A DNA stretch of 41,391 bases from Patescibacteria group bacterium (GTDB lineage: Bacteria > Patescibacteriota > Patescibacteriia > 2-12-FULL-60-25), in the NCBI GenBank assembly GCA_028715505.1, contig JAQURS010000008.1:1-41391 (forward strand), written 5' to 3'. Numbering within the stretch: position 1 is the stretch's first letter; every line of letters begins with the position of its first letter. Shown here one piece after another: positions 1 through 41,391 of the stretch. A program made the translations under genes and the position numbers. Under the pieces are notes generated by a model. That model was not told the origin of the DNA. It ran no database searches and saw nothing but the letters and a program-made list of their open reading frames with translations.

Positions 1-296
1 ACGATAACGGCCGACCGGCCATGTTTCCGGCTACCTGCGATAAATGCCACGAAAGATGCGAGGTTCCCTTTAAACCAAACGGAAGCAAACCCGTGTATTG
101 CAGCAATTGCTTCGTAAAGGACGACGGACACGAATCCAAGCGCTTTGGCGGCCCGCACTCCTTTGGTTCCAGGTCAGAAGGCCCCCGTTCGGAAGTGAAT
201 AGCGACGTTCAGCTTAGGGCAATCAACAAAAAATTAGACATCATCATCGAAGCTCTGACTTCGCAGGGTTTGATGGACGAAGAAGGCGAGGTTTAA
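1..296 (+). CDS. Zinc-ribbon protein, 5'-truncated by the window edge
   Basis: The reading frame is already open at base 3, so the true start lies upstream and the in-frame ATG at 21 is probably internal. The visible part begins with a four-cysteine zinc ribbon (TCDKC...VYCSNC, about 18 residues between the pairs). A Gly/Ser/Arg-rich linker follows, then a C-terminal amphipathic helix (VQLRAINKKLDIIIEAL) and an acidic tail. Small proteins with this CxxC-PFxPxxxKPVYCxxCF pattern are familiar from Patescibacteria, often with a disordered N-terminus. Their function is not established; nucleic-acid or ribosome binding is only an inference. The next gene starts 88 bases downstream. Confidence 0.75.
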   Translation, partial: DNGRPAMFPATCDKCHERCEVPFKPNGSKPVYCSNCFVKDDGHESKRFGGPHSFGSRSEGPRSEVNSDVQLRAINKKLDIIIEALTSQGLMDEEGEV

Positions 297-384
297 AGGA
301 ATTTACGATTTATCGACCGATGGGGTAAACTAAACCCGTCATATTTTTGTTTGATGAACGTTAAATTTTTTTGAATCTATATTT

Positions 385-1413
385 ATGACGTCCAAAAACA
401 AGGTCCTTTTATTGGTCATCTTTCTGGTCCTGATCGTCGCGGGAGCGGGGATTTACCTGTCTTTATTCTATAAATCAAAACCCTCCCAACCCGACGTGGT
501 TTATTGCACGCAAGACGCTAAGATGTGCCCGGACGGCTCTTACGTTGGCAGGTCCGGACCCAAGTGCGAATTCGCGCCTTGCCCGGAAACTAGCATCGAC
601 AAGGATTGGAAATACGCGACCGATACTTCCATCGGCGTCTCGTTCAGATATCCGGAAAAGCTACCAACCGAATTCATTTCGACGGTTGATTGGCCGCCCA
701 AAGTTCAAATCTTGAGTCAGGAGTTCGAATGCACGGTGGCGGGTGATGAGCTTTCCAGAGCAGGCAAGACCGAGTTGATCGCAGTTGGCGGTCATCAATA
801 TTGCCGAACAAAGGAGACCGAAGGCGCGGCTGGGAGCATTTACACTAATTACGCTTATGCATTTCCGAAAAACAACGGAACAGCCATCCTAACCTTTAGC
901 TTGCGGTTCGTGCAATGCGGCAATTACGATGAGCCTCAAAAAACCGCTTGCGAAAACGAACGTACCAACTTCAACATGGATCCAACAATCAATAAGATCG
1001 CCTCGACTCTCGTGATTGATAAAAACCTAATTAGCAATCTATTCGATAAGAGCACGGCGAAAGCCGGCGACAAGATTGGGGAAATGACCATCAAATCGAT
1101 TGACGATAGGTATACCAAATTCACGGGGCAGATCACGGTGAGCGGGCAAGTTAACGTTTACGGCGAAGATGACGGGGGAGCGAATATCCTGTCGGATAAC
1201 GTCTGCATGAACGTAGACCAGGCGGATTGGGCTAAGTTCCCGAGAATCAAAGGCGATGAACGGAATATTTGGTTTTGCTTTAGCAACCTTGATCCGGCCA
1301 AGAAGGCTTTCAAGCAATCCGGACAAGCGACTGTCGTAATTGACGATTACGTGATTGATAGTTTGGAAAGCGAAGTTTGGAACCAGGCCAAATTGGTTAA
1401 AGTGACGCAATAA
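385..1413 (+). CDS. Membrane-anchored secreted protein of unknown function
   Basis: 342 residues. Residues 6-28 form one hydrophobic N-terminal helix after a short basic head (MTSKNK), so the rest is probably outside the membrane. Residues 40-70 hold a cysteine cluster with the pattern YCTQDAKMCPDGSYVG and CEFAPCP, a short motif I associate with secreted patescibacterial proteins. Five more cysteines follow in the body, which suggests disulfides. No catalytic motif is recognisable. The remaining sequence looks like mixed beta structure. No convincing promoter was found. Transcription should end at the hairpin just downstream. Function unknown. Confidence 0.7.
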   Translation: MTSKNKVLLLVIFLVLIVAGAGIYLSLFYKSKPSQPDVVYCTQDAKMCPDGSYVGRSGPKCEFAPCPETSIDKDWKYATDTSIGVSFRYPEKLPTEFISTVDWPPKVQILSQEFECTVAGDELSRAGKTELIAVGGHQYCRTKETEGAAGSIYTNYAYAFPKNNGTAILTFSLRFVQCGNYDEPQKTACENERTNFNMDPTINKIASTLVIDKNLISNLFDKSTAKAGDKIGEMTIKSIDDRYTKFTGQITVSGQVNVYGEDDGGANILSDNVCMNVDQADWAKFPRIKGDERNIWFCFSNLDPAKKAFKQSGQATVVIDDYVIDSLESEVWNQAKLVKVTQ

Positions 1414-1429
1414 AAATCAGTTAAAAATA

Positions 1430-1458
1430 CGGCAAACAGAGGTTTGCCGGTTTTTATT
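1430..1458 (+). terminator. Rho-independent terminator after the 385-1413 gene
   Basis: Perfect 8-bp stem CGGCAAAC (1430-1437) / GTTTGCCG (1442-1449), loop AGAG, followed by a T-rich run. Its right arm also supplies the likely -35 region of purD. Confidence 0.85.
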
Positions 1459-1470
1459 AACTCTGATAAT
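1444..1470 (+). promoter_or_regulatory. Putative purD promoter overlapping the preceding terminator
   Basis: -35 candidate TTGCCG (1444-1449) and -10 GATAAT (1465-1470), with a short 15-bp spacer. The -35 lies in the right arm of the terminator hairpin, so upstream termination and purD initiation share DNA. The -10 is good; the spacing is suboptimal. Confidence 0.45.
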
Positions 1471-1509
1471 GTCCTGCTGCTGTTCGACAATACATGGAAG
1501 GAGACGGGC

Positions 1510-2823
1510 ATGAAAAAGATGAATGTTCTCGTAGTTGGCAGCGGGGGACGTGAACACGCCTTGGCTTGGAAGATCAAGAAATCGCGCTGGTGCGGCAAGC
1601 TTTTTGTGGCCCCGGGCAACGCCGGCACGGCGGAGATCGCCGAAAACGTGCCGATCGGCGTCAATGAGATCCCCAAGCTGATCGAATTCGCCAAGAAGAA
1701 CCGGATTGGGCTGACGGTAGTCGGCCCCGAAGAGCCACTCAAGAACGGCATCGTGGACCAGTTCCAGAAGGCCAAGCGCAGGATCTTCGGCCCCACCGCC
1801 CAAGCGGCCCTCCTCGAGACTTCCAAGTCTTTCGCCAAGGATTTCATGAGGAAAGCAAGCATACCTACGGCCGAGTTCAAAGTTTTCTACAACTACGAAC
1901 TTGCCATAGAGTACCTTAAGAAGCTTCCGGAGAAGCCCCTCGTCATCAAGGCCGATGGGTTGGCTGCCGGCAAAGGCGCCTTCGTCTGTAAAACCAAGGC
2001 TGAAGCCGAACAGGTCATCAACGACCTGCTGCTCAAAAAGACGCTCAAAGAGGCCGGCGAGACGATCATCATCGAAGAGTTCCTGGAAGGCCAAGAAGTC
2101 AGCGCGCTCGCGCTCTGCGACGGCTGCAGCTTTCTCTTACTTCCAACCTCACAGGATCACAAGCACCTGAACGACGGCGACCAAGGCCCGATGACCGGCG
2201 GCATGGGCGCCATCGCCCCGGTACCTTGGATACACTTAGGTGATTTGGAAGACATCTCTGACACCATCTTCAAGCCCGCCTTGCGCGTTATGGCCGACAT
2301 GGGCACGCCTTTCCAAGGTTGCCTGTACGCCGGCCTCATGATGACGAAAGACGGTCCAAAGGTGCTGGAGTTCAACGTGCGTTTCGGTGATCCTGAGACA
2401 GAAGTCATTCTGCCGCTCGTCAACGGAACGGATTTCCTTGAGCTGCTCGCGCGATGCGCGGACGGCAGACTCGGATCCTTGGCCGAACTCCCTTATCTCT
2501 TGGCTAACCCCGAAGAATCCGCGGCCTGCGTCGTGTTGGCTTCCGGGGGTTATCCTGGGCCATACGATAAGGGATTGCCGATCAACCTTGGCCGAAAACC
2601 GGATGGCGCTTGGACGCCCTGGGGAGGCGAGGTCTTCCATGCCGGTACGGCCATCAGGGACGGCCAACTTGTTACCAACGGCGGTCGCGTCATGGTGGCC
2701 ACGATGGCACAACCGGTTCTGATGAAAGCCGTCTCGCGCGCTTATACCTTGGCTCAATGCGTCCGCTTCCCGGGAATGTACTTCCGGAATGACATCGGCC
2801 GCAAGGCTCTGGATCACTCATAG
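1510..2823 (+). CDS. purD: Phosphoribosylamine--glycine ligase (GAR synthetase)
   Basis: 437 residues, normal for PurD. It joins phosphoribosylamine and glycine with ATP, step 2 of de novo purine synthesis, in the cytosol. The N-terminal nucleotide-like fold starts with VVGSGGREHALAWKI. The ATP-grasp core shows VIKADGLAAGKGAF and EEFLEGQEVSAL, the glycine-rich GPMTGGMGAIAP, and the metal-binding signature FNVRFGDPETE. The start at 1510 is chosen because GGAAGGAGA (1496-1504) lies at ideal distance; the longer frame from 1444 would begin inside the terminator. It is monocistronic, with its own terminator. It is one of three purine genes in the window; PurF, PurN/T, PurM, PurE/K, PurC and PurH are not here. 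Confidence 0.97.
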   Translation: MKKMNVLVVGSGGREHALAWKIKKSRWCGKLFVAPGNAGTAEIAENVPIGVNEIPKLIEFAKKNRIGLTVVGPEEPLKNGIVDQFQKAKRRIFGPTAQAALLETSKSFAKDFMRKASIPTAEFKVFYNYELAIEYLKKLPEKPLVIKADGLAAGKGAFVCKTKAEAEQVINDLLLKKTLKEAGETIIIEEFLEGQEVSALALCDGCSFLLLPTSQDHKHLNDGDQGPMTGGMGAIAPVPWIHLGDLEDISDTIFKPALRVMADMGTPFQGCLYAGLMMTKDGPKVLEFNVRFGDPETEVILPLVNGTDFLELLARCADGRLGSLAELPYLLANPEESAACVVLASGGYPGPYDKGLPINLGRKPDGAWTPWGGEVFHAGTAIRDGQLVTNGGRVMVATMAQPVLMKAVSRAYTLAQCVRFPGMYFRNDIGRKALDHS

Positions 2824-2847
2824 CTCGGATTCGCCGGGCATTTTTTT
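2823..2847 (+). terminator. purD terminator
   Basis: Stem GCTCGG (2823-2828) / CCGGGC (2834-2839) with one G-T wobble, loop ATTCG, then A and seven T. It begins on the last base of the purD stop codon. Confidence 0.8.
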
Positions 2848-2912
2848 ACACAATTTTCTTAATTTTAATCCTTCTAAACTTTTATTTATTGGGGGACGTA
2901 AATGACCAGGGC

Positions 2913-2966
2913 TTGACAAGTAAGTTAGAAATAGTTAACATGGGGATAATGTTAATTATTTCTAAC
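2913..2966 (+). promoter_or_regulatory. Promoter with tandem palindromic operators for the DUF2178/XRE operon
   Basis: -35 TTGACA (2913-2918), 17-bp spacer, -10 TAACAT (2936-2941). Two copies of the dyad GTTA-N8-TAAC lie at 2924-2939 and 2951-2966. Together they also form an 18-bp inverted repeat (2924-2941 / 2949-2966) with one mismatch. One copy covers the spacer and -10, the other the transcription start. This is a natural binding site for the XRE regulator encoded second in the operon. Confidence 0.7.
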
Positions 2967-2973
2967 TTTTAGT

Positions 2974-3519
2974 ATGAACTTAAAAACTTATACTACCGTT
3001 CGGCTGGTTACGGTTTTCGTCTTGGCCATGGTCTGCGGCATGGCCGTTTCGACCCAAAACTATTTCTTAGCCCTGCCAGCCATCATTATAGCGTCTTTAC
3101 TCCTGTTTTTGGTCAGGAGTAAAGTCAAAGAAATCATTGCCGACGAGCGCGATTATGAAATCGGGGGCAAGGCGGCCCGGTTTGCTATCCAAATCTACAG
3201 TTGGATAGCCGTGGTTGCCATGTTCTTGCTGCTTTGGCAAAAAAATTTAAACCCAAGCTATGAGCCGGTCGCTTACACCTTGGCATACTCGACCTGTTTG
3301 CTTTTATTGGTCTATTCGCTGGTATTTCGCTATCACGCCAAATATTCCATGTGTAATAAAAAAGCGATCTACACTATCCTCGCAATAATCATCTTCCTTG
3401 TTTTGGTTTTGGGCGGCGTAAGGTTGTTTAGCGGTGAAGACGATTGGATTTGTTCCAAAGGCCAATGGATCAAGCATGGCAATCCCTCTTTTCCGCCTCC
3501 GGCCATTGAATGCAAATAA
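2974..3519 (+). CDS. DUF2178-like integral membrane protein
   Basis: 181 residues with about five hydrophobic helices (roughly 10-28, 32-48, 66-88, 98-118, 130-150). The loop [16 protein letters not shown] is typical of DUF2178 proteins, which commonly sit beside a small XRE regulator as here. The C-terminal tail carries two cysteines in the pattern [12 protein letters not shown]...EC, probably on the outer face. The biochemical role of the family is unknown. The XRE gene follows after two bases, so the two are co-transcribed. No Shine-Dalgarno is visible; the leader should be about 26 nt. Regulation is probably by the tandem dyads that overlap its promoter. Confidence 0.8.
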
Positions 3520-3521
3520 TT

Positions 3522-3713
3522 ATGAAAAATCGGATTAAGGAAAGGCGGGCTAAATTGGGCATCACCCAAGAGGATTTGGCTGAAAAAGCCGGCGTAAGAA
3601 GGGAAACCATCGTATTTTTGGAGCAGGGGAAATACAACCCATCTTTGGTGTTAGCCCACAACGTGGCCAAGGCTTTAAAGGCTAAAATTGACGATATTTT
3701 TGAGTTTGAATAA
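3522..3713 (+). CDS. Small XRE-family transcriptional regulator
   Basis: 63 residues, a single Cro/CI-type helix-turn-helix: [21 protein letters not shown], then [17 protein letters not shown] as turn and recognition helix, and an ending [13 protein letters not shown] typical of the YozG-like one-domain group. The start at 3522 gives the canonical MKNRIKERR beginning; the in-frame ATG at 3510 would overlap the upstream gene. It is translated right after the DUF2178 protein. Small regulators of this pairing usually repress their own operon, and the two GTTA-N8-TAAC dyads upstream are the obvious candidate target. Autoregulation is inferred, not shown. Confidence 0.92.
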
Positions 3714-3717
3714 AGGT

Positions 3718-3840
3718 TTGACATACATATATATAACCTCTAATCTTTGGCCGTGGTATCCGTGAATACTCGCGGATATTTACGTTGACAACTCAACCAA
3801 AGCGCGGGACACAAATCCACGCGTTCAGAGGAGGATGAAC
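3718..3840 (+). promoter_or_regulatory. purL promoter and leader
   Basis: TTGACA (3718-3723), 17 bp, TAATCT (3741-3746), identical in hexamers and spacing to the purB promoter and likewise followed by GGCC. The leader has a TATCCG/CGGATA hairpin (3757-3762 / 3773-3778), the 9-mer CAACTCAAC (3789-3797) shared with the purB leader, and the strong Shine-Dalgarno AGAGGAGG (3827-3834). Confidence 0.75.
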
Positions 3841-6800
3841 ATGTTGACCAAGTTGTTCCGTTCCAATGCTTTGACGTTCGCCCAAGAGAAACAGATCGCG
3901 TCCGAAGCCTCCCAGAGGCTGGGATTCGACGTCGGCCTCATCAGGGCCGAATGGTGTTTCTACATCGAACATGAACCGTTGGCCGGCTCCAAACTCACGA
4001 CTCTGGATTGGCTCCTGGTCAAGACTTACGATCCAAAAGGTTTGGACAGCAGTCCTTTCCTGGACCCTAGAACGACCCTCGAAATCGGGCCGCGGCTCAA
4101 TTTCGAGACTCCGTTCTCGACCATGGCCGTGAACATCTGCCGCAAGTGCGGACTCTACGAAGTCACTCGGCTCGAACGCTCGATCCGCTACGGATTGAAA
4201 GTGGCACTGACCGAAGAACAAACCGAGGTGTTTCTCGAGCCGCTCCACGACAAGATGGTGCAGATGCGCTACCGCGAACCGCTGACCACGTTGATCAGCG
4301 ATCGCAAACCAGAGCCCGTCAAAACCATCGACGTCATGCGAGACGACTGGCGGGAGGTGCTTCGCGCGTACGGCAAGGCCAACGGTTGTGGCTGGGACGA
4401 TCAGGATCTGAACTTCCTGGGCCGTCTCTTCCGCGAGGACCTAAAACGCAATCCGACCGACGTCGAGCTGTTCCAGTTGGCGCAAGCCAACTCCGAGCAT
4501 TCGCGCCACGGATTTTTCAAGGGGCGCCACGTGATCGACGGCAGGCCCGAAGTCATGACGCTCATGGAACTCGTGAAACATCCCTTGCGGGAATGGCCTG
4601 GCAATTCGCTGATCGCATTTTGCGACGACAGCTCGGCCATCAAAGGCCATCCTGTCCAGACGCTCAAGCACAGTCATCCGTCCTTGCCGAGCCCATTCAT
4701 CACCGCCACGGTTTTGCGACACCCGACCCTCACGGCCGAGACGCACAACCATCCGACACGCATCTGCCCCCAACCGGGAGCGGAAACAGGCATTGGCGGA
4801 GACATCCGCGATGCCGAGGCGATCGGTCGAGGAGGATACTGCGGTATGCATGGCGCCGGTTACAGCGTCGGCGCGCTCAAGATCCCTGGTTATAACTTGC
4901 CATGGGAGGATGATGCTTGGCCGCACGCGCCCGACGGCGCGTCTCCCTTGCGCATCCTTATCGAAGGCTGCCGGGGAGTGCATGGCTACGGCAACTGCTT
5001 CGGCGAGCCGACTACGTTCGGTTTTGTCCGGAGCACGGCCATCACCCTGCCGAACGGCGAGCATTACGCTTACCAGAAGCCCATTCTGTACGTGACGGCC
5101 GCCGGTACGGTCGACGATGAGCACACCCAAAAAGGTGAGCCTGAAAAAGGCATGCTCGTAGTGCAGATCGGCGGTCCGGCTTACCGGATCGGAATGGGAG
5201 GCGGTTCGGCTAGCTCGATGTCCGGAGGACAGAATACCGGAGCTTTGGACTTCAACTCCGTCCAACGCGGCGATGCGCAGATGGAGCAAAGGCACTACCG
5301 CGTGATCCAGGCTTGCGTGGATATGGGAGATCGGAATCCGATCATCTCGGTCCACGATCTGGGCGCCGGCGGGGATTGCAACGCTCTCCCCGAAATCGTC
5401 CATCCGGCTGGAGGGCGCATTGACCTTCGCGCTATCCCTTGCGGAGACGCTAGCCTTTCGAGCCTAGAACTCTGGGGCAACGAGTCGCAAGAAAGAATGG
5501 TCATCCTGATCAAGCCGGAGAGCTTGGATCTGATCAAGTCGCTCGCGAGACGCGAAGACGTACCGTGCGCCGTGGTCGGAGAAGTGACAGGAGACGGTCA
5601 GTTGGTCGTCTTTGACGCCAAAGATGATTCAACGCCCGTCAACCTGTCTTTGGAAAAAATCCTGGGTAATTTGCCGCCCAAGCACTTCGAGGACAAGCAC
5701 GTGCCGGTCATGACCAAACCACTGGAGTTGCCGGAAGGACTGACGGTCCGCGAAGCCCTCAACAGAGTGCTGCGCCTGCCGTCGATCTGTTCCAAGCAAT
5801 TCCTGACCAGGAATGTTGACCGGAGCGTCAGGGGACTGACTCCCCAACAACAATGCGTCGGCCCCAACCACCTGCCGCTTTCCGATTACGCTGTCAGGGC
5901 GGATGGTTACTTCGACGATACTGGCGCGGCGCACAGCTTGGGCGAAAGGCCGATGATCGGCCTCATCCATCCCCAGGCAATGTCCAGGCTGACCGTCACC
6001 GAAGCTTTGCTCAACATGTGTGGCGCGGTCATCCCCAAACACTATGACATCAAAGGTTCGGCCAATTGGATGTTGGCCGCCAAGTTGCCCGGTAATGGGG
6101 CGTGGCTGTTCGACGCCATGAAATCCCTAGCTAAATTCTGCGATGACCTGAGTACGGGTCCAGACGGTGGCAAAGACAGCCTGTCCATGTCGGTTAAGAC
6201 AACGAACCTGGAAGGCAAACCCGCCACGGTCAAATCGCCGAGCACGTTGGTACTCTCGGCGTACGCTTCCATGGGCAACGTTGACCTGAAGGTCACGCCC
6301 GAGCTCAAGATGGCCGGCAATACCCTCATCCTGGTCGAACTTTCGCCTGGCGAACATTGCTTGGGCGGATCGGCCTTGGCCCAAGTCTACGGACAGGTCG
6401 GGGACGAAACTCCGGATGTTGTTGCCAATGATCTCCGGAATGCTTTCATGGCAGTTCAGGAGCTGATCAGGCAGAAGTTGATCGTCTCTGTCCACGACGT
6501 GGGCGAAGGCGGTCCGATCGTGACCCTGCTTGAGATGGCTTTTGGTGGCAATCTCGGATTCCGCGTCTGTTTGAATGGAGATAATGACGTATTCGCGTCT
6601 CTGTTCAGTGAGGAACCCGGGGTTGTAATCGAGTGCGAAGAGGGAGACACGGAGCACACGCTCAAGCTCTTCGCGGCGTTCGGAGTCTCGGCCAAGTCCA
6701 TCGGACGCGTGATCAACAGCAACAAAGTCGTCGTGGATCACATGGGCCGGATCGTGCTCTCGGAAGCCATGACCGACCTGCGCGCCGTTTGGGAAGCTAC

Positions 6801-7743
6801 GAGCGACGCGCTCGATATGCTCCAAGCCAACCCGGAATGCGTGAGGTCGGAGCAGAAGGCTTGCCATCATCTGTTGACCTCACCTCCGTACAAGCTGACC
6901 TTCGAGCCCCAGCCGACTCCTGAACACGTCATGATGTCCGCCAAGAAACCCAAGGTGGCCATCATCCGCGAGCAGGGAAGTAACGGCGACCGCGAAATGG
7001 CAGCCGCCTTCTACGCGGCCGGATTCGAGCCTTGGGACGTGACCATGACCGACCTGCTGGCCGGGAATGTTGATCTCGAGGAATTCCGAGGCATCGCCTT
7101 CGTGGGAGGCTTTTCGTTCGCCGACGTCTTCGACGCCGGCAAAGGCTGGGCAGGTGTCATCCGCTACAACACGCGCGTGAACGATAAGCTCGAGCGCTTC
7201 AGGCGTCGCCCGGATACTTTCTCGCTCGGCGTGTGCAATGGTTGCCAGCTCATGGCCCTGCTCGGCTGGGTACCCGGTTTCGACCTTTTGGACCTGGACC
7301 CGAGCCAACAGCCAAGGTTCATCCATAACGAATCTGGCAGGTTCGAGTCGCGTTTCACTTCCGTGCGCATCGAGCAAACCAAAGCAATCATGTTAAAAGA
7401 CATGGTTGGATCGATTCTCGGAGTGTGGTCGGCGCACGGCGAAGGGCGTCTCCATGCCGGCCGCGAGATGCTCGTCAATATCCGAAAACTGGGTCTTGTG
7501 CCCATGTGCTACGTCGACAACGAAGCGTTTACCGCCGAGATCTACCCGTTCAACCCCAACGGCAGCGCGGACGGCTTCGGCGGTCTTTGCTCGGAAGACG
7601 GACGCCACTTGGCCATGATGCCGCACCCGGAGAGGACATTCCTGCTCCGGCAGTGGCCCTGGGTTTCCGAGAACATCAAACGCCACGGGATCAGCCCTTG
7701 GCTGAAGATGTTCCAGAACGCCTACGACTGGTGCATGCGATAA
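3841..7743 (+). CDS. purL: Phosphoribosylformylglycinamidine synthase, single-chain PurL
   Basis: 1300 residues, the length of the one-chain enterobacterial/eukaryotic form (FGAM synthase, purine step 4; FGAR + glutamine + ATP). Order: N-terminal PurS-like domain, linker with NSEHSRHGFF, first AIRS-like half with AETHNHPTR and PGAETGIGGDIRD, second half with VSVHDVGEGG, and a C-terminal glutaminase. The glutaminase nucleophile is Cys1132 in GVCNGCQLMALLGW, with His1262 and Glu1264 in MMPHPERTF; all are present, so it should be active. ATG 3841 is preferred over 3835 because AGAGGAGG ends directly before 3835 but lies six bases from 3841. Monocistronic. Many CPR genomes lack purine synthesis, so a complete PurL is notable. 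Confidence 0.97.
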   Translation: MLTKLFRSNALTFAQEKQIASEASQRLGFDVGLIRAEWCFYIEHEPLAGSKLTTLDWLLVKTYDPKGLDSSPFLDPRTTLEIGPRLNFETPFSTMAVNICRKCGLYEVTRLERSIRYGLKVALTEEQTEVFLEPLHDKMVQMRYREPLTTLISDRKPEPVKTIDVMRDDWREVLRAYGKANGCGWDDQDLNFLGRLFREDLKRNPTDVELFQLAQANSEHSRHGFFKGRHVIDGRPEVMTLMELVKHPLREWPGNSLIAFCDDSSAIKGHPVQTLKHSHPSLPSPFITATVLRHPTLTAETHNHPTRICPQPGAETGIGGDIRDAEAIGRGGYCGMHGAGYSVGALKIPGYNLPWEDDAWPHAPDGASPLRILIEGCRGVHGYGNCFGEPTTFGFVRSTAITLPNGEHYAYQKPILYVTAAGTVDDEHTQKGEPEKGMLVVQIGGPAYRIGMGGGSASSMSGGQNTGALDFNSVQRGDAQMEQRHYRVIQACVDMGDRNPIISVHDLGAGGDCNALPEIVHPAGGRIDLRAIPCGDASLSSLELWGNESQERMVILIKPESLDLIKSLARREDVPCAVVGEVTGDGQLVVFDAKDDSTPVNLSLEKILGNLPPKHFEDKHVPVMTKPLELPEGLTVREALNRVLRLPSICSKQFLTRNVDRSVRGLTPQQQCVGPNHLPLSDYAVRADGYFDDTGAAHSLGERPMIGLIHPQAMSRLTVTEALLNMCGAVIPKHYDIKGSANWMLAAKLPGNGAWLFDAMKSLAKFCDDLSTGPDGGKDSLSMSVKTTNLEGKPATVKSPSTLVLSAYASMGNVDLKVTPELKMAGNTLILVELSPGEHCLGGSALAQVYGQVGDETPDVVANDLRNAFMAVQELIRQKLIVSVHDVGEGGPIVTLLEMAFGGNLGFRVCLNGDNDVFASLFSEEPGVVIECEEGDTEHTLKLFAAFGVSAKSIGRVINSNKVVVDHMGRIVLSEAMTDLRAVWEATSDALDMLQANPECVRSEQKACHHLLTSPPYKLTFEPQPTPEHVMMSAKKPKVAIIREQGSNGDREMAAAFYAAGFEPWDVTMTDLLAGNVDLEEFRGIAFVGGFSFADVFDAGKGWAGVIRYNTRVNDKLERFRRRPDTFSLGVCNGCQLMALLGWVPGFDLLDLDPSQQPRFIHNESGRFESRFTSVRIEQTKAIMLKDMVGSILGVWSAHGEGRLHAGREMLVNIRKLGLVPMCYVDNEAFTAEIYPFNPNGSADGFGGLCSEDGRHLAMMPHPERTFLLRQWPWVSENIKRHGISPWLKMFQNAYDWCMR

Positions 7744-7753
7744 CGCGCCAACC

Positions 7754-7780
7754 GCCTTGCCAAACTGGCAGGGCTTTTTT
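7754..7780 (+). terminator. purL terminator
   Basis: Stem GCCTTGCC (7754-7761) / GGCAGGGC (7767-7774) with one wobble pair, loop AAACT, then six T. Confidence 0.85.
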
Positions 7781-7781
7781 G

Positions 7782-8426
7782 TTACTTGCTAACTACAATC
7801 ATGGCCGGAGGCAAGGCCTTACGCGAAGTCCCTTTGCCTGATTCGTAATTCTGTAAACCGCTTTGAAGTATATCTTTTTTGACCTGCCAATTGGCGCCGT
7901 GGCTTGACCCAGGGTCATGAACAGTAAATATCTCCGTGTTCGCGTTGTATCCAATTACAACAACCGTATGATGCAAAGGCCCTGGTTTGCGATAATAAGG
8001 ACTTTCAATTTTTCGTCCGTTTATTGCCACTAAAACAATATCTCCCTGATTCAGGGCGCTCACGATGTCGCTCGTCGTGATATTTTCCTTAACTTCGATT
8101 TTGTCGTACTTCAAATATCCTTTAATAATGTGGTTAGCCGTATCCTGTATGGAAGTATCGACATAGTAACCGTAATTTTTCTTTTCCCAGTTTGAGATGG
8201 CAATAATTTGTTTTCTACCGTCTGCCGGAGCGATCGAGGTCTGACCTTTAGCCCAAGCGACTGCCATAAGAGCGGCTGCCTCTTCGCAACCTTGGGCTAG
8301 TCGATAATCTCTCCAGCCGTTCAATGGCGCCTGGACAAGAAAGGGGACTGAGGCCGCTTGGACGTTCATAGCATTTAGGAAACTTGAGATGGTTACAGCA
8401 ATAATCAAGATATTTTTGATTCGCAT
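7782..8426 (-). CDS. Secreted C39-like cysteine peptidase family protein
   Basis: 214 residues from the chosen ATG at 8426. Residues 1-25 are a signal peptide (MRIKNILIIAVTIS... ending VQAAS). The mature part begins VPFLVQAPLNGW, then QGCEEAAALMA with the putative nucleophile Cys. Later come HHTVVVIGYN with the catalytic His and VHDPGSSHG with the third residue. This is the peptidase C39-like/BtrH-type papain fold seen in exported patescibacterial and Firmicutes proteins; substrates are mostly unknown, perhaps peptidoglycan or proteins outside the cell. The alternative ATG at 8447 lies inside the terminator of the upstream gene and adds residues before the signal peptide, so it is rejected. 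No promoter or Shine-Dalgarno is clear. Confidence 0.85.
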   Translation of the reverse strand: MRIKNILIIAVTISSFLNAMNVQAASVPFLVQAPLNGWRDYRLAQGCEEAAALMAVAWAKGQTSIAPADGRKQIIAISNWEKKNYGYYVDTSIQDTANHIIKGYLKYDKIEVKENITTSDIVSALNQGDIVLVAINGRKIESPYYRKPGPLHHTVVVIGYNANTEIFTVHDPGSSHGANWQVKKDILQSGLQNYESGKGTSRKALPPAMIVVSK

Positions 8427-8435
8427 AGAACAATC

Positions 8436-8472
8436 CGTTAAAAACAAAAGTAGAGACCCGTGTCTCTACTTT
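8436..8472 (-). terminator. Terminator of the DUF5666 gene (reverse strand)
   Basis: Perfect 11-bp stem AAAGTAGAGAC (8447-8457) / GTCTCTACTTT (8462-8472), 4-nt loop. Read on the reverse strand it is followed by TGTTTTT. It separates the DUF5666 gene from the C39-like gene downstream. Confidence 0.85.
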
Positions 8473-8497
8473 AAACCTTAATCTTGCTGATTGCCAA

Positions 8498-9166
8498 TTA
8501 TTTTGACAAGTCTTTGAGCGAATCAATGATCCAATTGCCGGAGGCGTTAGCCCTTAGGCCTTTAATTCTCACTGAATCACCAACGCTTATGCTTTGAAGG
8601 CTGGAAATTGATCCTGACTTGTTGTAAACCTTGGCATTAGTCATGTCGACGGCATAGGTCTTGCCGTTTTTGCCATTGATAGTGACTGAATTATCCGCAA
8701 TGGATGAAATCGTTCCTTTTAACGAATTCATCCTGGAATGCATTCTAGCCAGAGAAGTCACCATCGAAGGCGAGATGTTCACCGTTTTGGCCGTAAGCGT
8801 GTCGCTGGTCTTATCCCAAGTACCGCGGACAACGATCGTGTCGCCGACAGCTATTTCAGATAGGCTGGCCGAGTTTCCGTTCAACTTGTAAGCGGTATTG
8901 GAATCGGTGTTAACTGTCAAAGTACCGCGAGCCTTGGTTTGAAGCGTTAAACTCGAACCGCTGATGGCCGTCACCTTGCCCAAGAAGGCGTGATTGTTCT
9001 TAACCGCGTTCAACGTAGCTCGGGCTACGCGAATCTTATGGACTGCTTTTTGAATGACAGGCTTATTCGTTTGATAGCCTGGTGTCGTCGCGGCTTGAGC
9101 GACGGCGCTTGGCAGGATGATGGCTGAGGCCACCAATATTCCCGCCAGATACGGAGACTTACGCAT
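8498..9166 (-). CDS. Exported protein with two DUF5666 repeats
   Basis: 222 residues. Residues 1-26 are a signal peptide ending in VAQAA. Two copies of a roughly 70-residue beta domain follow, at about 60-132 and 147-218. Each has a G-K/T-V/I-xx-I start, an S-x-T-I/L strand, an AY/VY element, and the hallmark SxLSEIAVGDTIVVRG or SSLQSISVGDSVRIKG. This matches DUF5666, a small OB-like fold of unknown function found in exported proteins. The linker between signal and repeats is basic. It is a single gene with its own terminator, divergent from purB. It could bind a ligand in the cell wall, but nothing in the sequence proves it. Confidence 0.85.
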   Translation of the reverse strand: MRKSPYLAGILVASAIILPSAVAQAATTPGYQTNKPVIQKAVHKIRVARATLNAVKNNHAFLGKVTAISGSSLTLQTKARGTLTVNTDSNTAYKLNGNSASLSEIAVGDTIVVRGTWDKTSDTLTAKTVNISPSMVTSLARMHSRMNSLKGTISSIADNSVTINGKNGKTYAVDMTNAKVYNKSGSISSLQSISVGDSVRIKGLRANASGNWIIDSLKDLSK

Positions 9167-9241
9167 AGATGCTGGATTAAAAATGAATTATTTTGTCATG
9201 AAAGTGATACGTAAGTACCTTTTGGAGTCTTTCAAAGATGT

Positions 9242-9313
9242 TTGACATTGGCCAAAATTACATCTAATCTGGGGCCGTTGTTCATCGTCAACTCAACACG
9301 AAAGGGGACTAAC
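9242..9313 (+). promoter_or_regulatory. purB promoter and leader
   Basis: TTGACA (9242-9247), 17 bp, TAATCT (9265-9270), then GGGGCC; same architecture as purL. The leader carries CAACTCAAC (9289-9297), also present in the purL leader, and the Shine-Dalgarno AAAGGGGA (9301-9308) before the ATG at 9314. Confidence 0.75.
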
Positions 9314-10750
9314 ATGTCCGATACTCGCAACCTGATGATGCCCGGCAATCCGCGTTACCAGCCCAAGGAACTTGTCCCGATTTGGGGCTACGACAACCTC
9401 ATGATTCCTCTCGCGGAGGTCGAGATTGCCAATCTTCAGACTTTGGGCGAGTTCGGGATTATTCCGGCCGACGAAATTGCCGAGCTCACGCCCGAAGTCA
9501 TCGATAAGCTCAAGGACATACGGACTACCGCGGTCGACGAGATCGAACGTACGATCACCCGACATGACGTACTCGCTTGGATCCATCTCGGCAGGGAAAT
9601 CCTGCCTCCTTCGCTTCGGCGCTGGCTCCACGTGGGACTCACGAGCTACGATCCCTTGTCCACGGCCTACGCTCTCCAATTCAGCCGGGCGCATCAGCAA
9701 GTCGTCATGCCCAAATCCAAGGAGCTGGCAGGCATCTTGGCCGGCATGGTCAGGAATTACGCCGATACGCTTCAAGTCGGGAGGACCCATGGGCAACACG
9801 CGTTGCCGATCACCGTCGGGTTCTGGCTCGCAACCTTGCTTTCCAGATTCTTGTATTGCGCCCAAACCTTGGACGATAACGCCGACAAATTGGTCGGAAA
9901 GATCTCCGGCGCGGTCGGCGCGTACAACGCGCAGTTCGGACTCCACCTCGATCGGAGCGCTGAAGGCAAGTTCGAGGCAAGCGTGCTGGCCAAACTCGGG
10001 CTAAAGCCCGCCAGAATCAGCACCCAGATCTTGCCGCCTGAACCCCTGACCTTTTATCTTTTTTCCGCCTTGATGCTTTCCGGCACGTTCGGACAGATTG
10101 GTCGCGATTGCAGGCAGCTCATGCGGACCGAGATCAGGGAAATCCGAGAGCCTTTTGCCAAGACCCAAGGCGGTTCATCCGCCATGCCACACAAACGAAA
10201 TCCCATTTCATTCGAAAATTCCGAGGGTTTCTGGCTCAAAAACAAGAGCGAATTCGGCAAGGTCCTGGAATGCGTCATCAGCGAGCACCAACGCGATCTG
10301 GTAGGCAGCAGCCTGATGCGGGATTTTCCAATCCTGATCATCAATCTTACCCACCAGCTCAACACGCTACTCAAGAAGGACAGGGACGGCCAGTCGTTCC
10401 TTTCCCGGATCACGGTGGATACGGAGTCCTGTCGGCGCAACTTCGAACTCAGTTCGGACGTAGTCTTGGCAGAGCCGATGTGGATCGCACTTCAGATGGG
10501 TGGCTACGGGAACAGCGCGCACGAGTTAGTCAACAAAAAACTCGTGCCCCAATGCATGGCCGAAGGCATTCCGCTCATCGATGCCTTGATCCAAGCCGCG
10601 CAAGATGACTCCGAAATCGCCCAGGCCTTTGATCGCATTCCTGAAGAAGTCATCCAGCTCTTCCATCATCCCGAATCCTATACGGGAAGGGCCAGCCAAA
10701 AATCCCTCGAGATCGCCGAGCTGGCAGATGATTTCGCGAAGGTCACTTAA
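9314..10750 (+). CDS. purB: Adenylosuccinate lyase
   Basis: 478 residues, within the normal PurB range. It removes fumarate from SAICAR in purine synthesis and from adenylosuccinate on the way to AMP. The fumarase/aspartase superfamily signature is GSSAMPHKRNP at residues 287-297, containing the flexible-loop catalytic serine. The substrate regions HVGLTSYDPLST and VGRTHGQHALPIT (catalytic His) are intact. The start at 9314 is set by AAAGGGGA six bases upstream; the frame is open to 9242, but that stretch is promoter. Monocistronic with its own terminator. It shares promoter hexamers and a leader 9-mer with purL, so the two are probably co-regulated. Confidence 0.97.
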   Translation: MSDTRNLMMPGNPRYQPKELVPIWGYDNLMIPLAEVEIANLQTLGEFGIIPADEIAELTPEVIDKLKDIRTTAVDEIERTITRHDVLAWIHLGREILPPSLRRWLHVGLTSYDPLSTAYALQFSRAHQQVVMPKSKELAGILAGMVRNYADTLQVGRTHGQHALPITVGFWLATLLSRFLYCAQTLDDNADKLVGKISGAVGAYNAQFGLHLDRSAEGKFEASVLAKLGLKPARISTQILPPEPLTFYLFSALMLSGTFGQIGRDCRQLMRTEIREIREPFAKTQGGSSAMPHKRNPISFENSEGFWLKNKSEFGKVLECVISEHQRDLVGSSLMRDFPILIINLTHQLNTLLKKDRDGQSFLSRITVDTESCRRNFELSSDVVLAEPMWIALQMGGYGNSAHELVNKKLVPQCMAEGIPLIDALIQAAQDDSEIAQAFDRIPEEVIQLFHHPESYTGRASQKSLEIAELADDFAKVT

Positions 10751-10751
10751 G

Positions 10752-10783
10752 CGGCTCTCCGCCTCCGGAGCAGCCGTTTTTTT
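10752..10783 (+). terminator. purB terminator
   Basis: Stem CGGCT-CTCCG (10752-10761) / CGGAG-C-AGCCG (10766-10776) with one bulged C, loop CCTC, followed by seven T. Confidence 0.85.
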
Positions 10784-10795
10784 ATACTGAAATCC

Positions 10796-10846
10796 TTGAC
10801 ACGGCGGGCGATTTATGGTCATATCTGACCGCAAAAGGAGGCGCAC
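10796..10846 (+). promoter_or_regulatory. Promoter of the 136-residue gene with dyad over the -10
   Basis: TTGACA (10796-10801), 17 bp, TCATAT (10819-10824). A perfect dyad GGTCA-TATC-TGACC (10817-10830) covers the -10 and may be an operator. Strong Shine-Dalgarno AAAAGGAGG (10833-10841) before the ATG at 10847. Confidence 0.65.
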
Positions 10847-11257
10847 ATGATCAATCTCATGATTCGAGAGCTCAAGGTTCTGGTCGGCAAGGTGAATGAA
10901 CTCCGCAAGTCGGAGACGAGCCGGGGCGGGTACTTCTGCTACCTGGTCAAACGAACGCCGGAGATGGTCGTGAAGATCGGCGAGGTCGGCGACAAGGCAG
11001 AGGATTACTACCACATGGCCTCCAAGTTGGCCTACGCCAAGGCGGGCAACCCGGATCTATCGATCCGCGAAGCCATGGGCGACTCCCTCACGGCTTCCAA
11101 CGGGCATGTCATTGCCTTCGCGGGCTATCCGGCCGAATGGGACATGGCCATCCTCTTCGCCCTCGAGGTCGAGCTTGGTTGGATGAAAAAGGACCAAGCT
11201 CTGGCCGAGGCTCCTGTGGGCGCCAAGCTCAATCTGGCCGCGCTGCTCGGCGAATGA
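10847..11257 (+). CDS. Unknown 136-residue cytosolic protein in the purine cassette group
   Basis: I do not recognise this protein. It has 136 residues and no signal peptide or membrane segment. It starts with an amphipathic helix (MINLMIRELKVLVGKVNEL). A middle region of mixed charge follows (KRTPEMVVKIGEVGDKAEDYY), then a helical segment (MASKLAYAKAG), and a C-terminal half with WDMAILFALEVELGWMKKDQAL. One cysteine, no obvious metal site. The start is firm: AAAAGGAGG lies five bases upstream. It has its own promoter with a dyad on the -10 and its own terminator, just like purD, purL and purB. It could be a purine-related or stress accessory protein, but that is only guilt by architecture. 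Confidence 0.75.
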   Translation: MINLMIRELKVLVGKVNELRKSETSRGGYFCYLVKRTPEMVVKIGEVGDKAEDYYHMASKLAYAKAGNPDLSIREAMGDSLTASNGHVIAFAGYPAEWDMAILFALEVELGWMKKDQALAEAPVGAKLNLAALLGE

Positions 11258-11274
11258 ACGGCCGATCGCTACTC

Positions 11275-11298
11275 AGACCCTCAGCGGTCTATTTTTTT
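11275..11298 (+). terminator. Terminator of the 136-residue gene
   Basis: Stem AGACC (11275-11279) / GGTCT (11286-11290), loop CTCAGC, then A and seven T. Confidence 0.75.
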
Positions 11299-11306
11299 AA
11301 ATTTAC

Positions 11307-13109
11307 TTACGCGCTGATTGCCGTTTGCATTTCCTTCTTTAAAATTTCTAAATTTTCTTGGGACTTCAACCAGTCCGATTCCAAAGAAAGAATCTGCCCA
11401 TCGAGCTCTTTAAGGCGCTTAGCTTTCTTAACGTCAACCGGCGCGGGATGCTCGATAAAGTAATTTAAAATTATTTTCTTTTCCCCCGTAAGCCCTGACA
11501 TTTCTTGTTCAAGGCGTTTTAGCGTGTTCTTTTCTTTCTGGATATCGCCAAAAATGTCCACCTTCGTCCGCATGTAGGGGATGGTGCCTTCTACGACCGG
11601 TTTGTCTTCTTCGGGCATTGAAAACTTTTCGTGCGATTTCAATTCGTAAACGTAGATCTCGTAAGGATAAGGATAACGAACGGCGCGTCCGTCTTTAATT
11701 TCCAAAATCTGGGTGGCGATTTGAGAAACGAAAGTTCGGCTATGGCTCACGAAAACAATCGTGCCTTCGTATTCGGACAAAGCTTCGCCCAAAGCCTCAA
11801 CCGTATCAAAATCCAAATGGTTAGTCGGCTCGTCCAGAATCAAAACGTCATAACGGCCAAGGCAAATGCCGGCCAAACACAAACGCGCTTTTTCTCCACC
11901 CGAGAGGACGGCGATCGGTTTTTCCAAATCATCTTTGCTGAACAAAAAATTTCCAGCCATGCGAAGAAGATCTTCCGGCAAGACGCGGCCGGCCATGGTG
12001 TGCAGATAATCCCCGACCGTACCGATCGTCGGCAGCATCAAAGGCACATGCTGGGCGTAATAAGCGACCCGCAGGTTGTGCCCCCATTTGTAAGAACCGG
12101 AAAACAAGGCGAGCTGGCCGGCCAAAGTTTTCAGTAAAGTCGATTTGCCTTGGCCATTTTCTCCCAAAACCGCCAAATGATCGCCGCGATTAATTTCAAA
12201 CTCAACGTGTTCGAGCACCGGCTTATCGGCTTGATAGCCAACCTCTAAGTCTTTGCATTCCAAAGCCGGAGCGTTTTTCTGCGGGGGACAGGGAATATTG
12301 ATGCGCACCGTCCGTAATGAATGCGCGATCTCGATCGTTTTTAATTTTGAGATTTGCTTAAGTTTCGATTGAGCTTGGGTGGCCAAGGCCGCCTTATACC
12401 TAAAACGATCCACAAACGTCTGCAAATGCCTGCGTTGGGCTTCAACTTTTTTGTTATAGCGCCGGGCTTCTTCGAGCCGTTGCTCCTTAAACTCAAAATA
12501 CGCCTCGATGTTTCCCGGGAAAAGGGATAATTTTTCATGCTCCAGTTCCAAAGTATGCGTGCAAACGTTTTTGAGGAACTCGCGGTCATGGGAAATTAAA
12601 AGCAAAGCCCCGCGATAAGAACGAAGGACGTCTTCGAGCAAAAGCACGGTCTGCAAATCGAGGTAGTTAGTGGGTTCATCGAGCAGCAGGAGATTCGGTT
12701 CGCGGACAAGGATGCCGGCTAAACGGACGCGCATTTGGTAACCTCCGGATAGGCTTAGGAAAGGCTCCTCCAATTTTTCATTTTTAACCTCAAACGAGCC
12801 GGCCATTTTGGCGCATTCCCAAGGTTCACGGCCCGAAACCCTAATTAAATAATCAATGACAGTCTCATCCGGCGGAAAAGTTTCGTTCTGCTCCAAATAG
12901 CCGAGCCGGGTATTGGGATGGAGATTTATCAAACCTCCATCGAGCTGTTCCTGGCCCAAAATCATCCGCAGCAAAGTGGTTTTGCCTGAGCCATTGGCTC
13001 CGATCAAACCAATCTTTTGCCCTTCAGCGACCGAAACCGTGGCGCCTTCAAAAAGCCTTCGGAGGCCGAAGGATTTGGATATATCCTGAAGCTGAAGAAC
13101 GATTGACAT
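11307..13109 (-). CDS. ABC-F family ATPase (Uup/EttA-like)
   Basis: 600 residues, soluble, two ABC domains and no membrane segment. First domain: Walker A GANGSGKTTLLRM (about residue 37), signature LSGGYQMRVRLAG, Walker B LLLLDEPTNYLDL. A charged helical P-site-tRNA-interaction-type linker follows (EFKEQRLEEARRYNKKVEAQ). Second domain: GENGQGKSTLLKT, LSGGEKARLCLAG, VLILDEPTNHLDF. About the last 80 residues form a Lys/Glu-rich coiled coil like that of Uup. ABC-F proteins act on the ribosome to relieve stalling or give antibiotic protection; the exact subfamily cannot be settled by eye. The promoter -10 lies only 8 nt before the ATG, so the mRNA is likely leaderless. Confidence 0.93.
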   Translation of the reverse strand: MSIVLQLQDISKSFGLRRLFEGATVSVAEGQKIGLIGANGSGKTTLLRMILGQEQLDGGLINLHPNTRLGYLEQNETFPPDETVIDYLIRVSGREPWECAKMAGSFEVKNEKLEEPFLSLSGGYQMRVRLAGILVREPNLLLLDEPTNYLDLQTVLLLEDVLRSYRGALLLISHDREFLKNVCTHTLELEHEKLSLFPGNIEAYFEFKEQRLEEARRYNKKVEAQRRHLQTFVDRFRYKAALATQAQSKLKQISKLKTIEIAHSLRTVRINIPCPPQKNAPALECKDLEVGYQADKPVLEHVEFEINRGDHLAVLGENGQGKSTLLKTLAGQLALFSGSYKWGHNLRVAYYAQHVPLMLPTIGTVGDYLHTMAGRVLPEDLLRMAGNFLFSKDDLEKPIAVLSGGEKARLCLAGICLGRYDVLILDEPTNHLDFDTVEALGEALSEYEGTIVFVSHSRTFVSQIATQILEIKDGRAVRYPYPYEIYVYELKSHEKFSMPEEDKPVVEGTIPYMRTKVDIFGDIQKEKNTLKRLEQEMSGLTGEKKIILNYFIEHPAPVDVKKAKRLKELDGQILSLESDWLKSQENLEILKKEMQTAISA

Positions 13110-13117
13110 TGGCCACG

Positions 13118-13146
13118 ATTATGGCAGAAAAAGATTAATAATTCAA
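13118..13146 (-). promoter_or_regulatory. Promoter of the ABC-F gene
   Basis: On the reverse strand: -35 TTGAAT (13141-13146), 17 bp, -10 CATAAT (13118-13123), then 8 nt to the ATG at 13109. The geometry implies a leaderless transcript. Confidence 0.6.
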
Positions 13147-13168
13147 TGGCTCCCGGCCTTTAAATATA

Positions 13169-13197
13169 TTGACCTGAAGTTCATAAGATTCCATAAT
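13169..13197 (+). promoter_or_regulatory. Promoter of the Nudix gene
   Basis: TTGACC (13169-13174), 17 bp, CATAAT (13192-13197), then six bases to the ATG at 13204. Transcription should begin at or next to the start codon. Confidence 0.7.
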
Positions 13198-13203
13198 ATA
13201 GTC

Positions 13204-13743
13204 ATGATTGATGAGCTAATCGATATTTTTAACGAAAAAAACGAGCCAATCGGCCAAAAGATGAAGCATGAGGCGCACCGGGACGGGACTTGGCACCGCG
13301 TCTCGCATGTTTGGATTTACAACTTAAAAGGCGAGATCCTATTGCAGTTACGGGCTAAAAATAAAGAACTATACCCAGACATGTGGGATATCTCGGCTGC
13401 CGGCCACCTTGGAGCCGGAGAAGATCCCATAACCGGCGGTTTAAGGGAAATGGAAGAGGAGATCGGGTTGACGGCTAAACCCGAAGATCTTGAATTTTTG
13501 AAAATACGCGAGTTGAAAATCAATATCGGACAGATGGTTAATAACGAGTTTTGCTACGTTTACCTCATGAAATACGATGGCGATATTGATAATCTGGATT
13601 TGAGGGATGGGGAAGTGGCAAAACTAAAATTATTGAAACTCAACGAACTCGAGATAGATCTTAAAGCCAGGCCCGAACGGTACGCAAAACACGGCGATTA
13701 TTGGCTGGAGATTATTGACGCCGTAATACAAAAAATCGGTTAA
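13204..13743 (+). CDS. Nudix hydrolase, IPP-isomerase-like subfamily
   Basis: 179 residues. The Nudix box is a perfect GX5EX7REUXEEXGU match in GHLGAGEDPITGGL + REMEEEIGL (about residues 77-99). The opening ELIDIFNEKNEPIGQKMKHE and WHRVSHVWI are the pattern shared by isopentenyl-diphosphate isomerases and YfcD-type Nudix hydrolases. It lacks any other terpenoid gene nearby, so a YfcD-like housecleaning or pyrophosphohydrolase role is as likely as isomerase. Its stop codon overlaps the convergent stop of the flavoprotein gene. There is no Shine-Dalgarno; the -10 is six bases before the ATG, so the mRNA is predicted leaderless. Confidence 0.92.
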   Translation: MIDELIDIFNEKNEPIGQKMKHEAHRDGTWHRVSHVWIYNLKGEILLQLRAKNKELYPDMWDISAAGHLGAGEDPITGGLREMEEEIGLTAKPEDLEFLKIRELKINIGQMVNNEFCYVYLMKYDGDIDNLDLRDGEVAKLKLLKLNELEIDLKARPERYAKHGDYWLEIIDAVIQKIG

Positions 13744-14960
13744 GCGGCGGCCGAAGCTCCGGCCAGACGTCCGGCGGCCCAAGAAGCTTGGAGGTTAAAA
13801 CCACCGGTGAAACCGTCGATATCAAGAATCTCGCCCGCGAAATACAGGCCGGAGCAAATTTTGGATTGCATAGTCGAGGGATCTACTTCTTTGAGGTTGA
13901 CTCCACCGGCCGTCACGAACTCGTCGCCGGCGCTGCGCGAAACGACGTGAATCGTCATTTTTTTAAACCAATCGACGCTGGCGGCCAAATCTTGTTTATT
14001 AACATCACCCGCGTTCTTGGCGGACAATCCGAGATGCCGGCAGACTATTTCCGCCAATGATTTTGGAACAACTTGCGATAAGATATTCAGCCAGCTCTTC
14101 TTGGGATTGGAACGTTTAAAGCTTTCAATGAATCGAGTCAGTTCCGCGGCGGTTTTATCGGGAAAAAGATCGATCGTTATCTCCAAGGGATTCTGGTTAT
14201 CAAATTTCTCAAAGGCTACCAGCGAAGAAAAGGCAAAAACCGCCGGACCGCTCACGCCCTTATGGGTGAACAGCATTGGACCAGAGGCTTGGAATTGGCC
14301 GGCGCTCGTTTTCACGTTAGGAAATGACAGGCCGGAAATTTCAGCCGTCCAAGTTTCTTGCGTCAAAAGGGCGCTCAAGCTCGGAGCCAATTCGGTAATC
14401 GTGTGGCCAAGCGATGCGGCCAAGGCGTAGCCGTCGCCGGTCGAGCCGGTTTGGCGGTAAGCTTGCCCGCCCGTCGTCAGAATGACCTTGTCGATCGCCA
14501 AATCATCGCTGCCTTTTAGCTTGAGCTTGAAACCGTCCCCATGCTTCTCAAGGCCCACGACTTGGGTACGCATCAAAAGAACGACCCTTGAACGGCGGAA
14601 GAGCTCTTCAAAAATCCTAACGATATCATGTCCGTCGTTTGAAATGGGGAATACCCTCAAATCTTTTTCGATTTTAAGCGGCACGCCGTGCGACTCGAAC
14701 CATTCATAAGCTTCTTTAGGCGGAAACTTATGCATGGCCGAGTTTAGGAACTTTCCGCCTCGGGGATATTTGGTCAGGACAGTTTTAACGTCCTGAATGC
14801 CGGTCGTGACATTGCAGCGGCCCCCGCCCGAGATAATGACTTTTTTGCCCAAACCCTCGTTTTTATCAATCAAAAAAATTTCCGCTTCCGGATTGGTTTC
14901 AATGATGGCGGCCGCAGCCATAAGACCGGCCGCGCCTCCGCCTACGATGGCGATTTTCAT
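13740..14960 (-). CDS. BaiN/HI0933-family FAD-dependent oxidoreductase
   Basis: 406 residues. N-terminal FAD-binding Rossmann motif AIVGGGAAGLMAA (about residues 4-16), then the family signature SGGGRCNVT near residue 50, and a C-terminal FAD motif FAGEILDIDGFTGGFNLQ. The insert domain (about 190-340) is the usual HI0933-type beta-barrel plus helices. Characterised relatives reduce bile-acid intermediates (BaiN), but most members, often annotated as aminoacetone oxidase-like, have unknown substrates. It ends with overlapping stop codons against the Nudix gene and is divergent from marR. The -10 sits six bases before the ATG, so the mRNA is probably leaderless. Confidence 0.93.
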   Translation of the reverse strand: MKIAIVGGGAAGLMAAAAIIETNPEAEIFLIDKNEGLGKKVIISGGGRCNVTTGIQDVKTVLTKYPRGGKFLNSAMHKFPPKEAYEWFESHGVPLKIEKDLRVFPISNDGHDIVRIFEELFRRSRVVLLMRTQVVGLEKHGDGFKLKLKGSDDLAIDKVILTTGGQAYRQTGSTGDGYALAASLGHTITELAPSLSALLTQETWTAEISGLSFPNVKTSAGQFQASGPMLFTHKGVSGPAVFAFSSLVAFEKFDNQNPLEITIDLFPDKTAAELTRFIESFKRSNPKKSWLNILSQVVPKSLAEIVCRHLGLSAKNAGDVNKQDLAASVDWFKKMTIHVVSRSAGDEFVTAGGVNLKEVDPSTMQSKICSGLYFAGEILDIDGFTGGFNLQASWAAGRLAGASAAA

Positions 14961-14966
14961 GGGCTA

Positions 14967-14995
14967 TATGTACCACATAAATTCATGAAAAGCAA
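14967..14995 (-). promoter_or_regulatory. Promoter of the flavoprotein gene
   Basis: On the reverse strand: TTGCTT (14990-14995), 17 bp, TACATA (14967-14972), preceded by TG as an extended -10. Six bases separate it from the ATG at 14960. Confidence 0.6.
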
Positions 14996-15057
14996 TTAAG
15001 TTTACCGACTTTTTTCACTAAAATTAGCAAAAATATAGTTTTACATATCGTTAAACC

Positions 15058-15087
15058 TTGACAAACATTAGTTAACTGATAAACTAA
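15058..15087 (+). promoter_or_regulatory. Promoter and dyad operator of the MarR-RND operon
   Basis: -35 TTGACA (15058-15063), 16 bp, -10 TAAACT (15080-15085). A 20-bp dyad TTAGTT-N8-AACTAA (15068-15087) spans the spacer and -10, the usual position and size of a MarR operator. The operon probably represses itself until a drug binds the regulator. Confidence 0.7.
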
Positions 15088-15100
15088 AAATTCTTTCTCT

Positions 15101-15589
15101 ATGCAAGTCCTCGAAGAAAATAGTTTACTCAGGCAATTCGGCATGACAGCCGCCAGGATCCAAGCCTACGCCAATCGGCTGTATTTTGAACCCGTCGGGT
15201 TAACTACCTCCTGCGCCATCATCCTCCATTTATTGAATCATCATGGTTCCATGACTCCGACGGAGATTCTAAAACATATGGGTGGCACTAAATCTAACAT
15301 TAGCCAAAGGCTGAGAACCCTCGAACGCGACAATTTGATCGAACGTAATGAAAATGACTCCGAGGACAAACGCCAAATCATGGTCTCCTTAACGGAAAGG
15401 GGACTACAAAGGCATAACGCGTTTAACAACCTAATCAGCTCCACGACCAAACAACTGGAGTCCGAACTGGAATTTACTAAGGAAGAACATCTGGCCTGCC
15501 AAAGGGTCATTGAAAAAATTAATAATTTCTTGGATCTCCATGCTAACGAATTATGCAAAAGAATATGTCCGTTCAAGGGAAGCAAATAA
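15101..15589 (+). CDS. MarR-family transcriptional regulator
   Basis: 162 residues. A winged helix-turn-helix sits at about residues 40-110: MTPTEILKHMGGTKSNISQRLRTLE, then the wing DNLIERNENDSEDKRQIMVSL with the family-typical DxRxxxV-like strand. Dimerisation helices flank it. The C-terminus ends in a short CKRICPFKG tail whose two cysteines could be a redox or metal sensor, though this is speculative. It is first in an operon with an RND adaptor and pump, so it is very likely the local drug- or stress-responsive repressor. The adaptor reading frame starts inside its last 37 bases. The leader is short (about 9 nt) and has no Shine-Dalgarno. Confidence 0.93.
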   Translation: MQVLEENSLLRQFGMTAARIQAYANRLYFEPVGLTTSCAIILHLLNHHGSMTPTEILKHMGGTKSNISQRLRTLERDNLIERNENDSEDKRQIMVSLTERGLQRHNAFNNLISSTTKQLESELEFTKEEHLACQRVIEKINNFLDLHANELCKRICPFKGSK

Positions 15590-17493
15590 ACGTGCCAATG
15601 GCGGGAGCCCTTATCTTGTTCGCCATCGTAGCGGCAGTCGCGGTCGGTTGCAATAAACAGAACGCGACAAAGGCCATCGCTCCAGATCCGGTTACCGTCA
15701 CGGTCCAAACCGCACAGGATCGGTTCTCGATCGCTTATAGTTTGGATTTTCCCGCCATGATCACGGCCGGGCAAGAGGCAAAGGTGGTGGCCAAAACCAA
15801 TGGCACGCTTTCCGCGGCCGATTTCAAAGTTGGCCAGTCCGTTAGTTTGGGGGATCATCTTTTCAAAATTGACGACGTCAACGGGTCTGCTCCGATCAGC
15901 GGATTCTCCGCTTACCAGATCAAGCAAGCCCAACTGGCCGCGCAGCAGGCTTTCACTTCCTATCAAATGGCGGTAACCAGTTACAACAACCTGGTGATTA
16001 CGTCCGCCAAAGATTTAAAGCAGGCTGAAATCGCCAAAAATCAGGCTTTAACCGGTAAGACCAATCTTTCGCAAACGACGGCTGATTCACTTAAATCAGC
16101 CCAATTGGCGTACGACACGGCCAAAATCGCGACCGAACAGGCTAATTTGGCTTACGAAAACCGCAAGGCGATTAGCAACAAAAGTGCCACCGACACCGCG
16201 ACCAACGCCGGGCTTTCGGCGAAAACGGCGGTTGATAGTTGCAGTTCAATCCTGACTTCTTTGGTTAACACTTTAGATATCGACCGGGATAGGGGAGGTA
16301 TCCAAACCTACAGCAACACTCTAGGCATGGCCGACCCATCGGTCCGCCTCATGGGCAGGGCCGCATACGAAGCCGCGAAAGCCGCCATCGACGCTTATCG
16401 TTTAAACCCTCCCGCCGCTACCCCCGATCAAATCACCTCCGCTTTGGATATCGCGAGTAAAACCAAAGCCCTGGCGGACGCCTCTAAGAAGATTTTGGAC
16501 AATACTCCCCAGTCGGCAGCGTTGCCCATGACTTCCATGGCCGGCGTGTCTTTAAACAGCCTGCAATCGGCCGTGGCCGGCTACCAAACCCAGGCCAACG
16601 CGTTGGTCACCCAACTCACGAATGTTCAGCAGGGAGTGACCAACACCGGGCTAAACAACGACGCGACTTTGGACGGCTTGCAGAAAGCCTACGAACTAGC
16701 GAAACAGCAGGAGCGTTCGGCCGCACAAAATTTAGAAAATTTAAAATCCAGCATAAAGGCCCAAATCGATTCCGCGGATTTCGGGGCGCAAGCCGCAGAC
16801 AACCAATACGCTTCGACGCAATCCAAATTAGACACGCAATTGGCAGTCAGCAAATCGCAAGCCGACTTGGCCGGCATACAATACCAAAACGCGTTGACGG
16901 CTCTGAACAACCTCGTGGACATGCACGAGTCGATCGCGCCCATTTCCGGCGTAATTACAAAAAAATACGCCGATAATGGCGCCACCGTCTCCGCTGGCCA
17001 GGTCATCGCCGTAATCGACACGACGGATGATATAAAGATCCAATTCTTCATCGATCAAAGCCATCTAGATGCCGTCCGGCCCGGGTTGGGCATTACAGTC
17101 AAAAACAGCGATGGTCAGCAGGCCTCGGGTACGATATTGGCCGTCACGCCACAAGCCGACGCGGTCACGAAACGCTTCTTGGTCGAAGCCAAAACCATTG
17201 GGGATGCCAAGGCTGACCTGACTCTGGGCACCATCGCGACCGTAACCTTGCCCCTCATAAAAATCGCTCCCCAAGGCTCATTACTCTTGCCGCTTTCGGC
17301 CGTTGACATCGGACAAAACGGCGCGAGTATTTTCGTGATGGACAGCGAAAAAGCGAAAAAAGTCGACATTAAAATCGGCCGGATAGAAGGGGAAACCGCC
17401 GAAGTCATCGTCCAGCTGCCGGAAGACGCCAAAATAATCGTAGACGGCAATAAACTCGTCCAGGACGGGGATACCGTCAAAGTAGCGCGATAA
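15553..17493 (+). CDS. RND efflux periplasmic-adaptor (HlyD/MFP) lipoprotein
   Basis: 646 residues, much longer than the usual 350-450. A hydrophobic N-terminus (LILFAIVAAVAVGC) ends in a lipobox with Cys about residue 33, so it should be lipid-anchored after signal peptidase II. The two halves of the barrel-sandwich domain are at about 75-105 and 460-485 (APISGVITKKYADNG). Between them lies a very long Ala/Gln/Lys-rich helical region (about 110-450). Beta-barrel and membrane-proximal domains close the protein. The length suggests an extended alpha-hairpin. The start could also be the ATG at 15565; neither has a Shine-Dalgarno and translation is probably coupled to marR. It links the RND pump to an exit duct. 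Confidence 0.92.
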   Translation: MQKNMSVQGKQINVPMAGALILFAIVAAVAVGCNKQNATKAIAPDPVTVTVQTAQDRFSIAYSLDFPAMITAGQEAKVVAKTNGTLSAADFKVGQSVSLGDHLFKIDDVNGSAPISGFSAYQIKQAQLAAQQAFTSYQMAVTSYNNLVITSAKDLKQAEIAKNQALTGKTNLSQTTADSLKSAQLAYDTAKIATEQANLAYENRKAISNKSATDTATNAGLSAKTAVDSCSSILTSLVNTLDIDRDRGGIQTYSNTLGMADPSVRLMGRAAYEAAKAAIDAYRLNPPAATPDQITSALDIASKTKALADASKKILDNTPQSAALPMTSMAGVSLNSLQSAVAGYQTQANALVTQLTNVQQGVTNTGLNNDATLDGLQKAYELAKQQERSAAQNLENLKSSIKAQIDSADFGAQAADNQYASTQSKLDTQLAVSKSQADLAGIQYQNALTALNNLVDMHESIAPISGVITKKYADNGATVSAGQVIAVIDTTDDIKIQFFIDQSHLDAVRPGLGITVKNSDGQQASGTILAVTPQADAVTKRFLVEAKTIGDAKADLTLGTIATVTLPLIKIAPQGSLLLPLSAVDIGQNGASIFVMDSEKAKKVDIKIGRIEGETAEVIVQLPEDAKIIVDGNKLVQDGDTVKVAR

Positions 17494-17496
17494 GTT

Positions 17497-20400
17497 ATGG
17501 ATCAAACCCCCATGGACCAGAACAATCAGCCGGTCACGCCGTTCCAATCCGAATCCAACCCGGCCGAAAAACAAAATGTGTCTTCCGACCATTTGTATTT
17601 GGAGAGTCTTACGTTTGACCCGAAATTGCGCAAGAGCTGGTTAAACTTTTTCGTAAGCAATTTCAGAGTCGTCATCCTCATCATTATCCTTCTGACGGGT
17701 TGGGGGATATATTCGTTCGCTTCACTGCCTCGCGAGTCCAATCCTGAAGTCAAAATCCCGATCGCCGTCGTCGTAACAACTTATCCTGGCGCGTCCCCGG
17801 CCGACATGGAAGAACTCGTGACAAAAAAAATAGAAACTTCGATAGCCGGTCTTAAGGGCATAAGTAAAATTACGTCGAATTCCGCCAACTCAGTCTCATC
17901 CATCCGGGTGGAATTTGATTCTTCAGTCAACCTGGACGATGCCATGCGCAGTTTGCGCGACCAGGTTAATGATTCAAAAAAGAATCTGCCGGCCGACGCT
18001 AACGATCCAAGCGTCATGGCCGTGTCATTGGACGACTCTCCGATTTGGATAGCTTCGTTCAGCAGCCCCGTGGACGGTTTCACTTTGCGTAAGGAAGCGG
18101 ACGACATAAAAGACGAACTGGAAAAAATCCCCGGCGTCCGACAGGTGAACATCTCGGGCGGAGACCAAAGGGAATTCGAGATCGCCTATGATCCGCAAAA
18201 ACTGACTTATTACAACCTTTCGCCGGACCAGGCCAACCAATTGGTCAAAGCCGCGAACTTAGCCGTGCCGGCCGGATCATTCGAAGGCCAAAAATATTCC
18301 TTCCCGGTTCGGGCGGACGGCCGGTTTTGGACGGATGAAGCCTTAGGTAACTTACCCTTATTACATACGGATGACGGGGCCCAGGTCCTGCTCCGGGATA
18401 TTGCCACCGTCAAAGAAAACGCCATTGAGAAAACGGTTTTTTCGCGTTATGCCCATGACGGCCAAACTTCACAAGAAAACGTTACGATACAAGTTGTGAA
18501 AAAAACCGGCGGCAACATCATCCAAACGGTCGGGGAAGTGCAATCAAAGATGGATGAAATGGTGGGTAAGATGCCTAAAGGCACGTCGTATGGAGTTATC
18601 GTAAGTTATGCCGACCAAATCAATAGCGATTTCAGCCACCTGATAAGAGACTTCCTGTTGACCATTATCCTTGTGGCTTTAGTGCTGTTTTTAATAGTTG
18701 GTTTCAAGGAAGCCTTCGTGGCAGGCCTGGCGGTCCCATTGGTTTTCTTCGCGACTTTCGGAGTCATGGGCCTGATCGGGGTCACGCTCAATTTCCTCTC
18801 CATGTTTTCGCTCATTCTGGCCTTGGGTTTATTGGTGGATGACGCGATTGTGGTGGTCAGCGCCACCAAGCAGTACATGAATACGGGTAAATTTACACCT
18901 GAAGAGGCGGTTTTGTTGGTTCTGAATGATTTTAAGGTCGTCTTAACGACAACCACGTTGACGACGGTCTGGGCCTTTTTGCCGCTTTTGGTTTCGACGG
19001 GCATTATCGGCGAATTCATAAAATCCATCCCAATTACCGTCTCAACCACGCTAATCGCGTCCCTCTTCATCGCCTTATTCATTAATCATCCTTTGGCCGC
19101 GGTCCTGGAACGCATCCGCCTGACTAAAAATTTCTTTTTCGTGATCCTATCAGGCTTAGCCTTACTGGCACTCGGCCTGGGCATGGTCGCTTTCCCGTAT
19201 GGCTTGGCCATAGCCGTTATCCCGACTGTGGCTTTGGGCATCCTCTTGCGTTGGTACATGCGGGGCGGCAAGGGGAGACTGGAGGGAAATCAGCGGCTTT
19301 CCGAAGCCGAATGGCGTGATGATGATTTGATTAAGCAAAAACTCAAGTCGCAAGCCAATGGACATGAAAGCGGGTTCTGGACCAAACTCATGCACGGCAT
19401 AGTAAATTTCGACCGGTTGGTGCCCGTTTACGAAAAATATTTACGAAAAATCCTGGCCACCAAACGGACGCGTTGGATGACTTTGGGATCTATTTTCCTG
19501 CTCTTTTGCGCGGCTGTCGCTTTGCCGTTGACCGGGGCCGTTCAAAGCGAGTTTTTCCCTCGCACCGATTCAGATACGATCAGCATCAGCATTGAAGCGC
19601 CTACCGGCCTCAAGTTGGATGAAACAGACGGCATCGTGCGCAAAGTCGAAGGAAAACTATTGTCTTACCCGGAAATCAGCAGCTACTCGGCCATTATTGG
19701 CAATGGGGGAGCCGGGAGCCAGCTTTCAACAGGTTCCAGCAACTCAAGCAACCTAGCCAACATCACCATCAAGCTTAAAGATTCTTCCGAACGTAAACGC
19801 AGATCTTTTGAGATCTCGGACGCCATGCAAAAAGATTTCAACAATATCCGAGAAGCAACGATAACGGCTTCGGCCCAAAGCATGGGCCCGCCGGCCGGCT
19901 CTGATTTTGAAGCCCAAATTTCGGGTGATGATTTGCAGGAACTGGATAAAATTGCCCAGGAACTGAAACCGGAGCTGGCTTCCATTAACGGGGTGGTGAA
20001 CCCGCAAATCTCGTTAAAGATGGCTCCTGCCGATTACACGTTCATGCTTGATCCGGCCCGCCTGGAACTTTATAACCTGAACGCCGCATATGTCGGATCC
20101 GTCCTGCGCACGGCCATCGCGGGCACCGAAGTCACGACCGTCATCTTGGACGGCCAAGAAGTTCCCGTAACCGCCCGTTTCGATAAGACCAAAATTCCAA
20201 ACCTGGAAGCCATCCAGAACATACAAATCCTGAACAACGCGAAACAGCCGGTATTTTTGAAGGATGTGGCCACAATTCAGTTGGAACCGTCGGTCGACGC
20301 CATAACCCGCATCGATAAAAAAAGGACGACTGTGCTGACAGCTAGCGTGAATGGGGCAAATAAACCAGCCAATGTAGTGAAGGAGTTCCAGGACCGCGTA

Positions 20401-21006
20401 GCTCGGAACCACAAACTACCGGAAGGCTACTCCATAAACTACGGGGGCCAAAACGAACAAAATACCGAATCGGTGACTTCGATCCTGAAGGCCATGATCA
20501 TCGCCGTTTTGCTCATCATCTCGACCTTGGTGATCCAATTCAACTCATTCCGCAAATCGCTGATAGTCTTAGTTACCATACCCCTGGGTTTGATTGGCGT
20601 ATTCTTCGGCTTAGCCCTTACCGGCATCACCTTGTCATTTCCCGGCCTAATCGGCATTGTCGCCCTGTTTGGGATCGTGGTGAAAAACGCGATCATTCTG
20701 GTGGATAAAATCAACCTTAACCTTAAAAGCGGCATTCCCTTTACGGAATCAATCGTGGACGCTGGCAAATCGAGGCTTGAAGCCATCTTTATAACTTCAA
20801 TCTGCACCATTCTGGGCATGATTCCGATTACGCTTTCCAACGCCACTTGGACGGCTTTAGGAAGTGCCGTGATTTTCGGACTCATACTTTCGTCTTTCTT
20901 CACGCTGTTCATAGTACCAACCCTCTTCATGACGTTCGTTAAAGATAATGCCCGCCGAAACGATGGGCCCGTCAACGAACCGGAACCCAGCAGGGCTACC
21001 CTATAA
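17497..21006 (+). CDS. RND-family (AcrB/HAE1-like) multidrug efflux pump
   Basis: 1169 residues against about 1050 for AcrB. It is a proton-driven exporter. The TM4 proton relay is intact (GLLVDDAIVVV), as is the partner Lys in TM10 (IVVKNAIILVDK). Two large extracellular porter domains follow TM1 and TM7. It differs in an N-terminal cytosolic extension of about 60 residues and in about 100 extra residues after TM6, including two added hydrophobic helices (FFFVILSGLALLALGLGMV, LAIAVIPTVALGILL) and a charged loop. It therefore may have 14 membrane helices. Three bases separate it from the adaptor gene. No TolC-like outer-membrane factor is in the window. Confidence 0.95.
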   Translation: MDQTPMDQNNQPVTPFQSESNPAEKQNVSSDHLYLESLTFDPKLRKSWLNFFVSNFRVVILIIILLTGWGIYSFASLPRESNPEVKIPIAVVVTTYPGASPADMEELVTKKIETSIAGLKGISKITSNSANSVSSIRVEFDSSVNLDDAMRSLRDQVNDSKKNLPADANDPSVMAVSLDDSPIWIASFSSPVDGFTLRKEADDIKDELEKIPGVRQVNISGGDQREFEIAYDPQKLTYYNLSPDQANQLVKAANLAVPAGSFEGQKYSFPVRADGRFWTDEALGNLPLLHTDDGAQVLLRDIATVKENAIEKTVFSRYAHDGQTSQENVTIQVVKKTGGNIIQTVGEVQSKMDEMVGKMPKGTSYGVIVSYADQINSDFSHLIRDFLLTIILVALVLFLIVGFKEAFVAGLAVPLVFFATFGVMGLIGVTLNFLSMFSLILALGLLVDDAIVVVSATKQYMNTGKFTPEEAVLLVLNDFKVVLTTTTLTTVWAFLPLLVSTGIIGEFIKSIPITVSTTLIASLFIALFINHPLAAVLERIRLTKNFFFVILSGLALLALGLGMVAFPYGLAIAVIPTVALGILLRWYMRGGKGRLEGNQRLSEAEWRDDDLIKQKLKSQANGHESGFWTKLMHGIVNFDRLVPVYEKYLRKILATKRTRWMTLGSIFLLFCAAVALPLTGAVQSEFFPRTDSDTISISIEAPTGLKLDETDGIVRKVEGKLLSYPEISSYSAIIGNGGAGSQLSTGSSNSSNLANITIKLKDSSERKRRSFEISDAMQKDFNNIREATITASAQSMGPPAGSDFEAQISGDDLQELDKIAQELKPELASINGVVNPQISLKMAPADYTFMLDPARLELYNLNAAYVGSVLRTAIAGTEVTTVILDGQEVPVTARFDKTKIPNLEAIQNIQILNNAKQPVFLKDVATIQLEPSVDAITRIDKKRTTVLTASVNGANKPANVVKEFQDRVARNHKLPEGYSINYGGQNEQNTESVTSILKAMIIAVLLIISTLVIQFNSFRKSLIVLVTIPLGLIGVFFGLALTGITLSFPGLIGIVALFGIVVKNAIILVDKINLNLKSGIPFTESIVDAGKSRLEAIFITSICTILGMIPITLSNATWTALGSAVIFGLILSSFFTLFIVPTLFMTFVKDNARRNDGPVNEPEPSRATL

Positions 21007-21008
21007 TA

Positions 21009-21038
21009 AAAAGAGACGTCATAAGCGTCTCTTTTTTA
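21009..21038 (+). terminator. Terminator of the RND operon
   Basis: 10-bp stem AAAAGAGACG (21009-21018) / CGTCTCTTTT (21026-21035), loop TCATAAG, then further T. It closes the marR-adaptor-pump operon. Confidence 0.9.
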
Positions 21039-21092
21039 TCTCATTGGTTGCCGCTTCCGTATATACAAAATTTGCCCCATTTTGGCCATAAC

Positions 21093-21101
21093 TGCTATCA
21101 T
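21093..21101 (+). promoter_or_regulatory. Extended -10 promoter of the second Nudix gene
   Basis: TGC-TATCAT (21093-21101), with TTGCCC about 18 bp upstream as a weak -35. Eleven bases to the ATG at 21113 leave a leader of only about 4-5 nt. Confidence 0.5.
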
Positions 21102-21112
21102 TTCCAAACGAT

Positions 21113-21511
21113 ATGCCTAAGATAATAATCGTGTCCGGACCAGTGATCGTTGAAGACGGAAAAGTCCTGGTGAATAAGCACGGCGACACGAACTTTTGGA
21201 AATTTTGTGGCGGCCGGGTGGAAAACTTCGACCAAAATTTGATCGATGCGGCCAAACGCGAAGCCAAAGAAGAAGTCGGACTTGATCTGGAGATCTCCGA
21301 CAAGGATCCTTTCATCATGTACACCACCAAGGAAACGGAAAAGGGGACGATTGACGTCATTCTGGTTCATTTCCTGGCCAAACGGACCGGGGAGGTGAAG
21401 CTCGGCGCGGATATCCGCGAATCGGCCTGGCTCGATATAAGCCAATTACCGGACGATTTGGCGGCAAACATCAAACCAGCTTTGGAACATTATGGTTTCT
21501 TGAAACAATAA
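21113..21511 (+). CDS. Nudix hydrolase with a slightly degenerate Nudix box
   Basis: 132 residues, a single Nudix domain. The box reads GGRVENFDQNLIDAAK + REAKEEVGL. The catalytic REUxEExGU half is intact, but the first half has one extra residue and Asp in place of the usual first Glu. The opening KIIIVSGPVIVEDGKVLV and the ending with LAKRTGEVKLG fit MutT-like members of the family acting on nucleoside diphosphate compounds. Substrate cannot be told. It has no Shine-Dalgarno, and an extended -10 lies just upstream. It is separate from the RND operon, which terminates before it. Confidence 0.88.
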   Translation: MPKIIIVSGPVIVEDGKVLVNKHGDTNFWKFCGGRVENFDQNLIDAAKREAKEEVGLDLEISDKDPFIMYTTKETEKGTIDVILVHFLAKRTGEVKLGADIRESAWLDISQLPDDLAANIKPALEHYGFLKQ

Positions 21512-21545
21512 AAACGGAGGAACTCGCTAATTCAGTTTAAGCTTC

Positions 21546-21558
21546 TGCTAAATAAAAT
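21546..21558 (+). promoter_or_regulatory. Putative promoter of the ABC exporter operon
   Basis: Two overlapping -10 candidates: TGC-TAAATA (21546-21554) and TAAAAT (21553-21558). The second is five bases before the ATG at 21564. Either gives a leaderless or near-leaderless mRNA. Confidence 0.45.
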
Positions 21559-21563
21559 CTAAT

Positions 21564-22361
21564 ATGATTGAAGTCAAAGAACTGACCAAACAGTTCGGCC
21601 AATTTACGGCCGTGGATAAGATTTCTTTCGACGTGAAGCCGGGAGAAATTTTCGCGTTCTTAGGCCCGAACGGGGCCGGCAAAACGACTACCATTAAAAT
21701 GCTGACGACCCTGACGCATCCCTCGTCGGGCAGCATGCGCCTAAACGGTTATGATCCGGTTAAAAATCCCACTGAGGCGCGCCAATCTTTTGGAATCGTC
21801 TTCCAGGATCCAAGTTTGGACGACGAATTGACGGCCATGGAAAACATGGAATTCCACGCCGTGCTTTACGGAATCTCGAAAGCCGAACGGAAAAAGAGGA
21901 TCGAGAGCCTTCTCAATTTCGTGGAACTCTGGGACAGGAGGAATGATTTGGCGAAAACTTTTTCCGGGGGCATGCGTAGAAGGTTGGAAATCGCGCGCGG
22001 TTTGCTTCATCACCCCAAAATCCTATTTTTGGACGAACCCACGCTTGGGCTTGATCCGCAAACCAGGAACCACATCTGGAGTTACGCCGTTAAACTCAGC
22101 CGAGACGAAGGCATGACCGTCTTTTTCACCACGCATTACATGGAAGAAGCCGAACAGAACGCGGATCGCATAGCCATTATCGACCACGGCCAGATCGTGG
22201 CCATGGGCACATCCGAAGATTTAAGGAACCAAACCAATAAAGCGACCTTGGAAGAGGCTTTCATCGAGCTGACCGGATCCGAAATCAGGGAAGAGCAGGC
22301 AAGTAGCATGGACCAAATGCGCATGCGCCGCCGCGCTTGGAGTAACAAAAAAATAATATGA
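21564..22361 (+). CDS. ABC exporter ATPase, DrrA/ABC-2 type
   Basis: 265 residues, one ABC domain. Walker A GPNGAGKTTTIKML (about residue 36), Q-loop IVFQDPSLDDEL, signature TFSGGMRRRLEIARG, Walker B ILFLDEPTLGLDPQTR, switch His in TTHYMEEAE. The C-terminal part with DHGQIVAMGTSEDLR and LEEAFIELTG is typical of the daunorubicin-resistance/ABC-2 exporter subfamily. It overlaps the permease gene by four bases (ATGA), so the two subunits are translationally coupled. Substrate could be a drug, lipid or polysaccharide; the sequence does not decide. The last 25 residues are basic and not conserved in the family as I know it. Confidence 0.95.
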   Translation: MIEVKELTKQFGQFTAVDKISFDVKPGEIFAFLGPNGAGKTTTIKMLTTLTHPSSGSMRLNGYDPVKNPTEARQSFGIVFQDPSLDDELTAMENMEFHAVLYGISKAERKKRIESLLNFVELWDRRNDLAKTFSGGMRRRLEIARGLLHHPKILFLDEPTLGLDPQTRNHIWSYAVKLSRDEGMTVFFTTHYMEEAEQNADRIAIIDHGQIVAMGTSEDLRNQTNKATLEEAFIELTGSEIREEQASSMDQMRMRRRAWSNKKII

Positions 22362-23104
22362 ACGCCATCTATATTCTTTGGCTCCGCCAACTTATCCGTT
22401 ATTTCAGGTCAAAATCCCGCATCATCGGTTCGTTGGCCCAACCTTTGCTCTTCCTAATAGCGCTTGGTTTTGGCTTTGGACCGATTTATACCAAAGCCGG
22501 GGGAGGCAACTACATCCAATTCCTTGTACCCGGCATTGTCGGCATGAGTATCATGTTCACGGCCGTATTCATGGGCATCGAAATGATCTGGGACAGGAAA
22601 TTCGGTTTCCTCAAGGAAACCATGGTCGCGCCGGTTTCGCGCTTCAGCATCATGCTAGGCAGGATCCTGGGCGGAGCCACGGTCGCCACGCTCCAAGGAG
22701 TCTTGGTAATGATCATCTCAATCTTCGTTGGCTTTAGGTTAGACAACTGGTTCCTAGTGATTCCCGCTGTCGTGGTCATGTTCCTGATCGCGCTGATCTT
22801 CACCACACTTGGGACGGCCATCGCTTCCATCATGGAAGACATGCAAGGATTCCAACTCATCATCAACTTCCTGATCATGCCCATGTTCTTCCTTTCCGGG
22901 GCCCTTTTCCCATTAACCGGCTTGCCTCCAGCCGTCACGGCAATCGCTTTGATCGACCCGCTTTCTTACGGCGTGGATGCTTTAAGGGGCATACTCTTGG
23001 GCGCTTCGCACATAAGCATGCCGCTCAACATCGTAGTGAGTTTGGGAGTTTGGGCCATCCTGCTCGGGATCGGCTCTATCTTGTTCGCGAAAATGGAAGC
23101 TTAA
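22358..23104 (+). CDS. ABC-2 type exporter permease
   Basis: 248 residues with six hydrophobic helices, the ABC-2 membrane fold. The N-terminus is a cytosolic amphipathic helix (YILWLRQLIRYFRSKSRI), followed by QPLLFLIALGFGF. Between helices 2 and 3 is FGFLKETMVAPVSR, the coupling-helix region. The PMFFLSGALFPLTGLP stretch between helices 5 and 6 is the ABC-2 signature. It pairs with the ATPase encoded just upstream to form the exporter. The last four bases overlap the end of the convergent 3D-domain gene. Confidence 0.94.
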   Translation: MNAIYILWLRQLIRYFRSKSRIIGSLAQPLLFLIALGFGFGPIYTKAGGGNYIQFLVPGIVGMSIMFTAVFMGIEMIWDRKFGFLKETMVAPVSRFSIMLGRILGGATVATLQGVLVMIISIFVGFRLDNWFLVIPAVVVMFLIALIFTTLGTAIASIMEDMQGFQLIINFLIMPMFFLSGALFPLTGLPPAVTAIALIDPLSYGVDALRGILLGASHISMPLNIVVSLGVWAILLGIGSILFAKMEA

Positions 23105-23634
23105 TAGATTTCCAGCTTGATGTATTTGACGCCGTAACGCACGGCTTGCCCGCGGGTCGGCATCCAAACGTCGACCCGATTGTAAAAACGGTCATTCATC
23201 CGATCGCGCACGACGAAAAGTTCGTCGCCGTATAGTTCGGGTATTTTGACGACCGTGTGTAAAGGCAAAAAGTTTGAGGCGATGGTATTGGTCGCGCCGT
23301 ATAAGGCATAGCTTTGGCAAACGTCATATCCGGTCGCCGTCTCGCAAGGGGAGTTGTCCGTTTGATTAACGTCGCTCGAGTAAGCCGTCGAAAGCACTTT
23401 GACGATTTGCTTGGGTTGCCTGGCTGGACGGCAAACCGGAAGTTCCTGGCTGGGCGCCCAAACCAGTCTTAGGATCGGAAGTTTGGGGGAAACCGCCACA
23501 ATGGCCACGCTTGATGCGAAAATAATCAGAATAATGATGACGACCGCTAAAAAAACCCAAGCTTGTACGTCCAAGGGGGTTTTTAAGTTTGTTTTATCGT
23601 GTGACTGCCGCAAAATACGTTTTTTAACAAGCAT
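23101..23634 (-). CDS. Membrane-anchored 3D-domain (RlpA/MltA-like) protein
   Basis: 177 residues from the chosen ATG. A basic N-terminus and one hydrophobic helix (about residues 25-48) anchor it, with the rest outside. The C-terminal 100 residues form a 3D-type double-psi beta-barrel: KVLSTAYSSD near its start, then FLPLHTVVKIPELYG, FVVRDRM and the signature DRFYNRVDVWMPT, ending GVKYIKLEIY. Related domains in MltA and Rpf-like proteins act on peptidoglycan. Two pairs of cysteines sit before the core. The start at 23634 (MLVKKRIL) is preferred because a perfect extended -10 lies across the codons further upstream. Its stop overlaps the ABC permease stop. Confidence 0.85.
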   Translation of the reverse strand: MLVKKRILRQSHDKTNLKTPLDVQAWVFLAVVIIILIIFASSVAIVAVSPKLPILRLVWAPSQELPVCRPARQPKQIVKVLSTAYSSDVNQTDNSPCETATGYDVCQSYALYGATNTIASNFLPLHTVVKIPELYGDELFVVRDRMNDRFYNRVDVWMPTRGQAVRYGVKYIKLEIY

Positions 23635-23641
23635 TGACATC

Positions 23642-23650
23642 ATTATATCA
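23642..23650 (-). promoter_or_regulatory. Extended -10 promoter of the 3D-domain gene
   Basis: On the reverse strand TGA-TATAAT (23650 down to 23642), seven bases before the ATG at 23634. It rules out the in-frame ATG at 23664 as the main start. Confidence 0.75.
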
Positions 23651-23694
23651 CGCGAGATGGACAAACGCCCCGACTGGTGGCTAAATATGTCCGT

Positions 23695-24477
23695 ATGACA
23701 GAAAATTCAGCGTCCGAGCCAAAGAAAAATTACGCGCTTATAACCGGCGCCTCTTCCGGCATCGGCCAGGCTTTCGCCAAAGTGCTCGCTTCCAAGAAGA
23801 AGCCTTTGATCCTGATTGGCCGGGACGAGCAAAAACTCAAAGCTCTTTCGGAAGAACTCAGGTCCAGAGAGGGGATTGACGTGAGATTTTTGCCCATCGA
23901 TCTGGCCCGTTCCAAAGAGCTCCCCTTATTGCCCGGTAAACTACAGAACATGGGAATCACGATCGACGTACTCGTGAACAACGCCGGTTTCGGGAAATTC
24001 GGCCGCGAGGAAGAAGTCCGTTACGAAGACGCCCTTAACATGGTCAACCTGAACTGCCGCGCCTTGCTGGCTTTAACCAAACTATTCCTCCCCGAGATGG
24101 TTAGGCGGCACAAAGGAGCGATCATCAACGTGGCTTCCACGGCCGGTTTCGCGCCTTGGCCCGACATGGCGACTTACGCGGCCACCAAAGCCTTCGTCAT
24201 CAGCTATTCCGAAAGCTTGGCCGAAGAACTTAAAAGCACGGGCGTCAAAATAGTTTGCACATGCCCCGGGCCGGTAGCCACTGCGTTCCAAGAGCGCGCT
24301 GGGATGAAGGTTGATTTGAATGAATATAAAAATTACGCGGATCCGCAAACCATAGTGGAGGAAACTTTGGGCGCCTTGAAATCAAATAAGACTTTGGTTA
24401 TCACCGGCCGTTCAACCGGTAAAACTAAATGGGCGCTCAGGTTCTTGCCCCGCTCGCTTGTTTCAAAAATCATTTAG
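23695..24477 (+). CDS. Short-chain dehydrogenase/reductase (classical SDR)
   Basis: 260 residues. The Rossmann cofactor loop TGASSGIG lies at residues 17-24, then LIGRDEQKL, and NNAGFG near residue 94. The catalytic Ser is in NVASTAGF (about 148), with Tyr161 and Lys165 in YAATK. CPGPVATAF is the usual post-catalytic loop. The Arg in GRDEQ after strand 2 suggests NADPH. It resembles the DltE/YqjQ-like soluble SDRs; the substrate is unknown. The start at ATG 23695 is preferred to the GTG at 23677 because TAAATA (23682-23687) looks like its -10, again close to the start codon. Confidence 0.92.
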   Translation: MTENSASEPKKNYALITGASSGIGQAFAKVLASKKKPLILIGRDEQKLKALSEELRSREGIDVRFLPIDLARSKELPLLPGKLQNMGITIDVLVNNAGFGKFGREEEVRYEDALNMVNLNCRALLALTKLFLPEMVRRHKGAIINVASTAGFAPWPDMATYAATKAFVISYSESLAEELKSTGVKIVCTCPGPVATAFQERAGMKVDLNEYKNYADPQTIVEETLGALKSNKTLVITGRSTGKTKWALRFLPRSLVSKII

Positions 24478-24510
24478 ACGACCCAAGAAGTTAAGCTGCC
24501 GAAGCTTTTG

Positions 24511-24519
24511 TGCTATACT
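24511..24519 (+). promoter_or_regulatory. Extended -10 promoter of the Cys-rich membrane protein gene
   Basis: TGC-TATACT (24511-24519). The start would fall near 24526, so the out-of-frame ATG at 24521 is not transcribed and ATG 24534 is the first start codon. Confidence 0.6.
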
Positions 24520-24533
24520 TATGGCAGTCTTTT

Positions 24534-25346
24534 ATGAAGGGTAAGAGCGTAAGCCGGAGAATAAAGCCAGCACCCAAGGAAAAGCCGACTTCGGATACGG
24601 CCTGGGCGGTTGTTACGATGGCCAGCTTTCCGATCGTGGCTTTGTCTTTGGCGGCCATGGGCTGGAAAAGTTACACGGCCTTCATCATGGCCTGCTTGGC
24701 CACATTGGCAATTCTTTTAATCGAGGCGATCGTCAGGGGAAGGGTCTGGATTTTCCAAAAACAATACCAGCACATATTTGACCATCAAGAAACGCCTTTC
24801 CGCATTTTGGTCGTGACCGGCGGCGTGCTTTTGGTTTTGGAAACGATTTTACTCATCCAATTCTTCCAGAACCCGGCCATCGACGGTTATATCTTGAACT
24901 TAGTTGCCAGAAAACAGTGTTACAGCTCCCAGGCGCCTTTCGCACACCTGATTTGCCCGATGTTTGAAAGAGCTAGTGTATCAAAACAGGCGTACGCCTT
25001 GGATTACTCAATGGAACAAGCCGCAAAATCCCATCTTATGCCCACGGCTTTGGCTGGATCCTGTATGGTCGTCCCGGTCAGCCAATCAAACGGGGCCGCA
25101 ACTTGCGCCGCCAAATTCTTTGCCTATTGCCAAGCCTGGCAAGCCGATTCGTGCCAGCATTCAAACCCCGGCGAAGTCGCCATGGTCACGGCCCAATTCA
25201 CTAAAAACAGCGAAGGTTTTTACGTACCCACGGCTTGGCAGGAAGACAGGCAATCCGAAGAATATCAAAAGATCATGGGGAATAAGGACCTTTTGCAATA
25301 CCTCGAGAAAAAACTTTACGATCGTTGCGTGTCGGAGTTTAGGTAA
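24534..25346 (+). CDS. Membrane protein with Cys-rich outer domain, function unknown
   Basis: 270 residues. After a basic head (KGKSVSRRIKPAPK), three hydrophobic helices follow at about 25-40, 45-62 and 85-105. The remaining 160 residues look extracytoplasmic and contain seven cysteines, which suggests disulfides (QCYSSQ, LICPMF, GSCMV, ATCAAK, YCQAW, DSCQH, DRCVSEF). No enzymatic motif is recognised. The start at 24534 follows from the extended -10 at 24511-24519; the GTG at 24510 would precede transcription. It stands alone between the SDR and the nuclease genes. I do not recognise a family. Confidence 0.7.
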   Translation: MKGKSVSRRIKPAPKEKPTSDTAWAVVTMASFPIVALSLAAMGWKSYTAFIMACLATLAILLIEAIVRGRVWIFQKQYQHIFDHQETPFRILVVTGGVLLVLETILLIQFFQNPAIDGYILNLVARKQCYSSQAPFAHLICPMFERASVSKQAYALDYSMEQAAKSHLMPTALAGSCMVVPVSQSNGAATCAAKFFAYCQAWQADSCQHSNPGEVAMVTAQFTKNSEGFYVPTAWQEDRQSEEYQKIMGNKDLLQYLEKKLYDRCVSEFR

Positions 25347-25362
25347 CAAACGGCTCCCGATG

Positions 25363-25371
25363 TGCTAAAAT
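25363..25371 (+). promoter_or_regulatory. Extended -10 promoter of the beta-CASP nuclease gene
   Basis: TGC-TAAAAT (25363-25371) ends six bases before the ATG at 25378, implying a leaderless mRNA. Confidence 0.65.
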
Positions 25372-25377
25372 AAATCC

Positions 25378-26724
25378 ATGCTTGTCACGCTTTTTGGCGC
25401 TGCCCGGGAAGTTACCGGCTCTTGTTATTACGTCGAATCCGGCAAAGCTAAAATTCTGGTCGATTGCGGCCTTTTCCAAGGCACGACGTTGGCGCATTCA
25501 AAAAACTTCGAACCCTTTGGTTTTGACGCGTCCCAATTGGACGCGGTTTTAGTTACCCACGCCCACTTGGACCATACCGGAAGGTTGCCCGTCCTAATCA
25601 AAAACGGATTTAAGGGCAAGATCTTTCTCACACCTCCGACCGCGAAACTAACCCAGCTCGTTCTGGAGGACGCGGCGGAAATCATGGAAGACGAATTTCA
25701 AAGATCGTACACGCCTAAGCTTTTCTCAAGCGAGGACGTGGCCGGTATCGTGTCGCGCTGCGAAACCATCGAAGATCACGCGACATTCAAAGTAAAAGAT
25801 TTGAAGGTGACGTTCCATAACGCGGGGCATATTTTCGGAAGTTCTTTCGTGGTCGTCGATGAAGGCCGGTCGAAAATTGTCTTTTCGGGAGACTTGGGCA
25901 ACGTCAGCACGCCCCTGCTGCCGCCTAAAGACGCGCTCACGACCGCTAACGCGCTTTTCATAGAATCCACCTACGGCAACCGCATCCACGAAGACGAAAG
26001 CACGCGGGCTGAGCTCCTCAAAAAATCCGTCGTCGAAACGATAAGCAAGAAAGGCGTCTTGCTTATTCCAGCTTTTGCCATCGAACGTACGCAGGAAATC
26101 CTTTTTGAGCTCAATCATTTCGTGGAAAATAAGCTGATACCGCCCGTCGACGTTTATTTGGACAGTCCCATGGCCATCAAAGCTTCGGCCATTTTTGACG
26201 AGTTTCCAAAATACTATAATCGCGCGGCGCTCCGGTTGATCGCGATGGGGGATGAGCTCTTCGAGTTTCCCGGCCTCAAAAAGACGCTGACGCGCGACGA
26301 GTCTAAAACCATCAACGAAGCGCCTCGCCCCAAAGTCATCATCGCCGGTTCGGGCATGATGAACGGCGGCCGCATCCTGCACCATCTTGTCCGATATTTA
26401 AGCGACAAAAACTCGACCCTGCTCATCATTGGATTCCAAGCCGAAGGCACGCTCGGACGCCGGCTCTATACGGGTGAGAGGCACGTTAACGTTTTAAGCG
26501 AGACGATCGACGTTAAAGCCAAAGTCACGAGCATCGGAGCCTACAGCGCGCACGCCGACCAGCGAATGCTCTTGGATTGGATAAAAACCGCGGCCGAGCT
26601 GCCCAAACGGATCTTTTGCACGCACGGCGAAGAAGCGGCGGCCGCGGCCTTAGCCACGCGCATCAAAGACGAATTGGACATAACGGCCGAGGTCCCCAGG
26701 TTTAACGAAACTATCAAAATATGA
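25378..26724 (+). CDS. Beta-CASP metallo-beta-lactamase-fold RNA nuclease (CPSF73/YSH1-like)
   Basis: 448 residues. It starts directly with the metallo-beta-lactamase fold (TLFGAAREVTGSCYYVE), and the zinc motif THAHLDHTGRLP has H61, H63, D65 and H66. Later metal ligands are in NAGHIFGSS (His) and FSGDLGN (Asp). The beta-CASP insert begins near ESTYGNR and includes LLIPAFAIERTQE, SGMMNGGRILHHL and QAEGTLGR. The final motif is SAHADQ and the C-terminal THGEE. It probably processes RNA as an endonuclease with or without 5' exonuclease activity. Its stop overlaps the start of the EamA gene (ATGA), so the two are coupled. Confidence 0.95.
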   Translation: MLVTLFGAAREVTGSCYYVESGKAKILVDCGLFQGTTLAHSKNFEPFGFDASQLDAVLVTHAHLDHTGRLPVLIKNGFKGKIFLTPPTAKLTQLVLEDAAEIMEDEFQRSYTPKLFSSEDVAGIVSRCETIEDHATFKVKDLKVTFHNAGHIFGSSFVVVDEGRSKIVFSGDLGNVSTPLLPPKDALTTANALFIESTYGNRIHEDESTRAELLKKSVVETISKKGVLLIPAFAIERTQEILFELNHFVENKLIPPVDVYLDSPMAIKASAIFDEFPKYYNRAALRLIAMGDELFEFPGLKKTLTRDESKTINEAPRPKVIIAGSGMMNGGRILHHLVRYLSDKNSTLLIIGFQAEGTLGRRLYTGERHVNVLSETIDVKAKVTSIGAYSAHADQRMLLDWIKTAAELPKRIFCTHGEEAAAAALATRIKDELDITAEVPRFNETIKI

Positions 26725-27647
26725 CTTGGATAATAATCGCCCTGATCGGCCATGCCGCGAACGGCTTCGCCTTCATGATCGACAAGATCTTGCTGACCAA
26801 CGCCTTTAAGCGCAGCGCGACTTACGCGGGCATGGTCGGACTCCTCTCCGGTTTGGCAGTGGTGCTCGTGCCGTGGGTCAAAGATTGGCCCTTGGGCGGC
26901 GACCTCTTAATCGCCATCCTTTGCGGTGTGACGTTCATGGCCGCACTTTGGACGTTTTTCGCCGCCTTATCGCGGGGAGAAGCCAGCCGCGTGGTGCCTA
27001 TCATCAGCGCGCTTATTCCAGTCATGACATTAATCGGAACTTTTGCTTTCCTGGGTGAAAGGTTATCGCTTAAACAAATGATTGGCTTTGGCTTGCTTAT
27101 TTTTGCCACCATTTTATTGGCAGGCGGAAAAGCCCAGAGCAGGCTCACAAAAGCCACCATTTTCCTTAGCCTGCTTTCAGCCTTTATGTTTGCCGTGAGT
27201 TCCGTCAGCGGCAAATTCGTGTACGACGGGGTTGGATTTTTAGGCGGCTTCGTGACGACTAGGATCGTGGCTGGAATAACCGCCTTGATCCTTGCCTGCC
27301 TGATCGATCCCATGTCGGGCGCCGAAATCCTTTCCATGCTTAAAGCCAAAAAGAGCCGCAAGAAAGGGGAGGCAATATCGGGCAGTTCGGCCGCCAAACT
27401 GGCCATCATCGGACAAGTCTTGGGAGGAATCGGCTTCATTCTCCTGCAATACGCGATCTCGCTTGGCAGCGCCTCAATCGTCAACGCCCTACAAGTCATG
27501 CAGTTCGCGTTGCTCGTCGTCGTGGCCTTTGTCCTCAAATCTAAAGCTCACACCTTGCTGGGCGAATCCCTCAAAAAATCCGTCATCGTCCTTAAAATCG
27601 CCGCCTTGCTCGTGATGGCCGTGGGATTAAGCCTGATCAGCGTTTGA
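26721..27647 (+). CDS. EamA/DMT-family transporter
   Basis: 308 residues with about ten hydrophobic helices, arranged as two repeats of five. This is the drug/metabolite transporter fold. The first repeat carries ALSRGEASRVVPIISALIP, the second YAISLGSASIVNALQVMQ, both matching the conserved ends of EamA repeats. A basic cytosolic loop (AKKSRKKGEA) separates parts of the second repeat. It starts on the last four bases of the beta-CASP gene and precedes the glycoside-hydrolase-like gene by four bases, so it belongs to the same operon. Substrate unknown; amino acids, nucleotide sugars and drugs are all possible in this family. Confidence 0.92.
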   Translation: MTWIIIALIGHAANGFAFMIDKILLTNAFKRSATYAGMVGLLSGLAVVLVPWVKDWPLGGDLLIAILCGVTFMAALWTFFAALSRGEASRVVPIISALIPVMTLIGTFAFLGERLSLKQMIGFGLLIFATILLAGGKAQSRLTKATIFLSLLSAFMFAVSSVSGKFVYDGVGFLGGFVTTRIVAGITALILACLIDPMSGAEILSMLKAKKSRKKGEAISGSSAAKLAIIGQVLGGIGFILLQYAISLGSASIVNALQVMQFALLVVVAFVLKSKAHTLLGESLKKSVIVLKIAALLVMAVGLSLISV

Positions 27648-27651
27648 AGCT

Positions 27652-28656
27652 ATGAAACGTAAAACAAAAAATCTATCGCTTAAAATCAGCCTAGTGGTGG
27701 CTTTAATTTTGATATTCATCGGAAGCGGTTATTTGGCCATGAGCCTAAGGATGCCGCTGGTGCAAGTTCCAGGCGTGACGTTCAGCAAGCCTTACGCCGA
27801 GGAACTGAAATTGGACCCGCGGGAAGTCCTTTTATCGACGCTGGATAATCTTAAAGTCAGACATTTTCGTATTCCAGCCTATTGGAACTTGGTTCAACCT
27901 GAACTGAATAAATGGGATTACAAATGGTTAGACGAAGAGCTTGATACCATCGCGTCGAGACAGGGGAGCGTGACTTTGGCCGTGGGCGAAAAACTGCCGC
28001 GTTGGCCGGAATGCTGGATCCCTGACTGGGCCGTCAATCTGCCAATAGAAGATCGCGAAAACGCCGCTTTGCAGTACATGACCCAAACAGTCAACCGCTA
28101 TAAGAATCATCCGGCCGTCAAAGCCTGGCAGGTGGAAAACGAACCGAGTTTCCCTTTTGGAAAATGCCCGGAAGCAGCCGACGGTTTGTTCGACAAGGAA
28201 GTTGCTTTGGTTAGGTCCCTCGACTCCAAACCGATCGCGACGACTGATTCAGGCGAACTTTCGTTTTGGAGAATCGGCAAAAAAGTCGACCGACTGGGCA
28301 TCAGCATTTACCGGGTCGTCATCGGACCAACCGGAATCTTCAGGTACTGGTTCGTTCCTCCCCAGTTTTATTTGCGCAAAAGCCAAGTCCTGGGCCCGCT
28401 TTTGGGGATCAAAAACCTTTACGTCAGCGAATTCCAAATGGAGCCTTGGACCAAACGGGCGACCTTGCTCGAAACTCCGATCGACGAGCAATTGCAGACT
28501 TTTGACCTTAATCAGATGAAGGATAATATCAAATTCGCCAAAAATTCAGGCGTCTCGACAATCGACTACTGGGGTGTAGAATGGTGGTATTGGATGATGA
28601 AGACGCAGAATCGTCCGGAATTTTGGGAGACGGCTAAGACTATTTTCATAAAATAA
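27652..28656 (+). CDS. Membrane-anchored clan GH-A-like glycoside hydrolase
   Basis: 334 residues. A basic head and one hydrophobic helix (about 10-30) anchor it; the rest should lie outside. It reads as a TIM barrel of clan GH-A: RHFRIPAYWNLVQPE and WDYKWLDEEL early, the acid/base candidate Glu164 in WQVENEPSF (the NEP motif at the end of strand 4) and the nucleophile candidate Glu260 in VSEFQMEPW (strand 7), with DYWGVEWWYWM on strand 8. Retaining cellulases, mannanases and beta-galactosidases share this plan; the exact family is not clear. It sits in an operon with a transporter and a ROK remnant, which hints at sugar metabolism or surface glycan trimming. Confidence 0.8.
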   Translation: MKRKTKNLSLKISLVVALILIFIGSGYLAMSLRMPLVQVPGVTFSKPYAEELKLDPREVLLSTLDNLKVRHFRIPAYWNLVQPELNKWDYKWLDEELDTIASRQGSVTLAVGEKLPRWPECWIPDWAVNLPIEDRENAALQYMTQTVNRYKNHPAVKAWQVENEPSFPFGKCPEAADGLFDKEVALVRSLDSKPIATTDSGELSFWRIGKKVDRLGISIYRVVIGPTGIFRYWFVPPQFYLRKSQVLGPLLGIKNLYVSEFQMEPWTKRATLLETPIDEQLQTFDLNQMKDNIKFAKNSGVSTIDYWGVEWWYWMMKTQNRPEFWETAKTIFIK

Positions 28657-28657
28657 T

Positions 28658-29125
28658 ATGGCAAACCGCCAATCCTCTCGCCAAGCTCGGGGCATTGGTC
28701 TCATTTTGGAACTCGGGCCCGGCGTCAAAATCATTATCAATCAACCCGGCGAAAAAAATCCCCGGACTTTAATTTTGGATAATTGGGTGGCTAACTTTCA
28801 TGACGCCATCGAAGTGCCAGCCGGATTTTACAAATTAAAAGATTTTTGCGGCGCGAACTTCTTTAAACGCAAAGTCGGTTTGAGCCCTCAAGCGGTTTAT
28901 AAAAACATCACCGAAGGCGATCCGGACGGAGCGGAATTGTTCGTTGAATACGGCTCGCACGTGGGATCTTTGATCGCCAACCTGGAAACTCTCTTCCAAC
29001 CGTCACGCATCCATCTTTCGGGCCCGCTTACCAAAACCTTCGACGCCTGGGGCCATGCCATGGGAAAAACCCGTAAAACGCGCCTGGGTAAAAAGCCTAA
29101 AGTAAAGATCACCGTAAATAGTTGA
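28658..29125 (+). CDS. N-terminally truncated ROK-family protein
   Basis: 155 residues, about half a normal ROK kinase or regulator. The visible part matches the second half of the fold: GLILELGPGVKIIINQP resembles the TLGTGIGGGIIxNG strand pair, FCGANFFKRKVG resembles the SGxALxRxxG segment, and FVEYGSHVGSLIANLETLFQPSRIHLSGPL matches the YGxxLGxxLANLxxLxxPExIVLGG helix and strand. The N-terminal DxGGTK phosphate loop and the catalytic Asp region are missing, as is the CxCGxxGC zinc site. It should not phosphorylate sugars and may be a remnant or a binding protein. The frame is clean and it is fused to the operon by a one-base gap. A basic tail ends it. Confidence 0.6.
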   Translation: MANRQSSRQARGIGLILELGPGVKIIINQPGEKNPRTLILDNWVANFHDAIEVPAGFYKLKDFCGANFFKRKVGLSPQAVYKNITEGDPDGAELFVEYGSHVGSLIANLETLFQPSRIHLSGPLTKTFDAWGHAMGKTRKTRLGKKPKVKITVNS

Positions 29126-29150
29126 CAACAAGCCGGTTTTGGCCTACAAT
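29122..29150 (+). promoter_or_regulatory. typA promoter
   Basis: TTGACA (29122-29127), exactly 17 bp, TACAAT (29145-29150). The -35 overlaps the stop codon of the preceding gene. The -10 lies nine bases before the ATG at 29160, so the in-frame ATG at 29139 is upstream of transcription. Confidence 0.85.
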
Positions 29151-29159
29151 CTGCGCCTA

Positions 29160-30962
29160 ATGACCGAGCTTCGTAATATAGCGATCATCGCCCACGTTGA
29201 CCATGGTAAGACTACCTTGGTTGATTCGCTATTGAAGCAATCTGATACCCTAAGCGTCCAGAAATTGACGGGTGATACCATCATGGACAGCAACGAAATC
29301 GAACGCGAAAGGGGAATTACCATCTTTTCGAAAAACGCCGCGGTTAATTACCATGGCACCAAAATCAACATCGTGGACACGCCGGGACACGCCGACTTCG
29401 GTGGCGAGGTGGAACGTATCATGAACCTGGTGGACGGCGCCTTATTGCTCGTGGACGCCAAAGAAGGCCCCATGCCGCAGACGAGATTCGTCTTGAAAAA
29501 AGCCATTGAAGCCGGCCACCGCATCATCGTCGTCATTAATAAGATCGATAAGCCGGATGCCAGGCCTGATTGGGTTTTGGATAAAACGTTTGATTTGTTT
29601 TTCGAGCTCGGTGCTTCGAGCGAGCAGGCTGATTTTCCGGTCATTTACGCTTCAGCCAAGCAAGCCAAGGCCGGGCTTGAGCCTGATTTGAGCCGGATGA
29701 ACAACGTGGTTCCGCTTTTTGACGCTATCCTCAAATACGTCCCCGAACCCAAAGTCGATCTGGAAGCTCCGTTGCAGGTTTCGGTCGTAAACGTTTCGCA
29801 CGACAACTACAAAGGCCGCATTGCCGTGGGCCGCGTGGTGCGGGGCGTCTTCCGCCCGGGTAACGTGGTCTGGATCAACCGCGACGGCAAGCAAGCGCCG
29901 GCTAAAATCAACAATATAATGGTTTTTGACGGACTGGACCGCAAGGAAGTTAGCGAAGCTCCGGCCGGCGAAATCGTGGCTTTTTCTGGCGTAAGCGATA
30001 TTAATATTGGTGAGACGATTGCTGATCCCATCAATCCCGAAGCCTTGCCAGTCATGGCCATCGAAGAACCGACCGTTAAAATGAGCTTCGGCGTCAACAC
30101 CTCGCCGTTTTCCGGCAAGGAAGGCCAGTATACGACTTCCCGCAACATTAAAGAAAGATTGGAGCGCGAGCTGCAGAACGACGTGGCTTTGCGCGTGGAT
30201 TTCCAGAATATTGGCGAGGCCTATATCGTCGAAGGCAGGGGAGAACTTCACCTGGCGATTTTGATTGAAAAAATGCGCCGTGAAGGTTATGAACTTCAAG
30301 TCTCGCGCCCGCAAGTCATCTTCAAACAAATAGACGGACAAAAACAAGAACCGTTTGAGCAGGTTGAAATTGAAGTACCGGAGAGCTTGAGCGGCACGGT
30401 TATCGAAAAGATGGGTAGACGCCGCGGCGAGCTCAAAAACATGGTGACTGAAAACAATGTCGCTTTCCTGACTTTTGAGATCCCGACCCGCGGTTTAATC
30501 GGTTATCGCAACGAATTCACGGTTGATACCCGCGGCTTAGGCATCCTAAACACCTTACTCTTAGGATACAGGCCTTACGCCGGCGATTTGGCGAAGCAAG
30601 AGCACGGTTCCCTGGTTGCCCATGAGCCGGGTTTGGCGGTGACTTACGGCATGCTGACCGCCCAAGAAAGAGGCACTCTCTTCATCCCGGCCAATACCGA
30701 AGTCTACGAAGGCCAGATCGTTGGCCAAAACGCCAAACCGGAGGATCTTGTAGTCAATGTCTGCAAAGAAAAAAGGCTTTCTAACATGCGTTCCAAAGGC
30801 GACGGTGTGGCCGAGTCGCTCACTCCCCACCGCGTCATGTCGCTTGAATTGGCGCTTGAATACATCAGCGACGACGAACTGGTTGAAGTCACTCCCAAAA
30901 ATATCCGCCTGCGCAAAGTCTTCCTAAAGGAATACGAAAGACGAAGAGCAGGGCAGCTGTAA
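29160..30962 (+). CDS. typA: Translational GTPase TypA/BipA
   Basis: 600 residues, standard length. G-domain: G1 AHVDHGKTTL near residue 12, G2 region RGITIFSKNAAV, G3 DTPGHADFGGEVERI, G4 NKIDKPDAR, G5 ASAKQ. Then EF-Tu-like domain II, two EF-G-like alpha/beta domains (GEAYIVEGRGELHLAIL and QVIFKQIDGQKQEPF), and the TypA-specific C-terminal domain with LIGYRNEFTVDTRG and MRSKGDGVAESLTPHR. TypA acts on ribosomes, especially 50S assembly and stress or cold growth. The promoter position sets ATG 29160 as start, with a leader of only 0-3 nt. It is transcribed alone and ends at a strong terminator. Confidence 0.97.
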   Translation: MTELRNIAIIAHVDHGKTTLVDSLLKQSDTLSVQKLTGDTIMDSNEIERERGITIFSKNAAVNYHGTKINIVDTPGHADFGGEVERIMNLVDGALLLVDAKEGPMPQTRFVLKKAIEAGHRIIVVINKIDKPDARPDWVLDKTFDLFFELGASSEQADFPVIYASAKQAKAGLEPDLSRMNNVVPLFDAILKYVPEPKVDLEAPLQVSVVNVSHDNYKGRIAVGRVVRGVFRPGNVVWINRDGKQAPAKINNIMVFDGLDRKEVSEAPAGEIVAFSGVSDINIGETIADPINPEALPVMAIEEPTVKMSFGVNTSPFSGKEGQYTTSRNIKERLERELQNDVALRVDFQNIGEAYIVEGRGELHLAILIEKMRREGYELQVSRPQVIFKQIDGQKQEPFEQVEIEVPESLSGTVIEKMGRRRGELKNMVTENNVAFLTFEIPTRGLIGYRNEFTVDTRGLGILNTLLLGYRPYAGDLAKQEHGSLVAHEPGLAVTYGMLTAQERGTLFIPANTEVYEGQIVGQNAKPEDLVVNVCKEKRLSNMRSKGDGVAESLTPHRVMSLELALEYISDDELVEVTPKNIRLRKVFLKEYERRRAGQL

Positions 30963-30992
30963 AAAACCGGTAGCCGATGGCTACCGGTTTTT
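30963..30992 (+). terminator. typA terminator
   Basis: 13-bp perfect stem (30963-30975 / 30979-30991; core ACCGGTAGCC / GGCTACCGGT), loop GAT, ending in T's. Confidence 0.92.
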
Positions 30993-31035
30993 CGTAGTCA
31001 GCACTATCGTAAAAAAAGCGCAAATAAGATGGGAT

Positions 31036-31044
31036 TTATCCACA
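31036..31044 (+). other. Single DnaA box
   Basis: Perfect consensus TTATCCACA, between typA and the exonuclease gene. A second, 8-of-9 match TTATCCCCA lies at 31696-31704 in front of nrdJ. No cluster or AT-rich unwinding region accompanies them, so this is not presented as an origin. Confidence 0.4.
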
Positions 31045-31089
31045 ATCCAAAATTTAAAGATTTTGTGTTAGATTACGGCTTGCATCCGT

Positions 31090-31677
31090 ATGTCAGACAG
31101 AACGGAAATCGTCTTAGATATCGAAACTCAAAACACCTTCCAGGACGTTGGCGCTTACAAAGCCTCGCTCCTTAAAATTTCGGTTGTGGGCGTTTATTTT
31201 TACGAAACTGATACATGGGAATCATTTTTGGAAGCTGATTTGCCCAAACTTTGGCCTAGGCTCGAACGATCTTCACGCATCATCGGTTACAATCTCTTCG
31301 GTTTTGATTATCCCTGCATGCAGACTTATTACACGGGTAACATCATGAGCCTGCCCACCGTCGACATTTTGTTGGAGATAGAGAAACGCCTAGGCTTTAG
31401 GATCAAGTTGGACACGGTCGCCCAAGCCACGCTCGGCATGGGTAAGAGCGGTGACGGTTTGCAAGCCGTGCGTTTTTGGAAAGAGGGGAGAATAGACGAG
31501 CTAAAGGATTATTGCCTGCAAGACGTAAGAGTCACGCGCGATATTTACGAAAAGGCATTGGAAGAAAAACAAGTGGCTTATTTTGACCGTTTGGGACAAA
31601 AACAAATCATTCCTTTGCCGATCATGCCGGCCGAAACCCAACAAAGTCCCCAGATAAATTTATCCCTAGGCTTGTAA
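31090..31677 (+). CDS. DEDDy-type 3'-5' exonuclease (RNase H-like fold)
   Basis: 195 residues. Three exonuclease motifs are visible: Exo I LDIETQ with Asp10 and Glu12, Exo II GYNLFGFDYP with Asp73, and Exo III YCLQDVRVT with Tyr141 and Asp145, the YxxxD form. It therefore belongs to the DEDDy group, near the YprB/RNase_H_2-type predicted exonucleases rather than to a polymerase, since nothing else is attached. Substrate may be ssDNA or RNA. The last 35 residues are Gln/Pro-rich and probably disordered. A possible extended -10 (TGT-TAGATT, 31066-31074) would give a short leader. No clear terminator separates it from the nrdJ control region. Confidence 0.88.
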   Translation: MSDRTEIVLDIETQNTFQDVGAYKASLLKISVVGVYFYETDTWESFLEADLPKLWPRLERSSRIIGYNLFGFDYPCMQTYYTGNIMSLPTVDILLEIEKRLGFRIKLDTVAQATLGMGKSGDGLQAVRFWKEGRIDELKDYCLQDVRVTRDIYEKALEEKQVAYFDRLGQKQIIPLPIMPAETQQSPQINLSLGL

Positions 31678-31715
31678 AACTTGGTCTAAAATCGCTTATC
31701 CCCAGGACAAAAGTC

Positions 31716-31767
31716 CTCCCCAACATCTTGTGGTATAATCTCGTTTAGACCACAAGATGTTGTGGTC
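31716..31767 (+). promoter_or_regulatory. nrdJ promoter flanked by two NrdR-like boxes
   Basis: Extended -10 TGG-TATAAT (31731-31739). Box 1 (16 bp, 31718-31733) and box 2 (31750-31765) have centres 32 bp apart, three helical turns, the usual geometry of tandem NrdR boxes. Against the published consensus ACACWATATATWGTGT, box 2 agrees at 12 of 16 positions and box 1 at 11. Box 1 overlaps the promoter upstream and box 2 covers the start region, so binding would repress. NrdR represses ribonucleotide reductase genes when dATP is plentiful. Confidence 0.75.
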
Positions 31768-31970
31768 ACCGGTGACCACAACGCTCTCCCAAAAGAGAGG
31801 ATGTGTTTAAACGCGCTTATCCCACTTTCAAAGTGGGATAAAAAAAACACGAGTCGGCACCGGAATAACAAAATTTATCCCACCACCCTATGTGCCCACA
31901 GGCCAATTCTTCGGTTGGCAAAGCCAACTCGGAGAGAATTTTGGACGCCAACCTTAATACGGAAGCCATC
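31746..31970 (+). ncRNA. Predicted structured 5' leader of nrdJ
   Basis: About 225 nt between the predicted start and the ATG. Three sets of complementary segments can each pair in two exclusive ways. (1) TTGTGGTC (31760-31767) pairs with GACCACAA at 31748-31755 or 31774-31781. (2) GTGGGATAA (31833-31841) pairs with TTATCCCAC at 31817-31825 (12 bp with flanks) or 31875-31883 (10 bp with flank). (3) TTGGC (31915-31919) pairs with GCCAA at 31902-31906 or 31923-31927. A small CTCTC/GAGAG hairpin (31784-31799) lies between. No cobalamin riboswitch hallmarks were found. A regulatory role is inferred. Confidence 0.45.
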
Positions 31971-34900
31971 ATGGCTTATCTGAAGACTTTAAAGTCCATT
32001 AGACGCCGCGACGGCCGGATGGACCGCTTCCAACCGGAAAAGATGAAAGCCAGCGTGCGCGAGGCTTTTAGGACGGCTGGTTTCAAAGTCGAAAAAGAGA
32101 CGAAGATCATCAACCGCGTGGTGGAATACGTTATCCATAAATTAACCGAACGCTTTGACGGCCACACCGTGCCTGGGACTGAACACGTGCGCGAAGCGAT
32201 TGGCGCCGCCCTGATCGACCTGAATTACCCGCAAGTGGCCCGGGCTTATTTTCTTTATCGGTTGCAGCTGAGCGTCCAAAGCCAGGAACCGCGCTACGGC
32301 CAAGGGCTTAAATTCCATCGCTTCTTCACGACCGAAGGCATCCATCCTTACGACGAGCTGGAGTGGGACCAGCGAGACGCCGTGATCAGCAACGAAAAGG
32401 GTAAAATCGTTTTTGAGCAAAAAGGCGTGGAGGTTCCGAAATTCTACAGCCAAACCGCCACCAACATCATCGTTTCCAAATATTTCCGCGGCCGGCTGAG
32501 TACGCCGGAACGCGAAACGTCCATGCGCCAACTGGTGGATCGCGTGGCCAAGACCATTTCCAACTGGGGCCGGGTAGGCGGATATTTCCAATCGGCGGAG
32601 GTCGCGGACGTATACGAAGAGGAACTGACGTCCATCCTGGTCAACCAGAGGGCTGCTTTCAATTCGCCGGTTTGGTTTAACGTGGGCGTCAACCCGACTC
32701 CGCAATGCTCGGCCTGCTTTATCAACTCGGTGGCCGACGACATGCGTTCCATCCTGCAGCTGGCCGTGACTGAAGGCATGCTCTTCAAATACGGTTCGGG
32801 CGCGGGCTCAAACATCTCAACACTCAGATCGTCTAAGGAGAACCTGGCAGCCTCATCCGGCAAATCTTCCGGTCCAGTTTCGTTTATGAGGGGTTACGAC
32901 GCTTTCGCGGGCGTCATCAAGAGCGGAGGCAAAACCCGCCGCGCGGCCAAGATGGTCATTTTGGACATCGACCATCCGGATATTAAAGAATTCGTCTGGT
33001 GCAAAGCTAAAGAGGAAAAGAAAGCACACACCCTGATTGATGCCGGTTACGACGGATCAATGGACGGCGAGGCTTATTCTTCCGTCTTCTTCCAAAACGC
33101 CAACAACAGCGTGCGCGTGACCGACGCCTTCATGCAGGCCGCCGACCAGAACGGCGATTTCTGGACCAAGTTCGTGACGAGCGGCGAACCCAGTGAAAAG
33201 TTCAAAGCCCGCGACTTGCTCCGCGAAATCAGCGAAGCGGCCTGGCAATGCGGCGATCCCGGCATGCAGTACGACACAACCATTAACGATTGGCATACTT
33301 GCTCGAACACGGATCGTATCTACGCTTCCAATCCTTGCTCGGAATACATGTTTTTGAACGACACGGCTTGCAACCTGGCATCCATCAACCTCATGAAATG
33401 CCGCACGAGTGACGGGCAGTTCGACGTGGCCGCTTACGAACACATCTGCCGGATCATCATCACGGCCCAAGAGATCATTGTGGGCGCTTCGTCTTATCCC
33501 ACGCCGTCCATTGAACACAATTCTCACGTCTTCCGCTCGCTCGGCATCGGCTATGCTAACTTGGGCGCCCTGCTCATGAGTAATGGTCAACCTTACGACT
33601 CGGAAGAGGGGAGAAATTTGGCCGGAGCCCTGACTTCGATCATGACTGGCATCGGTTACGAGCAGTCGGCCTGTTTGGCAGAAAAGATGGGGCCTTTCGA
33701 AGGCTTTGCCGCCAACCGCGAACCCATGATGCGCGTCATCCACAAACACCGTGAAGCGGCTTATAAGATTCCGACCACGGGCGTACCGCACCAAGTTTTG
33801 GAAAGAGCCAAATCGGCTTGGGACGAAGCCATCGCGCAAGGAGAGAAGTACGGCTACCGCAACGCCCAAATTTCCGTTCTCGCCCCGACCGGCACCATCG
33901 CCTTCCTTATGGATTGCGACACGACCGGCGTGGAACCCGACATCGCCCTGGTCAAATACAAGTGGCTGGTCGGCGGCGGCATGATTAAAATCGTGAACAG
34001 CACCGTCCCCGAGGCTTTGAGAAAGTTGAATTATACTGAGCAACAAATCCGCGACATCATCGACTGGATCGACAAGCACGACACGATCGAAGGCGCCCCG
34101 CATTTGCACGAGGAACATTTGCCTGTGTTCGATTGCGCCTTCAAAGCCGCCAACGGCACCCGCTCGATCCATTATATGGGACACCTCCGGATGATGGGCG
34201 CGGTTCAACCTTTCCTTTCCGGCGCCATTTCCAAGACCGTCAACCTTCCCACCAACAGCACGGTCGAAGACGTCATGAACGTTTATTCGGAAGGCTGGAG
34301 GCTCGGTCTCAAAGCCGTGGCCATTTACCGCGACGGCTGCAAGCTGGCTCAACCTCTGACGACCTCCAAAACGGAATCCAAAGCCAAGGAAGCGCCCAAG
34401 GCCCAAGAACCGGCGCCCCAACCCAAAATCGAGCCCGTGGCCGCTCCCATCGTCAATTTAAACCAGTCTTACGCCCCCAGGAGGCGGCGTTTACCCGACG
34501 AGAGGCGTTCCATCACTCACAAGTTCCAAATCGGACCGCATAAGGGCTTTATAACCGTCGGCTTGTACGACGATGGCGCGCCCGGCGAGATCTTCGTGAC
34601 CATGTCAAAGGAGGGGAGCATCCTTTCGGGTTTGCTGGATGTCTTCAGCACTTCAGTCTCAATCGGCCTGCAATACGGCGTGCCGCTAAAAATTCTCGTC
34701 AACAAATTCGCCCACGTGCGCTTTGAACCCTCCGGCTTCACCGCCAACCCAAACATCCGCGTGGCCAAATCCATCATCGATTACATCTTCCGCTGGTTGG
34801 GCCTTAAGTTCCTGACTCCGGAAGAACGCCGCGCCATTGGCATCAACGTCGACACGTCCGCCACCGCCGAATTGCATATCGACGAAGTGCCCAAAGACCA

Positions 34901-35093
34901 AGGCTACTCGGCTCCGGCCGAACCCCAACAGCCCAGCCTATTGGACGCTAAAGAAGCAAAGACCAGTGGCCTAACTTCGACTTTCGACAACCAATCCGAC
35001 GCGCCGGCTTGCGATACTTGCGGCTCAATGATGGTTAGGAACGGCGCTTGTTACAAATGTTTGAACTGCGGCGCCACGAGCGGATGCAGCTAA
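31971..35093 (+). CDS. nrdJ: Adenosylcobalamin-dependent (class II) ribonucleotide reductase
   Basis: 1040 residues. It makes deoxyribonucleotides using adenosylcobalamin to generate a thiyl radical. Order: N-terminal ATP-cone (IRRRDGRMDRFQPEKMKASVR), catalytic barrel starting with FNSPVWFNVGV and the redox Cys in QCSACFINS, radical site NPCSE with Cys456 and Glu458, the LAPTGTIAFLMDCDTTGVEP loop, then a TSCPD domain (about 840-950). It ends with a four-Cys ribbon (CDTCG...CLNCG) and terminal Cys, as in other NrdJ. ATG 31971 leaves the normal short lead into the ATP-cone; an in-frame ATG at 31890 lacks a Shine-Dalgarno. The adenosyltransferase gene begins one base after the stop. Confidence 0.96.
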   Translation: MAYLKTLKSIRRRDGRMDRFQPEKMKASVREAFRTAGFKVEKETKIINRVVEYVIHKLTERFDGHTVPGTEHVREAIGAALIDLNYPQVARAYFLYRLQLSVQSQEPRYGQGLKFHRFFTTEGIHPYDELEWDQRDAVISNEKGKIVFEQKGVEVPKFYSQTATNIIVSKYFRGRLSTPERETSMRQLVDRVAKTISNWGRVGGYFQSAEVADVYEEELTSILVNQRAAFNSPVWFNVGVNPTPQCSACFINSVADDMRSILQLAVTEGMLFKYGSGAGSNISTLRSSKENLAASSGKSSGPVSFMRGYDAFAGVIKSGGKTRRAAKMVILDIDHPDIKEFVWCKAKEEKKAHTLIDAGYDGSMDGEAYSSVFFQNANNSVRVTDAFMQAADQNGDFWTKFVTSGEPSEKFKARDLLREISEAAWQCGDPGMQYDTTINDWHTCSNTDRIYASNPCSEYMFLNDTACNLASINLMKCRTSDGQFDVAAYEHICRIIITAQEIIVGASSYPTPSIEHNSHVFRSLGIGYANLGALLMSNGQPYDSEEGRNLAGALTSIMTGIGYEQSACLAEKMGPFEGFAANREPMMRVIHKHREAAYKIPTTGVPHQVLERAKSAWDEAIAQGEKYGYRNAQISVLAPTGTIAFLMDCDTTGVEPDIALVKYKWLVGGGMIKIVNSTVPEALRKLNYTEQQIRDIIDWIDKHDTIEGAPHLHEEHLPVFDCAFKAANGTRSIHYMGHLRMMGAVQPFLSGAISKTVNLPTNSTVEDVMNVYSEGWRLGLKAVAIYRDGCKLAQPLTTSKTESKAKEAPKAQEPAPQPKIEPVAAPIVNLNQSYAPRRRRLPDERRSITHKFQIGPHKGFITVGLYDDGAPGEIFVTMSKEGSILSGLLDVFSTSVSIGLQYGVPLKILVNKFAHVRFEPSGFTANPNIRVAKSIIDYIFRWLGLKFLTPEERRAIGINVDTSATAELHIDEVPKDQGYSAPAEPQQPSLLDAKEAKTSGLTSTFDNQSDAPACDTCGSMMVRNGACYKCLNCGATSGCS

Positions 35094-35094
35094 T

Positions 35095-35616
35095 ATGATT
35101 CAAATCTACACGGGCGACGGCAAAGGCAAAACCACGGCCGCTTTGGGCCTGATTCTACGGGCCGTGGCTTGCGGCATGAAAGTCGCTTACGTGCAGTTTG
35201 ATAAGGGTGGCAAACATTATTCGGAGCGTAAAATCTTTGCCGAGCGATTCCCTGAAGTCGACATGTTCAGCACGGGGTTGGACAGGATGGAAGATGGTCG
35301 GTTTAGGTTTGGCGTAACGGAAGAAGATAGGCAGGAAGGGGAGAGAGGATTGCAGATTATAAAAGACGTTTTTAACCAAGATAAATACAGCCTGATAGTC
35401 TTGGATGAATTAAATGTCGCCGTTTCACTGGGAATCGTCGATGAGGATAAAGCTTTGGAAATACTGAGAGACTGCCCCAAAAATCTGGAAATCGCCATTA
35501 CCGGCCGCAACGCCCCAAAGTCATTCATCGAAATGGCAGACTTGGTGACTGAAATGAAAATGAACAAACATTATATTCAACAGGGGATTAAAGCCCGATA
35601 CGGATTGGATTATTAA
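35095..35616 (+). CDS. cobO: Corrinoid adenosyltransferase (CobA/CobO/BtuR type)
   Basis: 173 residues, usual length of the family. It transfers the adenosyl group from ATP to reduced cobalamin. The P-loop GDGKGKTTAALG is at residues 7-18, followed by VAYVQFDKGGKHYSERK, the Walker-B-like LIVLDELNVAVSLGIV, and ITGRNAPKSFIEMADLVTEM near the end, all typical of this family. One base separates it from nrdJ, and no other B12 biosynthesis gene is in the window. The natural reading is that it makes adenosylcobalamin from salvaged corrinoid for the reductase encoded just before it. Translation is probably coupled. Confidence 0.95.
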   Translation: MIQIYTGDGKGKTTAALGLILRAVACGMKVAYVQFDKGGKHYSERKIFAERFPEVDMFSTGLDRMEDGRFRFGVTEEDRQEGERGLQIIKDVFNQDKYSLIVLDELNVAVSLGIVDEDKALEILRDCPKNLEIAITGRNAPKSFIEMADLVTEMKMNKHYIQQGIKARYGLDY

Positions 35617-35661
35617 GAACAAAAATAGTAGACATCAAGTAATAAGGCGAGGGAGGGACGT

Positions 35662-35690
35662 TTCACATGTCTCACGTCACATGGTAATAT
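35662..35690 (+). promoter_or_regulatory. Promoter of the 228-residue membrane protein gene
   Basis: TTCACA (35662-35667), 17 bp, TAATAT (35685-35690). The -35 and spacer contain the direct repeat CACATG-N8-CACATG (35664-35683). The leader should be about 8 nt. Confidence 0.45.
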
Positions 35691-35705
35691 AGGTGCCGAA
35701 AATAC

Positions 35706-36392
35706 ATGTTAAAACTATCCGGCTTAATCATTCCTTCGGCTATCAGTTCTTGGCTATTTATAGCTTATATTTTGTTAGGCATCTCATTACTCGCCTTAGC
35801 CTTCTTCTGGATCTGGGCTTTAATTCATGCGGCTAGGACGCCTAGGGCTTCTTGGGGGCAACGGTTCATCTGGGCCATTTGCCTACTAATTAATCCTCTG
35901 ACGACAATCTGGTATTGGTGCATTTGGAAGAGATGGGCCTTTTGGACGCTATTCGCGCCTCTTTTTGGCTTTTTCGTGGCCCTGCCTTTAGTCACCCGTT
36001 CCATGATGACCAAAGCCGACGCCAGCACGGTTACCAACGCCCTGTTTGCCTTGGGAAGCAACCGGCTCGTTATATTCTTCGCGGTCCTGCTTATTTATAC
36101 CATCGTGCTTCGCTTGGCCGTTGTTCTGCATTTATCAAAGAATGCCGAGGTGACTGCCATGGATAGGAACGATTGGGTTTTAACCATGGCTTTTCCGTTT
36201 ATCGGTTTTGGTACGGCCCTGACTTATACGTCCAAATACATGAAGCCCTGGGCCTTGGCTACGCTTGCCTGGCTGATAGGCATCGCAATTGCGGGTAAAT
36301 TCGTTTTCTCAAACCTTACGCCTATCATTCTGCCGGTGGGGGAGGAAAAAAGGGTAGAATTCAGGCAACTAATGAATATCAAACCTAGTTAA
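35706..36392 (+). CDS. Multi-pass membrane protein of unknown function
   Basis: 228 residues with about six hydrophobic helices (roughly 8-40, 52-66, 76-92, 118-140, 156-172, 186-205). The segment WGQRFIWAICLLINPLTTIWYWCIWKR has the Trp/Tyr-rich pattern of small membrane proteins common in Patescibacteria. The C-terminus ends in a short basic and acidic tail (EEKRVEFRQL). No transporter or enzyme motif is recognised. The promoter gives a short leader without a Shine-Dalgarno. A strong bidirectional terminator follows. I cannot assign a function. Confidence 0.75.
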   Translation: MLKLSGLIIPSAISSWLFIAYILLGISLLALAFFWIWALIHAARTPRASWGQRFIWAICLLINPLTTIWYWCIWKRWAFWTLFAPLFGFFVALPLVTRSMMTKADASTVTNALFALGSNRLVIFFAVLLIYTIVLRLAVVLHLSKNAEVTAMDRNDWVLTMAFPFIGFGTALTYTSKYMKPWALATLAWLIGIAIAGKFVFSNLTPIILPVGEEKRVEFRQLMNIKPS

Positions 36393-36398
36393 TAAACA

Positions 36399-36423
36399 AA
36401 AAGAGCCGAACATCGGCTCTTTT
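36399..36423. terminator. Bidirectional terminator between convergent genes
   Basis: 11-bp perfect stem AAAAGAGCCGA (36399-36409) / TCGGCTCTTTT (36413-36423), loop ACA. T-runs on both strands, so it serves the membrane-protein gene (+) and the acidic-protein gene (-). Confidence 0.9.
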
Positions 36424-36437
36424 GATTTAATCGGGCT

Positions 36438-36758
36438 TTATTCGTCAAAATCCCCCTTGAACCGAAGCGTCTCGCGCTCGGTGCGGTTAATCTGGTCCGC
36501 TAAGTCATCCAAAGCGGCCAATGGGTCTTGGGTTGTGTCTTCAAATCCCTCCGCTTCGACTTCATCCTCTTCGTCGTCTTTTTCTCCTTCCGCCTTAGCT
36601 ACTTCTTCCTCAACTTTCGTCTCATCCTCTTCCTCGTCTTCATTTTTAAGACTCATGCCGGCCTTCATCAATTCGTCTTCGAGTTCCTCCTCGTCATTGG
36701 CGTAACCCTGGGGATCCCAGTCGTCCGAAGGCCCGAATACAAATGGAAATGGTGTCAT
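36438..36758 (-). CDS. Very acidic small protein of unknown function
   Basis: 106 residues. The N-terminus (MTPFPFVFGPSDDWDPQGY) is short and hydrophobic/aromatic but not a signal peptide. The middle is dominated by Glu and Asp with few Lys (for example EEELEDELM, EEEDETKVEEEV, DDEEDEVEAE) and is predicted disordered or helical. The C-terminal 30 residues (PLAALDDLADQINRTERETLRF) could form a helix. No family is recognised; it could be a nucleic-acid mimic, a chaperone-like or a partner-binding protein. The start is firm: AGAGGAAAG lies four bases before the ATG. It has a TTGACA promoter divergent from rmuC and shares the terminator with its convergent neighbour. Confidence 0.75.
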   Translation of the reverse strand: MTPFPFVFGPSDDWDPQGYANDEEELEDELMKAGMSLKNEDEEEDETKVEEEVAKAEGEKDDEEDEVEAEGFEDTTQDPLAALDDLADQINRTERETLRFKGDFDE

Positions 36759-36821
36759 AGAACTTTCCTCTTTAAGAGCGATTTATTTTTATAAATATGG
36801 TCAGAATGGTGATAGGAAAAG

Positions 36822-36873
36822 AGAATAATTACACAGTAGAACCTTGTCAAGTTCCTTGATCGGCAGGTATGAT
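36822..36873. promoter_or_regulatory. Overlapping divergent promoters of the acidic-protein gene and rmuC
   Basis: Reverse strand: TTGACA (36845-36850), 17 bp, TATTCT (36822-36827), with a leader of about 57 nt. Forward strand: TTGTCA (36844-36849), 18 bp, TATGAT (36868-36873), nine bases before the rmuC ATG. The two -35 boxes overlap by five bases, so polymerase should bind only one promoter at a time. Confidence 0.75.
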
Positions 36874-36882
36874 TGACCAACT

Positions 36883-37947
36883 ATGGGAACTCAAGAAATC
36901 CTAATAATCATTGGTTTTTTGGCCATCTTGGCGCTGGCGGCGGCCATCTGGCTCAAACTCTCGGGTTTAGAGAAGCAATCGTCGGGGCCGGGCGATATGC
37001 AAGCCCTGACGCTCATTCAGCAGCAGATGGCCCAGCTCCAACAAGAACTGGGCGGCCGGATGAACGAGACCAACCGCGCCTTTCTGGAACAAAACCGGTC
37101 GGTAACCAACATCGTCAAGGACATTACCGGCCACATGTCCAAGGTCGAAGAGATATCCCGGCAAGTGTTAAGCGAAACGACCGAACTTCAAAAGCTCCAG
37201 CAAATCCTGAAGAACCCAAAACAAAGGGGAGTCTTGGGAGAATATTTTCTTGAAAACCTCCTAAAAAACGTTTTGCCACCCGACAATTACCAGATGCAAT
37301 ACCGTTTCAACGACGGGGAGATTGTGGACGCCGTGGTATTCGTTAAGGATAAAATCGTGCCGATTGATTCTAAATTCAGCCTGGAAAACTACAACCGCTT
37401 GGCGGTGGAAGAAAATCCCGCCGAACGGGTTAAACTCGAAAAAGAGTTCGTTAATGATTTGAAAAAGAGAGTGGTGGAAACGTCCAAATACATTCGGCCC
37501 AACGAAGGAACCATGGACTTTGCCTTCATGTTCATCCCTCATGAGGCAATTTATTACGATTTGTTGGTCAACAAGATCGGCGTGGTCGGGGAGGAAACGG
37601 AAAACATCATCCAAAGGGCGGCTTCCAAACACCACGTGCTAGTCGTCTCGCCAACATCTTTCTTAGCTTATCTCCAAACCGTTTTACAGGGCCTACGCGC
37701 CTTGAAGATAGAAGAGGAGGCTCGTGAGATCCAAAAGCGCGTAGACGAGCTTAAAAAGCACCTTGCAGCCTACGAGAAGTGCCACGTGAGCTTAGGCAGC
37801 CACCTCCAAACGGCCGTAAACCAGTATAACTTGAGCTCCAAGGAATATTTGAAGATCGATAAAGACATTTATCGCATTACCGGTTCATCAACTAATCCAG
37901 AGCTGCCTGTTCTTGAGGGCAGGGAAGGGGTTATAATCGAGCAATGA
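36883..37947 (+). CDS. rmuC: DNA recombination protein RmuC family
   Basis: 354 residues. One N-terminal membrane helix (about 5-25), then a coiled coil (QQQMAQLQQELGGRMNETNR). The conserved RmuC nuclease-fold domain begins at KNPKQRGVLGEYFLENLL and runs through GEIVDAVVFVKDKIVPIDSKF, SLENYNRL and FMFIPHEAIYYDL. The PIDSKF strand is a hallmark of the domain and has the restriction-endonuclease-like layout. It limits inversions or other rearrangements in E. coli. The predicted mRNA is nearly leaderless. The YdcF/SanA-type gene overlaps its end by four bases (ATGA) but also has its own -10, located within rmuC. Confidence 0.95.
   Translation: MGTQEILIIIGFLAILALAAAIWLKLSGLEKQSSGPGDMQALTLIQQQMAQLQQELGGRMNETNRAFLEQNRSVTNIVKDITGHMSKVEEISRQVLSETTELQKLQQILKNPKQRGVLGEYFLENLLKNVLPPDNYQMQYRFNDGEIVDAVVFVKDKIVPIDSKFSLENYNRLAVEENPAERVKLEKEFVNDLKKRVVETSKYIRPNEGTMDFAFMFIPHEAIYYDLLVNKIGVVGEETENIIQRAASKHHVLVVSPTSFLAYLQTVLQGLRALKIEEEAREIQKRVDELKKHLAAYEKCHVSLGSHLQTAVNQYNLSSKEYLKIDKDIYRITGSSTNPELPVLEGREGVIIEQ
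37932..37937 (+). promoter_or_regulatory. Internal -10 for the YdcF/SanA-type gene
   Basis: Perfect TATAAT inside the 3' end of rmuC, six bases before the ATG at 37944; no clear -35. It may allow separate leaderless expression. Confidence 0.45.
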
Positions 37948-38567
37948 TGGGCAAGAGCCTTAGGAATCGGATCATCAGGATTACCCTGGGCGTTTTTGCG
38001 CTTTGGGCCGTTTTTGCAGTCGGCATAATAGTCGAAGTCAGGTCGCAATACGCCAAATCGATTTACGACCAAGGCAACGTCCCGCCCGAACCGGTGATTA
38101 TCGTCTTAGGAGGATCCATCAAGAAAGACGGCACGCCTTCTGACGCTTTGGCTGATAGGCTAAAGGTGGCCTCGGACCTTTACGTAAATAAAAAAGGCGA
38201 AAAAATCCTGGTAACCGGAGATGATGGTCAGTTCCGGTCGAACGAGGTCAAAGCCATGGAGAACTACCTGATTCAGGCCGGCATTCCGGCCAAGGATATT
38301 ATGGTCGACGGCCAAGGCTACAGAACATACGAAAGCTGTTCGCGCGCTAAAAACGTCTATAACATTTCCCAAGCCATCCTCGTGACCCAAAATTTTCACC
38401 TGCCGAGGGCTTTATATCTCTGCAACGTCATGGGCGTGCAATCCGTGGGAGTTTCGGCCGATCTGCATACATACAAGGAGATCGCTTGGTTTACCGTCCG
38501 GGACTGGTTGGCCAGCGCCAAAGCCTGGTGGGACATAAACATCTGGAAACCCAAACCGCCAGTATAA
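37944..38567 (+). CDS. YdcF/SanA-like DUF218 protein
   Basis: 207 residues. One N-terminal membrane helix (about 12-32) anchors it. The DUF218 domain follows: EPVIIVLGGSIKKDG near residue 50, then ADRLKVASDLYVNKKGEKILVTGDDG, the central helix SNEVKAMENYLIQAGIP, VDGQGYRTYESCSRAKNV, and the C-terminal VTQNFHLPRALYLCNVMGV, all typical of SanA/YdcF. SanA affects envelope permeability in E. coli; the biochemical activity of the family is unclear. Two cysteines lie in the last part. It overlaps rmuC by four bases and has a TATAAT six bases before its ATG. Its stop lies in the terminator of the convergent 132-residue gene. Confidence 0.9.
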   Translation: MMGKSLRNRIIRITLGVFALWAVFAVGIIVEVRSQYAKSIYDQGNVPPEPVIIVLGGSIKKDGTPSDALADRLKVASDLYVNKKGEKILVTGDDGQFRSNEVKAMENYLIQAGIPAKDIMVDGQGYRTYESCSRAKNVYNISQAILVTQNFHLPRALYLCNVMGVQSVGVSADLHTYKEIAWFTVRDWLASAKAWWDINIWKPKPPV

Positions 38568-38593
38568 AAAAGACGAGGTTAGTTTGCCTCGTC
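38565..38593 (-). terminator. Terminator of the 132-residue gene, overlapping its stop codon
   Basis: Stem GACGAGG (38572-38578) / CCTCGTC (38587-38593), loop of eight bases. Read on the reverse strand it ends in six T. The reverse-strand stop codon lies at the 3' side of the loop, so the last codons are part of the hairpin. Confidence 0.75.
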
Positions 38594-38977
38594 CGAAGGT
38601 GGGGGAATCGTAGTGCGCGCATCAGGGCCGTACTTTTTGATCAATTGCCTAGCCTCTGGGACGATTTTCGCGAAAGCGTCCTTTTGTTGTACATGCTCAT
38701 CTCCAGGTAAATCCAGGAAACCGGCCAAAGCTTCGAGCCATTCTGGCCTTCGCCCATCAACTGCCCTTTCAGCCATTTTAGCCAGCATGTAACCGCAATA
38801 GCTGGAAAGGGGATCAAGCCGCGCGGCGTACCATTCGCTCTCGCCTGCTTGTTCGTACTTGCGGAGCAAAAGCATGAGCTTCCCAACGTCATACCTGTAA
38901 AAAGCGAGTGACCTCGTTGAAAACACGTTTACGACAAATAGGGCAAAATCCTCACCGTATGAATTTGATGGGATCAT
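38579..38977 (-). CDS. Unknown 132-residue protein of the Shine-Dalgarno class
   Basis: 132 residues, soluble, no signal peptide. The sequence is helical and mixed in charge: MLLLRKYEQAGESEWYAARL and CGYMLAKMAERAVDGRRPEWLEALAGFLDL suggest two or three helices, and the C-terminus is a Pro-rich tail (TTIPPPSDEAN). I recognise no family. The start is firm because GGAGGAG (38981-38987) is at ideal distance. A TTGACA -35 lies upstream, and the gene has its own terminator. That cassette layout, with a mid-length leader, resembles the purine genes rather than its leaderless neighbours. Confidence 0.75.
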   Translation of the reverse strand: MIPSNSYGEDFALFVVNVFSTRSLAFYRYDVGKLMLLLRKYEQAGESEWYAARLDPLSSYCGYMLAKMAERAVDGRRPEWLEALAGFLDLPGDEHVQQKDAFAKIVPEARQLIKKYGPDARTTIPPPSDEAN

Positions 38978-39033
38978 GATCTCCTCCGTTTACATCCAAA
39001 AACCCCGCCTATATTCAATTAATCGCGGGCTCG

Positions 39034-39039
39034 TGTCAA
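39034..39039 (-). promoter_or_regulatory. -35 box of the 132-residue gene
   Basis: Reverse-strand TTGACA, just downstream of the convergently ordered 395-residue gene. No good -10 at 17 bp; GAATAT (17 bp) or ATATAG (19 bp) are possible. Confidence 0.45.
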
Positions 39040-39041
39040 TG

Positions 39042-40229
39042 TCAGGCCGCTCGAGACACGGATTTTGAAAGGAAAAGATCAAGCCAGGCTTGACCGTTCA
39101 ATTTCTTTAAAACATCAGCCTTAATCCGATCCCTTACGCCCGTCAGCTTGGCCAGGAAATTCACGAAACGAACTGAATTCAATTCATTTAAAGCCAGCTC
39201 CATCTGCATCATGGACAAGCCTCCATTCTCAACCAACATTTCGCATTTTTTGGTTAAATCCTCCAAGGTCATATTCAAAGACGGAGTGATTATATCCGGC
39301 ATTATCAATTTCCATTCTAATTCATCTTCCAGGGCCATGAAATCACCCGTCTTGACCATGGCGATGTTATTCTTTCCCGCCAGTTCCAAAAGAATACCCG
39401 TCTCATTGGAAAAACGAACCATTTTAGCTACCGCCTCACGTAAAGCCTCTTTAAACCTTTCATCCCTTTGCATCAAATCAACTATTGGCACCAAGCCTGG
39501 ATATTGATCTAAAATTACCCAATCCATAAAGCGCTCTCGGCTTTCGTCCTCCATATCTTCCAACATATAACCATACGCCAGCTTGTAAGTTTCGGTATCG
39601 TTCCGCTTACCGTAAATTAAGAATTTTTCTGGGTATGTGCCATTAATAGAGACCGTGTCCGCAGAAGGGATTTCCATGCGCCTTTGGACGGTCACAATAA
39701 CGGGAATTTCTTTGGGTAAGTCACCTTGGTCAACCCAGCTAGGAACAAGGTTTGAAGCGATTTCATTATTCACGGGCAGCTCTCTAACCATGCATCTCTG
39801 AGGTACGACTGCTTCGGAACCGAAATATTGCCTGGCTTTAGAGATCTTCTGGTTGACTGGAGCGACCATGGCTTCCAACTCGGCTTTTACCGAATTTTTA
39901 TCACGCGCAAGAAGTTTTCTGTTCAAATAAGCTTCACGATAATTAATTTTATAAACCGTTTGCCTATGTTTTTGGCCTTCAAACATCAAAACCAAATTCT
40001 CGCCCCCCATTGAGACGAGTCGCATCTTCTGCCTATAGTCTTCCGGATTTTCCGGATCGCGAGGTATCGCTTCCTCTACGAAATGTTTGAGAGTCTTATC
40101 TAACCCGGGAGAAATCGGAAGCTCTTCTGACACCTCATCGTACTTAGTATATTTATCAAAAATCGCGTCTAAACCCGCGACGGCCACCTTATTAATATCT
40201 CTCGAGCTTGGAAATGCTTCCATTGTCAT
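39042..40229 (-). CDS. Unknown 395-residue protein, weakly kinase-like
   Basis: 395 residues, soluble and rich in charged helices. Parts suggest a protein-kinase-like fold: a Gly-rich strand (MGGENLVLMF), then TVYKINYREAY with a possible ATP-binding Lys, PVIVTVQRRMEI, and a late segment ETGILLELAGKNNIAMV resembling a catalytic loop but with Leu-Glu in place of the usual His-Asp. The match is weak and could be chance, so I give no function. The start at 40229 follows an extended -10 six bases upstream; the next Met is at codon 3. It ends next to the -35 of the following gene. Confidence 0.7.
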   Translation of the reverse strand: MTMEAFPSSRDINKVAVAGLDAIFDKYTKYDEVSEELPISPGLDKTLKHFVEEAIPRDPENPEDYRQKMRLVSMGGENLVLMFEGQKHRQTVYKINYREAYLNRKLLARDKNSVKAELEAMVAPVNQKISKARQYFGSEAVVPQRCMVRELPVNNEIASNLVPSWVDQGDLPKEIPVIVTVQRRMEIPSADTVSINGTYPEKFLIYGKRNDTETYKLAYGYMLEDMEDESRERFMDWVILDQYPGLVPIVDLMQRDERFKEALREAVAKMVRFSNETGILLELAGKNNIAMVKTGDFMALEDELEWKLIMPDIITPSLNMTLEDLTKKCEMLVENGGLSMMQMELALNELNSVRFVNFLAKLTGVRDRIKADVLKKLNGQAWLDLFLSKSVSRAA

Positions 40230-40235
40230 TTTTAA

Positions 40236-40244
40236 ATAATATCA
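40236..40244 (-). promoter_or_regulatory. Extended -10 promoter of the 395-residue gene
   Basis: Reverse strand TGA-TATTAT (40244 down to 40236), six bases before the ATG at 40229; leaderless geometry. Confidence 0.65.
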
Positions 40245-40286
40245 AAAACTGGCCGATAAGTCAGCTATAACCGAAATTTGAACGGT

Positions 40287-40553
40287 TTACTTGGTTATAT
40301 CGTTCTTCTTGGCTTCGTATTCTTCTTTGCTGATTTCGCCTTTAGCATAGCGTTCATTCAAGATATCCAAAGCCTTACCCTGATCAGCCTGGCCATGATA
40401 ATGCCTTTGCATATATTCCCAGCGTCGAAATCGGCTGCCGCGAAGCAAAGCGATAATTAAAACGATAACTAAAACCCAGAATAGAAACATCGCTATTCCG
40501 CCAAATAAGCCCCATCCGCCCATCATATAAGGATAATAACCGTAATACATCAT
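40287..40553 (-). CDS. Small SHOCT-domain membrane protein
   Basis: 88 residues from ATG 40553. The N-terminus is Tyr/Met/Gly-rich (MMYYGYYPYMMGG), followed by one strong hydrophobic helix (about 18-36). The C-terminal SHOCT motif is KALDILNERYAKGEISKEEYEAKK. SHOCT is a short oligomerisation or scaffold segment found at the ends of many membrane proteins. The frame is open upstream to a TTG at 40592, but that TTG begins a TTGACA sequence that looks like a -35 box, so the ATG is preferred (40550 also possible). Function unknown; metal- or envelope-stress links are only conjecture. Confidence 0.85.
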   Translation of the reverse strand: MMYYGYYPYMMGGWGLFGGIAMFLFWVLVIVLIIALLRGSRFRRWEYMQRHYHGQADQGKALDILNERYAKGEISKEEYEAKKNDITK

Positions 40554-40804
40554 ATAAGTACTAATACGAAGGATCGGGGGAGAGACTGTCAAAAAGAAGT
40601 GGGATAACGAAAATCAAACAATACTAAGGTAAGCGAGAGAAAAAAATATTTAAAAATTTTTTTAAAAATAATTCTAAAAGGGAACTAAAACACACAAATG
40701 TCACCAGACGCTCAAAGCGGTAAAAGTCAAAAATAGAGCAAGAGGGAAGGGGTGTGGAAAGAAAGAGGCCGTGTTTAAAGGCTATAAACTGGCGTCGCAC
40801 AATA

Positions 40805-40885
40805 TATGTTATACGAAGCATAATGAGCTTTTTAGCTTAACTGCTAATTAAGCAAGCCAGCTACATTATGCATTCGTATAACATA
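40805..40885. repeat. Long inverted repeat A, 25-bp arms with two bulges
   Basis: Left arm 40805-40829 pairs with right arm 40859-40885: TATGTTATACGAA, GCATAATG and AGCT pair fully, with single unpaired A at 40863 and 40872 in the right arm only. An inner hairpin GCTTAA (40835-40840) / TTAAGC (40848-40853) lies in the loop. No T-run, so not a terminator. Confidence 0.8.
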
Positions 40886-40887
40886 AC

Positions 40888-40926
40888 GCAGCTTGTTACG
40901 ACACTAATAGTGATCGTAAAAGCTGC
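40888..40926. repeat. Inverted repeat B, 17-bp stem with two bulges
   Basis: GCAGCTT, TTACGA and CACT (40888-40905) pair with AGTG, TCGTAA and AAGCTGC (40909-40926). One unpaired base per arm (G40895, A40913), loop AAT. It begins two bases after repeat A. Confidence 0.75.
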
Positions 40927-40951
40927 TTCTCTGCTTATTATTTAAAATTTT

Positions 40952-41391
40952 TTACTTAAAATAAACTTTCCCGGGTACTCTGACATCAATATACTCGTAG
41001 ATCTGGTCTAATTTCGGTTTTGAGGCCAAAAAGGCTCTCAAGGTCTCTATTTGGGTATCCAGGGTATCATCCAGCTCAAATAAAACGTTTTTATTCTCTT
41101 TTAGGATAACTGATATGGACTCAGACGGCTCTAGGCCTATATCCAAGGCCTTAAACCAAATTCCAGCGTCCCTGAGCTTATTTGCGGTAATCAGCCACTT
41201 CCGGACCATGGTTGAATCCGTAAACGTCTGGTTTTTGTCGTAAGTCGTTGTAACCGAAGTTATCACGTAAATTTCTTTAGGCGTATTAACCGGCGAGGGA
41301 CTAATAAGATACTGACGCGTTATGGATGTGGTTGTGGCATCAGCGAAGTCAGTAACCGCGCCGTAATCATCAACCACGTACATGTTGTTCT
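40952..41391 (-). CDS. FtsQ/DivIB-like protein, 5'-truncated by the window edge
   Basis: The frame is open to the window end, so the start is beyond 41391; the in-frame ATG at 41383 is probably internal. About 145 C-terminal residues are visible. They read YVVDDYGAVTDFA, like the start of the FtsQ domain after POTRA (FYVDxxGxVF), then a helical and beta segment, and end with QIYEYIDVRVPGKVYFK, like the YIDLRFxxxVYYK ending of FtsQ. FtsQ/DivIB is a membrane-anchored divisome organiser. The overall match is moderate and no neighbouring division gene is visible, so the call is tentative. Confidence 0.6.
   Translation of the reverse strand, partial: NNMYVVDDYGAVTDFADATTTSITRQYLISPSPVNTPKEIYVITSVTTTYDKNQTFTDSTMVRKWLITANKLRDAGIWFKALDIGLEPSESISVILKENKNVLFELDDTLDTQIETLRAFLASKPKLDQIYEYIDVRVPGKVYFK

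Follow-up and report, generated by a model that had tools for sequence, protein, structure and literature searches.

A chromosomal dif site with an adjoining gene-free folded unit, putatively inserted by the host Xer recombinase, in a Patescibacteria group bacterium

The dif site and its surroundings

The window, i.e., the whole stretch of DNA analyzed here (41,391 nucleotides, contig JAQURS010000008.1), carries the following features close to its right end:

40792-40819, plus strand: dif site, composed of arm 1 (XerC-like side, 40792-40802), centre (40803-40808) and arm 2 (XerD-like side, 40809-40819)
40805-40885, no strand assigned: hairpin A, formed by dif centre bases TATG, arm 2 and flank paired with an inverted copy
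40870-40885, minus strand: arm 2 in inverted copy, containing an additional A, together with the inverted last four bases of the centre (CATA)
40888-40926, no strand assigned: hairpin B, a weak inverted repeat of an arm-1-like sequence
40927-40937, plus strand: expected position of a displaced old arm 2, decayed beyond recognition (7 mismatches out of 11)
40952-41383, minus strand: C-terminal half of an FtsQ/DivIB-like gene, truncated by the contig end, with dif downstream of it

On the other side of dif, a small minus-strand ORF with a SHOCT domain occupies positions 40287-40592, and an AT-rich palindrome (40649-40678) is found between this ORF and dif.

The sequence at 40792-40819 is a dif site for chromosome dimer resolution. 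It reads GCGTCGCACAA-TATATG-TTATACGAAGC and has the 28-bp, 11-6-11 layout and the near-palindromic arms of a dif site; V. cholerae dif1 is given as AGTGCGTATTA-TGTATG-TTATGTTAAAT in PMC3089051. The near-palindromic arms (GCGTCGCACAA versus, reversed, GCGTCGTATAA in the common form) fit with the use of a single recombinase. Hairpin A starts within the dif site and overlaps its right part, and the 28 bases that overlap the left end of this hairpin were the best-conserved stretch in a DNA search of relatives. The preliminary description placed the hairpins correctly but began 13 bases inside the key feature and thus missed dif; the pieces that it likened to lox arms are the right Xer arm of dif and the inverted copy of that arm.

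When up to 3 mismatches were allowed, one dif site was found in each of 33 out of 41 family genomes. The genome of one relative, G004, is absent from this count because its contig (C52, locus L003) ends inside dif; such an assembly break could come from mixed alleles at the site. A survey of class genomes that were at least 85% complete, allowing 2 mismatches or fewer, retrieved dif in 84 out of 246 genomes, as a single match in 83 and as two matches in G193. The site is thus near-unique per genome, as expected of dif. Arm 2 was represented by 48 different sequences among 105 loci; greater variability is not claimed from this count, because arm 1 was fixed in the search pattern and arm 2 was mostly unconstrained.

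In all 20 family loci examined, dif is located downstream of the same FtsQ-like gene. A full-length relative of this gene product gives weak matches to FtsQ (E 0.0032) and to POTRA_1 (E 0.0012, below Pfam's cut-off). Another contig of the same genome (G000:C11:3-119) opens with a piece identical over 39 residues to the truncated gene (window 40955-41383); judging from this sequence match, it probably adjoins the contig of the window.

GC skew was sampled at 20 points along a 971-kb contig of a genome from the same genus (G001), in which dif is located at 524.9 kb. Ten samples, the last of them at 462 kb, had a positive skew, the value at 500 kb was close to zero, and the nine samples from 530 kb onwards were negative. 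The orthologous site in G001 is therefore at the GC-skew switch. The analysis was informative in one out of three genomes examined, since G049 and G109 showed no clear skew; the genome of the window itself is too fragmented.

The same genome, which is 97% complete, encodes one Xer recombinase of 315 aa (257.6 bits with the XerC, 256.0 with the XerD and 239.6 with the XerA profile; 130.1 bits with the integron integrase profile, whose cut-off is 265) and an FtsK gamma domain, i.e., both protein partners expected of a dif site. The further tyrosine recombinase matches are a 402-aa integrase (64.6 bits with the integron integrase profile) and an unclassified 85-aa fragment; neither of the two classified tyrosine recombinases is an integron integrase. 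In agreement with the preliminary description, no recombinase was seen among the 16 window ORFs scanned against Pfam; the Xer gene is found on another contig. A search for Y1 transposases returned no matches in this genome and was positive in 5 out of 14 control genomes.

Xer orthologs are 68-97% identical in family members where they were found. The exceptions are G002 and G009, with no match, and G007, with a 35% partial match; all three genomes are less than 90% complete. Two close copies (97% and 82%) are present in G004. Four class members (G037, G039, G040 and G044) encode only a distant Xer (33-46%) and have no dif pattern. The Xer proteins of G036 and G042 are closer (57% and 61%), yet the pattern is missing there too, so the correlation between Xer and dif is loose.

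Two hairpins and their counterparts beside other dif sites

The outer stem of hairpin A is 25 bp long, with unpaired A residues at 40863 and 40872, both on the 3' arm, and encloses an inner hairpin of 6 bp (40835-40853). After a two-base spacer (AC) follows hairpin B, which has 17 bp, the loop AAT and one unpaired base on each arm; its arm-1-like parts are at 40893-40904 (inverted) and 40913-40921 (direct). The two hairpins occupy the whole unit and there is no gene inside, hence no cassette gene with attC. The two adjacent bulged hairpins first noticed in the sequence are thus borne out in place, arms, unpaired bases, gap and lack of a T-run. The fold is far outside shuffle expectation: z-scores on the two strands were -9.1 and -8.0 for RNA (40795-40936) and -10.0 and -11.1 for DNA (40805-40926), and in both cases none of 200 dinucleotide-preserving shuffles was as good, which confirms that hairpins A and B are real.

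It had been suggested to search the genome and relatives for copies; a lack of copies, of transcription and of conservation would have made the feature an isolated inverted repeat. The comparison comprised 105 dif loci, of which 34 belong to the family and 69 to other class members; the remaining two (L084 and L087) are biased because they were found by a dif-plus-inverted-copy pattern. At each locus, the best inverted copy of its own last three centre bases and arm 2 was determined within 170 nt. On the right of dif, the numbers of loci were 5, 10, 1, 4, 32, 42 and 11 for 0, 1, 2, 3, 4, 5 and 6 edits, respectively. On the left, they were 1, 30, 67 and 7 for 3, 4, 5 and 6 edits, with no value below 3. 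As can be seen, the right-side distribution is bimodal, with 0-1 edits in 13 out of 103 loci when the two biased ones are left out (G000, which is the genome of the window, G002, G004, G008, G020, G026, G034, G049, G092, G093, G139, G206 and G262).

Three further loci (G033, G173 and G052, with 3, 3 and 5 edits) were added by eye on the basis of hairpin B despite a weak match in A. One locus that passed the edit cut, G147 with 2 edits, was dropped because the match is a second arm-1 half-site 157 nt away. A unit is therefore present to the right of dif in 16 out of 103 loci (13 by the fixed cut and 3 by eye) and absent from 87. Carriers make up 8 of the 34 family loci and 8 of the 69 others, and belong to seven families (f1, f10, f15, f18, f42, f45 and f48). 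One of the two biased loci, L087, on a contig titled Candidatus Doudnabacteria, also has a unit. Comparable two-hairpin units beside dif thus exist in other genomes, and the feature is not an isolated repeat.

At two loci of family f57 (L156 of G125 and L157 of G147) a second arm-1 half-site with centre (GCGTCGCACAATATAC) is found about 150 nt to the right of dif, with no arm 2; it looks as if insertion happened on the other side there.

In the carriers, hairpin A consists of the centre and right arm of dif paired with an inverted copy of themselves, and hairpin B in most cases resembles an inverted repeat of the left arm, so that the unit can be described as a dif folded on itself. Its length is about 74-129 nt (76-129 nt in 15 measured carriers and 74 nt by repeat spacing in L086). 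In eight family carriers, 95.5% of cells are paired, compared with 32-49% in slid registers, and 9 covarying pairs (both sides changed) were observed versus 4.2 in shuffled alignments, none of 500 being as high. Extra stem bases number five on the 3' arm and two on the 5' arm, too few for a claim of strand bias.

The arms of the unit track the dif variant of each genome, e.g., a centre ATC is mirrored by GAT on the right, and ACC by GGT. In 15 out of 17 carriers, the 3' arm ends in three bases exactly complementary to the genome's own centre; there is a wobble in G033, and G173 does not match (G052 was left out, and the edit measure already includes these three bases). The arm differs from its own dif by a mean of 1.24 edits versus 4.08 for others (permutation p at the floor of 1e-5), and the own dif gives the single best match in 13 of the 17 carriers and is unsurpassed in 16; this is a description only, since the loci were partly chosen for the own-arm match, and the left-side control is the fairer one.

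Hairpin B begins 0-4 bases after A in 15 carriers (G206, G173 and G052 were left out because their automatic fold was unusable). In this set, its 3' arm has a mean of 2.27 mismatches out of 9 to arm 1 (GTCGCACAA), versus 4.13 for shuffled sequences. The likeness reaches the 5% level individually in nine of the 15. The window copy is not among them: it has 3 mismatches out of 9 and 0.146 of the shuffles are as good, which is not significant alone. Likeness to arm 1 is weak in G000, G002, G026, G033 and G034 and clear in other carriers; in the third unit of L086, hairpin B is an exact inverted repeat of the arm-1 sequence.

Junctions, arrays and sister species

A dif half-site borders the far end of the unit in three to four cases. 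Old arm 2 is readable directly after hairpin B in G002 (TTATACGGCGC), G206 (TATACGACGC) and G173 (TATACGACAT); it is harder to discern in G020 (TTATAGGAACA, 4 mismatches out of 11). The leftover in G002 is the same as the own arm 2 of G001, which has no unit. Among the 15 measured carriers, G002 alone shows a clear old arm 2 and G020 a partly readable one; in the remaining 13 loci, the position of old arm 2 shows 5-10 mismatches, though the stems are well kept. At the left end of the unit, dif has the same centre type as in unit-free loci, while the centre at the right junction pairs inside B. For a tyrosine recombinase, this combination would point to the exchange of one pair of strands at the arm-2/centre boundary.

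Two genomes have tandem units. The old arm of G020 opens a second, decayed hairpin. In G206 (L086), three units follow each other in a row, and the first two share 57 nt at 96% but differ in loop B. In the second unit of this array (L086, 782-930), loop B measures about 80 nt; no sizeable payload was seen in any other unit. The region to the right of dif at another locus (L174 of G092) contains repeated pieces of hairpin B that flank an assembly gap, which may mean that a longer array collapsed in assembly.

The sister species G002 and G004, whose neighbouring genes are 93.5% identical, carry units of different length, with different loops and a different arm 2; in G002, hairpin B and the common flank are separated by 54 additional bases. 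No two hosts among the carriers share an identical unit, so no recent transfer was seen. Within the genome of the window, no second copy of either hairpin was found except for the inverted own arm at 40870-40885. No gene-bearing loop was present in 16 out of 16 carriers in the stretches read, and no hairpin A with a long loop within up to 1.3 kb.

Origin of the unit and comparison with known systems

We consider it likely, on balance, that the feature consists of dif and a gene-free element of about 118 nt that was inserted to the right of the dif centre by the host Xer. In favour of this reading are the identity of dif, the presence of one Xer and of FtsK gamma in the genome, the bimodal distribution on the right side only, the covarying stem pairs, the likeness of B to arm 1, the leftover arm 2 after B, the arrays, the difference between sister species and the CTXphi precedent (PMC3089051). 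The element would run from arm 2 through loop A to the inverted versions of arm 2, of the centre and of an arm-1-like sequence, then through loop B to the arm-1-like sequence in direct orientation and the centre. Once the ends of the single-stranded element are joined, stems A and B would stack to form a pseudo-dif, which Xer would pair with double-stranded dif, exchanging one pair of strands, presumably at the arm-2/centre boundary. The three or four complementary bases that end the 3' arm of A would pair with the host centre, and replication would then fix the insert. Since the insert would supply a new arm 2, dif would stay usable, and the old arm 2 would be displaced to the far side, where it would decay. 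New elements would stack next to dif like cassettes at integron attI, and the units may still be mobile today. The single strand could come from DNA uptake, replication or a phage. Counting against this reading are the lack of a centre complement in G173, the lack of a free form in the searches described below, the mostly decayed old arm 2, the lack of an identical unit in two hosts and the weak arm-1 likeness of B in five carriers; furthermore, an element of about 100 nt carries no gene that could move or copy it.

The unit could instead be a non-mobile host structure, whose inverted Xer arms load or orient Xer at the terminus, or a palindrome that template switching during replication makes and keeps near-perfect. 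Selection for structure or hairpin-templated correction would be expected to produce the compensatory changes, and would agree with stems that are well kept while old half-sites have mostly decayed, and with a unit that is always at dif and only on its right side. We regard this as unlikely, since 87 out of 103 dif loci do without the unit, which is thus not needed for dif, since sister species differ, and since the arm-1-like B, the leftover arm 2 after B and the tandem units would be unexplained.

It is less probable still that the unit is the scar of a larger CTXphi-like single-stranded prophage that lost its genome from loop B and left the attachment hairpin behind. The order of parts is that of the CTXphi attP, with loop B at the place of the genome, and the long loop B of the second L086 unit would suit such an origin. 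However, neither the loops of the carriers nor the phages searched (see below) supplied the missing link, i.e., a gene-bearing loop or a phage with the hairpin, and repeated exact loss of a whole genome would be unlikely.

It is highly improbable that the hairpins are a structured RNA or a terminator belonging to the FtsQ-like gene, whose transcript is directed toward dif. The hairpins lie 25 nt downstream of the stop codon and fold strongly on both strands, but no T-run adjoins either of them, the two nearby sites given by a terminator scan are neither A nor B, and no Rfam match was obtained for the region up to E 5. Furthermore, most relatives have no hairpins at the same gene, and the arms match dif rather than forming a free stem.

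The preliminary description had proposed a single-strand recombination site and named attC, REP and IS200/IS605 ends; the kind fits well, but membership in these families can be practically dismissed, for the extrahelical bases of the imperfect hairpin and the integron-like arrays beside a fixed site are outweighed by the lack of a Y1 transposase and of a second copy in the genome, by a set of tyrosine recombinase matches made up of one Xer, the 402-aa integrase (neither of the two being an integron integrase) and the unclassified 85-aa fragment, and by a unit free of genes.

The closest known system is the attachment hairpin of CTXphi-type IMEX (PMC5357621 and PMC3089051), and the unit would work like one. 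The CTXphi hairpin is folded from two inverted dif-like sites and is integrated at dif by XerC/XerD; a few base pairs formed with the target centre stabilize strand exchange (PMC3089051). The likenesses are two inverted dif-like sites that form one stem on single-stranded DNA (the arm-1 side being weak in the window), centres of unequal length (12 and 7 nt for CTXphi versus about 12 and 5-6 nt for G002), and one working dif with decaying half-sites after insertion (clear in G002, G206 and G173, less so in G020 and gone in the window). Base pairing with the centre would be shared as well, here at the other boundary: the unit junctions point to the arm-2 boundary, whereas CTXphi exchange takes place at the XerC boundary. 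The unit further differs in having about 74-129 nt with no phage genome or gene and one Xer instead of two; the CTXphi stem is described as having no extrahelical bases (PMC4792948), and several units here have single ones. Since a carrier genome is a defining feature of IMEX, and no gene or long loop was found in the stretches read, we do not class the unit as IMEX.

Integrons provide a second parallel. Their cassette arrays are ordered with the newest cassette first. The unit carries no cassette gene, its arms are dif arms and no integron integrase was identified. According to PMC4792948, integrons resemble the arrangement proposed here in combining a double-stranded fixed site with a folded single-stranded partner, in keeping structure while sequence varies and in forming arrays beside the fixed site. 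LME-1, a mobile element with a dif mimic that uses the single-Xer system of Legionellales, is similar in the mimic and the single Xer but is a full element, and a folded unit is not mentioned in the portion of PMC9765430 drawn on here. The pdif modules of Acinetobacter are small segments moved by Xer sites; unlike the unit, they carry genes between these sites, and folded gene-free units are not mentioned in the excerpts describing them. No report of folded elements beside dif in these bacteria was among the literature matches listed.

More tentatively, dif may double as an integron-like platform, at which one housekeeping Xer captures gene-free, folded, single-stranded cassettes of about 100 nt, newest first, each swapping one dif arm. 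If true, this would be an attachment site able to spread with no genome of its own, and it would represent a living intermediate that links dif recombination to integrons. Folded single-strand recombination is so far known from integrons and a few filamentous phages, and a gene-free, single-Xer form across seven families would make the step from dif to integron testable. The locus would offer a record of recent gain and loss in bacteria that have not been cultured, and each insertion would rewrite one arm of a site needed for chromosome resolution.

No free, phage or plasmid form of the unit was found in pattern scans of viral contigs, in GenBank phages or in GenBank plasmids. The viral contig scans gave 5 and 7 matches that resemble chance (the 5 are in coding DNA) and two plain dif sites, both on IMG/VR contigs (L080, 6356-6377, and L081, 97-118); other scans gave none, and neither did the plasmids. 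In GenBank phages, one plain dif was retrieved, in MW202497.1 (at about 3302-3329, corresponding to L250 3201-3228), the complete circular genome of a siphovirus from a spring, which suggests a phage that uses or mimics the host Xer site.
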